Source of the DNA: Bacteroidota bacterium
GTDB lineage: Bacteria; Bacteroidota; Bacteroidia; Flavobacteriales_E; Vicingaceae
DNA length: 50,505 nt
NCBI GenBank assembly: GCA_016183805.1
Contig: JACPDX010000043.1
Location: 15,952 to 66,456 of the forward strand
Direction: 5' to 3'
Notes under the pieces: model-generated
Databases searched by the model: none
What the model was told of the DNA's origin: nothing
Seen by the model: the letters and a program-made list of their open reading frames with translations, nothing else
Position numbers and translations under genes: made by a program
Shown: piece after piece, positions 1 to 50,505 of the stretch
Position numbering within the stretch: position 1 is the first letter of the stretch
Layout: each line of letters begins with the position of its first letter

Positions 1-88
1 AAACAGCTTAAAACAAGCAGTTTATTTAAACGTTCTTACGATATTTTATTGAAATATAAAATCAATTTTTATATTCTATAGAATTGAT

Positions 89-96
89 TATGTTTG
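89..96 (+). promoter_or_regulatory. Possible -7 promoter box
   Basis: TATGTTTG matches the Bacteroidota -7 consensus TAnnTTTG, 47 bases upstream of the OmpA/PD40 start. No good -33 TTTG is visible at the expected spacing. An inverted repeat, ATCAATT (61-67) with AATTGAT (82-88), lies immediately upstream and could be a regulator site. The promoter assignment is inference from consensus only. Confidence 0.4.
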
Positions 97-142
97 CATT
101 AATTAATAAAAATGCAAATTAACTATTATTAACTGTACCAAA

Positions 143-2245
143 ATGAAAAAATATTTTAGAATATTAACCATATTGTTTGTATTTCTCACCATAAACTCAT
201 TTTCTCAGGATAATCCACCCCTAAACAATAAAACTGCCAAAGAACTTTTAAACAGAGCCGATTTAGATTTTGAAGATGGAAAATACATTGATGCACTAGA
301 TAAATTTAAACAATTGTATGAGTATAAGCCATCAGATTTATATTACAAATTAATGACTGGGATTTGTTACAGTTATAGTCCAAACGAAAAGGAAAAATCA
401 ATAGAAATTATCGAACAAGTTAAAATAACTAATCCCGAGTATAATTTGGTTAATTATTATTTAGCTAAAGCTTATGCTGTTAATTATCAGTTCGATAAAG
501 CATTAGAATTGTTTAACATGTACTTATCGAGAAGTACAAGTGAAGAAGCTGAAGAACAAGCTACTGCTCAAAAAATGATTCAAAATTGTAAAAATGCCAT
601 CGAAATTTTATCTGATACCATTAAAGAAAATGTTGTTGAAAATATAAATGCACCGATAAATTCGCAATATTCCGAATATGTGCCTGTAATTTCTGCCGAT
701 GAATCGGTAATGATTTTTACTTATAGAGGAATAAAAAGCCAGGGAGCAGATAAATTACCTGTTTCGATGAATTCGGAAAGTTATACCGAAGATGTTTTTA
801 TTTCATACAATAGAAATGGTGAATGGACAGAGCCCGAAAGTATTGGCAACAATATCAATTCTGAAGGGCATGATGCAGCCATCGCCTTATCAGTGGATGG
901 ACAAACTTTGTTTATTTATAAAAGTGAAAACAATAACAATGGCGATATTTATGTAAGTAAGTTAAAAGGTAAAGATTGGTCGAAACCTGAGCCATTAAAA
1001 GGAGATGTAAACAAAAAAGACAGTTGGGAGGGTAGTGTAACTTTATCTGCTAATGGTAAAGTGTTATATTTTGCCAGTGATAGAGCAGGAGGTTATGGTG
1101 GACGAGATATATATAAAGCTGAATTACAAGCTGATGGAAGTTGGGGTAATATTCAAAACTTAGGAACTAAAATAAATACCAATTTTAATGATGATGCACC
1201 TTTTATTCATCCTGATAATAAAACACTTTATTTTAGTTCTGAAGGACAAACAAGTATAGGTGGTTATGATATTTTTTACAGTAAGTTGGACGAGTATGGT
1301 TCGTTTGAATCGCCTGTTAATATGGGTTATCCGATAAACACGATTAATGATGACAGGTATTTTGTGTTGGCTGCTGATGGTAAAACCGGTTATTACTCGG
1401 GTGGTGGAGAAAAAAGTATAGGCGAACAAGATATTTTTAGAATCATTACCGGTAAAGTAGGTAAACCTGTATTAGCATTACTTTTAGGAAATGTATATTT
1501 TAATGATGCACCTATTGGTTCATTTATGAATTTATTTAAAGGCGATGATGCCGAGTTGGAAGGAACTTTTAAATCGAATGATGAAACAGGTAAATATGTG
1601 ATGGCGTTAACACCGGGCAGATATGAAATTGAAGTAGAACTAGCATCAGGTGAAATTGTACGTGATTCGATAAACTTAGCAGAAATCACTGAATATGTAG
1701 AGTTGTATAAGGATTTTAGAATTTATAGTGATTCTAACCTAATTGCCAAAAACAACATGGGCTTGCAAGAAGTGTTAAATAAAACATTGAGTGGCGAACT
1801 TAAAACAATTGATACTTTATTTACTGACAATATTGGAAAACCAAAAGGAGTTAAACCACTTGAACCGGGAAGGGCTTTTGTGCTGAACAATATTTATTAC
1901 GATTGGGATAAAGCTACTTTACGCTCCGAATCAACTCAAGAATTAGATAGATTGGTGGTTATTTTAAACGAAAATAAAACCATTAATATTGAAATCTCTA
2001 GCCATACTGATACTAGAGGTAGTGATGTGTATAATCAAAACTTATCACAAAAACGTGCAAATTCAGTGGTGAGTTATTTAGTAAATAAAGGTATTAAAAA
2101 AGATAGGTTTAAAGCTGTTGGAAGCGGAGAAACTAAACCCATCGACGATTGTTCTAAATACAAAGAATGTGGAGAAACCAGAAATGACGATTGTCCTTGT
2201 CATCAAAAAAATAGAAGAACTGAGTTTAAAGTGTTAGGGAAATAG
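143..2245 (+). CDS. OmpA-family protein with TPR and PD40 propeller domains
   Basis: This is a 700-residue envelope protein of the type associated with T9SS and gliding in Bacteroidota. A signal peptide covers residues 1-21 and ends at FSQ. A TPR-like helical region follows (about 30-150), then PD40/WD40-like blades (about 165-430) with repeated LYFASD/LYFSSE-type strands. A carboxypeptidase-regulatory-like beta domain is at about 442-510, and an OmpA-like peptidoglycan-binding domain at about 577-700 carries the SSHTDTRGSD and NRRTEF motifs. The last domain has a cysteine-rich insert (four Cys in DDCSKYKECG and DDCPC). The architecture resembles PorE-like and related OmpA proteins; tethering of an outer-membrane complex to peptidoglycan is inferred. 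A second protein of the same architecture lies at 19167-21356. Confidence 0.88.
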   Translation: MKKYFRILTILFVFLTINSFSQDNPPLNNKTAKELLNRADLDFEDGKYIDALDKFKQLYEYKPSDLYYKLMTGICYSYSPNEKEKSIEIIEQVKITNPEYNLVNYYLAKAYAVNYQFDKALELFNMYLSRSTSEEAEEQATAQKMIQNCKNAIEILSDTIKENVVENINAPINSQYSEYVPVISADESVMIFTYRGIKSQGADKLPVSMNSESYTEDVFISYNRNGEWTEPESIGNNINSEGHDAAIALSVDGQTLFIYKSENNNNGDIYVSKLKGKDWSKPEPLKGDVNKKDSWEGSVTLSANGKVLYFASDRAGGYGGRDIYKAELQADGSWGNIQNLGTKINTNFNDDAPFIHPDNKTLYFSSEGQTSIGGYDIFYSKLDEYGSFESPVNMGYPINTINDDRYFVLAADGKTGYYSGGGEKSIGEQDIFRIITGKVGKPVLALLLGNVYFNDAPIGSFMNLFKGDDAELEGTFKSNDETGKYVMALTPGRYEIEVELASGEIVRDSINLAEITEYVELYKDFRIYSDSNLIAKNNMGLQEVLNKTLSGELKTIDTLFTDNIGKPKGVKPLEPGRAFVLNNIYYDWDKATLRSESTQELDRLVVILNENKTINIEISSHTDTRGSDVYNQNLSQKRANSVVSYLVNKGIKKDRFKAVGSGETKPIDDCSKYKECGETRNDDCPCHQKNRRTEFKVLGK

Positions 2246-2278
2246 TCAATGTGCAAATGTGTAAATTTCTAATTCTCA

Positions 2279-3004
2279 GTGTTAAGCATCAGTCAAAAAA
2301 AATACATCCATTCTTTACAACTAAAAAAGTTCCGTTTACAACACGGAACTTTTTTAGTTGAAGGAGAAAAAATGGTTAAAGAGTTAATTCAATCTGACTT
2401 TGAACTTGAGTTTGTTTTTGTTACTGTTGGTAATAAAATTGAAAATTATAACGCTATAGAGATTTCTGAAAAAGAAATGAAATCTATTTCTGCTTTAACT
2501 ACTCCAAGTAATTTTTTAGCTGTTGCGAAACAAAAAAAACAAGTTGTGGATTTAACCCAAAACAACCTGATTTTAGTTTTGGATAACATCAAAGACCCTG
2601 GAAATTTAGGAACAATAATCCGAACAGCCGATTGGTTTGGAATTAACACTATTATTTGTTCTAACGAATGTGTGGATGTTTACAATCCAAAAGTGGTGCA
2701 AGCAACCATGGGTTCTTTGTTTAGAATAAATGTAACTTATGTTGATTTGGTTGAGTTTTTTCAACAAAACAACTCAATACCCTCTTATGGTGCATTACTA
2801 GAAGGTAAAAACCTTTATCAATACCCAATTAAATACAAAAAAGCATTTTTATTAATGGGTAGTGAGTCGTTTGGAATAGATAATAAGCTAATACCCTTCA
2901 TTACCGAAAAAATAATGATTCCAAAATTCGGGCAATCAGAATCATTAAATGTTGCAGTGGCTACCGGGATTTTGTGTTCAGCGTATCGACAGATAAACCG
3001 TTAG
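2279..3004 (+). CDS. TrmH/SpoU-family RNA 2'-O-methyltransferase
   Basis: The 241-residue SPOUT methyltransferase probably modifies a ribose 2'-OH in tRNA or rRNA using S-adenosylmethionine. The N-terminal substrate-binding part (about 1-90) includes the family sequence KKFRLQHGTFLVEGE. The SpoU domain shows motif 1 at about 105-118 (DPGNLGTIIRTAD), motif 2 at about 192-200 (LMGSESFGI) and motif 3 at about 222-231 (SLNVAVATGI). The start is GTG: an in-frame TAA at 2270-2272 blocks extension upstream, and the residues after GTG align with the family N-terminus, so the internal ATG at residue 32 is unlikely. An 18-bp perfect inverted repeat lies inside the gene (2318-2360). The 3' end overlaps the convergent gene by 44 bases. 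The target nucleotide cannot be told. Confidence 0.88.
   Translation: MLSISQKKYIHSLQLKKFRLQHGTFLVEGEKMVKELIQSDFELEFVFVTVGNKIENYNAIEISEKEMKSISALTTPSNFLAVAKQKKQVVDLTQNNLILVLDNIKDPGNLGTIIRTADWFGINTIICSNECVDVYNPKVVQATMGSLFRINVTYVDLVEFFQQNNSIPSYGALLEGKNLYQYPIKYKKAFLLMGSESFGIDNKLIPFITEKIMIPKFGQSESLNVAVATGILCSAYRQINR
2318..2360. repeat. Perfect 18-bp inverted repeat, terminator-like, inside a coding region
   Basis: Arms CAACTAAAAAAGTTCCGT (2318-2335) and ACGGAACTTTTTTAGTTG (2343-2360) are perfectly complementary around a 7-base loop. The GC core followed by six T (and preceded by six A on the other side) gives the form of a bidirectional intrinsic terminator. It lies at codons 14-28 of the RNA methyltransferase and 73 bases after the stop of the upstream OmpA gene, so it could end that transcript or attenuate the methyltransferase. 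Function is inferred. Confidence 0.6.
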
Positions 3005-3566
3005 AATTTCGATTAATTACCTTTAAAGTATTTCCAACCAAATCGTCATTTTCGGATGCTACAATAATAAAATTTCCATTTTTAAGGATTTCATTCATTG
3101 TTTCACTAATTAATATTCCATTTTTTTCTTGAATATTAAGTTTTGCGTAAAATTCTTTATTTGATTTATCTTTTAAAACCACTAATGTGTTTAATGTAGT
3201 AGTACCTTTTAGTTTTAATGATAAATGCTTGAATTTATAAATTTTTCTAATAGAAACGGTTTCGCTGTAACAAGATGTGCCATCAGTATTCACATAACGA
3301 ATTCTGTAAAATGAAATGTCTCTATAAGGTGTATGATCTGTTTCAATAAACGAACTATAGCTTTTTCCGGTATAAATTTTTGAAAACATTTTAAAATCTT
3401 TACCATTTTTTGATTTTTCAATAATAAAATGACTTAATCGATTTTGTTCAGCATAAGTCCATTTTATTTGTACGCTGTTATCAATATACATAGCTTCAAT
3501 ACTAGCATATGCTTTTTTAGAAACGTAAAGAGCACTTAAAACGATTAAAATAATTATCCGAAACAT
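2961..3566 (-). CDS. Small secreted protein with fibronectin-III-like fold, paralogue A
   Basis: This is an unnamed 201-residue protein. The ATG at 3566 was chosen because it places a typical signal peptide (MFRIIILIVLSALYVSKKAYA) at the N-terminus; an upstream ATG 11 codons earlier would add a polar extension. The mature part begins with a beta-rich segment (VQIKWTYAEQNRLSHFIIEKS) of the kind seen in domains of T9SS-associated extracellular proteins, followed by a FYRIRYVNTDG strand. It is clearly paralogous to the next gene (3718-4287): shared blocks include IEKSKNG, YRIRYVN, LNTLVVLKDKSN and FYAKLNIQE. No catalytic motif and no C-terminal sorting domain are visible. Its last 44 bases overlap the convergent methyltransferase gene. 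Function unknown. Confidence 0.65.
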   Translation of the reverse strand: MFRIIILIVLSALYVSKKAYASIEAMYIDNSVQIKWTYAEQNRLSHFIIEKSKNGKDFKMFSKIYTGKSYSSFIETDHTPYRDISFYRIRYVNTDGTSCYSETVSIRKIYKFKHLSLKLKGTTTLNTLVVLKDKSNKEFYAKLNIQEKNGILISETMNEILKNGNFIIVASENDDLVGNTLKVINRNSNGLSVDTLNTKSR

Positions 3567-3717
3567 TTTTTTAGATTTAATGGTTAATGAATAATACAAA
3601 TTTCGATAGGATAGTTATTAAATCTTACAGTGTTTATACCTAATTTATGTGGTAGAATTGACGTATTTTTTACTAGGTTATACTGCCTTTTGAAATAAAA
3701 AAAGGATAGAAGATGCT

Positions 3718-4287
3718 TTATTTATCAGGATTTTGGTTGATAATCGTTAAGATATTGCCAACTAAGTGATCATTCTCAGAGGCAATGATAATAAACTCTC
3801 CATCTCTAATGTTTTCGTTTAATGTTTCACTTATAAGTTTTCCATCAACTTCCTGAATATTAAGTTTTGCATAAAACTCACCATTCGATTTGTCTTTTAA
3901 TACCACCAACGTATTTAAAGAGTGGTATCCCTTTAGTTTTGAAATGAGCTGTTTAACAGGAGAGTATTTTTTTACAGTTACCGTTTCACTAAAAAAGTTA
4001 GAGCCACTTTTATTAACATAACGGATGCGATAATATGTTTTTGATTTAAAAGGCGAATAATCGATTTCTAAAAATGAAGAACAACATTTTCCATTTTGGA
4101 CTCGAAGAAATTCTTTAAAAGAGATTCCATTTTTAGATTTTTCAATAACAAAATGACTGAGCTGGCTACATTCAGTATAAGTCCAAGTTATTTCCACCCT
4201 GTTTTCTACAAAAATGGCTTCTACCTGAGCTTTTAAAACAGCAGAAGTAAATAACAATGAGCCAAGAAAAATAATTAACCGAAACAC
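3718..4287 (-). CDS. Small secreted protein with fibronectin-III-like fold, paralogue B
   Basis: This is an unnamed 189-residue protein and tandem paralogue of the gene at 2961-3566, with the same strand, layout and length class. A signal peptide covers about residues 1-20 (ending LKAQ). The beta-rich domain begins with VEITWTYTECSQLSHFVIEKS, and a conserved second half carries YHSLNTLVVLKDKSNGEFYAKLN and a C-terminal ASENDHLVGN block that matches the paralogue. Extra cysteines (ECSQ, KCCSS) are absent from paralogue A. The 151-base gap between the two genes suggests two separate transcripts or a simple tandem duplication. Function unknown. Confidence 0.65.
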   Translation of the reverse strand: MFRLIIFLGSLLFTSAVLKAQVEAIFVENRVEITWTYTECSQLSHFVIEKSKNGISFKEFLRVQNGKCCSSFLEIDYSPFKSKTYYRIRYVNKSGSNFFSETVTVKKYSPVKQLISKLKGYHSLNTLVVLKDKSNGEFYAKLNIQEVDGKLISETLNENIRDGEFIIIASENDHLVGNILTIINQNPDK

Positions 4288-4523
4288 AATAAAATAATTT
4301 TATGTAAATCTATACGAATATAAACATTACCAATTGATATTCCAAACAGTGTTTTTACCTATTTTTATTATTATGTTTTTATGTTATTATACTTATTAGA
4401 TATTTTCAGTCAAAATGTCATGTTTTTTTAAGGTGGCATACGCTTTGACTAGCAGGTGTGAAGTTTGAAGTTCAATATTAAAGAAACCTCAAACTCTAAA
4501 CTCTAAACACAAAACTAAAAAAT

Positions 4524-6416
4524 ATGGCAAAAGGAAAAATTAAAGTACAAACAGAGAACATCTTTCCAATCATTAAAAAGTTTTTATATTCCGACCATGA
4601 AATCTTTTTAAGAGAGCTTATTGCAAATGCAACCGATGCAACCAAAAAACTTCATGCTTTAGCATCTTTAGGAGAATTCAAAGGTGATATTGGAAACGAT
4701 ACCATTGAAGTAATTTTAGATAAAAAAGCTAAAACCCTTACCGTTAGAGATAAAGGTATTGGTATGAGTGAAGAAGAAATTAAAAAATACATCAATCAAA
4801 TTGCTTTTTCTGGTGCAGAGGAATTTGTAAATAAGTTTAAAGACAAAACGGATACCAATAATATTATTGGAAAGTTTGGTTTAGGATTTTATTCATCATT
4901 TATGGTGGCAGAACGTGTTGAGATTCTTTCAAAAAACTATAAAGACGAATCAGGTGCTCATTGGGAATGTGATGGTAGCCCTGAATATAATATTAAACAA
5001 GCTGCGAAAACAGAACGAGGTACGGATGTTATTTTACATATTGCGGAAGACTCTACCGATTTTTTAGAAGAAAGTAGAATTAAAAACCTACTCGACAAAT
5101 ATTGTAAGTTTATGCCTATTGCCATTAAGTTTGGCACTAAAACGGAATATATTGACAATTCGAAAGGAAAAAAAGATAAAGAGGGCAACATCGAAAAAGA
5201 AGCTATTCAGGTAGATAACATCATTAATAACCCAACTCCTGCATGGACAAAAGCTCCAGCAACTTTGTCGGATGATGATTACAAGAATTTTTACAGAGAA
5301 TTGTATCCTTACAATTTCGAAGAATCGTTGTTTCACATTCACTTAAATGTGGATTATCCGTTTAATTTAACAGGAATTTTATACTTCCCTAAAATTAAAC
5401 CCAACATGGAAGTACAAAAAGATAAAATTCAATTGTACTCTCGTCAGGTGTTTATTACTGATTCGGTTGAAGGTATTGTGCCAGACTTTTTAACTCTTTT
5501 ACATGGAGTTATTGATTCACCGGATATTCCTCTTAACGTTTCTCGTTCGTATTTGCAAAGTGATGGAAATGTGAAAAAAATATCTAGCCACATTACCAAA
5601 AAAGTGGCTGATAAATTGGAAGAGTTGTTCAAAAAAGACCGTGAGGATTTTGAGAAAAAATGGGACGACATTAAAATATTTATCGAATACGGAATGTTAT
5701 CTGATGAAAAATTTAATGAAAGAGCTCAAAAATTTGCGTTATATAAAAATACTGAAGGAAAATATTTCACTTTAGAAGAATTAACCGAAAAAATTAAACC
5801 ACTTCAAACCGATAAAGACGACAAATTAGTAGTGCTTTATACCAGTGATGTAGAAACTCAGCATACTTATATTCAATCAGCTAACGATAAAGGTTATGAG
5901 GTAATTATTTTAAATTCTCCGTTATCTTCTCATTTGGTTGGAAAATTAGAACAACAAGTAGAAAAATCAACTTTTACTCGGGTTGATGCTGATACAATTG
6001 ATAAGTTGATTAACAAGAATGAAGAAATTCCTTCAAAATTATCTGATGCGGAAAAAGAAACCTTAAAACCTGTTATTGAAGAAGTGATTTCTAAAGAAAA
6101 ATTTACCGTTCAGTTTGAAAGCATGAATGAAACCGACCAACCGATGACTATTGTTCAACCGGAATTTATGCGTAGGATGAAAGAAATGAGCAAAATGGGT
6201 GGTGGTGGAATGATGGGAATGGGTAATTTTCCTGAAATGTATAATTTGGTGGTCAATGTAAATCATCCGCTTATCTCTAAAATGTTGAAAGAAAAAGACA
6301 ACAACAAACAAAAAGAAATTGCCAAACAAACTGCCGATTTAGCATTATTATCTCAAAACATGTTAAAAGGCGAAGAATTAACTAATTTTATCAAACGAAG
6401 TATTGAATTAATTTAA
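4524..6416 (+). CDS. htpG: Molecular chaperone HtpG (bacterial Hsp90)
   Basis: The protein has 630 residues, close to the usual length (about 620-630). It is an ATP-dependent cytosolic chaperone that acts as a homodimer. The N-terminal GHKL ATPase domain shows ELIANATDAT (ATP-binding Asn/Asp), DKGIGM and GKFGLGFYSSFMV. The middle domain contains SRQVFITD and the conserved PLNVSRSYLQ. The C-terminal dimerisation domain ends in a helix around TNFIKRSIEL. A methionine/glycine-rich stretch (about 550-565, MSKMGGGGMMGMG) interrupts the C-terminal domain. Start is ATG at 4524. The lemA gene follows after 20 bases on the same strand, so the two may be co-transcribed. Confidence 0.96.
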   Translation: MAKGKIKVQTENIFPIIKKFLYSDHEIFLRELIANATDATKKLHALASLGEFKGDIGNDTIEVILDKKAKTLTVRDKGIGMSEEEIKKYINQIAFSGAEEFVNKFKDKTDTNNIIGKFGLGFYSSFMVAERVEILSKNYKDESGAHWECDGSPEYNIKQAAKTERGTDVILHIAEDSTDFLEESRIKNLLDKYCKFMPIAIKFGTKTEYIDNSKGKKDKEGNIEKEAIQVDNIINNPTPAWTKAPATLSDDDYKNFYRELYPYNFEESLFHIHLNVDYPFNLTGILYFPKIKPNMEVQKDKIQLYSRQVFITDSVEGIVPDFLTLLHGVIDSPDIPLNVSRSYLQSDGNVKKISSHITKKVADKLEELFKKDREDFEKKWDDIKIFIEYGMLSDEKFNERAQKFALYKNTEGKYFTLEELTEKIKPLQTDKDDKLVVLYTSDVETQHTYIQSANDKGYEVIILNSPLSSHLVGKLEQQVEKSTFTRVDADTIDKLINKNEEIPSKLSDAEKETLKPVIEEVISKEKFTVQFESMNETDQPMTIVQPEFMRRMKEMSKMGGGGMMGMGNFPEMYNLVVNVNHPLISKMLKEKDNNKQKEIAKQTADLALLSQNMLKGEELTNFIKRSIELI

Positions 6417-6436
6417 CTAAAAACAAAATAAAGAAA

Positions 6437-7027
6437 ATGAAAAAATCATGGATAATACTAGGGGTAGTGGGTTTACTAATCCTTTTTATGGTGTTCTCAA
6501 TTATGGGTTCATACAACAATATGGTAACTAAAGATGAGGCTGTAACCGGAGCATGGTCGCAAGTAGAAAATGTTTACCAACGTAGATCCGACCTTATTCC
6601 AAACTTAGTAAACACTGTAAAAGGTTATGCTGCTCACGAAAGAGAAACCTTAGAAGGTGTTGTAAATGCAAGAGCAAAAGCTACCAGCACAACCATCGAC
6701 CCATCAAAATTAAATGCAGAATCAATTAAACAATTTGCAGCAGCTCAAGACGGATTAAGTTCAGCTCTATCTAAATTAATGGTAGTGGTAGAGCGTTATC
6801 CTGATTTAAAAGCTAACCAAAACTTTTTAGAATTACAGGCTCAATTGGAAGGTACTGAAAACAGAATTACAGTTGAACGTCAGAAATTTAATGAAACAGC
6901 AAAAGACTACAATACTTATGTGAGAAAATTCCCACGTAACATTTATGCAGGAATGTTTGGTTTCGAGAAAAAAGATTATTTTGAAGCAACATCTGGTGCT
7001 GAAGTTGCTCCAACAGTAGAATTTTAA
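6437..7027 (+). CDS. lemA: LemA family protein
   Basis: The 196-residue protein has one N-terminal membrane helix (about residues 5-24), followed by the helical LemA domain. Typical family signatures are WSQVENVYQRRSDLIPNLV, a long amphipathic helix with YPDLKANQNF, ENRITVERQKFNE and NTYVRKFPRN. LemA proteins are membrane-anchored with the bulk outside the cytoplasm; their molecular role is poorly defined. In many bacteria lemA precedes TPM-domain genes, as it does here (7099-7536 and 7624-8412), which suggests a common function. A strong hairpin follows the stop at 7046-7081. Confidence 0.92.
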   Translation: MKKSWIILGVVGLLILFMVFSIMGSYNNMVTKDEAVTGAWSQVENVYQRRSDLIPNLVNTVKGYAAHERETLEGVVNARAKATSTTIDPSKLNAESIKQFAAAQDGLSSALSKLMVVVERYPDLKANQNFLELQAQLEGTENRITVERQKFNETAKDYNTYVRKFPRNIYAGMFGFEKKDYFEATSGAEVAPTVEF

Positions 7028-7045
7028 ATCCATCGTCATTGCGAA

Positions 7046-7087
7046 AACCTAACAGTCCTCCAGTTGACAGACTGTTAGGTTTGTTTT
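7046..7087 (+). terminator. Intrinsic terminator-like hairpin after lemA
   Basis: AACCTAACAGTC (7046-7057) pairs perfectly with GACTGTTAGGTT (7070-7081) around a 12-base loop, and a short T-rich run (7082-7087) follows. It begins 18 bases after the lemA stop and ends 11 bases before the next ATG. Just upstream (7034-7043) is the half-site CGTCATTGCG of the repeat seen intact at 7544-7606. Confidence 0.55.
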
Positions 7088-7098
7088 AAACTAAATTT

Positions 7099-7536
7099 AT
7101 GCCAAAAGATTTATTTACATCCGAACAAAAGCAACAAATTGTTGCAGCTATTAAAGAAGCCGAAAAAAATACATCGGGCGAAATTCGTGTACACATCGAA
7201 AAAAAATGCAATGAAGATGTGTTAGACCACGCTGCATTTATGTTTGACGCATTAGGTATGCAAAAAACAGCACAACGAAATGGGGTGTTGATTTATCTAT
7301 CAACCGAAGATCATCAATTGGCAATTTTGGGAGATGCCGGAATTAACCAAAAAGTCCCACCTAATTTTTGGAACGAGATTAAAGATTTGATGATTGCCAA
7401 TTTTAAACAAGGCAAATATACCGAAGGATTAACTGAAGGGATAAAAATGTCAGGAGAACAATTAAAAATACATTTCCCTTACCATAAAGATGATAAAAAC
7501 GAATTATCGAATGATATTTCTTTTGGTAAATCTTAA
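7099..7536 (+). CDS. TPM-domain protein (DUF477), short form
   Basis: The 145-residue protein consists almost entirely of a TPM domain: EKNTSGEIRVHIEKKC at about 22-37, RNGVLIYLSTEDHQLAILGDAGI at about 60-82 and EGLTEGIKMSGEQLKIHFP at the end. It has no signal peptide or membrane helix, unlike the second TPM gene downstream, so it probably acts on the cytosolic side or at the membrane surface. The gene lies between lemA and the secreted TPM protein. The three-gene lemA-TPM-TPM order is a recurrent arrangement in Bacteroidota. TPM proteins have been linked to membrane-complex and photosystem maintenance elsewhere; a specific role here is unknown. Confidence 0.85.
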   Translation: MPKDLFTSEQKQQIVAAIKEAEKNTSGEIRVHIEKKCNEDVLDHAAFMFDALGMQKTAQRNGVLIYLSTEDHQLAILGDAGINQKVPPNFWNEIKDLMIANFKQGKYTEGLTEGIKMSGEQLKIHFPYHKDDKNELSNDISFGKS

Positions 7537-7543
7537 AACATAT

Positions 7544-7606
7544 GTCATTGCGAGGAACGAAGCAACCTTTATAATTAGCAGATTACTTCACTATGTTCGC
7601 AATGAC
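7544..7606. repeat. Intergenic palindromic repeat, GTCATTGCGA family
   Basis: The element opens with GTCATTGCGAGGAACGAAGC and closes with TTCGCAATGAC, giving complementary ends around an AT-rich centre. Similar GTCATTGCGA...TCGCAATGAC elements are common between genes in many bacterial genomes. It fills the gap between the two TPM genes, and a degenerate half-copy lies at 7034-7043. Confidence 0.6.
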
Positions 7607-7623
7607 GGTAAAAACAAAAAACA

Positions 7624-8412
7624 ATGAAAAGCATCTTTTTAATATTACTTTCAATTTTAACTTTTAGTCACTTAAAAGCCCAAGATTGTTTGCTCGACCA
7701 ACAACCAAAACAAGACTTGGTTCAGGATTATGCCAACATCATTAGCGATGAAGACGAAACATTTTTACGCCAAAAATTAATTGCTTTTAACGATACTACT
7801 TCGACACAAATAATGGTAGTAACGGTTACCGATTTATGTGGTTACGATAAAGCTGACTTTACATATACCCTTGGCGAAAAATGGGGCGTAGGGCAAAAAG
7901 GTAAAAACAATGGTATTGTTATCATGGTTAAACCGAAAGAAATTGATGGAAGAGGCGATGCTTTTATTGCTCCAGGTTATGGGTTAGAAGGAGTTGTACC
8001 CGATGCTATTGCAAAAAGAATTGTAGAAAATGAGATGATTCCTTATTTTAAATCGAAGGAATATTATTTTGGGATTCATCAGGCAGTTAATGTGTTGATG
8101 AGTTTAACCTCGGGAGAATTTACTGCTGACCAATATGCAAAACCAGATTTTTCCAAGTTTATTATTCCTATATTATTTATTATCTTAATTTTTGGTATTG
8201 TGTTTATTTCAACAGCAAAAAAAGCAAAAGATTATTCAATAGGGCACAACATACCATTTTGGACAGCTTTTATGCTCATGAATAATTCGGGTAGAAGCCA
8301 CGGAGGTTCTTTTGGAAATTTTGGCTCCGGTAGTGGAAGTTTTGGAGGTGGGGGATTCGGCGGTTTTGGTGGAGGTAGTTTTGGTGGAGGTGGAGCAGGA
8401 GGGAGTTGGTAG
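7624..8412 (+). CDS. Secreted/membrane TPM-domain protein (YgcG-like) with Gly-rich tail
   Basis: The 262-residue protein has a signal peptide (about 1-19, ending LKAQ) and a TPM domain at about 30-155 (VQDYANIISDEDETFLRQKL; TTSTQIMVVTVTDL; KNNGIVIMVKPK; GYGLEGVVPDAIAKRIV). One transmembrane helix follows at about 178-197 (IIPILFIILIFGIVFIS). The C-terminal 40 residues are very rich in Gly, Ser and Phe (GSFGGGGFGGFGGG pattern), the standard tail of YgcG-type proteins. The domain outside the membrane and a flexible cytosolic tail are inferred from topology. It belongs with lemA and the short TPM gene. The glycine-rich coding is locally GC-richer than its surroundings because of GGN codons. Confidence 0.9.
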   Translation: MKSIFLILLSILTFSHLKAQDCLLDQQPKQDLVQDYANIISDEDETFLRQKLIAFNDTTSTQIMVVTVTDLCGYDKADFTYTLGEKWGVGQKGKNNGIVIMVKPKEIDGRGDAFIAPGYGLEGVVPDAIAKRIVENEMIPYFKSKEYYFGIHQAVNVLMSLTSGEFTADQYAKPDFSKFIIPILFIILIFGIVFISTAKKAKDYSIGHNIPFWTAFMLMNNSGRSHGGSFGNFGSGSGSFGGGGFGGFGGGSFGGGGAGGSW

Positions 8413-8431
8413 TACCTAACTTAAAATTTCT

Positions 8432-8439
8432 TATATTTG
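8432..8439 (+). promoter_or_regulatory. Possible -7 promoter box
   Basis: TATATTTG matches TAnnTTTG exactly, and TTGG at 8406-8409 (22 bases upstream) is a near match to the -33 TTTG. The box ends 24 bases before the lipoprotein ATG at 8464. It supports an independent transcript for the lipoprotein gene. Consensus match only. Confidence 0.45.
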
Positions 8440-8463
8440 TTAAACAAACTAACTCGTGAAAAT

Positions 8464-8946
8464 ATGAGAAATACAATTGTTTTATTTCTAATGATATTTT
8501 TCTTTATTGCATGCTCTAAAGAAGATAACTCTGTACCTTCTGCACCAAGCGGAACAGGTCAAACCCCAATAGCACCAACCGAGCACACAACCTTTATATA
8601 TTTGGGAACAATGAATGTTGATAAATACGATTCAAGCTGGAATGCAATAAGTAATTATCCTTTATTAAATGTTAATTCTAAACTAGTTGGAACAAAGCCT
8701 GATTATGTACTTTCCACTAATTTTGATGCTTCAAACTTAAAAGGAGAACCGAACAGTAGTATAGCTGTAAATATCCAAACAGATTATTTTAATGCTTTTA
8801 CAAGTGGGACAGGGATTTTTACTGGAGGCGTTTTAAATGGTTATAATACACGAGATAGTTTATATTACCGTGTACTTTACATTGATATTTCAAACAATAA
8901 TAAAATATTTTTAGACTATTCAGGTAAACTAACCAGTAGTTTTTAA
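8464..8946 (+). CDS. Hypothetical lipoprotein
   Basis: The protein has 160 residues from the ATG at 8464. This start is preferred over a TTG nine codons upstream because it gives a clean lipoprotein signal: MRNTIVLFLMIFFFIAC, with lipobox Cys at residue 17 followed by SKEDNS. The mature region starts with a Pro/Ser/Thr linker (about 20-40). A beta-rich part of unknown family follows, in which NIQTDYFNAF and YRVLYIDISNN are notable. No enzyme motif can be seen. The product is probably an outer-membrane-anchored periplasmic or surface lipoprotein. The DUF302 gene follows after 14 bases. Confidence 0.6.
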   Translation: MRNTIVLFLMIFFFIACSKEDNSVPSAPSGTGQTPIAPTEHTTFIYLGTMNVDKYDSSWNAISNYPLLNVNSKLVGTKPDYVLSTNFDASNLKGEPNSSIAVNIQTDYFNAFTSGTGIFTGGVLNGYNTRDSLYYRVLYIDISNNNKIFLDYSGKLTSSF

Positions 8947-8960
8947 AAAATAAAAAAAAA

Positions 8961-9344
8961 ATGTATTACCTAAACAAAACAACCAAGTATAGTTTTGCTG
9001 AAGCAGAACAAAAAATTAGAGAAGCTTTAAAAGATAAAGGCTTTGGTATTTTAACCGAAATCGATTTTAAAGCAACCTTAAAAGCCAAAATAGATAAAGA
9101 TATTCGGCAATATAAAATTCTCGGTGCTTGTAATCCAAATTTCGCTTATCAGGCTTTTCAACAAGAGGAAAAAATTGGTATCATGTTGCCTTGTAATGTT
9201 ACCATTATCGAAAATAAGGATGGAAGTGTTGATGTATCAATAATTGACCCGGTTGCAGCATTTGAGGTAATAAAAAACAAATCCATTGAGCCTTTTGCCA
9301 AAGAGGTGAAAGCTGTACTTGAAGAAGCTTTGGATTCTATTTAA
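8961..9344 (+). CDS. DUF302 domain-containing protein
   Basis: The 127-residue protein matches DUF302 along its whole length. An N-terminal helix (FAEAEQKIREALKDKGFGIL) precedes the IDFKATLKAKIDKDI segment, then the family core YKILGACNPNFAYQAFQQEEKIGIMLPCNV, and a C-terminal strand/helix with IDPVAAFEVI. The two Cys (GACNP, LPCNV) are conserved features of the family. It has no signal peptide, so it is cytosolic. The biochemical function of DUF302 is unknown. It follows the lipoprotein gene by 14 bases. Confidence 0.85.
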   Translation: MYYLNKTTKYSFAEAEQKIREALKDKGFGILTEIDFKATLKAKIDKDIRQYKILGACNPNFAYQAFQQEEKIGIMLPCNVTIIENKDGSVDVSIIDPVAAFEVIKNKSIEPFAKEVKAVLEEALDSI

Positions 9345-9471
9345 TTTCTCTAGAATTTTGAAATAAAATTACCATCTTCCATTTCTATTGTCTTTTATTA
9401 AGTAATAATACTTAACAAAAAATTGTTGAAAATTAGGTAAATCTGCTGATTCACTTTTTTACTATAATTAT

Positions 9472-9479
9472 TAGATTTG
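9472..9479 (+). promoter_or_regulatory. Possible -7 promoter box
   Basis: TAGATTTG matches the Bacteroidota -7 consensus TAnnTTTG and ends 17 bases before the ATG of the small KTSC-like gene. No convincing -33 element is seen, so the assignment is weak. Confidence 0.35.
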
Positions 9480-9496
9480 TTCAAACATCTAAGATT

Positions 9497-9715
9497 ATGG
9501 AGAAGTATTCTAATTTAAAAAAAGGATCTAAAATAATTGGTTACGAATTAGGATCTGATTATATCAAAGTATGGATGAAAGAAGAAATCGATCCACACAC
9601 TTTTACCAATGTATTGAATGGTCAAGATCGTGTTGAGATGATGAAAAAAATGGCCAAAGACGGTCATGGATTACATCGATACATTAAAAGAAATATAAGT
9701 ATTGATTCCTATTAA
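9497..9715 (+). CDS. Small protein, KTSC-like
   Basis: The 72-residue protein is basic and has no signal peptide. The order of features resembles the KTSC domain: an N-terminal strand (SKIIGYELGSDYIKVWM), a central aromatic/NV turn (FTNVLNG), then a helix with KMAKDGHGLHRYIKRNI that matches the family's A-S-KG--fn--I ending. The KTSC motif residues themselves are altered (KDGHG where KTSC proteins have SKG-like residues). KTSC proteins are small and have been suggested to bind nucleic acid. The stop codon ends one base before the stop of the convergent helicase gene. The assignment is by eye and tentative. Confidence 0.5.
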   Translation: MEKYSNLKKGSKIIGYELGSDYIKVWMKEEIDPHTFTNVLNGQDRVEMMKKMAKDGHGLHRYIKRNISIDSY

Positions 9716-10828
9716 TCATCTAACTTGATTAAAACTGATTTTTAAGTTTTTCTCGAAAAACCGAAGTTGTTTCATTTCAAAAGTGGTTACAATACTTAAT
9801 GACACTCCCATTTTTCCGGCTCGAGCAGTTCTACCACTTCGGTGCGTATAATATTCTTCTTGATCGGGCAATTGGTAATGCACTACATACGAAAGTCCTT
9901 CCACATCAATACCACGAGCAGCAATATCGGTAGCTACCAACAATTGTACGGTTTCATTTTTAAAAGCTCGCATGGCTTTGTCTCGTTCTTTTTGCAATAA
10001 ATCGCCGTGTATGGCATCGGCAGCAACGTTTTTAGCAATTAATTGTTTTACCAAGGTTTGAGTAGCCACTTTTGTTTTACAAAATACAATTCCTCTGTTT
10101 TTATGTTGCGATTTTAAAAATTGAAGCAACATTTGCAATTTCTCTTTTTCGTCACAAATAACATATTGGTGGTCAATATTTCTATTTACCACATTGTTGC
10201 TGCTCACGTCAATTTGGTGAGCATCTTCTGCCATGTGCTCGTTTATAATTTGTTTTATACCTAGGGGCATAGTAGCTGAAAAAAGCCATTTTTGTTCGGC
10301 ACTGTGTAAAAAACCAAGAATTTCGTCCAATTCATTTTTAAATCCCATGCTTAACATTTCGTCGGCTTCATCTAAAATAATGGTTTTCACTTTTCGTAAA
10401 TCAACAGCTTTTCGTTTTACCAGTTCAATTAACCTGCCGGGGGTTGCAACTATAATATGAGTTGGGCGTTTTAACGCACCAATTTGAATATTGATAGGCT
10501 GACCACCATAAACAGCTTCTGTAAAAATTTTATCGGAGTATTTGGTAAACTTAAACAGTTGTTTAGCCACTTGTTGCCCTAATTCTCTGGTAGGACATAA
10601 AATAAGTCCTTGAATTACATTTTGTTTAACATCAATACTATGCAACAATGGCAAACCGTAAGCCGCAGTTTTTCCTGTGCCGGTTTGTGCCTGAGCTACC
10701 AAATCGGTTTTGGTATTTAAAAGCAAAGGAATTACTTGTGTTTGAATTTCGGTAGGCGTAATTATTCCTAATTCATTTAATCCTTTAATAAAGTCCGGTT
10801 TGATACCTAAATCCTTGAAGTTTCCCAA
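9716..10828 (-). CDS. DEAD-box ATP-dependent RNA helicase (core only)
   Basis: The 370-residue helicase has all core motifs: Q motif (GFIKG-type region with PTEIQTQVIP), motif I AQTGTGKT, Ia PTRELGQQ, Ib TPGRL, II DEAD (DEADEMLSMGF), III SAT, IV IVFCKTK, V ATDIAARGID and VI HRSGRTARAG. It unwinds RNA duplexes using ATP, with roles in ribosome assembly or mRNA turnover. The protein stops about 25 residues after motif VI (FFEKNLKISFNQVR). The basic C-terminal extension usual in Bacteroidota relatives is missing. The stop codon directly abuts the stop of the convergent small gene, so the tail may have been lost by rearrangement. Start ATG at 10828. Confidence 0.9.
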   Translation of the reverse strand: MGNFKDLGIKPDFIKGLNELGIITPTEIQTQVIPLLLNTKTDLVAQAQTGTGKTAAYGLPLLHSIDVKQNVIQGLILCPTRELGQQVAKQLFKFTKYSDKIFTEAVYGGQPINIQIGALKRPTHIIVATPGRLIELVKRKAVDLRKVKTIILDEADEMLSMGFKNELDEILGFLHSAEQKWLFSATMPLGIKQIINEHMAEDAHQIDVSSNNVVNRNIDHQYVICDEKEKLQMLLQFLKSQHKNRGIVFCKTKVATQTLVKQLIAKNVAADAIHGDLLQKERDKAMRAFKNETVQLLVATDIAARGIDVEGLSYVVHYQLPDQEEYYTHRSGRTARAGKMGVSLSIVTTFEMKQLRFFEKNLKISFNQVR

Positions 10829-10870
10829 AATAGTAGTTTGTTAATTGGCTGCAAAGGTAGGTAAAATAAG

Positions 10871-11020
10871 CTGGAAGTCCGAAGTTCGAGGTTAGAAGTA
10901 TGAAGTAATTTTTTAAGATGAAATCACCCCTCTAACTCCCCTCAAAAGGGGAGAATGACCTCCGTTGTGGTTTTTTCGTTGTGGACTCCTCCCTTGAGAG
11001 GGAGGGTAGGGTGGGTGATT
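10871..11020. repeat. Gap 10829-11173: degenerate GAAGT repeat and long inverted repeat
   Basis: The 345-base gap between the helicase and the next gene holds two elements. At 10871-10908 is a low-complexity run of GAAGTCCGAAGTTCGAGG type. At 10921-11020 an imperfect inverted repeat has arms beginning AAATCACCCCTCTAACTCCC and ending GGGAGGGTAGGGTGGGTGATT, with an inner CCCCTCAAAAGGGG hairpin. Related CCTCC...GGAGG elements occur at 22538-22563, 22645-22666 and 45590-45617. The rest (11021-11173) looks like an AT-rich promoter region for the GTG-started gene at 11174; TACATTTA is a one-mismatch -7 box. I see no gene in this gap. Confidence 0.6.
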
Positions 11021-11173
11021 AACCAAAACTTAATATTTTGTAGGTTTGTAGTATATCGAACCCACGTTATTTAGATTCAATCAAAATAAACTCGATTTTT
11101 TAAAATACATTTTTATATTTACGTTGAGTGTCGTTTTTTTTCTACATTTACTAGTAAATAAATTCTTAAAACT

Positions 11174-12597
11174 GTGAAAAATCTACTCATTACCTTATCG
11201 TTATTTTTAACCTCAATCTACCTTACAGCACAAGCCCCATCAATTGAGTGGCAAAAATCTTTAGGTGGAACTAATTCGGATTTTGGACAGTCCATTCAAC
11301 AAACGACCGATGGCGGATATATAGGTGTTGGACAATCTAACTCAATTGATGGAAATGTAACAGGTAATCATGGCGGCAATGACTATTGGATGGTTAAATT
11401 ATCTAGCACAGGTACTATCGAATGGCAAAAATCTATAGGTGGAACTGAAGAAGATTATGCGTATTCCATCCAACAAACTACAGATGGCGGATATGTAGTT
11501 GCCGGAATTTCTTAGATAATGGGCAATTTATTCAGCAATCAACTGATGGAGGATATGTAATTGTTGGACGTTCTGCCTCAATTGATGGAGATGTAACAGG
11601 TAATCATGGGGGTTATGATTGTTGGGTGATTAAACTGTCTAGTACAGGCAATATCGAATGGCAAAAATCTTTAGGAGGTACTGGAAGTGATGTTGCATAT
11701 TCTATTCAACAAACAACCAATGGAGGGTATGTAGTTGCTGGATAATCTAATTCAATTGATGGGGATGTAACAGGTAATTAGGGCGGCAATGATTACTGGG
11801 TGTTTAAATTATCTAGCACAGGTACTATCGAATGGCAAAAATCTATAGGTGGAACTGAAGAAGATTATGCGTATTCCATCCAACAAACTACAGATGGCGG
11901 ATATGTAGTTGCCGGAATTTCTTACTCAACTGATGGAGATGTAACGAGTAATCATGGAACTTGGGATTGTTGGGTGGTAAAACTAGATAGCACTAGTACT
12001 ATTGAATGGCAAAAATCTTTGGGTGGAATAGGGGAGGAAGGAGGAAATTCCATCCAACAAACAACAGAAGGGGGATACGTAGTTACTGGATATTCTAATT
12101 CAACTGATGGAGATGTAACTGGTAATCATGGAAATAGGGATTACTGGGTGGTTAAACTAACCAGTACAGGCATTATCGAATGGCAAAAATCTTTAGGTGG
12201 AACTGGAGTAGATTTAGCAGGATTCATCCAACAAACAACAGACGGAGGATATGTAGTTATTGGATATTCTTTCTCAACTGGTGGAGATGTAATGGGTAAT
12301 CAGGGTGGTAGTGATTACTGGGTGGTTAAATTGTCTTCAACTGTTGGAGTAAACGAAATTACTGAACTAAACGAGTTTAGTGTTTATCCCAACCCAACAA
12401 GCGACCAAATAACACTAAAAGCAAACCATCAATTAGTAGGTGCTTTTTACACCATTTATGATAACATGGGTAAAACGGTGTTGTCGGGGCAAATTAATGC
12501 ACCACAAACTGTAATTGAGTTGGGTAATTTATCGGGCGGTATTTATTTGTTTAGTATTGGAGAAAATAAACAGTCGTTTAAGGTTATTAAAAATTAA
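11174..12597 (+). pseudogene. Broken T9SS type A sorting-domain repeat protein, interrupted by a 410-bp duplication
   Basis: A GTG start at 11174 gives a signal peptide (MKNLLITLSLFLTSIYLTAQ). Copies of a roughly 57-residue repeat follow (IEWQKSLGGT...IQQTTDGGYVVAG...S.DGDVTGNHG..DYWVVKL), then a C-terminal type A sorting domain (SVYPNPTSDQITL ... GGIYLFSI). The frame is broken three times: TAG at 11513-11515, where the frame changes, then TAA at 11743-11745 (TAT to TAA in GYS) and TAG at 11779-11781 (CAG to TAG). A perfect 121-bp direct repeat (11394-11514 = 11804-11924) brackets all three lesions. Removing one 410-bp unit would give one open frame of 337 residues. The family is an exported, surface-attached repeat protein of unknown ligand. 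Confidence 0.85.
11394..11924 (+). repeat. 121-bp perfect direct repeat, 410-bp period
   Basis: Bases 11394-11514 and 11804-11924 are identical as read by eye over 121 positions, from the TTAAATT before the STG codons to the CTTA of GIS. The offset of 410 is not a multiple of three, yet both copies are read in the same protein frame because the segment between them contains a frame change. Only the second copy continues with TACTCAACT in frame; the first runs into TAG. Confidence 0.85.
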
Positions 12598-12636
12598 ATG
12601 ATTTATAGTTACACTTAATTAGCCATAAATACTTTA

Positions 12637-12738
12637 GCCACAGATTTTCACAGATTTGCACAGATTTATTCCACGCTTTCGGCGTGGATAAGAAATAATT
12701 TGTGAAACAAATCTGTGTGAATTTGTGTAATCTGTGGC
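12637..12738. repeat. Inverted repeat, CACAGATTT family
   Basis: The left arm reads GCCACAGATTTTCACAGATT and the right arm AATTTGTGTAATCTGTGGC, complementary with small mismatches. The centre holds a second hairpin (CCACGC TTTCG GCGTGG, 12672-12688). Elements with repeated CACAGATT/AATCTGTG units are widespread intergenic repeats in Bacteroidota. It lies between the two convergent T9SS-cargo genes and may work as a bidirectional terminator. Confidence 0.6.
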
Positions 12739-12826
12739 AAAGAGAAGAAAATTTTCTTAATCTGTTTTTGTTGCACCGGAATCCTTCACCTAACGGACAA
12801 AGATGGTAGAATTAACCCAACCCAAT

Positions 12827-15800
12827 CTACCTCATTAAGTTGATATGCCCTTCAAGTGCTTGAACTTCATCTCTCCAAGTTAAAGCCTGGATTTTATACA
12901 CATAAATATCGTTATTTTGAAGTACTCCTTTGTAATAACCATCCCAACCAATTTCTAAATCAGTGCTAATAAAGATGAGTTCTCCCCAACGGTTAAAGAT
13001 TTTAAACTCTATTAATTCTTTCACACCCCAACCTTTTGCATAAATAATATCATTAACTCCATCGCCATTAGGGGTAAATGTGGTGGGTACTTTTATAAAT
13101 GTTTCGGGATGAACTTTAATATCAAAGTAAGCTATTTTGTCGGGGAAACAACCTTTTGGAATATCTGAGTATGTTAATGTGTATAATACATCTACTAATG
13201 GATTAATAACGGTAGGAGGGGCACAATCCAAACAACTTAATCCGGTTTCAGGAGTCCATGTAAAAGTGTATAATCCGGCATCAAGGTAAATTGGTAAAAT
13301 AACATCATCACCCATAGCAACAATGGTGTCAAAGTTATTGATTAATAATTCGTTAATGACGTATAAAGTGGTGTTATCAGCATTTACACAATTATTAGAA
13401 TCGGTAACCGTAACCGAGTAATTTGTTGTAGTTAAAGGTTGTGAAGTTGCAACTGGTAAAGTATCGTTAGTTATTGTAACAAATGGATTGGATGTCCAAA
13501 AATAGTTGGAATTAGGACTTGGGTTTTCAACATAAACAATTCCAATTTCACCTTCACAAATGGTATCACCTATAGCGGTAACTTCTGGTATTGGATGCAA
13601 GATGATTTCTTTTGTAATGCTATCAGTACAAGTTAAAGAGGTGCTATGTACTCCTAACGTAACTTGATAAATACCTGGTAATGCATAATTATGATTAGAA
13701 GGATTTTGAGCAGTACTTGTTTGAGAATCGCCAAAATCCCAAAACCAAACATTGGCATTGGTTGATGTATTTGTAAATGGATATGGGGCAAAACAAATCG
13801 CGGTATCAATATCATTAAAATTTCTATCAAAATCGGCAATAACTTCATAAATGTTAATAGTGGCAGTATCTGTAACTGGGCAAGATCCATCGAGATTAGA
13901 CATAATTAGTTTTGCTATGGTTTGTCCGCCTGGAGGAACAAAAGTATAAGGATGACTAATAGGACTTACATTTGACGCTGTGGTTCCATCACCAAAATCC
14001 CAAGTATAAAAATCAACATCAATAAAATTATAGGTTGTAAACAATACTTCTTCAAGTCGGCAAATGGTATCGCCATTTAAGTCGGTAAAAAAGTTTCCGG
14101 ATGGACCCCGAACTGTATAAGTATGAGTAGTAGTATTAGGACAGGTAAAAGATGTGGTAACTGTTAATTGTACCGTATATGTTCCATTGTTGCCATAAGG
14201 TGTTCCCGGATTAGCAAATGTTGATGTAGAGCCGTTTCCAAAATCCCATTGATAACTAATGATAGGACTACTTGAAATACTAGTATTGGTAAAAAGCACG
14301 TTGTCGTTTGGGCAAATTACTGAGAACGCATCAGCAGAAGAAGTAAATGCTGCTGTAGGGTATTCTTGAACAAAAATGGTTTGAATTACTGAATCCTTAC
14401 ATCCTGAACTAATTTCTTCGTAAACCATATTTACAAAATACGTTCCGCCGGTAGCAAAAGCATTGTTTGGGTTTTGAAGAATACTAGTATTTCCGTCAGT
14501 AAAATTCCAGTTAAAAGTTAGATTAGAACCTTGTAAAGTATAATCTGTAGCAGTAAAGTTTACAGTTGTTCCAGCACAAACTGTATTATCTGAAACACCA
14601 ACAACACTGGTCGGTTTATAAACAAGAATAGGTTTAATCAACGTGTCAACACAACCAACGGCATTGGTAACAATTAACCGAACTGGAAACGAGGTGCCGG
14701 ATGAAGTGTAGGTGTGTGAAGTGTCTTGACCGTTATAACTTTGGCCATCTCCAAAATTCCATTGCCAATTAACAATAGAGGTATCAGAGGTACTGGTATT
14801 GTTAAAAGTTACCAGCGTAGGCAAACAAATAATAGTATCATCAATAGTATAATTTGCATCAATACTAAAAACGTTTACAAATGCACTTGCGGTATCTTTA
14901 CAGCCATTAATATCGGTAACAACTAATGTTACTTCATTTAAACCAGTGGTAGGGAAAGGGAGTGGTTCACTAGCATTTCCTGTGGTTATTGGTCGAACAC
15001 CTGAGTCGCTAAAATACCAAGTATAACCTGAATTACAATAAGAATAAACATCTTGTGATAATCCGGCATTAAATGATGATGGAACATTTTGACACAATAA
15101 AGAATCTGAAATAAAATTGGCCTGAATATCCCTAATATGAACTGTTGCTGTATCGTAAGAATCGGCACAACCTGAACCTGAATTGATGGCATGTAAAACT
15201 ACCGTATAATCTCCTGTTGCAGCATAGGTGTGCGTAGGTGTAGCTATAGAAGAAGTGTCTCCATCACCAAAATTCCAAATAATACTGGTTGCACTACGGC
15301 TACTATCGGCAAAATCTATGGTATATGGATTTTCGCAGGTACTAAAATAGTTGAATTTGGCAATAGGACCTTTTACATTTATAAACCCGGATTTTGTGAT
15401 GGATGAATAACAACCGTTAAAACCAACAACTAAAGTTACATCTTGAGGTCCGGTTTCATTATTAAAAACCCAAATCGGGTCGGGGTCTTGAAAACAATGA
15501 AACATTAAACTTCCCTCAGTGTAGTAGTGCCAGGCATCAACACTATCGACTAATGGAGCAGGGGTTAAATCTGTAAACTGAACGGAATCACCGGGACAAA
15601 CATCGGTAACATCAACGGTAAAATCAGGAACTATAACATCACCCACTTTTATTGGCATTAAGTAGGAGGTATCGGTACAACCGGCACTGTTGGTAATAAC
15701 TAAATATGCATCGTATTCTCCCATGGTTATATAGGTATGAGATTGAGGAGAATCGTTAGCCGAAGAAATAGAAGTCCCATCGCCAAAAAACCATTCCCAA

Positions 15801-17251
15801 TTTACAATGGGTTCATTAGAAGAACTGGAATCGGAGAAAACAACAGTTAAAGGTAAACATCCATCCACAACATCAGGCATTAATAAAGCATTGGGTTCAT
15901 GAATGGTATCTGTATGAGAAATGGTTGATTTACAACCTGCCGCAGAGGTTACGGTTAAAGTTGTTACGAAATAATTGTTTAAAGTGTTAGGTCCGTTAAT
16001 AGAATAAATAGTGGTGTCTTCAACCATATAAGTGGTGTTAGGATTTTCAACGATGGAAGTATCTCCATTATCAAAATTCCAATAGTATGATACTGCATTG
16101 GTGGTAAGATTGGTAAAATTAATCAGCATCGGATCTTCACAAGAATAAGTTGGGTTTGAAACAAAATCGGCAATAATTTCTTCGACAAAAAATGTTATTG
16201 TAGTATCGTCCATACAGCCACCCGCATTTACTGTTAAAGTAACCGAGTGCATTCCCGGTGTTGTAAACCTTATTACAGGATGTTTTCCCTGAAAATAACC
16301 CTGAGTACTTAGCCCTGTATTTATAGCAGGGTTCAATTGATAATTTGCACCATAATTCCAAGTGTAAACCCCGGCAGTTGATTGGTTAAATATAGTATCA
16401 TAAACATTAACACATACCGTATCTTTAAATAAAAGATCTGCAATAGGAGAACCAATAGAAACATTTTTTTGGATCGTTTTCTGACAACCATTGGTATCTG
16501 TGGCAGTTAAAGTTACCGGAAAAGAACCTAAAGTAGTATAAGTTTGAGTAGGGGGACTTGTTGCTGTTGATGTATTCCCGTTTCCTAAATCCCAATTATA
16601 TGTCAAGGGAGCACCAGAACCAGAGGTAGTATTGGTAAAACTAACATCTAATGGGGCTGTACAAGAAGTAGCATCGTTAGGAGAGGTTGTAAATGCAGTA
16701 TTCGGAGGGTTTGTTAAAGAAATTAGGTCATTGTAAGCTTTTGTAACATTACAGGTTGCAAGATTTGTAATTAGTTCTAACGATACAAAGTAATTTCCTT
16801 CAAGAGTAAAAGTATGTGAAGGATTTGCACCGGAAGCAGTTCCGCCATCCCCAAAAACCCAAGAATAACCGGTAATAACAATTCCGGGATTTAATGTGGT
16901 ATTATTTGTAAAATTAACAGTTAGGGGTGCACAACCTTTGGTAACATCTGTTAAAAATTCGGGGACAGGTTTTGCATATACATTAATGGTTACAGTTCCA
17001 ACAATTGGACCGGTAGTAGTTTCTCTAAATTCTACCACATAAGTTCCTGCATTAAGAAAAGTATTGGATGGGTTTTGGAGTGCTGAAGTGGCACCATCTT
17101 TAAAATCCCAAAAAAAAGTAGAGGAACTTCCGGGTGCTGTAAAATTTATTGTTAATGGAAAACAACCTTCGGTAATATTAGCGGTTTGCCCAAAAGTGTA
17201 CAATACAGAGATAAGTCCGGTAAATAAAAAAAACAGTTTTAGACTTCTCAT
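12827..17251 (-). CDS. Giant PKD-repeat surface protein with type B T9SS sorting domain
   Basis: This is a 1474-residue secreted protein. A signal peptide covers about 1-21 (ends TFGQ). The body is a string of PKD domains: at least eleven have the diagnostic W-FGDG-S/T---P-H-Y signature (FFWDFKDG, YSWVFGDG, YNWDLGNG, IIWNFGDGDTS, WQWNFGDG, YQWDFGNG, YTWDFGDG, WFWDFGDS and others), with about three degenerate units between. The C-terminus is the gliding-motility-associated CHU_C / type B domain (FTPNGDGVNDI, FNRWGELIF, GWDGYYKG, NDIYVYKI). PKD proteins of this kind are exported by T9SS and serve as adhesins; secretion of type B cargo often depends on a PorP/SprF-like protein, and one is encoded next door (18166-19167). 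The gene is divergent from the M43-PorP-OmpA operon. Confidence 0.92.
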   Translation of the reverse strand: MRSLKLFFLFTGLISVLYTFGQTANITEGCFPLTINFTAPGSSSTFFWDFKDGATSALQNPSNTFLNAGTYVVEFRETTTGPIVGTVTINVYAKPVPEFLTDVTKGCAPLTVNFTNNTTLNPGIVITGYSWVFGDGGTASGANPSHTFTLEGNYFVSLELITNLATCNVTKAYNDLISLTNPPNTAFTTSPNDATSCTAPLDVSFTNTTSGSGAPLTYNWDLGNGNTSTATSPPTQTYTTLGSFPVTLTATDTNGCQKTIQKNVSIGSPIADLLFKDTVCVNVYDTIFNQSTAGVYTWNYGANYQLNPAINTGLSTQGYFQGKHPVIRFTTPGMHSVTLTVNAGGCMDDTTITFFVEEIIADFVSNPTYSCEDPMLINFTNLTTNAVSYYWNFDNGDTSIVENPNTTYMVEDTTIYSINGPNTLNNYFVTTLTVTSAAGCKSTISHTDTIHEPNALLMPDVVDGCLPLTVVFSDSSSSNEPIVNWEWFFGDGTSISSANDSPQSHTYITMGEYDAYLVITNSAGCTDTSYLMPIKVGDVIVPDFTVDVTDVCPGDSVQFTDLTPAPLVDSVDAWHYYTEGSLMFHCFQDPDPIWVFNNETGPQDVTLVVGFNGCYSSITKSGFINVKGPIAKFNYFSTCENPYTIDFADSSRSATSIIWNFGDGDTSSIATPTHTYAATGDYTVVLHAINSGSGCADSYDTATVHIRDIQANFISDSLLCQNVPSSFNAGLSQDVYSYCNSGYTWYFSDSGVRPITTGNASEPLPFPTTGLNEVTLVVTDINGCKDTASAFVNVFSIDANYTIDDTIICLPTLVTFNNTSTSDTSIVNWQWNFGDGQSYNGQDTSHTYTSSGTSFPVRLIVTNAVGCVDTLIKPILVYKPTSVVGVSDNTVCAGTTVNFTATDYTLQGSNLTFNWNFTDGNTSILQNPNNAFATGGTYFVNMVYEEISSGCKDSVIQTIFVQEYPTAAFTSSADAFSVICPNDNVLFTNTSISSSPIISYQWDFGNGSTSTFANPGTPYGNNGTYTVQLTVTTSFTCPNTTTHTYTVRGPSGNFFTDLNGDTICRLEEVLFTTYNFIDVDFYTWDFGDGTTASNVSPISHPYTFVPPGGQTIAKLIMSNLDGSCPVTDTATINIYEVIADFDRNFNDIDTAICFAPYPFTNTSTNANVWFWDFGDSQTSTAQNPSNHNYALPGIYQVTLGVHSTSLTCTDSITKEIILHPIPEVTAIGDTICEGEIGIVYVENPSPNSNYFWTSNPFVTITNDTLPVATSQPLTTTNYSVTVTDSNNCVNADNTTLYVINELLINNFDTIVAMGDDVILPIYLDAGLYTFTWTPETGLSCLDCAPPTVINPLVDVLYTLTYSDIPKGCFPDKIAYFDIKVHPETFIKVPTTFTPNGDGVNDIIYAKGWGVKELIEFKIFNRWGELIFISTDLEIGWDGYYKGVLQNNDIYVYKIQALTWRDEVQALEGHINLMR

Positions 17252-17411
17252 TTCATTTCTATAAATATACGCTTTTAAAAATACGCTAAATTTTACATTG
17301 GTAAATCAGCAACAACTTTAAGTATTATTTCTGCTAATGTATTACTTTATTTTAAAAAAATTGTACATTCGTAAAAAATAATGATAGTAATCATAGATAA
17401 TTTATAAGACC

Positions 17412-18166
17412 ATGCAAATTTTTCGGGCAACAGTTTTAAGCACGATTGCTGTTTTTTTTGTTACTTTCGGTATGTTTGCCCAACCCAAACAATCATTGCC
17501 TTGTTTGGATAAAAAATTTTCCATTATAGTTAACATAGTACATGATAGTTTAGGTCAGCCAGGTATCGTTTTACAGGATGTTTTAGATGGAATAGATGCT
17601 GTAAATAAGAGGATATTTGTGTTTCTTTTGAAGTATGCGAAGTACGTGATATATATAATTTCCAATATAACGATTTGGATACAACCCTTGAATTGCCTGA
17701 ATTAATGATTAAATACTACGAAAACTATAGAATTAATATGTTTGTTGTTAACACAACTTCAGCACAAGGAAGTTTTGCTACACTTGGAGGAATAGGTGAT
17801 GTTAATGATGGTCTTGTATGTATGGAAAAATCTGCAGGACCGGGTACTTATATTCACGAAATGGGTCATTATTTTGGTTTACCCCATACTTTTGACATAC
17901 CCGGAGAATTAGTTGATGGAAGTAATTGTACAACTACAGGTGATTTAATATGTGATACTCCGGCAGATCCTTATCCATTAGGTTCTGTAGATGCAAATTG
18001 CAGATTTATTGGTATGCAGCAAGATGCCAATGGCGATTATTATACGCCTGATTTAGGCAACCCAATGTCGTATTACCCTGATAATTGTAAATGTACCAAA
18101 TTCACCCACGATCAATATTGGAAAATGGCAAATACCTACTTAAACTCTAACCCAAAAATGTGGTAA
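17412..18166 (+). pseudogene. M43 (cytophagalysin-like) zinc metalloprotease, frameshifted
   Basis: From the ATG at 17412 the frame encodes a signal peptide (ends GMFAQ) and an N-terminal segment to VNK at 17601-17609. The family sequence then continues in another frame as DICVSFEVCEVRDIYNFQY from about 17612, and runs on to the stop at 18164-18166. The second part holds the zinc site HEMGHYFGLPH (HExxHxxGxxH) and a Met-turn (NPMSYY). Against family spacing between VNK and ICVSFE, a few bases seem to be missing at 17609-17612. The catalytic half is intact, so either the mutation is recent or it is a sequence error. The stop TAA overlaps the PorP ATG (TAATG), implying translational coupling. 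No C-terminal sorting domain is present. Confidence 0.75.
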
Positions 18167-19167
18167 TGAAAAAGTATTTAGTTGCCATAATTTTCTTTTG
18201 TACGATGCAAATTTTTGCACAAGATGTTCATTTGTCTCAATTTTATACGGCCCAACAAAATTTAAACCCGGCTTTGGCAGGATTTTATAATGGCGAGTAT
18301 CGTATTGCCGGAAATTATAGAAGTCAATGGAGAGAAATAGGCGACCCAATTACCACTGCCGTTATTGCTTTCGATAAAAAATTCCATTTTTATTCTGATG
18401 AAATTGATGGGGGTATTATTGTAGTTAAAGACCAGTTTTCCGGATTCAACCAAAATACGAATAAAATATTTTTAACAGGATCCTACAAAAAACTGTGGAA
18501 ATACAATGAAATAAGAGCAGGAATACAGGCTGGAATTGTACTAAAAAGCACCGATTTAAAAACGCAAACATTCCCAAACCAGTGGGTTTATGAAACAGGA
18601 ATATTCGACCAAAACCTCAGTAATGGAGAGAATGATATTTCGCAATCGCAAAATTTTATTGATGTTAATTTTGGGGTTGCCTGGTCTAAAACTTTCACTA
18701 AATTTAAACCAACTTTAGGTTTATCTCTCTTTCATGTTAACCGACCAAAAGACACTTATTTTAATACACCCACCGAAAGACTAAGAATGCGACAAGTGGT
18801 ACATGGTGAAGCAGTTATTGATTTGAACGGACCTGTTTCTATCGAACCCAAGTTGCTTTACATGTGGACAACAAAAGCTCAGGATGCTTTAATAGGTTCT
18901 AATGTAAAATACCATTTCAAAGACTCGAAAGTTAAAAATGTTTATGCAGGGGTTTTGTATAGAGACGGTTTTGGAAGAAACAGCGATGCCGTTATACCTA
19001 TTGTAGGGCTTACCTATAATCGATTTGATGTTGGGTTTAGTTATGATGTGAATATTTCAACTTTGAGTGATTATTCGGCTAGAAAAAGTACCCTTGAATT
19101 TTCCCTAATTTATACAGCTCCACTATTTAGCCCTAAAAATTTATCAATTCCTTGTGATAGATATTAA
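18166..19167 (+). CDS. PorP/SprF-family T9SS outer-membrane protein
   Basis: The 333-residue protein starts at ATG 18166; the GTG two codons earlier is inside the previous gene. A signal peptide is at about 1-19 (ends IFAQ). The family opening follows at once: DVHLSQFYTAQQNLNPALAGFYNGEYRIAGNYRSQWR, and a predicted beta-barrel alternates strands to the end, with the typical YDVNISTLS region near the C-terminus. PorP/SprF proteins sit in the outer membrane and help T9SS deliver or anchor gliding-associated (type B) cargo. Both borders are TAATG overlaps (18164-18168 with the protease, 19165-19169 with the OmpA gene), so the three genes are coupled. The likely client is the PKD protein encoded divergently. 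Confidence 0.92.
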   Translation: MKKYLVAIIFFCTMQIFAQDVHLSQFYTAQQNLNPALAGFYNGEYRIAGNYRSQWREIGDPITTAVIAFDKKFHFYSDEIDGGIIVVKDQFSGFNQNTNKIFLTGSYKKLWKYNEIRAGIQAGIVLKSTDLKTQTFPNQWVYETGIFDQNLSNGENDISQSQNFIDVNFGVAWSKTFTKFKPTLGLSLFHVNRPKDTYFNTPTERLRMRQVVHGEAVIDLNGPVSIEPKLLYMWTTKAQDALIGSNVKYHFKDSKVKNVYAGVLYRDGFGRNSDAVIPIVGLTYNRFDVGFSYDVNISTLSDYSARKSTLEFSLIYTAPLFSPKNLSIPCDRY

Positions 19168-21356
19168 TGAGTGGGTTTTCAATTCATATCAAAAAAGTGA
19201 ACAAGTTTTTTGTCGGAATCTGTCCATTGACGGACGAAGTTCGAAGTGCTTCGGTCTTCGGTCTCTGGTCTTCCAGCTTTAGTATAATTTTTTGTTTATT
19301 GGTATTTTCTTTTCATGTAAAAGGGCAAGAAACAGATGTTTCTTTAGCTGATAAAACGCTCAAAGAAATAAGGGCAACTGCAAAAAATGCACTCCGATTA
19401 GGAGATACTTATACCGCTTTGTTTTATTACGAAGAATGGTCGAGAAGAAACCCCGAAAATATTGATGTAGCTTTTGATGTGGCAGAATTATATCGAGCAA
19501 CAAGAAATTATACTACTGCCGAAATTTGGTATCAGAAAATAGCTGACGGAAATGCTGAACAATATCCTTTGAGTTTATTTCATTTGGCAAGAGTTCAAAT
19601 GTCTCAGGAAAAATATGTTGAAGCTAAAGATAACCTGCTGAAATTTAAAAAACTCGCTAATGGGGTTAAAGACCCTGCCTATAAAAAATTATTGAAAAAC
19701 GACCTCTTAAGTTGTGATTTTGCCATTGGTTTAAAAGATTCTACAGCAACAACAGTTGTTGAACATTTAGATACATCCATAAATCAGCCACACATTGAAT
19801 TTTCGCCAATACTAATCGATGAAAATACTATGGTTTATGGCTCCTTAAAGGATAACGGGGTAAACTATTACAAAGTAGAACTTCACGATAGCATGACCAT
19901 ACCATTACGTAAATTTTATTTTGCAAAAAAAGAAGCTGAGAAATGGGTTTCTAAAGGTGAATTTGAAGGTCCTTTTAATAAAGAAGGAATACATGTAGGT
20001 AATGGAGCATTATCAGAAGATGGTCATCGGTTTTATTTTACATTATGTCAGAAAAATTGGCAAAACAAAATGATATGCCAACTCTATTTGTCTGAGAAAA
20101 CCAATGGAAATTGGCAAGAACCTGTTGTAATGAACGAAGAAATTAACATGTCCAATTATACCACCACACAACCAGCGATAGGAAGGGAGTCGAAAAATAA
20201 TCAGGAAGTCATTTACTTTGTTTCCGACAGACCCGGGGGAAGAGGGGGATTAGATGTTTGGTACACCGAATACAACAGCAAGAAAAAGATATATAAATCG
20301 CCTAAAAATGCAGGTTCTAGAATAAATACTGCCGGAAGTGAGGTTACACCATACTATGATAATTCTACTCACCATTTGTATTTTAGTTCGGATGGAGGAG
20401 TTGGTATTGGTGGGTTAGACGTTTTTAGTATTGAAGGTGAAAAGAGTAAGTGGGAAGAACCAAAAAACCTTAAACAAGCCATCAATTCTCCGGCCGATGA
20501 CATTGATTTCACGTTAAGTAACGACCATAAAGGAGGCTTTTTAGTTTCTAACCGAAAAGGAGGGGTGGCGTTGCTTAATGAAACGTGTTGTGATGATATT
20601 TATGAATTCAAATACACCCAATACATCACCATTAATTTACTCGGACAAGTTCTGGATAGTTCCGATTGTTTAACAGATTATAACATTAATTTGTACATCA
20701 ATAATAAAGAAACGAACGAAAAATATTTGTCTAAACAAATTCAATCCGGCAATTGTGATTTTGATATTAGGCTGGAACCGGGATTTGATTATATTGTTGA
20801 AGTAAAAAAAGATGGTTATTTAAATGGAAATGCTGAAATTAGTACTACGAACATTACAAAAACAGATACCTTACACACCAAAATTAACTTGACAAAAATT
20901 CCTGAAAAACCAATGGTTTTAGTAGGGATTTTATACGAATTTGATAGCCCGAACTTAACTCCGGAGGCTAAAATAGCCATCGACACATCGTTGTATGTTA
21001 TATTAAAACAAAATCCCGATATTATTATTCAAATATCATCTCATACCGATAGTAAAGGTGCCGATAATTATAACATGACCCTTTCGCACAAAAGGGCACA
21101 AAGCGTGGTTAAATATCTTGTATTAAATGGCATAAATGAAAAACGTTTGCGTTATAAAGGTTATGGCGAAACCATGCCAATAGCCATAAATGAAAACCCT
21201 GACGGTTCAGATAACCCCGAAGGAAGAGCTTTAAACAGAAGGACAGATTTTCAAATTATAGGAAAACTTAGTGTTGATGATTTGGAGGTTGAGGAAAATG
21301 AAAAAGATACAAAAACAAAATCAAAACCACCCAAAAAGAAAGGTAATACTTTTTGA
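19167..21356 (+). CDS. OmpA-family protein with TPR and PD40 domains, second copy
   Basis: This 729-residue partner of the PorP-like protein has TPR-like helices (about 60-190), PD40 propeller blades (about 220-470, with VSDRPGGRGGLDVW and LYFSSDGGVGIGGLDVF), a carboxypeptidase-regulatory-like domain (about 490-575), and an OmpA domain (about 590-705) with SSHTDSKGAD and LNRRTDF. The tail is Lys-rich. The apparent signal helix (FSIIFCLLVFSFHVKGQ) starts only around residue 38. Upstream residues 17-36 are encoded by a GAAGTTCGAAGT/CTTCGGTCTTCGG low-complexity repeat also found between genes, so the true start may be a later non-ATG codon. The ATG at 19167 overlaps the PorP stop. Confidence 0.88.
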   Translation: MSGFSIHIKKVNKFFVGICPLTDEVRSASVFGLWSSSFSIIFCLLVFSFHVKGQETDVSLADKTLKEIRATAKNALRLGDTYTALFYYEEWSRRNPENIDVAFDVAELYRATRNYTTAEIWYQKIADGNAEQYPLSLFHLARVQMSQEKYVEAKDNLLKFKKLANGVKDPAYKKLLKNDLLSCDFAIGLKDSTATTVVEHLDTSINQPHIEFSPILIDENTMVYGSLKDNGVNYYKVELHDSMTIPLRKFYFAKKEAEKWVSKGEFEGPFNKEGIHVGNGALSEDGHRFYFTLCQKNWQNKMICQLYLSEKTNGNWQEPVVMNEEINMSNYTTTQPAIGRESKNNQEVIYFVSDRPGGRGGLDVWYTEYNSKKKIYKSPKNAGSRINTAGSEVTPYYDNSTHHLYFSSDGGVGIGGLDVFSIEGEKSKWEEPKNLKQAINSPADDIDFTLSNDHKGGFLVSNRKGGVALLNETCCDDIYEFKYTQYITINLLGQVLDSSDCLTDYNINLYINNKETNEKYLSKQIQSGNCDFDIRLEPGFDYIVEVKKDGYLNGNAEISTTNITKTDTLHTKINLTKIPEKPMVLVGILYEFDSPNLTPEAKIAIDTSLYVILKQNPDIIIQISSHTDSKGADNYNMTLSHKRAQSVVKYLVLNGINEKRLRYKGYGETMPIAINENPDGSDNPEGRALNRRTDFQIIGKLSVDDLEVEENEKDTKTKSKPPKKKGNTF

Positions 21357-21406
21357 TGTACAGCTTGAGAGCCTCTAGTTTGTTAATTGGCGAAGTAAGC
21401 AAATTC

Positions 21407-21484
21407 GTAGAGACGGACGATTGTCTGTCTAAAAACAAAAAAATGTGGTTGGTAATCATGAGACGTACAATTGTGCGTCTCTAC
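21407..21484. repeat. Inverted repeat, GTAGAGACG family
   Basis: GTAGAGACGGACGATTGTCT at the left end is complementary in outline to AGACGTACAATTGTGCGTCTCTAC at the right end, with a 30-base AT-rich centre. GTAGAGACG...CGTCTCTAC elements are recurring intergenic repeats in this phylum. A 65-codon open frame crosses it (21353-21550) but is almost certainly not a gene. Confidence 0.6.
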
Positions 21485-21580
21485 AATTTTGTTGAAAAGT
21501 TGTCAATACTTTTTCTTTATGCATTTTTGTTAACGGGTTTCGGTGTTTAATTTTGTAACAATCTCAAAAAAACATAAATT

Positions 21581-22534
21581 ATGCAAGCTAACGCAATAAA
21601 AGAAACAACCTTTAATTTTCCGGGACAAAAAAGCCTTTACAAAGGCAAAGTTAGAGACGTTTACAACATCAACGACGAATTGCTGGTAATGGTGGTTTCC
21701 GACCGTATTTCGGCATTTGATGTGGTTTTACCTAAAGCCATTCCGTTTAAAGGTCAAGTATTAAACCAAATTGCTGCAAAATTTTTAAAAGCAACCGAAG
21801 ACATTGTTCCCAACTGGGTTATTGAAGTTGCCGACCCAAGTGTTACCATTGGCAGAAAATGCGAACCTTTTAAAGTAGAAATGGTGATTAGAGGTTATTT
21901 ATCGGGTCATGCGTGGAGAGAATACAGTGAAGGAAAACGTATGTTGTGCGGAGTGCCTATGCCCGACGGAATGAAAGAAAACGATAAATTCCCACAACCT
22001 ATTATTACGCCAACCACCAAAGCAAGTGTTGGTCACGATGAAGACATTTCTCGGGAAGAAATTTTAAAACAAGGTATTGTTTCGGAAGCCGATTATATTA
22101 AATTAGAAGATTATACCCGTAAAATTTTTCAAAGAGGTACTGAAATTGCTGCCAAAATGGGATTGATTTTGGTAGATACCAAATACGAATTTGGAAAAGT
22201 AGGCGACCAAATTTATTTAATTGACGAAATTCATACACCCGATTCGTCGCGTTATTTCTACAAAGAAGGTTACGAAGAGCGTCAGGCAAAAGGCGAAAAA
22301 CAAAAACAATTGTCGAAAGAGTTTGTTCGTGAGTGGTTAATTGCTAATGGTTTTCAAGGGAAAGACGGGCAAAAAGTACCTGAAATGACTGATGAATTTA
22401 TTGAACAAATTTCGAATCGTTACATTGAACTTTATGAAAAAATTACCGGCGACAAGTTTGTAAAATCGGACGTAAGCGATGTGTTGAAAAGAGTAGAAAA
22501 GAACGTAACAAAAGCTATTACGCAGTTGGTGTAG
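21581..22534 (+). CDS. purC: Phosphoribosylaminoimidazole-succinocarboxamide synthase (SAICAR synthetase)
   Basis: The 317-residue enzyme joins CAIR and aspartate using ATP to make SAICAR in purine synthesis. The family signatures are clear: [11 protein letters not shown] at the N-terminus (ATP-binding loop), [11 protein letters not shown], the [19 protein letters not shown] core, LVDTKYEFG and [15 protein letters not shown]. The length is that of the longer, eukaryote-like PurC group found in Bacteroidota (about 310 residues, compared with 237 in E. coli). The start ATG at 21581 gives the expected N-terminus. A strong terminator follows at 22564-22598, so the gene appears monocistronic. Confidence 0.96.
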
Positions 22535-22537
22535 CCT

Positions 22538-22563
22538 CCCCAATCCCTCCGAAGGAGGGGCTT
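22538..22563. repeat. CCTCC/GGAGG intergenic hairpin
   Basis: GCCTCCCCAATCCCTCCGAA is followed by GGAGGGGC, forming an imperfect hairpin immediately after purC. A near-identical element sits after the ABC permease at 45590-45617, and a related hairpin (CCCCTCTCTT/AAGAGAGGGG) lies at 22645-22666. Confidence 0.5.
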
Positions 22564-22598
22564 AAAAAATCCCAAGCAGTTTTGCTTGGGATTTTTTT
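22564..22598 (+). terminator. Rho-independent terminator of purC
   Basis: A 9-bp perfect stem, ATCCCAAGC (22569-22577) with GCTTGGGAT (22584-22592), has a 6-base loop and is flanked by an A-run on the left and seven T on the right. The symmetric tracts would let it stop transcription from both sides, which suits the convergent WG-repeat gene that ends at 22797. Confidence 0.85.
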
Positions 22599-22680
22599 GT
22601 TCTAAACTCACCCCAGCCACGCTCAAAGCGTGACTTTCCCCTCTCTTGAAAGAGAGGGGTTAGGGGACGAAGAGAAAACT

Positions 22681-22789
22681 GTCACTTCGAGTGCGAAGCT
22701 TTAGCGTAGCATATCGAGAAGTAGATAGTTTTTGTTGTTCTCGATACACCAACATTTCACTATTGCTTCATGTTGTTTACTCGAACTGA
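22681..22789 (+). repeat. ATCGAGAAGTA/TTCTCGATACA repeat, copy 1
   Basis: A 109-base element opens with GTCACTTCGAGT and closes with ACTCGAACTGA, and holds an inner inverted pair ATCGAGAAGTA / TTCTCGATACACC. The 3' half (TTCTCGATACACCAACATTT and following) matches the reverse complement of the element at 41376-41489 almost base for base. Confidence 0.75.
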
Positions 22790-22796
22790 TAAAGAA

Positions 22797-24881
22797 TTAA
22801 ATCTTTTTGTATTGTATTGATTGTTCGGAAACCAATCGAATCAATCGTTTGTTTTCGGTTAACTCAATTTTAGTATAGTTAATAGGAACTAGTATTTCAT
22901 TTTTAATATTAATTAGTCCAACCAAACCGTTTTGTTTAACAACAAACAAATCTTTTGTAAGCCTGCTTAAATCTTCGTAGGTTGAAGGAATGATAAATGT
23001 TCCTTTTTCATCAATAATACCAAATAAACCATTTGATTTTACAATGGCGAAACCGTCAATAAATTCGTTGGTTTCTTCTAAACTATAAGGTATTTTAAGT
23101 TTTGCCTGATAGTCGCAATAGCCCCATTTTCCGTTGCGTTTTACAGCAATCAAATTTTTTGAAACACTACCAACATCCTCAAACAAAGCGGGCAAAAACT
23201 TTTGTCCTAATGAATCAATTAAACCAATTTTTCCTTTCGAAGAAATCCTTGCAAATCCCTTTTCGTTAAACAATGCCCAATTGATAACCCCTTCACTAAC
23301 TTCTAAAGTAATTGGAATGACTATTTTGTTTGTTTTATCAATGTATCCGTAATAATCGTCTTTTACAATTAATGCCCTTCCGTTTTTAAACTCAGAAATA
23401 TGACTGTAAACAGGAGCTAAAATTGAATCGCCTTTTGAATTGATTAAACCATAAAAATCTTTTTCAGTAACCCTGATAAAATTGTTGTCGGCTAAATCTA
23501 TCCAATCAAACTTTGGTTTTACAATGTAATACAGATTGGTATCGATAATACCGAACTTATCGTCTTTTTTTACATAAGCTATACCATTTTGAAAATCGCC
23601 AACGCCATCAAAATCCAGTCCTACTTTTAAATTTCCTAAACGGTCGATAAATCCAAATTTATCATCTAATTCAACGGCGATGTATTGATTTTTGATGTCT
23701 CCGATTTCATCATAAATGGTAGGAACAAGTTCTTCACCAGCACGATTGATGATACCAAACTTATCATCTTTTGCAACAACAGCCATTCCATTTTTAAAAG
23801 CATCGGCTTCGTCGTAATTAAAAGGAATAACTACTTCCCCGGATTTATTGATGTAGCCCATTTTGTTGTTTTGAGCAGCAACAGCAACACCTTCATTAAA
23901 ATTACTTACCCATTCGTAAATGGCAGGAATAACTACTACTAAACTATCATCAACAAACCCCCATTTGTCGTTTTTTTGAAAAGGATAAAATGTAGAGTTA
24001 GCCAATTGAAAATCTTTTTGAAGTTCATTTTTAAACGGGTAATTCGGATAACGTTCTACAAATTCATAAATACTTTCAGGGGTGTGGGTTACAGTAGATA
24101 AATTGTAAAGCATTCGCCAAGCTGTAGTAGTGTGTGGATTTTTTGGATAGGTTTTAATAAAATACTGAAACGCAGCAATCGTTTTATTGTGTGTGGCTAT
24201 ATCATAAACATTTTGATGTGCTCTATTGATGTATGGATTGCTTGGATAATCAGCTATAAAACGAAGATTGTTTTCCAATGTATTTATTTCGGTGTATTCT
24301 TCAAACAATCGTTTTTCATAGTTCGCTTTTGCAATTTCATGTTCGATAGCGTCAGGATAAGTCTCTAAAAAGTTCAAATAGGCTTTTGATGAATTTTCTT
24401 TTTCGACAAGATTAAAAGCCAATCGATTTCTGATGGCTATAGCTTCTTCAACTTGTTTTGCAAAGCAATTTTGATTGATAAAATACGTGTAGGATTCAAC
24501 TGTATGGATTTGTTTTGCTTGGTCAAAACAGTTGGAGTCAATAACTAAAATTTGTTTATAAATAGCCAACGAATCTACTTTTAGTTCAACAAGTTTAGTT
24601 TTTTGTTTTGGAGTTAAAATTTCAAAGGTTTCAGCACTTTTATTGATGTAAAACAAGGCTGAATCGAGGTTGTAAAACGGGTTGTTGTTTAACGAGTAAA
24701 TAATACTTAAACCATAAGCCGATGCCGAAGTTTGTTTTTTTAATCCTTGTTCAAATATTTTCTTTGCTTTAAAATAATCGTGAATTGATAATGCTTCAAA
24801 ACCTTTGGTTAAGTTTGCCGCCATAAAAACATTGGCTAGCAAGATAAAGAGTAGGAGTAATAGTTTGTTTTTGTTTAACAT
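22797..24881 (-). CDS. WG-repeat protein with signal anchor
   Basis: The protein has 694 residues from the ATG at 24881. This start places a hydrophobic signal/anchor (about 6-21) at the N-terminus; the upstream ATG at 24935 would overlap the divergent gene. After an alpha-helical, TPR-like region (about 25-290) come about eleven WG repeats: KWGFVDDS, KMGYINKSGEVVIPFNYDEA, KFGIINRAGEELVPTIYDEI, KFGFIDRLGN, FYGLINSKGD, YYGYIDKTNKIVIP, KWGYCDYQ, LFGIIDEKGTFIIPSTYEDL and so on. WG repeats form beta-rich modules of unknown function in many Bacteroidota. The product is probably exported or anchored facing the periplasm. The divergent neighbour is an MltF-like transglycosylase. Confidence 0.85.
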   Translation of the reverse strand: MLNKNKLLLLLFILLANVFMAANLTKGFEALSIHDYFKAKKIFEQGLKKQTSASAYGLSIIYSLNNNPFYNLDSALFYINKSAETFEILTPKQKTKLVELKVDSLAIYKQILVIDSNCFDQAKQIHTVESYTYFINQNCFAKQVEEAIAIRNRLAFNLVEKENSSKAYLNFLETYPDAIEHEIAKANYEKRLFEEYTEINTLENNLRFIADYPSNPYINRAHQNVYDIATHNKTIAAFQYFIKTYPKNPHTTTAWRMLYNLSTVTHTPESIYEFVERYPNYPFKNELQKDFQLANSTFYPFQKNDKWGFVDDSLVVVIPAIYEWVSNFNEGVAVAAQNNKMGYINKSGEVVIPFNYDEADAFKNGMAVVAKDDKFGIINRAGEELVPTIYDEIGDIKNQYIAVELDDKFGFIDRLGNLKVGLDFDGVGDFQNGIAYVKKDDKFGIIDTNLYYIVKPKFDWIDLADNNFIRVTEKDFYGLINSKGDSILAPVYSHISEFKNGRALIVKDDYYGYIDKTNKIVIPITLEVSEGVINWALFNEKGFARISSKGKIGLIDSLGQKFLPALFEDVGSVSKNLIAVKRNGKWGYCDYQAKLKIPYSLEETNEFIDGFAIVKSNGLFGIIDEKGTFIIPSTYEDLSRLTKDLFVVKQNGLVGLINIKNEILVPINYTKIELTENKRLIRLVSEQSIQYKKI

Positions 24882-24977
24882 GAATAACCAAATGCTTGTT
24901 TTATTCGTAAAAAGTATTGAATTGATTTTTTGCACCTTTTTCCGAACACAAAAATACTTTTATTAACCAAATTCCAA

Positions 24978-26399
24978 ATGGTAAAATCAATTTCATACTT
25001 TTTTATCATCACAACTGTTATTTTTTTTAGCAGTTGTGGTGATGATTATGAAGGAAAAAAGCCCATTTATAGAGATTTTGATACCATTCAATCCGAAGGA
25101 AAATTAAGGGTGTTGATTGAGTTTTCTTCTACCAGCTATTTTATTTACAAAGGTATTCCGCAAGGTTTTGAATATGAATTATTGAGCAATTATGCCGATT
25201 TTATTGGTGTTAGTCTGGAGGTTGTTCCAATCAATAGCTTAGATAGCATTTTTATAGAATTAAATAAAGGTACAGCAGATGTTGTTGCTGCAAACTTAAC
25301 AGTAACAGAAGAACGAAAAGAAGAGGTCAGTTTCTCAAATCCAATTTTAGTTACCAAACAAGTGTTAATTCAGCAAAAACCTGAAGGTTGGAAAAAACTA
25401 AAAAAGAAACATGTTACAGACTCATTAATTCGTTCAATACACGAATTGGGCGGAAAAAAAATTGTTGTTCGAGAAAAATCATCGTTTTATAAAGAGTTAA
25501 AAAATATTTCTAAAGAAATAAAACACAACATTGATATCAGTATAGTTTCAGGAGAAATAACCACTGAAGAGTTAATTGAACAAGTCTCCACCGGAGAAAT
25601 TGAGTACACCATTGCTGATAAAAACATTGCCATGGTCAACCAATGGTATTACCCCAACATTGATGCGGAAATGGTGATAAAAGACCATCAAGATATTGCT
25701 TGGGCGGTTCGTAACAATTCCGATAGTCTATTAAAATCTATTAATAGTTGGTTGATTGATTTTCAGAAAACTAGAAAATTCAAATCTATTTATACCAAAT
25801 ATTTCAAAAACCAACATTTGGTGCAGCGTAGAGTAAAAGATAAATATTATACACTAGAATCGGGGGTAATTTCTCCTTACGACGAAATGATAAAAAAATA
25901 TGCTCCTGCTATCCATTGGGATTGGGAGTTGTTAGCAGCATTAATTTATCAGGAATCGCATTTTAATAATGAGGCGAGAGGTTGGGGCGAATCGTTTGGT
26001 TTGATGCAATTTATGCCGGTAACCGGAGCAAATTTTGGTGTTGACACCTCTTCGAGTGCAGAACAAAATATAATTGCAGGAACCAAATATATAAACAGAC
26101 TAAATAAAATTTGGGAACAAGAAATAAGTGATACGCTGGAACGGATTCCATTTATTTTGGCGAGCTACAATGCCGGACCCGGACACGTTATTGATGCTAA
26201 AAACCTAGCTGAAAAATACAAGAAAAATCCACAATCATGGAAAGAGGTAAGTTTCTTTTTACTCAATAAATCAAAACCCAAATATTACAAAGACCCTGTG
26301 GTAAAACATGGTTATTGTAAAGGTTTTATTGCTTACGCTTACGTGGAGGAAATAATGGACAGATACCATCATTATAAAAATATAACAGAAGCCCCTTAG
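24978..26399 (+). CDS. mltF: MltF-like lytic transglycosylase (SBP_bac_3 + SLT), lipoprotein
   Basis: The protein has 473 residues from ATG 24978. This start is chosen over an upstream TTG because it yields a lipoprotein signal ending in the lipobox FFSSC (Cys about residue 20). An extracellular solute-binding-type domain occupies about 38-265 (GKLRVLIEFSSTSYFIYKG; EERKEEVSFSNP). A soluble lytic transglycosylase domain fills about 290-440: ALIYQESHFNNEA with catalytic Glu326, GLMQFMP, NIIAGTKYI and ASYNAGPGHV. It cleaves peptidoglycan glycan strands to 1,6-anhydromuramic products; anchoring in a membrane facing the periplasm is inferred. The domain order and length match E. coli MltF. Confidence 0.9.
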   Translation: MVKSISYFFIITTVIFFSSCGDDYEGKKPIYRDFDTIQSEGKLRVLIEFSSTSYFIYKGIPQGFEYELLSNYADFIGVSLEVVPINSLDSIFIELNKGTADVVAANLTVTEERKEEVSFSNPILVTKQVLIQQKPEGWKKLKKKHVTDSLIRSIHELGGKKIVVREKSSFYKELKNISKEIKHNIDISIVSGEITTEELIEQVSTGEIEYTIADKNIAMVNQWYYPNIDAEMVIKDHQDIAWAVRNNSDSLLKSINSWLIDFQKTRKFKSIYTKYFKNQHLVQRRVKDKYYTLESGVISPYDEMIKKYAPAIHWDWELLAALIYQESHFNNEARGWGESFGLMQFMPVTGANFGVDTSSSAEQNIIAGTKYINRLNKIWEQEISDTLERIPFILASYNAGPGHVIDAKNLAEKYKKNPQSWKEVSFFLLNKSKPKYYKDPVVKHGYCKGFIAYAYVEEIMDRYHHYKNITEAP

Positions 26400-26454
26400 T
26401 TTTTAGTTCTCAGTTTCTCAGTTCACAAAATGTCAAATCGTAAATTCAAAATCT

Positions 26455-28197
26455 CTAATTTTCCCCCAACATCATTTCTCTAATATTTTTAACTGGAGCT
26501 GAGCCGTAGCTTAAAAACTTTTCATGGAATTTTTTCAAATCAAAATCCTTTCCTTTTAAGGTTTTATATTCTTCCCTGAACTCATAAATTTCTTTAAAAC
26601 CGGTAAAATAACTGCACAACTGAACTTGGGTTAAAGTAACTCTTCTCCATTTACCTTCGGCTTCTGCTTGCTGTTGAAACGCTTCATTAACCAATAGATT
26701 TAAAGCTTCCTCTTTTGAAAAATTATTTACATGAACGCTGTAATCTAAAATGGTATTACAAACGGTTCGTAAATTCCATTTGTAGTACATCAACCACATT
26801 TCCGGTTCGTTGTTTCCATAACCGTTTTCGAGCATCATCAATTCGGTATAAACCGCCCAGCCTTCAATCATGGTACCGTTTCCTAAAATAGATTTTATTA
26901 AACTTGGCGATTGATTGCTGTAAACCAATTGCGTATAATGCCCCGGTATCGCTTCGTGGATGTTTAAAATTTGTAAAATGTAATGATTGTATTCTCTTAA
27001 ATAACTTTCGGCACGTTCAGCAGTCCAACTTTCTAGGCTACCAAAATTATAGTAGGTATTTGCTTCTTTATCATAAGGACCAGGCGACGAAATAGATGCT
27101 CCGGCAACACCGGCCATGTAAGCGGGTTCTTTTCTAACTACCAATGGTTTGGATGGGTCGATGTAAATCAAATCTTTTTGTCTGATAAAATCAATCAACA
27201 CAGGTATTTGTTGTTCAATGGCTGTTTGAAAAGAATCGGGCTCAACATGTTTTGTCGATAATTTGTCTATCATCATTTTAATGGCTTGTAATGTATCGGC
27301 AGGGATAGGTTGCTTAAAATACTTGTTCCATAAACTGTGTGTAATTTCTGCCATTTTAACATGTAATGTTTCTTTGCTGGTTAATGCTTTTTGGTAAATT
27401 TCTTCCACTGTATTGCCCGATTGAATATCAAATTCAAACTTTTTAGCATACAATTCTTTCCCCAATCTAAAACTACGTGGATTATCGTTTTTTAAATTTT
27501 TAAGCCAATCAGCATAATCTTTTATAGCAGCAATAGCTTCATCTGCACGTTTAAAAATTTGTGTTTTGGTATTTTCATCAATGGTCGATTTTGCTAAAGC
27601 ATCTTCCAATTCAGTTTCAAAAACAGCTAAACCACCCAAATTTTGGTCGATAGCTAACTGAGTGTGTTCTATGGTTGGATTTTTTATGTTTTGTTTGGCT
27701 GCCTCAAAATAAGCAGGAACGTTTGCCATACGTTTGTAAAAAATATCAATTCTGTTTTCTAAATTATCAAATTCGGTAGATAAAATAAGCGAAAAAGCTT
27801 CAGAAACATTATAATTAGAAGGATTCCATTCGTACGATTTTAGTTCGTTTGCCGACCAAATATTTCCTCTCAACAAATTCTCAATTAAATAATAATCGGT
27901 TTTATTGTTGTTCGACAAATCGGCTAACGAAAACTTTTTTAACGAATCTAAATGGTTGTTTGCAAATTGCAATTCCTTTTTACGGCTTTCTTCGTTTGGA
28001 ACAACCAAAATACTATCAAAATCGTGTTTGCCAACACCCAAAGCCCAACCCGGATAGGTTTGCCAAAGTTCCTCAATAAAAAATGTTTTATAATTATCAA
28101 ACGATACGTTTTGGTCAATAACGGCATCCCTTTTTTTGTCGTTATTACAAGCAAATACAAGAGCCAGAGCAAATACTCCAATAATTTTTTTACTCAT
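26455..28197 (-). CDS. DUF885 family peptidase-like lipoprotein
   Basis: The protein has 580 residues from ATG 28197, which gives a lipoprotein signal (MSKKIIGVFALALVFAC, Cys at 17). It matches DUF885 across its length, with the family's metal-site motif HEAIPGHY (HExxxGH) near the middle-to-C-terminal part, preceded by YNFGSLESWTAERAESYLRE and followed by EGWAVYTELMMLE. DUF885 proteins are related in fold and motif to zinc carboxypeptidases/oligopeptidases, but the activity of most is unknown. The bulk should be periplasmic or surface-exposed. It is convergent with the MltF-like gene (55-base gap). Confidence 0.87.
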   Translation of the reverse strand: MSKKIIGVFALALVFACNNDKKRDAVIDQNVSFDNYKTFFIEELWQTYPGWALGVGKHDFDSILVVPNEESRKKELQFANNHLDSLKKFSLADLSNNNKTDYYLIENLLRGNIWSANELKSYEWNPSNYNVSEAFSLILSTEFDNLENRIDIFYKRMANVPAYFEAAKQNIKNPTIEHTQLAIDQNLGGLAVFETELEDALAKSTIDENTKTQIFKRADEAIAAIKDYADWLKNLKNDNPRSFRLGKELYAKKFEFDIQSGNTVEEIYQKALTSKETLHVKMAEITHSLWNKYFKQPIPADTLQAIKMMIDKLSTKHVEPDSFQTAIEQQIPVLIDFIRQKDLIYIDPSKPLVVRKEPAYMAGVAGASISSPGPYDKEANTYYNFGSLESWTAERAESYLREYNHYILQILNIHEAIPGHYTQLVYSNQSPSLIKSILGNGTMIEGWAVYTELMMLENGYGNNEPEMWLMYYKWNLRTVCNTILDYSVHVNNFSKEEALNLLVNEAFQQQAEAEGKWRRVTLTQVQLCSYFTGFKEIYEFREEYKTLKGKDFDLKKFHEKFLSYGSAPVKNIREMMLGEN

Positions 28198-28335
28198 TTT
28201 ATTTATTTTAATAAAGTGGTTTTCGTGAGACTTCGTGTTCATGGTTGTGGTGTTTAAAATATTGTAACGAAATTACTTTTTTTAATAATTAAGAAGGTAA
28301 AATCTGTAATTTTATAATTATCTACAAAAACACTT

Positions 28336-30915
28336 ATGTTGAAAAACTATATTTTCTTATTATTTTTATTAGCTTTTTGCTCATCTACATTTGCTCAACA
28401 TTCAAAAGTTAATTTTCAGTTAAAACACGCCATCAGTCAATCCAAACCAACTGATGCCATTGCTTTTTTTGTGAGAGGTGATGCAGATAAAATAAAACAA
28501 GAAATTTTAAAACTTGGAGGAAAAAATAAACTCAGCAAAAAAGATATTGTTCAGGTAGAATTGCCAAGTTCAAAAATTATTCAGTTTTCGGCTAATGATT
28601 TTGTTCAAGCTATTGAATATAGTTTTTCAAAACCGACGGCACTCAACGATACCATGCTAATTCATAATAATATTGTTCCTGCTCATGATGGCGAATTTCC
28701 TTTAAGAGAAGCTTACACAGGTAAAAATGTAATTCTTGGATTTATCGATACAGGTATAGATATTTTTCACCCTGATTTTTTAGATTCACTAGGTAATACC
28801 AGAATTCTGGCTATTTGGGATCAATACTCTCCCGACAATGGTTCAAGTGCTTATGGTTACGGAGAGGTTTGGGATTCTTCTGCTATAAACAGTGGGAATT
28901 GTACGCATATCGACCATAGTTCTACGGGGCATGGAACACATGTTGCAGGGGTTGCTTCAGGTAATGGAAGAGCCGTAAATAATTATAAGGGTGTAGCTCC
29001 TGATGCTAATGTAGTGGTTGTAGCAAGTAACGAAAATGTTACCAACTGGTTATCTAGTGTAGTTGATGCGGTAAATTATATTTATGATGTAGCGGATAGT
29101 TACAACATGCCTTGTGTAATAAATGTAAGCATGGGCGATTACTGGGGTTCGCACGATGGAACTGATGCTGCTTCACTTTTAATTGATAGTATTGTAAATG
29201 ATAAAGAAAGTAGAGCATTTGTTTGTGCAGCAGGCAATGCAGGGCATCTTAACTGGCACGTTGAACATCAGATTACTTCCGACACTACGTTTACATGGTT
29301 TAAATATAACCCAACATCGGCATTTGGTTTTGGAGCAGTATATTTTGAAGCTTGGGCCGATACCGCTGATTTAAATAATGTGAATTATGCCATTGGAGCA
29401 AATTTACCGTCAGGCAACTACGAACTTCGGGGAAATATCCCTTTTGTAAATATTCAAAATAGATTAGGAGCTTATACAGATACCATTTTTAACAATGGAA
29501 ATAGAATTGCTGTTGTGGAAACTTATGCCGAATTACAAGGCGATAAATACTTGTTGCAAGTCATGTTGCAAGAACCCGATTCCAATACCTATAATTTTAG
29601 TTTAATGACAACAGGAAATGGTAGGTTAGATATTTGGTCGGCATCGTGGTTGGGTGTTTCTGATATGGTGGAAAGCCCTTTGCCAACAGTTGCCGAATTG
29701 CCACAAATAGTTTTTTATCAAAAACCTGATTCTGCAAAAACCATGGTGAGTAGTTTTCAAAATGTAAGCTCGATATTAACAGTTGGTAATTTTAATAACA
29801 GAGCTTCTTATCTTGATGTGGATTCTATTGTTCGTTATACAGGCAGAATACCAGGGGCTAAAGCACCATCTAGCAGTTGGGGACCAACACGTAGAGGAAC
29901 TCTTAAACCGGATATTTCATCATCAGGTGATGAATCAATTGGACCGGTTCCTGCCATTACTATTACTACTTCATTGGGAGCCGGACCGGTAAATAGAGCA
30001 AAAGTTGCTTACGGAGGTTTTCATCGTAAAAATGGAGGTACTTCAATGGCTTCGCCTGTAATTGCAGGTGTAGCTGCACTGTATTTGCAAAAATGCCCCA
30101 CAGCAACTATGACCGAAATAAAAAACGCCATTATTACCACCGCTAAACAAGATTCTTTTACTGGTGCTGTTCCAAATACAGGTTTTGGTTATGGTAAAGT
30201 AAATGCTTTTGATGTGCTGAATACTTCAAATTACACCTTAAGTTTAGGCAGTAATTTTAATGTTTGTGATGGAGACTCCATCCAAATAAATCCAGGTAGT
30301 TTTGTAACGTACAGTTGGTTTAATGGCGATACCAACTCAACAGTTTTTGTAGATACCACAGCAACTATTTATTTGAATGTTACCAACTCAAGCGGGTGTA
30401 AAGCATGGAGCGATACCATTCAAAGCACATGGCAGCCGTTGCCTCAAAAACCAGTGTTAACTCTATTTGGAAACGATACCATCGTTTATTCCTCTGGTTT
30501 GAATCTTCAATGGTATTACAACAGTTCCAGTCTTTCTGGCGAAACGGATACCATTCTTGTGGCTCAAAACAATGGAGATTATTTTTTGACCGTTACCGAT
30601 TCTTTTTTATGCTTGAATTATTCCGATACCATTACCTTGTTAACTGTTGGAAATATTGAATTTGATAACGGTTTCGAAATAAAAATATATCCTAATCCTA
30701 CTTCAAGATTATTAAACATCACATCAACTAAAAGTGAACAAGTTTTTACATTAAATTTGCTCGATGTTTCTGGGAAAAATATTCAAACCATCAAACCGGT
30801 TAGCAATAATTTAATGTTGGATTTGAGTAATCTACCCAATGGAGTTTATTTTTTACAACTAAAACTCAAAGATAGGGTGGTTACCAAGAAGTTTATCCTA
30901 CAGTTGAAGGATTAA
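28336..30915 (+). CDS. Secreted subtilisin-like serine protease (S8) with T9SS type A sorting domain
   Basis: This 859-residue exported protease has a signal peptide at about 1-20 (ends TFAQ). The S8 catalytic triad is intact: Asp138 (FIDTGID), His199 (GHGTHVAG) and Ser570 (GTSMASP); the oxyanion Asn lies in the AAGNAGH segment. The catalytic domain is long, with a large insert between His and Ser of a type seen in lantibiotic-like/Bacteroidota subtilases. A beta-sandwich/Ig-like region follows (about 640-775), then a C-terminal type A sorting domain (IKIYPNPTSRLLNI ... LPNGVYFLQL). T9SS export with cleavage of the tail is expected. It lies alone, upstream of dapA by 95 bases. Confidence 0.93.
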   Translation: MLKNYIFLLFLLAFCSSTFAQHSKVNFQLKHAISQSKPTDAIAFFVRGDADKIKQEILKLGGKNKLSKKDIVQVELPSSKIIQFSANDFVQAIEYSFSKPTALNDTMLIHNNIVPAHDGEFPLREAYTGKNVILGFIDTGIDIFHPDFLDSLGNTRILAIWDQYSPDNGSSAYGYGEVWDSSAINSGNCTHIDHSSTGHGTHVAGVASGNGRAVNNYKGVAPDANVVVVASNENVTNWLSSVVDAVNYIYDVADSYNMPCVINVSMGDYWGSHDGTDAASLLIDSIVNDKESRAFVCAAGNAGHLNWHVEHQITSDTTFTWFKYNPTSAFGFGAVYFEAWADTADLNNVNYAIGANLPSGNYELRGNIPFVNIQNRLGAYTDTIFNNGNRIAVVETYAELQGDKYLLQVMLQEPDSNTYNFSLMTTGNGRLDIWSASWLGVSDMVESPLPTVAELPQIVFYQKPDSAKTMVSSFQNVSSILTVGNFNNRASYLDVDSIVRYTGRIPGAKAPSSSWGPTRRGTLKPDISSSGDESIGPVPAITITTSLGAGPVNRAKVAYGGFHRKNGGTSMASPVIAGVAALYLQKCPTATMTEIKNAIITTAKQDSFTGAVPNTGFGYGKVNAFDVLNTSNYTLSLGSNFNVCDGDSIQINPGSFVTYSWFNGDTNSTVFVDTTATIYLNVTNSSGCKAWSDTIQSTWQPLPQKPVLTLFGNDTIVYSSGLNLQWYYNSSSLSGETDTILVAQNNGDYFLTVTDSFLCLNYSDTITLLTVGNIEFDNGFEIKIYPNPTSRLLNITSTKSEQVFTLNLLDVSGKNIQTIKPVSNNLMLDLSNLPNGVYFLQLKLKDRVVTKKFILQLKD

Positions 30916-31010
30916 TTCTTGTTTTTTAATCTTAATAACAGAAATCATCAAAATTTTAATTTTTAACAAAATATAAAAAAATTTAACAAACTTTGTCAAA
31001 AAAATAATGC

Positions 31011-31889
31011 ATGAGTAAATTTAAAGGAACAGGAGTAGCGATAGTAACTCCTTTTAATGAAGATAGAAGTGTTGATTACGCTAGTCTGGAAAGATTAATC
31101 GAACACTTGATTTCAGGAGGTATAGATTATCTTGTTGTAAATGGAACAACAGGTGAATCGGTTACCTTATCAAGACAAGAAAAATTAGATGTGTTGGCTT
31201 TTGCCATTAAAATAAACAACGGCAGAGTTCCTTTGGTTTTTGGAATAGGAGGTAACAATACTCAAGATATTCTCGATTGTTTTCATACGTATAATTTTAC
31301 CGGTGTCGATGCTATTTTATCAGTTAGTCCGTTTTACAATAAACCGAGTCAGGAAGGAATTTACCAGCATTATAAAGCCATTGCAGCTATTTGTCCTTTG
31401 CCAATCATTTTATACAATGTGCCGGCTCGAACAGGCTCGCACATGGAAGCAGAAACAGTTTTACGATTGGCTAACGATTGTAAAAATGTGATTGGCGTAA
31501 AAGAAGCATCCGGGGTTATTTTTAATTCAATGAAAATTATTAGAAATAAACCCGAAGGATTCTTAGTGATATCCGGCGATGATATTCTGAATTTACCAAT
31601 TATTGCCAGTGGTGGAGATGGTATTATTTCGGTTATAGCCAATGCCTTTCCTAAGGATTACAGTGAAATGGTTAAAGCTGCATTAACAGGAAATTTTAAA
31701 ACTGCCCAACAACTTCATTACAAATATTTTGATATGGTTTATTACATGTTTGTAGATGGAAATCCGGCGGGAATAAAAGCCACATTGAAAATTCTTGGAA
31801 TTTGTGGCGACACACTTCGTTTACCACTGGTAAACGTTACTTCAGCAACCTATCAGGCATTAGAAAAATTAATTAAAAAAATAAATTAA
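31011..31889 (+). CDS. dapA: 4-hydroxy-tetrahydrodipicolinate synthase
   Basis: The 292-residue TIM-barrel enzyme condenses pyruvate and aspartate semialdehyde, the first committed step of lysine/diaminopimelate synthesis. The key residues are all there: NGTTGES (Thr46-Thr47), Tyr135 (LYNVPARTG, with Arg140) and Schiff-base Lys164 (GVKEASG). GDDILNLP is also typical. The length matches the family. The stop codon overlaps the ATG of msrA by one base (TAATG at 31887-31891), so the pair is translationally coupled. Confidence 0.96.
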   Translation: MSKFKGTGVAIVTPFNEDRSVDYASLERLIEHLISGGIDYLVVNGTTGESVTLSRQEKLDVLAFAIKINNGRVPLVFGIGGNNTQDILDCFHTYNFTGVDAILSVSPFYNKPSQEGIYQHYKAIAAICPLPIILYNVPARTGSHMEAETVLRLANDCKNVIGVKEASGVIFNSMKIIRNKPEGFLVISGDDILNLPIIASGGDGIISVIANAFPKDYSEMVKAALTGNFKTAQQLHYKYFDMVYYMFVDGNPAGIKATLKILGICGDTLRLPLVNVTSATYQALEKLIKKIN

Positions 31890-32527
31890 TGATAAATCGT
31901 TATTCCATTTTCTTATTATTTATCTATCTAATTTCGTGCAATACAACTAATGTTGAATCAAAAGAATTAATTAAAACAAATACAATACAACAAGCTATGG
32001 ATACAATAACTTTTGGTGCAGGTTGCTTTTGGTGTGTGGAAGCCATTTTTTCTGATTTAAACGGGGTAGAATCTGTTGTTTCCGGTTATGCCGGTGGAAC
32101 AGTGAAAAATCCTTCGTACAAAGAAGTGTGTACAGGTTCAACAGGTCATGCAGAGGTTTGTCAGGTTACTTACGATCCTACAATTATTACCTACAAAGAA
32201 TTGTTAGAAGTGTTTTGGCAAGTTCATGACCCAACTACCTTAAACCGACAAGGTGGTGATGTTGGAACTCAATACCGTTCAGCTATTTTTTATCATACCA
32301 ACGAACAAAAAGAAATTGCCGAAGAATTTAAAAAAGTATTAAACAACGAACAGGTATATCCAAATCCAATAGTTACTGAAATAACCGCTTTTACCAATTT
32401 TTATCCTGCCGAAGATTATCATCAGGATTATTTTGAATTAAATGGCGAAAACCCATACTGCTCGGCGGTGGTAAAACCTAAGGTGGAAAAATTTAGAAAG
32501 GTATTTAAAGACAAGTTAAAGAACTAA
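31889..32527 (+). CDS. msrA: Peptide-methionine (S)-S-oxide reductase, lipoprotein form
   Basis: The 212-residue enzyme repairs oxidised methionine. It carries the MsrA active site GAGCFWC (catalytic Cys46), the SGYAGG and HAEVCQV segments, FWQVHDPTTLNRQGGDVGTQYRS and a C-terminal EDYHQDYFELN. A lipoprotein signal with lipobox LISC (Cys17) precedes the domain, so the enzyme is directed outside the cytoplasm, where it would repair envelope proteins. It is coupled to dapA by a TAATG overlap. The operon of a biosynthetic enzyme and a repair lipoprotein has no obvious functional link. Confidence 0.94.
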   Translation: MINRYSIFLLFIYLISCNTTNVESKELIKTNTIQQAMDTITFGAGCFWCVEAIFSDLNGVESVVSGYAGGTVKNPSYKEVCTGSTGHAEVCQVTYDPTIITYKELLEVFWQVHDPTTLNRQGGDVGTQYRSAIFYHTNEQKEIAEEFKKVLNNEQVYPNPIVTEITAFTNFYPAEDYHQDYFELNGENPYCSAVVKPKVEKFRKVFKDKLKN

Positions 32528-32582
32528 ATAAACACTTCGTCTAAAAAAACGCAAATAATTCTTTTTTTAGTTTTCTATATTT

Positions 32583-32590
32583 TATATTTG
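32583..32590 (+). promoter_or_regulatory. Possible -7 promoter box
   Basis: TATATTTG matches TAnnTTTG, 24 bases before the SiaC-like ATG at 32615. The -33 position holds only a T-run. Consensus match only. Confidence 0.4.
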
Positions 32591-32614
32591 TTTTTACAAA
32601 ATTAAAATTATTCA

Positions 32615-32995
32615 ATGAATTCTCTGTTTGTAGAAGGAAAACAAAACACGCCTACTGTTGCATTTAGCGAGTGTGGTGTATTGAGTATTTCGGGCAGATC
32701 AATTCCTGAGCATCCTATAAAATTTTACAAACCTTTAGAAGATTGGTTGAATAATTTTTTAACTACTTCACCAATCAAAGTTTACCTAAAAGTACATTTA
32801 GATTATTTGAACACTCACTCCACAGAATGTATGTTATCTATTTTTAAACTGTTAGAAACATATCATATCGTTTCCAAAGCCGATGTGTCTGTATTATGGA
32901 ACTTTGATGAGGACGACGAAGACATGCAAACACTAGGCAACGATTTAAAGTCGTTGATTAACATCCCTTTTAAAGTAGAAGAAGCAGTTAATTAA
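32615..32995 (+). CDS. SiaC-family regulatory phosphoprotein (DUF1987)
   Basis: The 126-residue protein fits DUF1987/SiaC from end to end: an N-terminal TPTVAFSECGVLSISGRSIPEHPIKFYKPLEDWL segment (strand, then helix) and the central LDYLNTHSTECMLSIFKLLE, which contains the Thr/Ser region phosphorylated in SiaC. The end is acidic (NFDEDDEDMQTLG), followed by a strand. In Pseudomonas, SiaC is switched by the kinase SiaB and phosphatase SiaA and activates a diguanylate cyclase. None of those partners is encoded in this window, so the output here is unknown. Cytosolic; single-gene transcript likely. Confidence 0.88.
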   Translation: MNSLFVEGKQNTPTVAFSECGVLSISGRSIPEHPIKFYKPLEDWLNNFLTTSPIKVYLKVHLDYLNTHSTECMLSIFKLLETYHIVSKADVSVLWNFDEDDEDMQTLGNDLKSLINIPFKVEEAVN

Positions 32996-33070
32996 TGTGA
33001 GTTCGACATAAGAATTACGTTACCGGAAATAGTAGAGGTTAACGAAGATTTTACTTGCCCCAAAAATATT

Positions 33071-33212
33071 AAACCACATAGAAACATAGTTTGTTTTTGT
33101 AGAAAACATAAGCCCAACATAGTATTCTCCGACATGTCGGAGAAATAACTATTCTGTAACTATCATATTGTATGAGCTTTAGAGATAGTAAAATACTATG
33201 TACCTATGTGGT
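33071..33212. repeat. Inverted repeat, CCACATAG/CTATGTGG family
   Basis: AAACCACATAGAAACATAG at the left and CTATGTACCTATGTGGT at the right form a long imperfect inverted repeat. The centre contains a perfect 20-bp palindrome (TTCTCCGACATGTCGGAGAA, 33125-33144). The repeat family CCACATAGnnACATAG is a known sort of dispersed Bacteroidota intergenic element. It occupies most of the 287-base gap between the SiaC-like gene and the DoxX gene. I see no gene in that gap. Confidence 0.6.
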
Positions 33213-33282
33213 AAATTTTTATACCGACCCGCATTAATTAGCTAATTTTCAGCAAATTGCTTAGTTGTCTATCCCTCCCGGA

Positions 33283-33660
33283 TTATTTTATCATCGGAAG
33301 ATATTTTTCTCGGTTCTCAAAAAATACCCACAAGTTGATTAATAATAAAACCAGAGCCATAGGAAGACCTGATGGTTCGTTGATGGTGTGAGTCAATACT
33401 ATTCCAACTACTATTGGAAAAATTATAATAGCACCAAGAGCCCTGAATTTTGGAATGATAAAAAGTATTCCTCCAACAATTTCAACAACAGCAACTAGTG
33501 GCATTAACCAACTAATACTCATTAAGGCTTCCGTTAGTTTAACCATTGCTTCAGGCATATCGTCAGGAACGGGTATGTAGTTTAAAAATTTATTTAACCC
33601 GGCATTGATAAACATTAAGCCAAACAATAGGCAGATAATGAATAAAATTTTATTCTTCAT
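33283..33660 (-). CDS. DoxX-family small membrane protein
   Basis: The 125-residue protein has four predicted membrane helices: about 4-24, 50-70, 74-94 and 98-116. The first helix carries the DoxX-type signature FINAGLNKFLN, followed by VVEIVGGILFIIPKFRALGA, which fits the family. DoxX proteins are thought to serve in membrane redox or thiosulfate metabolism, but most are uncharacterised. Two bases upstream of its ATG is the stop of a truncated VOC-protein remnant on the same strand, so it was once the second gene of an operon. The upstream promoter has probably been replaced by the recombination scar near 33725. Confidence 0.82.
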   Translation of the reverse strand: MKNKILFIICLLFGLMFINAGLNKFLNYIPVPDDMPEAMVKLTEALMSISWLMPLVAVVEIVGGILFIIPKFRALGAIIIFPIVVGIVLTHTINEPSGLPMALVLLLINLWVFFENREKYLPMIK

Positions 33661-33662
33661 GT

Positions 33663-33728
33663 TTAGTTATTTTTAAAGTTAATCATCCAGTTAATTCCGA
33701 ATTTATCAGTAAAGTTACCAAAAAAAGC
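33663..33728 (-). pseudogene. 3' remnant of a VOC/PhnB-like (glyoxalase superfamily) gene
   Basis: Reading the minus strand down from 33728 gives AFFGNFTDKFGINWMINFKN and a stop at 33665-33663. This is the C-terminal signature of PhnB-like VOC proteins (FG-FTDKFG-NWM). Everything before it is gone; upstream sequence in this frame shows no VOC similarity. The stop is two bases before the DoxX ATG, as in an intact operon. The break lies at about 33720-33740. Confidence 0.65.
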
Positions 33729-33875
33729 GAACCCAATGCCAACTCTCAAAAGCTGTTTACTTTACACGAAGGCACAAAAGTAAACGTGTTGGAAAAAAGC
33801 AGCAGTTGGGTAAAAATAAAATTACCAAACGGTAACGTGGGCTGGTTAAATGCCAGTGATGTAGAGGTGATTTGA
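33726..33875 (+). pseudogene. 3' remnant of an SH3-domain gene (BatE-like tail)
   Basis: The plus strand from 33726 reads SEPNANSQKLFTLHEGTKVN, continues through VLEKSSSWVKIKLPNGNVGW, and ends at TGA 33873-33875. This is a bacterial SH3 domain of the type at the C-terminus of BatE/TPR-SH3 proteins. No start codon or upstream coding part exists; the left border meets the VOC remnant, which is in the same codon phase on the opposite strand. It is a gene fragment, not an expressed gene. Confidence 0.65.
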
Positions 33876-33985
33876 TTATAGAACTATATTTCAAACTTCC
33901 GCTTGGAACAGCTAATTTTCTGTTCAAACAATGATTCTTAATATAAACTCACAAGCTGACGCTTCCGAGAGAGTAGGGAAAGAAC

Positions 33986-34309
33986 TCATTTTTTATCCAA
34001 GATTTTTTTAATCGAAAATCCAAGAAGTCCACCTAAAATTGTAGTCATTATCGCAATTGGTATCAATGAAACCGGCTCTTTCCAGCCAATCAGTATTGCA
34101 GTTGGCAATAAAACCAAGAAAGCTGTCAAAATACCTTTAATTATCGAATTGATATTTAATTCAATTGTCGCAATTAAAAATCCGACAACTATCCACATAG
34201 TAAATGCAGAAATGTTTGCGTCCCAAGTCAGATTTTGCAGAATCATCGGAATTACATCAATAATCCCGGCAACAATGCCTAATAATAACCCAATTTTAAT
34301 TCTTTTCAT
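33986..34309 (-). CDS. Small integral membrane protein, unknown family
   Basis: The 107-residue protein is almost wholly hydrophobic, with four likely membrane helices (about 5-24, 36-52, 57-76 and 80-101). The start KRIKIG and end KKILDKK are positively charged, so both termini should be cytosolic. No named family is recognised. It sits alone between the gene-remnant scar and a MITE-like palindrome, in the accessory region. The upstream intergenic region (34310-34330) is very short before the palindromic element, so the element could supply or affect its promoter. Confidence 0.6.
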   Translation of the reverse strand: MKRIKIGLLLGIVAGIIDVIPMILQNLTWDANISAFTMWIVVGFLIATIELNINSIIKGILTAFLVLLPTAILIGWKEPVSLIPIAIMTTILGGLLGFSIKKILDKK

Positions 34310-34330
34310 ATAAATTTAGTAGTCTGTCCT

Positions 34331-34480
34331 TTTAGCATGTCGCCTAACGGGCTTGGGCTAAAAGCTGGTGGGCAATTAGAACTACTTCATTGTCAACCAC
34401 AACAAAAGTAGATAAAAAGCACCAAAGTTTAATAACCTACAAACGCCCACTTGATTTTAGCCCATGTTACCACCAGTGGT
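34331..34480. mobile_element. MITE-like palindromic element with 8-bp direct repeats
   Basis: Arms TGGGCTAAAAGCTGGTGGGC (34354-34373) and GCCCACTTGATTTTAGCCCA (34445-34464) are inverted, 17 of 20 positions pairing, about 70 bases apart. The outer flanks contain TAAC (34345-34348) and GTTA (34466-34469). The whole is bracketed by identical TCTGTCCT octamers (34323-34330 and 34481-34488), like a target-site duplication. There is no coding capacity. It resembles an attC hairpin in layout but lacks a GTTRRRY site, so an integron origin is not supported. Confidence 0.45.
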
Positions 34481-34666
34481 TCTGTCCTACGATGCAGTGT
34501 CCACAATGATTTTAGCGTATTTTCTTTTGCGTCTCTGTCTGATAGAAACGCTTTTTGTCTGTCGGCAATGAGTGGTCAGGAAAGATTTAATTTTTGCGAA
34601 GCGAGGGAATTTTTTCTATTTACTGTGTGATTGGCTTTTGGCATATCTTTTTGTTTGGGTGTCGGC

Positions 34667-34743
34667 TTTAGCTCTTTGCCGCCCGCAGGAACGAGGACGG
34701 CAATGTGCTAAAAGTGTGTCGGCACAAAAAGTATGACAAAAAG
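34667..34743 (+). repeat. TTTAGCTCTT/ATGTGCTAAA palindromic element, left copy
   Basis: TTTAGCTCTT and ATGTGCTAAA (ends TTTAGC/GCTAAA inverted) enclose a variable hairpin, TGCCG...CGGCA. Downstream comes CACAAAAAGTATGACAAAAA and then GAAGCGTTGG (34744-34753). The right copy at 40888-40956 has the same ten-base ends, a different inner hairpin and the same CACAAAAA/GACAAAAA pair. The two copies bracket the seven-gene channel/two-component module. Confidence 0.65.
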
Positions 34744-34950
34744 AAGCGTTGGGTTCTATTATTTATTTTGAACTTCAAATTTCATCAAATTTAAACTTAT
34801 TAAAATTACAACTAATGTTACTCCTACTGAGCACATTGATGTTACTGAACTATGGTTTGAAATTTTTTTTTCTGACTGAAAGCCGCACTCTTTTGTCATT
34901 TTTAGCTTGTGAGTATGGAATAAGCGAATGACAAATGTATGTAATGGTTA

Positions 34951-35787
34951 TCAAGGATTTACAGCCTTCTCTGAAATAGGATTATTGCTTTGAGTAGCGG
35001 TTTCCTTTTTATAATAGGTAAGGTAAAGGAACAAGCCTGTGAATACAAAACCACCTACAATATTTCCAATTATTGCTGGAATTTGATTCCAAATCCACCA
35101 ATCAGCAATTGTTATATTTGCATTAAACAAAATGGCTGTAGGGATAACAAACATATTTACCACGCAGTGTTCCAGCCCTAAAGCAAAAAAGATAAAAATG
35201 GGAAGCCATAATGCAACAATTCTACCTATAGTAGAAGTTGAAACATAGCCCATAACAATACCAAGCGTAACCATCCAGTTACATAATACGGCTTTAACGA
35301 AAACGACAATAAAGCCTTTGTTCCCAAGTTCTTTGTAGGCTAAAGTTTTACTTTCTGCTACCGAAATTATTTTATCAATAATATCTAAATCAAAGGTTTT
35401 GCCCATTTTGGTAATGTATATAAAAAACAATCCGCCAAAAAGTAAGCTACCTATAAGGTTACCTAAAGTGGCAAAAAACCAATTATGAGCAAGGTTTTTT
35501 ATCTTAGTTTCTTTCGCCATAACAGCCATTGGAATTATTGCAAAATTTCCTGTAACCAGTTCAAAACCTAATATAACGATGATAGCAAACCCAACAGGAA
35601 AAGCCAATGCACCTAATACTCCTGAACCACTTTGTATGGTAGTTAGAAATGCTAAAACTGTTGCAAATCCTAATAAGGAGCCTGATAGAATACTTCTAAT
35701 TAATATATCTTTTGCCGATAGTTTTGATTTTTTTGCTCCAATTTCAATTAAATTTGAAACAATTTCTTGTGGTTTAATACTATCCAT
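34951..35787 (-). CDS. Formate/nitrite transporter family (FNT) channel
   Basis: This 278-residue membrane channel has about six helices. Typical FNT features are the N-terminal PQEIVSNLIEIGAKKSKLSAKD segment, FELVTGNF (omega-loop region, like LFTGN), KAVLCNWMVTLGIVM, and FALGLEHCVVNMFVIP with the conserved His of the pore (the GFEHSIANMF position in FocA/NirC). FNT channels pass formate, nitrite, hydrosulfide or similar monovalent anions; the substrate here cannot be told from sequence. It is the last gene of a minus-strand series, and its ATG overlaps the stop of the FNR-like gene by 8 bases (35780-35787), so the two should be translated together. Confidence 0.9.
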   Translation of the reverse strand: MDSIKPQEIVSNLIEIGAKKSKLSAKDILIRSILSGSLLGFATVLAFLTTIQSGSGVLGALAFPVGFAIIVILGFELVTGNFAIIPMAVMAKETKIKNLAHNWFFATLGNLIGSLLFGGLFFIYITKMGKTFDLDIIDKIISVAESKTLAYKELGNKGFIVVFVKAVLCNWMVTLGIVMGYVSTSTIGRIVALWLPIFIFFALGLEHCVVNMFVIPTAILFNANITIADWWIWNQIPAIIGNIVGGFVFTGLFLYLTYYKKETATQSNNPISEKAVNP

Positions 35788-36220
35788 TTTTTATATCGTA
35801 AGTTTTGTATCTATTATCTACTTTATTTAATTCGTCCACAAAGAAATTAATAAGCTTAAGTGACAGTTCAGGCTTATTCTTGCATACCTCAAGTAGGGTA
35901 CTTTTATCAAAAAGACAAATTGATGAATTTTCAACGGCAACGGCACTAAATAAATGTTTTGTAGCATTAAAATCTTTGTGTCCGAAAATTTCTCCGTCTT
36001 TTGCGGTGTGGCATATTTCTTTTTCGCCTTTATTATTGATGTAATGCTCATTAATGCAACCACTTTGAACAACGTATAATCCGTTTACAGGCATATTTTC
36101 TAAATAAATATGTTGCCCACATTGAGTATGGATTTTTTTTACTTTACCCTCGTCACGATTAAAGATAAATTTGAAATAACAATTGGTGTTTTTGCAATCA
36201 ATACAGTTGACTTTTTCCAT
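35780..36220 (-). CDS. FNR-like cyclic-nucleotide-binding-fold sensor without HTH
   Basis: The 146-residue protein has an N-terminal cysteine group Cys6-X2-Cys9-X4-Cys14 (NCIDCKNTNC) plus Cys34, like the Fe-S ligands of FNR (C-X2-C-X5-C plus a distant Cys). A CNB beta-roll follows (LYVVQSGCINEHYINNKGEKEI, HTAKDGEIFGHKDF), then the first part of the dimer helix (LSLKLINFFVDELNKV). The protein then ends; the winged-helix DNA-binding domain (normally another 70 or so residues) is absent. The stop overlaps the FNT start, and the FNT N-terminus is normal, so this is not a frameshift in the HTH. It may sense oxygen or NO and act by protein contact; that is inference. Confidence 0.8.
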   Translation of the reverse strand: MEKVNCIDCKNTNCYFKFIFNRDEGKVKKIHTQCGQHIYLENMPVNGLYVVQSGCINEHYINNKGEKEICHTAKDGEIFGHKDFNATKHLFSAVAVENSSICLFDKSTLLEVCKNKPELSLKLINFFVDELNKVDNRYKTYDIKNG

Positions 36221-36229
36221 GGTTTATAG

Positions 36230-36721
36230 TTAGATTAGTTTACTTTTTGTGATTTCCAAAAACTTTCTTAGCTCACTTTTTCTCGTGGATTTCAGTATTA
36301 ATTTTATCATTATTACATAGAGTAAAGCAAAAATCATCATCACTCCAAATATGGAAAGCATCGTAATTTTATCGACCTCTGATGAGAGCGAAAACAACGT
36401 TGCGAAAACACCAATTACCAAAATAGTAAGTGTTAAGATGGTATTCGTATAGCTATTGTGTTCATCGATGTCAATATTAATATTTAGCATTGTTTTACCA
36501 TCTGCTATTTCCTCAATTTCACCCTGAATGGACGGACCTGTGCTATAAGGACTATATTTTACATTGCGGATATCAAATGCTTTGTCTTCAATACAGCCAT
36601 AATATTGAATTGCACAACTTTTTTTGGCAGTTTCAAATTCTTCAGCCGTAACCTGATAAAGTCTATTCAGTAATTCCGAAATAGGCAAGTCTGACTGTGT
36701 TTTAATTATTTTCGTTTTCAT
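36230..36721 (-). CDS. Two-helix membrane protein, paralogue of its upstream neighbour
   Basis: The 163-residue protein has a soluble N-terminal half (about 1-90) and two membrane helices (about 93-112 and 120-142) with a short charged tail. The soluble half shares a motif with the 170-residue protein at 36759-37271: AI-YYG-I----F-IR-V-Y-P-S--P-IQGEI-E. The motif looks like that of a group of unnamed Bacteroidota membrane proteins with F-I-R ... P-I-G-I strands. No enzyme motif is seen. It lies 9 bases before the FNR-like gene and 37 bases after its paralogue, inside the anion-channel operon; a regulatory or accessory subunit role is only an inference from position. Confidence 0.65.
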   Translation of the reverse strand: MKTKIIKTQSDLPISELLNRLYQVTAEEFETAKKSCAIQYYGCIEDKAFDIRNVKYSPYSTGPSIQGEIEEIADGKTMLNINIDIDEHNSYTNTILTLTILVIGVFATLFSLSSEVDKITMLSIFGVMMIFALLYVIMIKLILKSTRKSELRKFLEITKSKLI

Positions 36722-36758
36722 AATACACGATTTTTATATTGAATATTAATCTTGTTGT

Positions 36759-37271
36759 TTAATCTAAATCTTGAACAATTTGTCCATCTATTCTAGAAAC
36801 AAATGCTGCAAGTTCCTTTTTTTTCGTGCTGATAAGCGTTACCCTCTCTAAAGCAACTACTATAAAAGCAACCAAAATAAAAGAACTTGATAACAGTAAA
36901 CTTTGCCATTGAAACTCAGTTCCCCACATTACCAATATGCTGAGAAGCATAATAATAACACCTATTGGCAATAAGGTGCTGTAGTACGTTTTACGAACCA
37001 AATCATAAGGTTCTTTGATGTCCATTTCTACTTTAACAACCGTACGGTTGTTTACACCTTCCAAAATCTCACCTTGTATATATGGAGCGTGGCTCATTGG
37101 ACCGTATCGCACATGTCGGATATTAAAGGAATGTGAAGTTATATCACCGTAATAAATTGCATCATGCGACTGACGAATCATGTCAAAATCCGCAACCGTC
37201 ATTTCTTTTAATTTACTCATTAACTCGCTTGGAGTTTGATGGGTTTCTATGGTAATTGCTTTTGAATTCAT
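36759..37271 (-). CDS. Two-helix membrane protein, paralogue of its downstream neighbour
   Basis: The 170-residue protein has the same build as the 163-residue protein: soluble N-terminal half with [20 protein letters not shown] and P-IQGEI-EG, then two membrane helices (about 98-118 and 124-146) and a short tail with [14 protein letters not shown]. Identity with the paralogue is moderate, so the duplication is old. Its ATG overlaps the TDT stop by four bases (37268-37271), a classic coupled arrangement. Function unknown; location in the operon suggests a partner of one or both channels. Confidence 0.65.
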
Positions 37272-38347
37272 GATATTGGATTTTTAAGAGGTTTAATTTT
37301 TCTTGTTGAAAAAGTGTTGCTAATGACGGTATATATTAGACCGCTAATTGTTACCGTCCATGCAAACAAGGCGAAATAAATGAATACCGAAGGGATACTG
37401 AATAAAAATTGGAGGTCTGCGGCTTGAGCTAATCGGTAGGTACAAACTGTGTACATCCCGAAAGGGAAAACCATGCCCCAATATTGAGGATGGTACGTTA
37501 TAGGAATCAGCAGGTAAAAATGCCGCCACGCACCGAGAATAACAATGATAGGAATCCACCAAGTAGCAATTGCCCAAAACAAGAGCGTAAAACCCAACAA
37601 GAAATTGCGTATTGAATTAAGAAACTCCCATTCATTCGCATTCATGAAAAGTGTAGCACCTGCAAGCGTTGTTATAGCAACAGCACCCATATTAATCCAA
37701 TATGGCGGAGCAAACTCCTCCGCTCGGAGTTCAAAGAAGGTTAGGCGATAAAAAATCAATGTTATAATAATGATGTATAACATACAGCCCAACAGAAAAA
37801 GTGCTATTGATGAAAATATCACAATCTCTTTTGAAAATGGCAGATGAGAAGCGAGTTGCATTCCAAGTATAGAAATGGATTGCGTTGAAACCACCATAAG
37901 CAACCAAATTCCGTTCAATCCTTTTTCGAGTGATGGTTTTCCACGCTTAACAGTGATGGTAATAAAAAAGGAATAAATGAGAATTGTCCAAAAGAATAGT
38001 CCGATATAATAAAGAATAGCAGCAATTTGAAAGTTTTCCTGAAGAATAACAAATTGACTTCCGAGTACATTCGTTCCTGCAACAATGCTCAGAAAACCAG
38101 GGCTTCGGGAATGGTCAGTTATATCGTTTAGGAAATCCCGAAAATAAAATAGTATTCTACTTATAAGACATACCCATAAAATAGAATAGGCAACTATGTT
38201 AAAATAAAAAAGTGCTTCAGGGACAAAAGGAATTTTCAACAAAAATGCTGCAATAGAAACTATTCCTGTTGCCATGGTTAGGGCAAAATAAGCAGGAGAT
38301 AGATTTGCAATTCCCGTTTTAAAATGATTTATAAAATTAGTTGACAT
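37268..38347 (-). CDS. TDT/SLAC1-family anion channel or transporter
   Basis: The protein has 359 residues from ATG 38347 (a TTG seven codons upstream is possible). About ten membrane helices are visible, beginning with [20 protein letters not shown], the usual N-terminal TDT motif, and ending in [22 protein letters not shown] proteins include the E. coli tellurite-resistance protein TehA, plant SLAC1 anion channels and fungal malate/sulfite exporters, so the substrate is an anion but not which one. The gene heads the channel operon. Three direct-repeat operator candidates lie in the 150 bases upstream (38384-38504), just before the histidine-kinase gene. Confidence 0.85.
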
Positions 38348-38383
38348 ACAATGTTTTATATAGAACAAAGGTCAACTACTAAA

Positions 38384-38399
38384 CTTAAAATGAACTTAG
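38384..38399. promoter_or_regulatory. Candidate response-regulator site 1: CTTAA-N6-CTTAG
   Basis: CTTAA at 38384 and CTTAG at 38395 form a direct repeat with 11-bp period. The enclosing 14-mer TTAAAATGAACTTA is one of three copies (see 38459-38474 and 38489-38504). It sits 37 bases upstream of the TDT start codon. Confidence 0.55.
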
Positions 38400-38458
38400 T
38401 ATGAAATTAAAAAGAATTAAATTTTATTGTATAAAATACTGTAAAACAAGACCGTGAA

Positions 38459-38474
38459 CTTAAAATCAGCTTAA
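38459..38474. promoter_or_regulatory. Candidate response-regulator site 2: CTTAA-N6-CTTAA
   Basis: CTTAA at 38459-38463 and CTTAA at 38470-38474 give a perfect direct repeat with 11-bp period, inside TTAAAATCAGCTTA. An 11-bp direct repeat is the usual form of OmpR/PhoB-family operators. The site lies 75 bp from site 1 and 30 bp from site 3. Confidence 0.6.
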
Positions 38475-38488
38475 TTTACAGCAATAAG

Positions 38489-38504
38489 ATTAAAATTAGC
38501 TTAA
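38489..38504. promoter_or_regulatory. Candidate response-regulator site 3: ATTAA-N6-CTTAA
   Basis: ATTAA at 38489-38493 and CTTAA at 38500-38504 show the same 11-bp period, inside TTAAAATTAGCTTA. This copy overlaps the last three codons and stop of the histidine-kinase gene (stop at 38496-38498), so the operator would be partly intragenic. Confidence 0.5.
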
Positions 38505-39866
38505 ATTTGGCAACACGATTTCTACAGTTGTGCCTTGGTTTAATACAGAACGTATAAATACTTTGCCTGAATGTAACTTTATTATTCCTTTCACTAAAGA
38601 TAAACCAATTCCTTTACCTGGAAAACCTTGAGCGTTGCTACCCCTATAAAATGGTTCAAAGATGTGTTCTATATAACTTTCGGGCATACCAATTCCATGG
38701 TCTATAAATAACAATATAATATTCTTTTTTTCTGATACTACTTTTATTTCTACTGATTTATCTTCAGAATATTTACAAGCGTTATCAATAATATTGACAA
38801 AAGCAGTTTCTAATAATTTGGCTTTGCCTTTACAGCTCAGTTTCTTTTCGTCATCGGTTACGTTTTCAAAACTGATTTTGATGTTGCAGTCGGTTTTTTG
38901 TTTTTGTATTGCATCTCTAATGTTCCATAATATTTCATCAATGCGTATCTCTTCCAAATTTTGAAATAACGAATCCACATCTGTATTTGCAAGTTCCAGT
39001 AAATTATTAGAAAGTGTTCTTAAGTTCCGAACATGAGCGGAAACGGCTTCTAACGTAGCACGATACTCTTCCTTTTTTCTATCCTTCATCAATGTAACAT
39101 CAATTTGTCCGCTTATGGCAGTTAAAGGGTTTCGCAATTCGTGAGAAGCGTTGGAAACAAATCTTTTTTGAATAGTGAAAGCGGTTTCTAATCGGTCTAA
39201 CATTCGATTAAAAGTGGTGGTTAATTGTCCAATTTCATCTTTTACATGTTTAGATTTTAAGCGGTAGCTTAAGTTACTGGAAGTAATATTTTCTGCTTGC
39301 TTTACAATATCTGTAATGGGTTTTATAAAATACCGTGCAAAAGTCCATCCGCTAATAAAAATGATGAGCATAATGATAAATAATCGAATCGTCAGGATAT
39401 TTTTCAGGTTATTAATGTAGCTCATCCCATGTATATCCGTGGCTGAGGCAAAAAGATAATAGGTTTTTCCTTTATCCATGTGTTTAAATCCAAATCCTTC
39501 TGTGTTGCCTTCCGACCAAGTATAATTTTCTTGTTTATTTAGAATGTTAATTAAATCAGCAGTTTTTGAATGTGGTATATCAGAAGTATATATCAAATTA
39601 TTATTTTCATCATAAATAGTAATTTGTTCCTCATTCAAGTAATGTAAATTCTTTTCTTCAGGTGATTTTTCGGAGGATAAATTTTTCGGTTTTCCATCAG
39701 CGTTTTTCAATATTTCAAGCTTTTCAATTGCTCTGTTTTGTAGTCGTGCATGAAAATCTTCCTGTCTGTATTCTTCAGAAAGGTAGTAGATGGCAAATGA
39801 AAAAAAGGAGAGCATTATGCCTACAATTAATGTAAAAAGTAAGGTAAATCGTGTTCTGATTTTCAT
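38496..39866 (-). CDS. Two-component sensor histidine kinase
   Basis: The 456-residue kinase has two membrane helices (about 8-30 and 157-176) enclosing a roughly 125-residue periplasmic sensor region (EEYRQEDFHARLQNRA ... DIHGMSY). A HAMP linker (about 177-230) and HisKA follow, with the phosphorylated His242 in SNASHELRNPLTA. The HATPase_c domain has the N-box (NIIDNACKYSE), DHGIGM and GKGIGLSLV boxes. It would phosphorylate the OmpR-type regulator encoded 2 bases upstream. The sensor region resembles that of CusS/QseC-type kinases only in layout, and no ligand can be named. The gene follows the regulator on the same strand and precedes the channel genes. Confidence 0.92.
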   Translation of the reverse strand: MKIRTRFTLLFTLIVGIMLSFFSFAIYYLSEEYRQEDFHARLQNRAIEKLEILKNADGKPKNLSSEKSPEEKNLHYLNEEQITIYDENNNLIYTSDIPHSKTADLINILNKQENYTWSEGNTEGFGFKHMDKGKTYYLFASATDIHGMSYINNLKNILTIRLFIIMLIIFISGWTFARYFIKPITDIVKQAENITSSNLSYRLKSKHVKDEIGQLTTTFNRMLDRLETAFTIQKRFVSNASHELRNPLTAISGQIDVTLMKDRKKEEYRATLEAVSAHVRNLRTLSNNLLELANTDVDSLFQNLEEIRIDEILWNIRDAIQKQKTDCNIKISFENVTDDEKKLSCKGKAKLLETAFVNIIDNACKYSEDKSVEIKVVSEKKNIILLFIDHGIGMPESYIEHIFEPFYRGSNAQGFPGKGIGLSLVKGIIKLHSGKVFIRSVLNQGTTVEIVLPNLS

Positions 39867-39868
39867 CG

Positions 39869-40573
39869 TTATTCGTCTTTTAACATATATCCCATACCAA
39901 CAAGCGTATGCAGTAGTTTTACAGAAAAATCTTTATCAACTTTCTTTCTCAAAAAATTCATGTAAACTTCTATCACATTCGTTCCTCTGTCAAAATTAAT
40001 GTCCCATATTTTTTCGGCAATATCTACTTTGCTCAATACTTTATTTTTATTTATCGCCAAAAGCTCCAGCAAAGCAAATTCTTTAGCGGTTAATGTAATT
40101 TCTGTTCCTCCCCGTTTTACTCGTTTATTATTCGTGTTAATTGTTAAATCTGCTATTTTTATAATGTGGTCATCATTTGAGGTATTTTCTGTTGTCTGTG
40201 TTATTCTTTTAGAAAGCACGTTAACTCTTGCTAGTAATTCAGGGAAATCAAAAGGTTTAACAAGGTAATCATCTGCACCAGCATCAAAACCTTCCAGTTT
40301 ATCGTCTAATGAACCAAGTGCAGTAAGCAATAATATTTTTGCTGAATTATTTTCTTGTCTGATTTTTTTACAAAGTTCAAGCCCATTTATTTTTGGGATA
40401 ATGATGTCGAGAATGATAACATCATAATTTTTCGAAAATGCCAATTTTTTTCCACATTCGCCATCATAAGCAAAATCTACATCAAAGCCGGATTCTTCTA
40501 GTCCTTGCCGAATAAACTGTAGCACATCTGGTTCGTCTTCAACGATGAGAATTTTTAGGTTTTCTGTTTTCAT
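39869..40573 (-). CDS. OmpR/PhoB-family response regulator
   Basis: This 234-residue regulator has a receiver domain (about 6-120): acidic pocket Glu12-Asp13, phospho-acceptor Asp56 (VIILDIIIPKING), Thr at LLLTALGS and conserved Lys in DYLVKPFDF. The C-terminal winged-helix domain (about 137-234) shows VKRGGTEITLTAKEFALLELLAINKNKVLSK and VIEVYMNFLRKKVD, then the GMGYMLKDE end. It fits CusR/QseB-type DNA-binding regulators. Two bases separate it from the kinase gene. The CTTAA-N6-CTTAA repeats at 38384-38504 are the best candidate targets; none is apparent upstream of its own gene. Confidence 0.93.
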   Translation of the reverse strand: MKTENLKILIVEDEPDVLQFIRQGLEESGFDVDFAYDGECGKKLAFSKNYDVIILDIIIPKINGLELCKKIRQENNSAKILLLTALGSLDDKLEGFDAGADDYLVKPFDFPELLARVNVLSKRITQTTENTSNDDHIIKIADLTINTNNKRVKRGGTEITLTAKEFALLELLAINKNKVLSKVDIAEKIWDINFDRGTNVIEVYMNFLRKKVDKDFSVKLLHTLVGMGYMLKDE

Positions 40574-40887
40574 ATGTAGATATTTATTGTTTTTTATTTG
40601 TCATATGGAATACGCCAGTTTATCTTCATCACATTTTGTGTGCTTTTGCTCGTGGCTATTTCATGCTTCAATTAAAGTGTAAATGTAATGCTTATCTATT
40701 TAATTTTCTTTTACTATGGCTCTGAGTCGGTGAAACAGGAGTAAATTAGTTTTGAAAATTCGGTGTTTGCGGTTGTTGAGCGAAACCATCAACGGAGAAC
40801 AAAAGTGTCAAGATGCACAAACTTGTCAACGAAGCACCAGCGGGTAGGCAGAATTTTTTGGCGGGTGTTTTTGTTTTGCGAGGAGGG

Positions 40888-40956
40888 TTTAGCTCTTCCC
40901 GATTTTTCCATCGGGATGTGCTAAACGAAGCGTTGGACAAAAACCGTGACAAAAAA
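40888..40956 (+). repeat. TTTAGCTCTT/ATGTGCTAAA palindromic element, right copy
   Basis: TTTAGCTCTT and ATGTGCTAAA (40888-40925) enclose a CCCGAT...ATCGGG hairpin. Downstream comes GAAGCGTTGG (40928-40937) and GACAAAAACCGTGACAAAAA. The ten-base ends are identical to those of the left copy at 34667-34712 and lie in the same orientation. The inner stem and spacing differ, so the two copies are related but not a recent duplication. Confidence 0.65.
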
Positions 40957-41142
40957 TTGAGGGTCTGCTTGATTGTTCCTTTTTCTAGTGCGGTGGGGCA
41001 GAAATTAAATCTTTCTTGGGTCGGACTGTGTGTCGCTCGTTTTTTTGTCTGCTCGAAATATTTTAACTGGACTGTCCGTTGAATATTTCACCGTCATTGT
41101 CAAGGTAGCACGGTCGTTTTTACCATTGGCGGTAACTTGTTT

Positions 41143-41167
41143 ATATCCGATATAAACTATCGGATAT
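41143..41167. repeat. Perfect 10-bp hairpin
   Basis: ATATCCGATA (41143-41152) and TATCGGATAT (41158-41167) pair perfectly around a five-base loop. No T-run follows, so it does not look like a terminator. It stands in the gene-free stretch right of the channel/TCS module. Confidence 0.45.
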
Positions 41168-41375
41168 CCATCCCAAATTAGGTAGATAACCGATAAAGTG
41201 TTTCGGTTTATTTATTTTCAAATTTACTCAAACCTAATAAGTAAAGCTTGTCAATCTTTTAATACTTATAAACAAATGTTTGAACTAGAGTAGGTTAGTA
41301 AAAATGAATTTGCCAACTTTAAATTAGCCCACATTTACCTCAAATTGTTCAGGAGGTATAAGGCTTCTTTCTTTT

Positions 41376-41489
41376 GTCAGTTCGAGTAGCCAACATGTAG
41401 CAATAGCGAAATGTTGGTGTATCGAGAACCATACAAACTAAACAATACTTCTCGATACACTCCGCAAAAGCTACGTTACTCGAAGTGAC
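41376..41489 (-). repeat. ATCGAGAAGTA/TTCTCGATACA repeat, copy 2 (inverted)
   Basis: Read on the minus strand, it opens GTCACTTCGAGTAACGTAGC and closes ACTCGAACTGAC. It matches the element at 22681-22789 almost base for base in its 3' half (TTCTCGATACACCAACATTT, then CTATTGCT-CATGTTG). It lies just downstream of folP. Confidence 0.75.
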
Positions 41490-41514
41490 GACTTGATTAA
41501 GCATTTGAGCGACC

Positions 41515-42381
41515 TTATTTCTGCATCCAATTAAAAAGCTCAACCGTTTGTTTGGCTTCTTTTACATCGTGTACCCGTAAAATATTTGCACCTTTAGTTA
41601 AAGCAAAAGCATTTAAAGCTGTAGTTCCGTTTAAAGCTTCTTGTGTTTTAATATTCAATACTTTAGTAATCATTGATTTTCTGGAAACACCAACCAAAAC
41701 AGGTAACTCAAACAGGTTAAAATGTTCCAGTTCATGGAGCAATTGAAAATTGTGTTCCAGCGTTTTTCCAAAACCAAAACCGGGGTCGAGTATCACATCA
41801 TTTATCCCTTTTTTATACAACAGTTCCAGTTTTTCGGCAAAGAATTTTATTACTTCGTGTGTTACGTTTTGGTAACTCGGATTCAGTTGCATGGTTTGTG
41901 GTGTTCCTTGCATGTGCATCATCACGTATGGAACTTTTAAGTCGGTTAATACATCAAACATTTTATGGTCAATGTTTCCTGCCGAAATATCATTAACAAT
42001 GGCTGCACCACATTGCACGGCTTGTTCTGCTACCGTTGCTCTAAAGGTATCTATCGAAATTACTAATTCGTCGAATTCCTGTTTTAATAATTTTATTATC
42101 GGTAAAACACGCTCAAGTTCCTCTTTTTCAGTAACTTCTTTAGCTCCAGGTCGGGATGAATAGCCTCCAACATCTATAATTTTTGCACCATCACTAAGCA
42201 TTTGTTTAACATGATGAACAATAGTCGCTTCTCCACTGTGTTTTCCACCATCAAAAAAGGAGTCAGGAGTAAGGTTTAATATCCCCATAACAAGGTCGTC
42301 TAAATTTAACATTTTCCCGTTGCAATTAATTGATTTTTTTTTCAAAAAAAATGTATCTTGCGGAGTTTCTTTGGTGAACAT
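41515..42381 (-). CDS. folP: Dihydropteroate synthase
   Basis: The protein has 288 residues from ATG 42381; the upstream GTG/ATG codons would add a hydrophobic stretch without family similarity. It joins p-aminobenzoate to the pterin pyrophosphate in folate synthesis. Motifs: VMGILNLTPDSFFDGG (pterin-site loop), DVGGYSSRPGA (loop 2), VISIDTFRA, IVNDISAG, MHMQGTPQTM, DPGFGFGK, VGVSRKSMI and LRVHDVKEA. It is divergent from the DUF1599 gene (20-base gap), so the two start signals share one short region. This is the sulfonamide target; no clear mutation is evident from sequence alone. Confidence 0.95.
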   Translation of the reverse strand: MFTKETPQDTFFLKKKSINCNGKMLNLDDLVMGILNLTPDSFFDGGKHSGEATIVHHVKQMLSDGAKIIDVGGYSSRPGAKEVTEKEELERVLPIIKLLKQEFDELVISIDTFRATVAEQAVQCGAAIVNDISAGNIDHKMFDVLTDLKVPYVMMHMQGTPQTMQLNPSYQNVTHEVIKFFAEKLELLYKKGINDVILDPGFGFGKTLEHNFQLLHELEHFNLFELPVLVGVSRKSMITKVLNIKTQEALNGTTALNAFALTKGANILRVHDVKEAKQTVELFNWMQK

Positions 42382-42401
42382 AATTATAAGATAAAAAGTG
42401 A

Positions 42402-42944
42402 ATGGATAACACATCAAAACAATACGATTCAATAATAAAGATTTGTAGCGACATTTTCACAAAAAAAATGAAAGATTATGGCAGTGCATGGCGAATTTTA
42501 CGCACCAGCTCACTTACCGACCAGATTTTTATTAAAGCAAAACGCATCAGAAGTATTGAAGAGAAAGGGTTTAGTAAGGTGGATGAGGGTATTCGTTCGG
42601 AATACATTGGCATTATAAATTATTGCATTATGGCTTTGGTTCAATTGGAATTGGGCTACAACGAAAACACCGAATTAGATTTTACAGAAGCAAAAAGATT
42701 GTACGACAAGTATTTTTTACAAGCAAAAAGCTTGATGGAAAATAAAAATCACGATTACGATGAAGCATGGCGTGAAATGCGTTTGAGTTCGTTAACGGAT
42801 TTAATTTTAATGAAATTGTTGCGTACCAAACAAATAGAAGATAACGAAGGTAAAACATTGATATCGGAGGGTATTGATGCAAATTACCTGGACATGATTA
42901 ATTATGCAGTGTTTGCCATGATTAAAATTGAGTACAATAGTTAA
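42402..42944 (+). CDS. DUF1599 protein, internally duplicated
   Basis: The 180-residue protein contains two copies of the DUF1599 unit: about 12-85 (KMKDYGSAWRILRTSSLTDQ ... SEYIGIINYCIMALVQLE) and about 100-178 (KNHDYDEAWREMRLSSLTDL ... ANYLDMINYAVFAMIKIE). Each has the DY--AWR-(L/M)R-SSLTD box and an IN(Y)-(I/V)-A--(Q/K)(L/I)E helix. It is cytosolic, with no known activity. Conserved chromosomal neighbours in the phylum are folP upstream and a DoxX-like gene and tpiA downstream, as here. Confidence 0.88.
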   Translation: MDNTSKQYDSIIKICSDIFTKKMKDYGSAWRILRTSSLTDQIFIKAKRIRSIEEKGFSKVDEGIRSEYIGIINYCIMALVQLELGYNENTELDFTEAKRLYDKYFLQAKSLMENKNHDYDEAWREMRLSSLTDLILMKLLRTKQIEDNEGKTLISEGIDANYLDMINYAVFAMIKIEYNS

Positions 42945-43021
42945 AATAGTGTTAAACCAACCATTCGAGTATGTTTAGAAATTAATTTTGATTTTTTAAA
43001 CTAAACACATATGAAACACAT

Positions 43022-44497
43022 ATGAAACATATAGGAACCATATCAAGAATTTTAGTAGGCTCGCTATTCATCGTGTCAGGTTTAATAAAAGCCAACGATA
43101 CGTTAGGTTTTAGTTATAAACTGGAGGAATATTTCGAGAATGGAGCATTGGCATATCGGGTTCGAAACATGCTGGGCTGGGATTCATTTTCATTAGAATT
43201 TTTGGCTGAATATGCTTTAGGTTTAGCTGTTTTTTTATGTGCTTTAGAAATTATTTTAGGCTTTACCGTTTTGTTCGGCACTCGTATAAAAATTACCGTT
43301 TATTCACTGTTAGGTCTCACCGTGGTATTTTTCTTTTTAACGCTACATACTGCCACATGTGACCCATTAGCTACATACAATCAACAAACCACAACGATTA
43401 AAAATTCTCCCGAACACGAACAAATGTTAGTAAGAATGGGGGAGAACAAGTCTATTTCTATTGCTCAAGAAAATGAAAAAGAAGTCGTTTTTAGCGAAAA
43501 ACTAGCCGTACAATGTGTTTCAGACTGTGGTTGTTTTGGCGATGCCATGAAAGGCTCGTTGGGTAGAAGTTTAACACCATGGGAATCGTTTTTCAAAGAT
43601 TTGATTTTGATGGTATTGATTATTCCAATTTTCTTTCAGCGTCAAAAAATTAAAATGAACACCTTGCGTGATGATGCTTTTATTTTGGTTCCTGCATTTG
43701 TATTGGTTGGATTTTATTCGTGGGTGTTTACGTGGTATTTCCCGTTAATTTTTACCGCTGTGGGATGTATAGGATATTTAATTTCCAAATACTTTATTAA
43801 AAACGTGGTCACTCAATTTATTCCTATTGGGTTTATAACTGTTATTTCGTTAGGATTTATTTATTACACCTACATTCATTTGCCAATTCGCGATTACCGA
43901 CCTTACGCAGTTGGTAAAAGCATTCCCGAACAAATGACTTTACCCGAAGGAGCACAACCCGATGTTTTTGAAAATAAAATGTTTTATAAAAATAAAATTA
44001 CCGGAGTGGTGGAAGAGTTTTCAGAATCGAATTACCCTTGGCAAGATACCAATTATGTGTTTGCTGACCGCCAAACCAAACTCATAAAAGCGGGCGACCA
44101 CCCTGCAATTACCGATTTTACTATCATTGCAGACGACGGAAACGATTATGCGAAAGACTATTTAAACGAAGAAGGTTATCTTTTTATGCTTGTTGCTTAC
44201 GATATTAACAAAACAAAGCAAACCACCTATAAAAAGATTAATACATTTGTCGACCAAAGTAATTTGGAAGGGCATTATTTTATAGGGTTAACAGCTTCAT
44301 TGTACGAAGATGTGGAAAAATTCAGACATGCAAATCAAACCATGTTCGATTTTTTTAGTTGTGATGCAATTACATTAAAAACAATTGTTCGGGCTAATCC
44401 GGGAATATTGTTGTTGAAAAAAGGGCAAGTTATTGCAAAATGGAATGCAAATGATTTACCTGATTACAAATTAGTTAAAGAAAAATACTTAAAGTAA
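43022..44497 (+). CDS. DoxX-like / BT_3928-type membrane protein
   Basis: The 491-residue protein has an N-terminal DoxX-like membrane domain of four helices (about 7-25, 60-80, 88-112 and 195-215), which holds the SRILVGSLFIVSGLIKANDTLGFSYKLEEYF signature. It carries Cys residues in TATCD and SDCGCFGD (CxCxxD-like). Three further helices follow, then a soluble C-terminal region (from about 310) with a thioredoxin-like look, though without a clear CxxC. The gene keeps the phylum-wide order folP-DUF1599-DoxX-like. It is 77 bases after DUF1599. Its start has a repeated ATGAAACACATATGAAAC; only the ATG at 43022 keeps the frame open. Confidence 0.82.
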   Translation: MKHIGTISRILVGSLFIVSGLIKANDTLGFSYKLEEYFENGALAYRVRNMLGWDSFSLEFLAEYALGLAVFLCALEIILGFTVLFGTRIKITVYSLLGLTVVFFFLTLHTATCDPLATYNQQTTTIKNSPEHEQMLVRMGENKSISIAQENEKEVVFSEKLAVQCVSDCGCFGDAMKGSLGRSLTPWESFFKDLILMVLIIPIFFQRQKIKMNTLRDDAFILVPAFVLVGFYSWVFTWYFPLIFTAVGCIGYLISKYFIKNVVTQFIPIGFITVISLGFIYYTYIHLPIRDYRPYAVGKSIPEQMTLPEGAQPDVFENKMFYKNKITGVVEEFSESNYPWQDTNYVFADRQTKLIKAGDHPAITDFTIIADDGNDYAKDYLNEEGYLFMLVAYDINKTKQTTYKKINTFVDQSNLEGHYFIGLTASLYEDVEKFRHANQTMFDFFSCDAITLKTIVRANPGILLLKKGQVIAKWNANDLPDYKLVKEKYLK

Positions 44498-44507
44498 AAC
44501 TTATATC

Positions 44508-45584
44508 TTGTTAAATTTTATAATAAAAAGGGTCTTGTATGGTTTTCTGGTTTTGGCCGGAGTAATCACAGTTGTATTTTTACTTTTTAATGTTTTGCCC
44601 GGCGACCCGGCAAGGATGATGATGGGGCAACGTGCTGATGAGGAATCTTTAAAAGTAATAAAAAAAGATTTGGGTTTGGATCAGCCTTTATCTACTCAAT
44701 TTGTGATGTATTTAAACGATTTATCGCCAATATCTGCCCACGATAGAAATACCGAACATTATTTGTATTTAGATAAAGACAAATATGATTATAAAGAGTT
44801 GTTCTCGTACGGCGAATCAAGTGTAATGGTGGCAAAAATGCCTTACTTACGGAGGTCGTACCAAACCAAACGTAAAGTATCGGAAATATTGAGCGATTAC
44901 TTGTTAGAAACCGCTGTGTTGGCATTGGCAGCCATGTTATTGGCAACATTTGTAGGTATCGGATTTGGAGTAATATCGGCTCTTAAACAAAACACTTGGA
45001 TGGATCAATCTTTATTGTTTTCATCAATTTTAGGAATGTCGGTACCTTCGTTTTATTCAGCCATTATATTCTCGTGGTTGTTTGGTTATTTATTGTCGGA
45101 GTACACGGGTTTAAACATGACGGGTAGTTTGTTTGAGTATGACGATTTGGGTAACGGAGAAATTTTACGATTAGATAATTTAATACTTCCGGCAATAACA
45201 TTGGGCATGCGACCGGTTTCTGCCATTATGCAGTTAACCAGAAGCTCTATGTTAGATGTCATGTCGCAAGATTATATCCGTACAGCTCGTGCCAAAGGTC
45301 TTTCCTTTTACAAAGTAGTGATAAAACATGGATTAAAAAATGCTTTAAACCCTGTTGTTACAGCTATTTCCGGTATGTTTGCGAGTTTGTTGGCAGGAGC
45401 ACTTTTTGTTGAGCAAATTTTTGCATGGAAAGGTATAGGATGGGTATTGTACGATGCTTTAATGAAATTTGATTTACCCATAATTATGGGTGGAGTTTTG
45501 CTAACAGCTACCATTTTTGTGATAATCAATATTATGGTTGATATTATTTATGGTCTTTTAGACCCAAGGGTGAGGGTGAAGTAG
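44508..45584 (+). CDS. ABC transporter permease, DppB/OppB family
   Basis: The 358-residue permease has a TTG start at 44508. No ATG lies before the family's N-terminus (LNFIIKRVLYGFLVLAGVIT), and the residues after TTG align with it. Features: an N-terminal helix, FLLFNVLPGDPARMMMGQRA, a long periplasmic insert (about 65-125), and the permease EAA loop with RTARAKGLSFYKVVIKHGLKNAL. It should be one of two membrane subunits of a peptide- or nickel-type importer/exporter. No ATPase, second permease or binding protein is encoded in the window, as often for this gene in Bacteroidota. It begins 10 bases after the DoxX-like stop and likely shares its transcript. Confidence 0.88.
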   Translation: MLNFIIKRVLYGFLVLAGVITVVFLLFNVLPGDPARMMMGQRADEESLKVIKKDLGLDQPLSTQFVMYLNDLSPISAHDRNTEHYLYLDKDKYDYKELFSYGESSVMVAKMPYLRRSYQTKRKVSEILSDYLLETAVLALAAMLLATFVGIGFGVISALKQNTWMDQSLLFSSILGMSVPSFYSAIIFSWLFGYLLSEYTGLNMTGSLFEYDDLGNGEILRLDNLILPAITLGMRPVSAIMQLTRSSMLDVMSQDYIRTARAKGLSFYKVVIKHGLKNALNPVVTAISGMFASLLAGALFVEQIFAWKGIGWVLYDALMKFDLPIIMGGVLLTATIFVIINIMVDIIYGLLDPRVRVK

Positions 45585-45589
45585 GAAGT

Positions 45590-45617
45590 CCTCCCCAACC
45601 CCTCCGAAGGAGGGGCT
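45590..45617. repeat. CCTCC/GGAGG intergenic hairpin, second copy
   Basis: TCCTCCCCAACCCCTCCGAA followed by GGAGGGGC is a close match to the hairpin at 22538-22563. It follows the ABC-permease stop, much as the first follows purC. Confidence 0.5.
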
Positions 45618-45669
45618 TTCGTAGAGAATCGAAACCAGAAACCAATACCAAGTAACCAAAAACACTAAC

Positions 45670-46419
45670 ATGAGAAAAAAAATTGTTGCAGGAAATTGGA
45701 AAATGAACACAGATTTGAATCAAGCACTTGATTTAGCTCGTGAAATCAGATTGTCTAATTACGACAAAAGTGCTACGCTCATTATTATACCACCTTTTCC
45801 TTTTTTATACAGCATTGTCGAAGCCACCAACAATTCGGTCATACAGGTAGGAGCCCAAAATTGCAGCAAAAATAAAAATGGTGCATTTACTGGAGAGGTT
45901 TCTGCTGAAATGTTAAACTCGGTAGGGGTCAAATATGTTATTGTTGGTCATTCCGAAAGAAGAACCTATTTTAAAGAAACCAATCAGGAATTAGCAGAAA
46001 AAATAAAAGAGTGTTTAAGCAATAAATTAATTCCAATATATTGTTGTGGTGAATTGCTTGAAGATAGAACGAACGAAAATCATTTTGAGGTAGTAAAAAC
46101 ACAACTTTCAGAAGCATTGTTTCATTTGTCACCAGATCAAATGAAAGGAATAATTATTGCTTATGAACCTGTATGGGCAATTGGAACAGGAGTAACAGCC
46201 AGTCCGGAGCAGGCACAAGAAATGCATCAATACATCAGACAATTTATTGCCAAAAAATTTGGTGATACTATTGCCAATTCGATTTCAATTTTATATGGAG
46301 GTAGTTGTAATGCAGCTAATGCAAAAGAACTTTTTGCTTTACCCGATGTTGACGGTGGTTTAATAGGCGGAGCTTCTCTCAAAGCTGTAGATTTTGTTGC
46401 AATTTCCAATTCATTCTAA
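45670..46419 (+). CDS. tpiA: Triosephosphate isomerase
   Basis: The 249-residue enzyme interconverts dihydroxyacetone phosphate and glyceraldehyde 3-phosphate. The catalytic residues are Lys11 (AGNWKMN), His94 (IVGHSERR) and Glu166 (AYEPVWAIGTG). The phosphate loop and the C-terminal YGGSCNAANAKEL and GGLIGGASL are also present. Length and start are normal. It follows the ABC permease by 85 bases with a CCTCC/GGAGG repeat between; the DoxX-like and tpiA genes usually lie next to each other in this phylum, with the permease being the extra gene here. Confidence 0.96.
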   Translation: MRKKIVAGNWKMNTDLNQALDLAREIRLSNYDKSATLIIIPPFPFLYSIVEATNNSVIQVGAQNCSKNKNGAFTGEVSAEMLNSVGVKYVIVGHSERRTYFKETNQELAEKIKECLSNKLIPIYCCGELLEDRTNENHFEVVKTQLSEALFHLSPDQMKGIIIAYEPVWAIGTGVTASPEQAQEMHQYIRQFIAKKFGDTIANSISILYGGSCNAANAKELFALPDVDGGLIGGASLKAVDFVAISNSF

Positions 46420-46580
46420 TGCAATTACTTGTGGAATAATAGCTGTTTTTGCATCTAAAGCATAAATCTTTAAAACAAACACACAAAAAATACGTTTAAG
46501 CAGTTGAATTATTTGGCTTAGTTTTAATGGTTTATTAACAGATATTACGATATTTGTAAGTTAAGCACAAGTAAAAGTTG

Positions 46581-49500
46581 ATGCAAAAAAATACTTCATA
46601 TCCAATTTATAGATTCGTTATAGCATTTTTGCTATTGCTTTTTAGCACCATATCATATGGACAGTGGTCGTTAGATGTGGTAGGTACAGTAAAAAAAGAA
46701 GAAACCAATAAACGTTTTGAAGGGGTAACCATTACCATCAAAAAAAATGGTGCAATATGGAAAACCATAACTTCTGAAGCAACAGGTAAGTTTCAGGCAG
46801 CATTAGAACCCGATGGAATATATTTAATCGAATTTACTAAACCCGGACATGTTACCAAACGAATAGAATTTTCTACCAAAAATGTTCCGCCGGATGACGC
46901 AAAATTTGGATTTGAGTTTCCTATGGAAATGAATCTTTTTGAAAAAATGGACGGCTTAGATGTTACCATTTTAAACAAACCCATTGCTAAAGTTGCCTTT
47001 AATCCTGCAACCGGTTACATGGATTACGACCCGGAATATACCAAATCGATAAAAAGTGAATTAGACCGGTTAAAAAAAGAATTAGAAGAAAAACTTAAGG
47101 CTTCAGAGGCAGAACGAAAAGCAAAACAAGCCAGTTACGACAAAGCAATAGCTGCAGCAGATAAAGCTTTTACTACCCAAAAATGGCAGGAAGCAAAACC
47201 TTTGTATGATGAGGCTGCTAAAATTTTCCCCGACGAAACCTATCCTAAAACCCAATTAGGTATAATATCCGATAAACTTGCTGCTATAGAAGGGGCAAAC
47301 AAAATGTACAATACTGCCATAGCAGAAGGCGACAAGGCTTTTAATGAAAAAAAATGGGACGCTGCAACTTTGAATTATCAAAAAGCGGTGAGTTATAAAC
47401 CCGCTGAAAAATATCCAGCCGATAGAATTAATGAGATAAAAACCATTATAGCAAACGAAAAGAAAAATGCGGAAGAATACAAAAATGCCATTGCTGCCGG
47501 AGATCAATTTTTTGGTTTAAAAGATTATACCAAAGCGAAAGAATCTTATACCAAAGCATCTGCATTAAAAACTTCTGAACAATATCCAAAAACAAAGCTT
47601 GCTGAAATTGATAAATTACTAGCCGACTCAAAACAAAAAGAAGCGGAGTATGCTGCTGCCATTGCTGAGGCTGATGGTTTATTTGCTGCAAAAGATTATG
47701 AAAAATCTAAAACTTCTTATACCAAAGCTTCAACAATAAAACCTACTGAACAATATCCAAAAACAAAACTTGCCGAAATTGATAAGTTGTTGGGCGACCA
47801 GAAAAAAATAGAGCAGGATTATAAAAATGCCATTGCTGCCGGTGATTTATCATTCACGGCAAAAGATTATCAAAAGGCACAAACAAGCTATCAACAAGCC
47901 TCTACAATTAAACCCGTTGAAAAATATCCAAAAGATAAATTGGCTGAAATAAAAACTTTGTTGGACGAATTGGCTAAAAAAGAAGGGGAAAGTAAACAAA
48001 AAGAAGCCAATTACTTAGCTGCAATTTCTAATGGAGATAAGTCGATGGGGCTGAAAAAATACGATGAAGCTAAACAAGCTTACCAAACAGCTTTAGGAAT
48101 TAAACCTGCCGAAAAATATCCAAAAGACAAATTAGTGGAAATTGAAAATATTTTGGCAGAATTAGCTAAAAAGAAAGCTGCCGAGGAAGCTTCGTTAATG
48201 GCTCAAAAAGACAAAGATGAGAAATACAATTTGTTGATTGTTGTTGCGGATAAAAGTTTAACCACTAAAAGTTACGATGATGCAAAATCAAACTATAACC
48301 AAGCGTTAGGTGTTAAACCAAATGAACAATATCCAAAAGATAAAATAAAAGAAATAGATAAAATATTGGCTGATTTAGCGGCAAAAAAAGCTGCAGAAGA
48401 ATCAGCTAGTGCTGCACAAAAGGAAATAAATGAAAAATACAATAAAGTTATTGCTTTGGCTGACAATGACTTTAATGCCACAAATTATGAAAATGCAAAA
48501 ATTAAATATTATGAAGCATCAGCCATAAAAAAAGAGGAGCAATACCCAAAAGATAAAATAAATGAAATAACCAAGTTGCTTGCCGAACTTGCTAAAAAAA
48601 GTGATGAAGATAAATTAGCCGCAGAAGCTGAAAGAAAAAAAAGAGAATACTACAAAGCAGTTTTAGCACAAGCAGAAGGAGAACTTATCGTTAAAAAATA
48701 TGAGGATGCCAAACGTAAATTTACTGAAGCATTAACCATTCTGCCGGATGAAACTTATCCAAAAACTAAAATTCAGGAAATTGATGATTTGTTGGCAAAA
48801 TTAGCTGCTGATAAAGACAATGCGTTGTTGGCTGAAAAAGATAAAGATGAAAAATACAATGGGTTAATTGCTCAAGCCGACGCTAGTTTTTCATCTAAAG
48901 ATTACCAAAGTGCTAAAACCAACTATAAATCGGCTTTAAATGTTAAACCCAAAGAAACCTATCCTCAGGATAAAATAGTAGAAATAGATAAGATTTTAGC
49001 TGACTTAGCTAAACAACAAGAAGAAATTACGTTAACAAACAATGCATTAAAACAAAAACTAGACAGATACAACTCATTAATAAAACAAGGAGACCTTTCT
49101 TTCTCCAAAAAAACATACAAAGATGCCTTAAATTTATTTACTGAAGCCACAAACTTAATGCCTACAGAAGCATATCCAAAAGAAAAAATAGATGCGATTA
49201 ATTCGATTTTGGCAAATTTGGCTCAGCAAGAAAAAGAACAGAATGAATTAGCAAAACAAGATAAAGAAAAAAGAGAACAATACAATACCTTGGTTTATGA
49301 TGGGGATAGGGCTTTTAAGTTTGGTAAATTTTCGGATGCTAAAACTAAATACGAACAAGCATTAGCTTTGTATGCTGATGAAAAATATCCAAAAGAACAA
49401 TTGTTGGAGATTGAAGCCCGAATGAATAAAGTGAATGAAACTATTGTAGTTAACAACGAACCAACCGGACCAAGAGTAAAAATTACCGATGCTAAAGATA

Positions 49501-50505
49501 AAGAGCTTGAAGCAATGATGGCTGAGTTGAATAAAAACAGGGAAGTGGATAAAGGAGTTGCTGTTGAAAATTATAAAAAAGAAGTAGAAGGAAATGAAGC
49601 GGTGTTGGTTTCTTCGTCATACAATAAAATTACTGCTGCACAAACTGATTTAGAAGGTTTGGAAAACGAATTAAAAACCAAATACGACGAGGCTGATAAA
49701 TATCATTTACAAAATTTTGAAGAATTAAAAACCACAAAATCTGAATTAGAAAGCGTTGAAAAAACATTGATTTCGAGTGCTGAAAACAAACGTCAGAAAG
49801 CTAAAGATGACAACATTAATACTGAAGAAAGTATTAGAGTTTTTAATACCAGTCAAGATAAGCAATTAGAAGAAAAAGTACAGGAATTGTACGCCTTTGC
49901 TGATGGTGTGATTGAAAACGATTTGATATTACAAGAAAAAGCAAACGAAAGAAGAGAAAACAACAAAAAAGATTTAGCTCAACAGATTGAGCAAATTAAA
50001 CAGGATGTGGAGTTGGCTGAAAAAAGAAGAAAAGAAAGAGAATTTAAAGTGGAGGAATATACCAGTCAACTTAAAGACCAAGAAACTATATTAATTTCCA
50101 AATCATTAGACAAAAGAAAATACAATAGGGATAGTTTGGATGATATGGTAACAGCCATGCACGAACAACAATTACGAAATTCAAAATTTTATGAATTAAA
50201 CTTAGCAGAAATTAAACAGTATAAAGAAGACATCGCTATTTTAGAAAAAAGCAGGGTAGAAGCAGCTGCTATTAAAAGAGAAACAAGTTTAAGAGATGTT
50301 AATAATTATGAAGAAGAAATTAAAATCTCTGCAAAACGACAAGAGCAAAATTATAAAGATAAAACATTGTATCTTCAAGGTTATAAAGATGAGTTAGCAA
50401 ATGTAGATAAACAACGTGCCAATACTCATTCAGATACTCGACAAAACGCAAAAGCCGATATTGAAAAGTTAGAAAAAGATATCATAGAAACCGAAGCTAC
50501 AAAGT
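46581..50505 (+). CDS. Large secreted protein with 12 helical tandem repeats and a coiled coil (partial, runs off the window)
   Basis: An open frame from ATG 46581 to the window end covers 1308 codons without a stop. A signal peptide is at about 1-28 (ends SYGQ), followed by a beta-rich carboxypeptidase-regulatory-like domain (about 30-115). Twelve repeats of 57-71 residues follow at 47136-49445. Each has the pattern Y--AI--GD--F--KDY--AK--Y--A-----P-E-YPK-K--EI--LLA-L, related to tetratricopeptide repeats. Longer spacers with Ala/Lys/Glu-rich coil (AKKKAAEEA, LAAEAERKK) separate the later repeats. From about residue 960 it is charged coiled coil (Glu/Lys/Asn). The last residues here are not the C-terminus. 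The product is probably an exported scaffold; no name recognised. Confidence 0.8.
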   Translation, partial: MQKNTSYPIYRFVIAFLLLLFSTISYGQWSLDVVGTVKKEETNKRFEGVTITIKKNGAIWKTITSEATGKFQAALEPDGIYLIEFTKPGHVTKRIEFSTKNVPPDDAKFGFEFPMEMNLFEKMDGLDVTILNKPIAKVAFNPATGYMDYDPEYTKSIKSELDRLKKELEEKLKASEAERKAKQASYDKAIAAADKAFTTQKWQEAKPLYDEAAKIFPDETYPKTQLGIISDKLAAIEGANKMYNTAIAEGDKAFNEKKWDAATLNYQKAVSYKPAEKYPADRINEIKTIIANEKKNAEEYKNAIAAGDQFFGLKDYTKAKESYTKASALKTSEQYPKTKLAEIDKLLADSKQKEAEYAAAIAEADGLFAAKDYEKSKTSYTKASTIKPTEQYPKTKLAEIDKLLGDQKKIEQDYKNAIAAGDLSFTAKDYQKAQTSYQQASTIKPVEKYPKDKLAEIKTLLDELAKKEGESKQKEANYLAAISNGDKSMGLKKYDEAKQAYQTALGIKPAEKYPKDKLVEIENILAELAKKKAAEEASLMAQKDKDEKYNLLIVVADKSLTTKSYDDAKSNYNQALGVKPNEQYPKDKIKEIDKILADLAAKKAAEESASAAQKEINEKYNKVIALADNDFNATNYENAKIKYYEASAIKKEEQYPKDKINEITKLLAELAKKSDEDKLAAEAERKKREYYKAVLAQAEGELIVKKYEDAKRKFTEALTILPDETYPKTKIQEIDDLLAKLAADKDNALLAEKDKDEKYNGLIAQADASFSSKDYQSAKTNYKSALNVKPKETYPQDKIVEIDKILADLAKQQEEITLTNNALKQKLDRYNSLIKQGDLSFSKKTYKDALNLFTEATNLMPTEAYPKEKIDAINSILANLAQQEKEQNELAKQDKEKREQYNTLVYDGDRAFKFGKFSDAKTKYEQALALYADEKYPKEQLLEIEARMNKVNETIVVNNEPTGPRVKITDAKDKELEAMMAELNKNREVDKGVAVENYKKEVEGNEAVLVSSSYNKITAAQTDLEGLENELKTKYDEADKYHLQNFEELKTTKSELESVEKTLISSAENKRQKAKDDNINTEESIRVFNTSQDKQLEEKVQELYAFADGVIENDLILQEKANERRENNKKDLAQQIEQIKQDVELAEKRRKEREFKVEEYTSQLKDQETILISKSLDKRKYNRDSLDDMVTAMHEQQLRNSKFYELNLAEIKQYKEDIAILEKSRVEAAAIKRETSLRDVNNYEEEIKISAKRQEQNYKDKTLYLQGYKDELANVDKQRANTHSDTRQNAKADIEKLEKDIIETEATK
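47136..49445 (+). repeat. Twelve-unit protein-coding tandem repeat
   Basis: The repeat starts are marked by the codons for Y(D/N/K)xAI/LI and the YPK-K/Q motif. Units 1-5 are about 57 residues (171 bp); units 6-11 are 64-71 residues with an Ala/Lys/Glu spacer; unit 12 is short. Units 3 and 4 are the most alike in DNA, especially from ACTGAACAATATCCAAAAAC to the EIDKLL codons, which suggests recent duplication. Confidence 0.7.

Follow-up and report, generated by a model that had tools for sequence, protein, structure and literature searches.

The closest described systems to the locus analysed here are those of NarK and NarX-NarL, with which it would share control by a two-component system and the transport of small anions in association with NarGHJI. 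The NarX and NarQ kinases carry a four-helix periplasmic sensor domain with a nitrate-binding motif. Unlike in the NarK systems, the channels of the present module are of the SLAC1/TDT and formate/nitrite transporter (FNT) families and not MFS NarK; unlike in NarX-NarL, the response regulator (RR) is OmpR-type and the model of the sensor domain of the histidine kinase (HK) is Cache-like. The module also differs from both in lying outside the nar cluster and in adding two small membrane proteins (twinA and twinB, the twins) and an FNR-like protein without a helix-turn-helix (HTH) domain. The HK contains a HAMP domain, whereas the Bacteroidetes nitrate sensors lack one according to the accessible part of PMC8199190. 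The TDT protein is, like SLAC1/SLAH3 and TehA, a channel of the Pfam SLAC1 family, but it belongs to a bacterial subfamily and is paired with a small membrane protein to which it is not related. The available sections of PMC3509319 report that plant SLAC1/SLAH3 carry nitrate and, together with those of PMC10645844, that plant SLAC1-type channels open through phosphorylation of their cytosolic parts. The FNR-like protein has the Fe-S-type cysteines and sensor domain of the O2 sensor FNR (chains 8qto and 5cvr), and the FNT belongs to PF01226, like FocA, NirC and LCIA, but differs from these in having an operator type in common with the TDT channel. No description of this gene set was found in the portion of the literature that our search covered.

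The locus was analysed in a window of 50,505 nucleotides, by which we mean the whole stretch of DNA studied. Re-reading of the open reading frames recovered the seven predicted genes, all on the minus strand (Table 1), and reproduced the predicted 2 bases between RR and HK and the overlaps of 4 bases (TDT/twinA) and 8 bases (FNR-like/FNT). The family labels originally given to RR, HK, TDT, FNR-like and FNT agreed with the Pfam profile matches. The TDT gene probably starts at ATG 38347 rather than at the listed TTG 38368, because a promoter-like TTTG, read by eye, occupies the latter site. No tRNA was found in the window, and no Rfam match reached the gathering score. The two 18-base sites that flank the module are the only ones in the window and give a hint of a possible mobile-unit boundary.

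Table 1. Features of the module and its flanks, in positions of the window.
Feature	Positions	Strand	Basis
OmpR/PhoB-type response regulator (RR), 234 aa	39869..40573	-	Pfam Response_reg 1.7e-30, Trans_reg_C 3.6e-21
Sensor histidine kinase (HK), 456 aa; HAMP, HisKA, HATPase_c and predicted periplasmic Cache/PDC-like domain	38496..39866	-	Pfam and model
SLAC1/TDT-family anion channel (TDT), 359 aa, probable ATG start	37268..38347	-	Pfam SLAC1 1e-50
twinA, small membrane protein, 170 aa	36759..37271	-	No Pfam match above cutoff; model pLDDT 85
twinB, twinA paralogue, 163 aa, part of optional tail	36230..36721	-	31% identity to twinA
HTH-less FNR-like sensor domain, 146 aa	35780..36220	-	Pfam cNMP_binding 2e-12; Fnr model
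Formate/nitrite transporter family channel (FNT), 278 aa	34951..35787	-	Pfam PF01226 (Form_Nir_trans) 2e-65
Putative main operator, four TTAA-type half-sites, spacing 10, 11, 11 bases	38385..38420	-	Strict pattern match G000:C60:54336-54371
Further TTAA half-sites upstream, in two pairs with 11-base spacing inside each pair	38460..38504	-	Read by eye
-7-like box, Bacteroidota type (GACCTTTG), just downstream of operator	38366..38373	-	Sequence
18-base sequence, right-hand copy flanking module, inverted orientation	34580..34597	+	Sequence
18-base sequence, left-hand inverted copy, one base different	40998..41015	-	Sequence

The conservation of the module was assessed across Bacteroidota. The genes RR-HK-TDT-twinA were found in one order and strand in 16/16 loci spanning the core, RR being present in every one, and at least 8 families were represented. 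The tail genes (twinB, FNR-like and FNT) differed from locus to locus: twinB occurred in 6 loci, with a remnant in L024, and the FNR-like gene lay after a twin, inside the channel operon, in 7/7 loci, once (G003) without FNT. The original prediction of a seven-gene module therefore held for a four-gene core, the tail being optional and the seven genes not a fixed set, and the variable neighbours that would speak against a module were found in the tail but not in the core. For these counts, G227 was left out because it gave a weak 81-residue match on a 5 kb contig without a module gene; G194 bears a twin but is outside the 16 core loci, its contig beginning within twinA; and L023 and L025, whose contigs equal G001 C17 and G038 C26 in length, were taken as repeats of these and counted once. 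No twin was found in the plasmid records.

The HK-TDT gap, which measures 148 bases up to the ATG, contains four phased TTAA half-sites. The first of the two further pairs upstream, also read by eye, lies at the HK stop codon. The Bacteroidota -7-like consensus, to which the GACCTTTG box corresponds, is TAnnTTTG. The operator score of the window gap was attained in 0/200 shuffles of that gap, whereas the 200-base region upstream of the window RR reached at most 11/16. All 16 specified operator bases were matched in 13/16 gaps, partly by construction, as the strict pattern was derived from these same gaps; none of the regions upstream of RR scored above 13/16. The strict pattern matched the TDT promoter in 12/14 module genomes and gave 3 matches elsewhere in all 14 genomes vs 8 for a reversed control pattern. 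One of these 3 precedes the relocated FNT of G003 by about 60 bases. A half-site pattern with 11-base spacing throughout was also tried and discarded, as the first spacing is 10 and the site was not matched. In the own genome of the window, a Porin_O_P gene is preceded by a strict match at a distance of about 104 bases. The gene is not claimed as a regulon member, because a Pho-type box would explain phased TTAA repeats just as well.

The conserved promoter and operator in the HK-TDT gap suggest that the seven genes probably form two transcripts, RR-HK and TDT to FNT. Judged by sequence, the main operator is probably a site for the response regulator, and both channels are probably under the control of the two-component system, because the operator precedes both TDT and the relocated FNT of G003. 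This arrangement lends support to the earlier proposal that the two-component system sets channel expression. In such a mechanism, the kinase, with its Cache-like periplasmic sensor, and the OmpR-type regulator would switch on the separate TDT-first transcript, the regulator binding the four phased TTAA half-sites that end beside the promoter.

The TDT protein scored 173 bits against Pfam SLAC1 (gathering score 27.9) and 90 vs 237 bits against NCBIfam TIGR00816 tdt; because the latter is under the cutoff, we placed the protein in the wider SLAC1/TDT family, outside the named tdt subfamily. The 16 module TDTs have 135 invariant residues and form a clade of their own. A search for PDB sequences on which to align the gate phenylalanine and pore residues of HiTehA/SLAC1 gave no match at E 0.001. 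Relatives at 47-50% group together in a clade, and their genes are located within or close to nar/moa clusters. Full-length NarK-like genes are present at the nar loci of 8/15 module genomes and absent from those of some genomes that lack the module; a replacement of NarK by the module TDT was therefore rejected.

Respiratory NarG was detected in 12/13 twin-bearing genomes vs 31/382 other genomes of the class (Fisher p ~7e-12, a value inflated by the shared ancestry of the genomes), the twin and NarG class samples being taken as the same genomes from their equal size and handles. It was likewise detected in 15/16 module genomes vs 9/25 others in a hand-chosen set, and in 5/6 vs 5/18 when only the family of the window is considered (p 0.028); the counts leave out the L024 MAG, and the NarG match of G425 is a fragment at a contig start that scores under the family cutoff. 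The sole twin-bearing genome without a NarG match is the window's own, and this is explained by the contig end that cuts its nar cluster at narH-narJ-narI. The association with NarGHJI is one of co-occurrence and not of neighbourhood. Because the module is found almost only with the enzyme of nitrate respiration, it probably moves nitrate or nitrite. Among the anions listed in the original prediction, nitrite, together with nitrate, is favoured by the NarG co-occurrence and the nar-linked TDT relatives, and formate derived from pyruvate formate-lyase is disfavoured. We consider it rather probable that the locus is an anion-channel module which nitrate-respiring Bacteroidota exchange horizontally and whose channels pass nitrate and/or nitrite; they would bring nitrate in and/or let nitrite out, in the service of the Nar reductase, which faces the cytoplasm.

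Several observations were counted against this nitrate reading. The module and narG are on different contigs in 15/15 module genomes with narG, 31 NarG genomes of the class sample are without a twin, the NarK-like genes are present as described above, NirK shows no link to the module (3/16 vs 6/25), and G203 has a module-type FNT (67%) yet was positive neither for the twin nor for NarG. In addition, no strict operator was found in the nar loci scanned, the nearest solved relative of the FNT is LCIA and not a nitrite channel, and the model of the HK sensor is Cache-like. Co-occurrence differs from a substrate assay, and the passage of nitrate or nitrite is what we infer.

The 170- and 163-residue proteins had been proposed as paralogues, and an identity of 31% over 159 aa agreed with this. 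Neither twin gave a Pfam match above the cutoff, and a search of PDB sequences with twinA, up to E 1, was negative; they are a small membrane-protein family new to Pfam. The twinA model comprises an alpha/beta domain and two transmembrane helices. A Foldseek search with the twin fold returned nothing at E <0.001, and VIA returned KA1/AMPK alpha-C domains at Z 6.3-7.5 and rmsd 2.7-3.9, as well as helices at up to 7.7. A KA1/AMPK alpha-C fold was not adopted, as these scores are within the range that the tool calls common. TwinA, and twinB where present, probably serve the TDT channel as accessory subunits, each contributing a domain on the cytoplasmic side.

The FNR-like protein was correctly predicted to be without an HTH: 7/7 members are 141-146 aa long and have no DNA-binding domain, and they form one clade (100/100). 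In the window protein, the Fnr model matches residues 5-132, and four Fe-S-type cysteines (C6, C9, C14 and C102) align to the FNR chains. All four are kept in 7/7 members, and an Fe-S cluster is predicted from sequence. Keeping the Fe-S ligands and the dimer-helix region, the protein probably acts as a post-translational O2/NO sensor of the channel complex. We tentatively propose that it is a direct Fe-S gate that, with the twins, opens and closes the SLAC1-type nitrate/nitrite channel (and FNT) on O2/NO, a possibility that we regard as doubtful. An unlikely alternative is that it pairs with full-length FNR as a decoy and blocks DNA binding, the channels being regulated only by the two-component system. 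Such pairing is consistent with the FNR-chain match, which runs into the region preceding the HTH, to about FNR position 163, and with a full-length FNR of the same four-cysteine pattern on contig C74 of the own genome; the constant place of the gene in the channel operon, even where FNT is absent, speaks against it. The decoy explanation is compatible with nitrate as the substrate.

The FNT scored 221 vs 34.6 bits for PF01226, above the cutoff, and under the cutoffs of the NCBIfam models for FocA (108 vs 290 bits), NirC (59 vs 293 bits) and the general fnt subfamily TIGR00790 (161 vs 232 bits). Its closest solved chain is LCIA 9v2a_A (2e-27), with formate/nitrite transporter chains next, from 1e-19. 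The GLEH...NMF region aligns with LCIA, GLEH opposite the GLEH of LCIA, in agreement with the conserved central histidine region of the family. The FNT family and the higher FocA than NirC score would fit a formate system, in which TDT and FNT move formate, for example feeding formate dehydrogenase or for export. A TDT clade that adjoins an FdhA-like molybdoenzyme in 3 genomes and the formate-bound chemoreceptor sensor domain 8py0 (Z 7.5) among the HK sensor matches point the same way. However, the Fdh-linked clade is separate from the module clade, pyruvate formate-lyase was found in 0/41 genomes, and the NarG link is not predicted, which makes a formate system quite improbable.

The C-terminal region of RR is strongly conserved among the module loci. 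The model of the HK sensor domain (pLDDT 78) is alpha/beta, and its best VIA match was TlpQ (Z 9.6, rmsd 3.5, 113 aligned), with PhoQ at Z 9.1 (rmsd 3.5, 104 aligned); Foldseek gave no match at E <0.001 (best 0.0056). The predicted fold thus resembles Cache/PDC domains, a resemblance that does not imply a ligand; that four-helix sensors of the NarX/NarQ kind are not among the matches does not argue against a relation to them. The top NCBIfam models of the pair were cztR_silR_copR and cztS_silS_copS, and the sensor domains of CusS and CzcS were among the weaker fold matches of HK. These matches would fit metal or tellurite resistance, in which an exporter resembling TehA is regulated by a pair of the CusRS/CzcRS kind. 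Inspection by eye also showed an RND-type efflux cluster next to the module in G142 (L076) and, after the module in L024, an ORF that looks like a cation-efflux gene. Both models of these CopR/CusR/CzcR-type systems (TIGR01387 and TIGR01386), however, fell short of the required score (238 vs 279 and 199 vs 293 bits), no metal family is among the Pfam assignments of the seven genes, and the NarG link would be unexplained; we therefore judge metal resistance very unlikely.

The rank of LCIA as the best solved match would suit bicarbonate/CO2 flux, with the FNT working like the algal protein, but this leaves the NarG link unexplained and is highly improbable. Families as distant as FNT and LCIA do not fix the substrate. 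Chance neighbourhood without joint function is already largely refuted and extremely improbable, since the tail genes do vary among loci but the core order is constant, genes overlap, and the operator is still common to TDT and FNT where FNT has relocated.

Models of denitrification and partial nitrate reduction have a practical gap where nitrate enters and nitrite leaves nitrate-respiring Bacteroidota, whether in the absence of NarK or alongside it. A candidate for this step is offered by the locus: a NarG-associated TDT channel with a dedicated regulator and short operator and an accessory family for which Pfam has no model. The FNR-like protein raises the question of whether the target of an Fe-S O2/NO sensor may be a membrane channel instead of DNA. 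If the proposed gate is true, it would be a post-translational switch of anion respiration made from a transcription-factor domain.

ORF listing and family models confirmed the positions and families of the seven ORFs, all on the minus strand. The first of the two small membrane-protein paralogues, twinA, was found in 9/80 relatives, and its profile matched 14/395 genomes of the class, including one match (genome G227) too weak to count. We inspected the neighbourhoods of all twinA-positive genomes and of one named MAG contig (L024). The order and strand of the genes for the response regulator (RR), the histidine kinase (HK), the SLAC1-type channel (TDT) and twinA were identical in 16/16 loci spanning the region (G000, the window's own genome; G001, G003, G009, G022, G038, G047, G053, G078, G113, G142, G258, G276, G406, G425 and L024); G194 was outside this set, its small contig starting inside twinA. 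The tail was complete (twinB, FNR-like and FNT) in G000, G001, G038, G022 and G194, lacked twinB in G406, and was reduced to FNR-like alone in G003, to twinB followed by the contig end in G009, and to a decayed twinB remnant in L024. No tail genes were found within the stretches inspected in G047, G053, G078, G113, G142, G258, G276 and G425. Since the tail varied by locus while the first four genes were constant, these results indicated that the seven-gene module of the original prediction stands as a four-gene core, with the last three genes an optional addition. Judged by eye from ORF starts, the flanking genes appeared to differ in most loci; flanks were common to G053 and G276 (one genus), and the gene adjoining FNT was common to G022 and G406. 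This FNT-adjoining gene began MASTSETGHAKN and was without a Pfam match, and the flank beside FNT showed about 79% DNA identity across 884 bases.

In the HK-TDT gap, we found four TTAA-type half-sites with spacings of 10, 11 and 11 bases, ending beside a TTTG box. All 16 specified bases of this candidate operator matched in 13/16 gaps and 13 or 14 in the remaining three; the pattern was derived from the same gaps, so these matches were partly by construction and the informative part was the rest of the genomes. The observed score was reached by 0/200 shuffles in 14/16 gaps (exceptions: G258, 14/200; G113, 1/200), and the 200 bases upstream of RR scored at most 13 in every locus. A whole-genome scan of 14 module genomes with the strict pattern yielded 15 matches, 12 at the TDT promoter (one per genome in 12 genomes) and 3 elsewhere, and the reversed control pattern yielded 8. 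The strict pattern had no match in G258 or in G194, whose contig is without TDT. In G003, where FNT lies outside the module, the sole FNT identified had a strict operator some 60 bases ahead of it, on its upstream side. This shared site is strong evidence that one regulator controls both TDT and FNT, as proposed when the two-component system was predicted to set channel expression. Another match, on contig C15 of the window's own genome, preceded the gene of a Porin_O_P outer-membrane porin by about 104 bases and could be either a Pho-type box or an additional member of the regulon; G113 contained the third. The porin-upstream site contained phased TTAA half-sites (five by eye) and a TAGTTTTG box, and it was adjoined by a short ORF encoding an integrase N-terminal domain. 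Regulators of the OmpR/PhoB family use direct-repeat DNA sites, and the C-terminal region was conserved in an alignment of the module RRs; we therefore infer that RR would bind the candidate operator sites. The ATG is the most likely TDT start because a box that, by eye, is of the Bacteroidota -7 type occupies the TTG position of the ORF finder.

Coordinates and contexts of individual features (positions without a prefix are in the window; G, genome; L, locus or contig)
Feature	Location	Strand	Remark
TDT start, ATG	38347	minus	Most likely start; ORF finder had TTG
-7-type box	38366-38373	minus	By eye; overlies ORF finder's TTG start of TDT
Inverted 18-base pair	34580-34597 and 40998-41015		Sole two sites in 50.5 kb
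Adjacent secreted-looking proteins	2961-3599 and 3718-4287		Paralogous by eye; first without Pfam match at E 0.01
Protein containing two stretches of DUF1599 (nucleotide modification associated)	42402-42944		Gene divergent from dihydropteroate synthase-like gene (Pterin_bind)
Porin-upstream operator	L089:1501-1536		G000
FNT-adjoining gene	L018:6950-7411; L072:10353-10997		G022; G406
Inverted flanks of module	L016:6210-12102; L018:6294-13285		G038; G022
30-base direct repeat	L075:4484 and 9303		G425
TDT relative			G307; beside narG end, NarH, NarK, MoaA
TDT relative			G145; beside NarK and an FNR; narG 4 kb away
TDT relative			G224; with NarI, NarK, MoaA
TDT relative			G323; beside moaA-like gene; narG ~30 kb off
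TDT relative			G072; moa/moe-type cluster ~14 kb from narG

The predicted absence of an HTH from the FNR-like protein was confirmed, as 7/7 proteins were only 141-146 residues long. All seven contained three cysteines near the N terminus (C-x2-C-x3/4-C); their fourth, at 99-102, aligned with a cysteine of FNR structures, and they formed a single clade (support 100/100) in a tree of 46 sequences. Among the profile's matches in 247 phylum genomes, the window copy was the only short uninterrupted match; a short match in G586 was a 158 aa frame interrupted by TGA. One HTH-less clade keeping its ligands argues against a broken gene and suggests an old lineage in which the HTH was lost a single time. 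Because the HTH is absent, the protein should not bind DNA alone; it may gate a channel or a twin, or pair with a full-length FNR. Its gene followed a twin in 7/7 loci, including G003 with FNT elsewhere, which slightly favours a role on the twin/TDT side.

The paralogy of the twins was borne out by 31% identity between twinA and twinB of the window. Neither had a Pfam match above cutoff, Pfam over 23 family members gave weak matches only (best 2.7e-4), and the twin profile matched no PDB chain up to E 1. The AlphaFold model of twinA (pLDDT 85) consisted of an alpha/beta domain (residues 1-85 with a strand at the C terminus) together with two long helices, which were taken as transmembrane; its fold matches were too weak for naming. 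Under the positive-inside rule of membrane-protein topology, the lysine/arginine-rich ends suggest that the alpha/beta domain is cytoplasmic. A 4-base overlap of TDT and twinA was present in the window and in several other loci, and twinA is probably an accessory subunit of TDT.

G001 and G003 (one genus) shared 96% identity in NarH but only 74, 57, 66 and 47% in RR, HK, TDT and twinA, respectively; G003 was closer to G022 in these proteins (81, 66, 72 and 68%), which points to horizontal exchange of the module. Between G000 and G038, identities of 88 (twinA), 82 (RR), 75 (HK), 74 (TDT) and 69% (twinB) read as a mosaic. Inverted 18- and 20-base sequences bracketed the whole module in G038 and G022, possibly as ends of a mobile unit, and their 15-base core was absent from 348.5 kb of the two contigs carrying them. 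No transposase was noticed with them. For the window's own inverted pair, shuffles also gave two matches in 1/100, and the longest exact inverted match was 14 bases versus 15 in one control pair. No pair of this kind was found in the other 12/15 loci tested, and the patterns were identified post hoc, after inspection; such pairs are only a hint of mobility. In G425, an exact direct repeat was observed on either side of the core module.

A search of 295 genomes identified 8 more with relatives of TDT (39-50% identity); in five of the 8 the relative was nar-linked, with some moa names assigned by eye. The other three (G152, G242 and G326; loci L131, L132 and L129) adjoined an FdhA-like molybdoenzyme, and this clade suggests a formate- or nitrate-type channel partner. 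The TDT tree, which was midpoint-rooted, resolved three clades matching context: module (95/93), nar-linked (100/100) and fdh-linked (100/99, with one unlabelled row and long branches). NarG (TIGR01580) was present in 15/16 module genomes versus 9/25 chosen comparison genomes. In the class draw, it was present in 12/13 twin-bearing genomes versus 31/382 others (one-sided Fisher 7e-12, too small owing to shared ancestry, although the 13 span 9 families); counting G227 as twin-bearing gave 12/14 versus 31/381. For the family of the window alone, the counts were 5/6 versus 5/18 (p 0.028). The sole exception was the window's own genome, where contig C3 starts inside narH, followed by narJ and narI, so narG probably fell into an assembly gap. 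The fdh-type-TDT genomes were not among the 43 NarG positives, PFL was found in 0/41 genomes, and NirK showed no link to the module.

The module is built of known kinds of parts, and literature searches retrieved no description of the gene combination, the twin family, the HTH-less FNR or the TDT-NarG link. Passages of PMC8199190 describe Bacteroidetes nitrate-sensing kinases near nar genes without HAMP; in contrast, the module HK carries HAMP and is thus of a different type from the kinases in those passages. Nitrate is carried by plant SLAC-type channels, according to passages of PMC3509319 and PMC10645844. Several observations counted against a nitrate/nitrite channel: the module and narG were on different contigs in 15/15 genomes, the nar loci scanned contained no strict operators, 31 NarG genomes were without a twin, NarK presence was variable, G203 has FNT yet was absent from the twin and NarG positives, and the best solved relative of FNT was LCIA. 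Nar reduces nitrate on the cytoplasmic side, so nitrate must come in and nitrite go out; a regulated anion channel fits this need of nitrate-respiring Bacteroidota.
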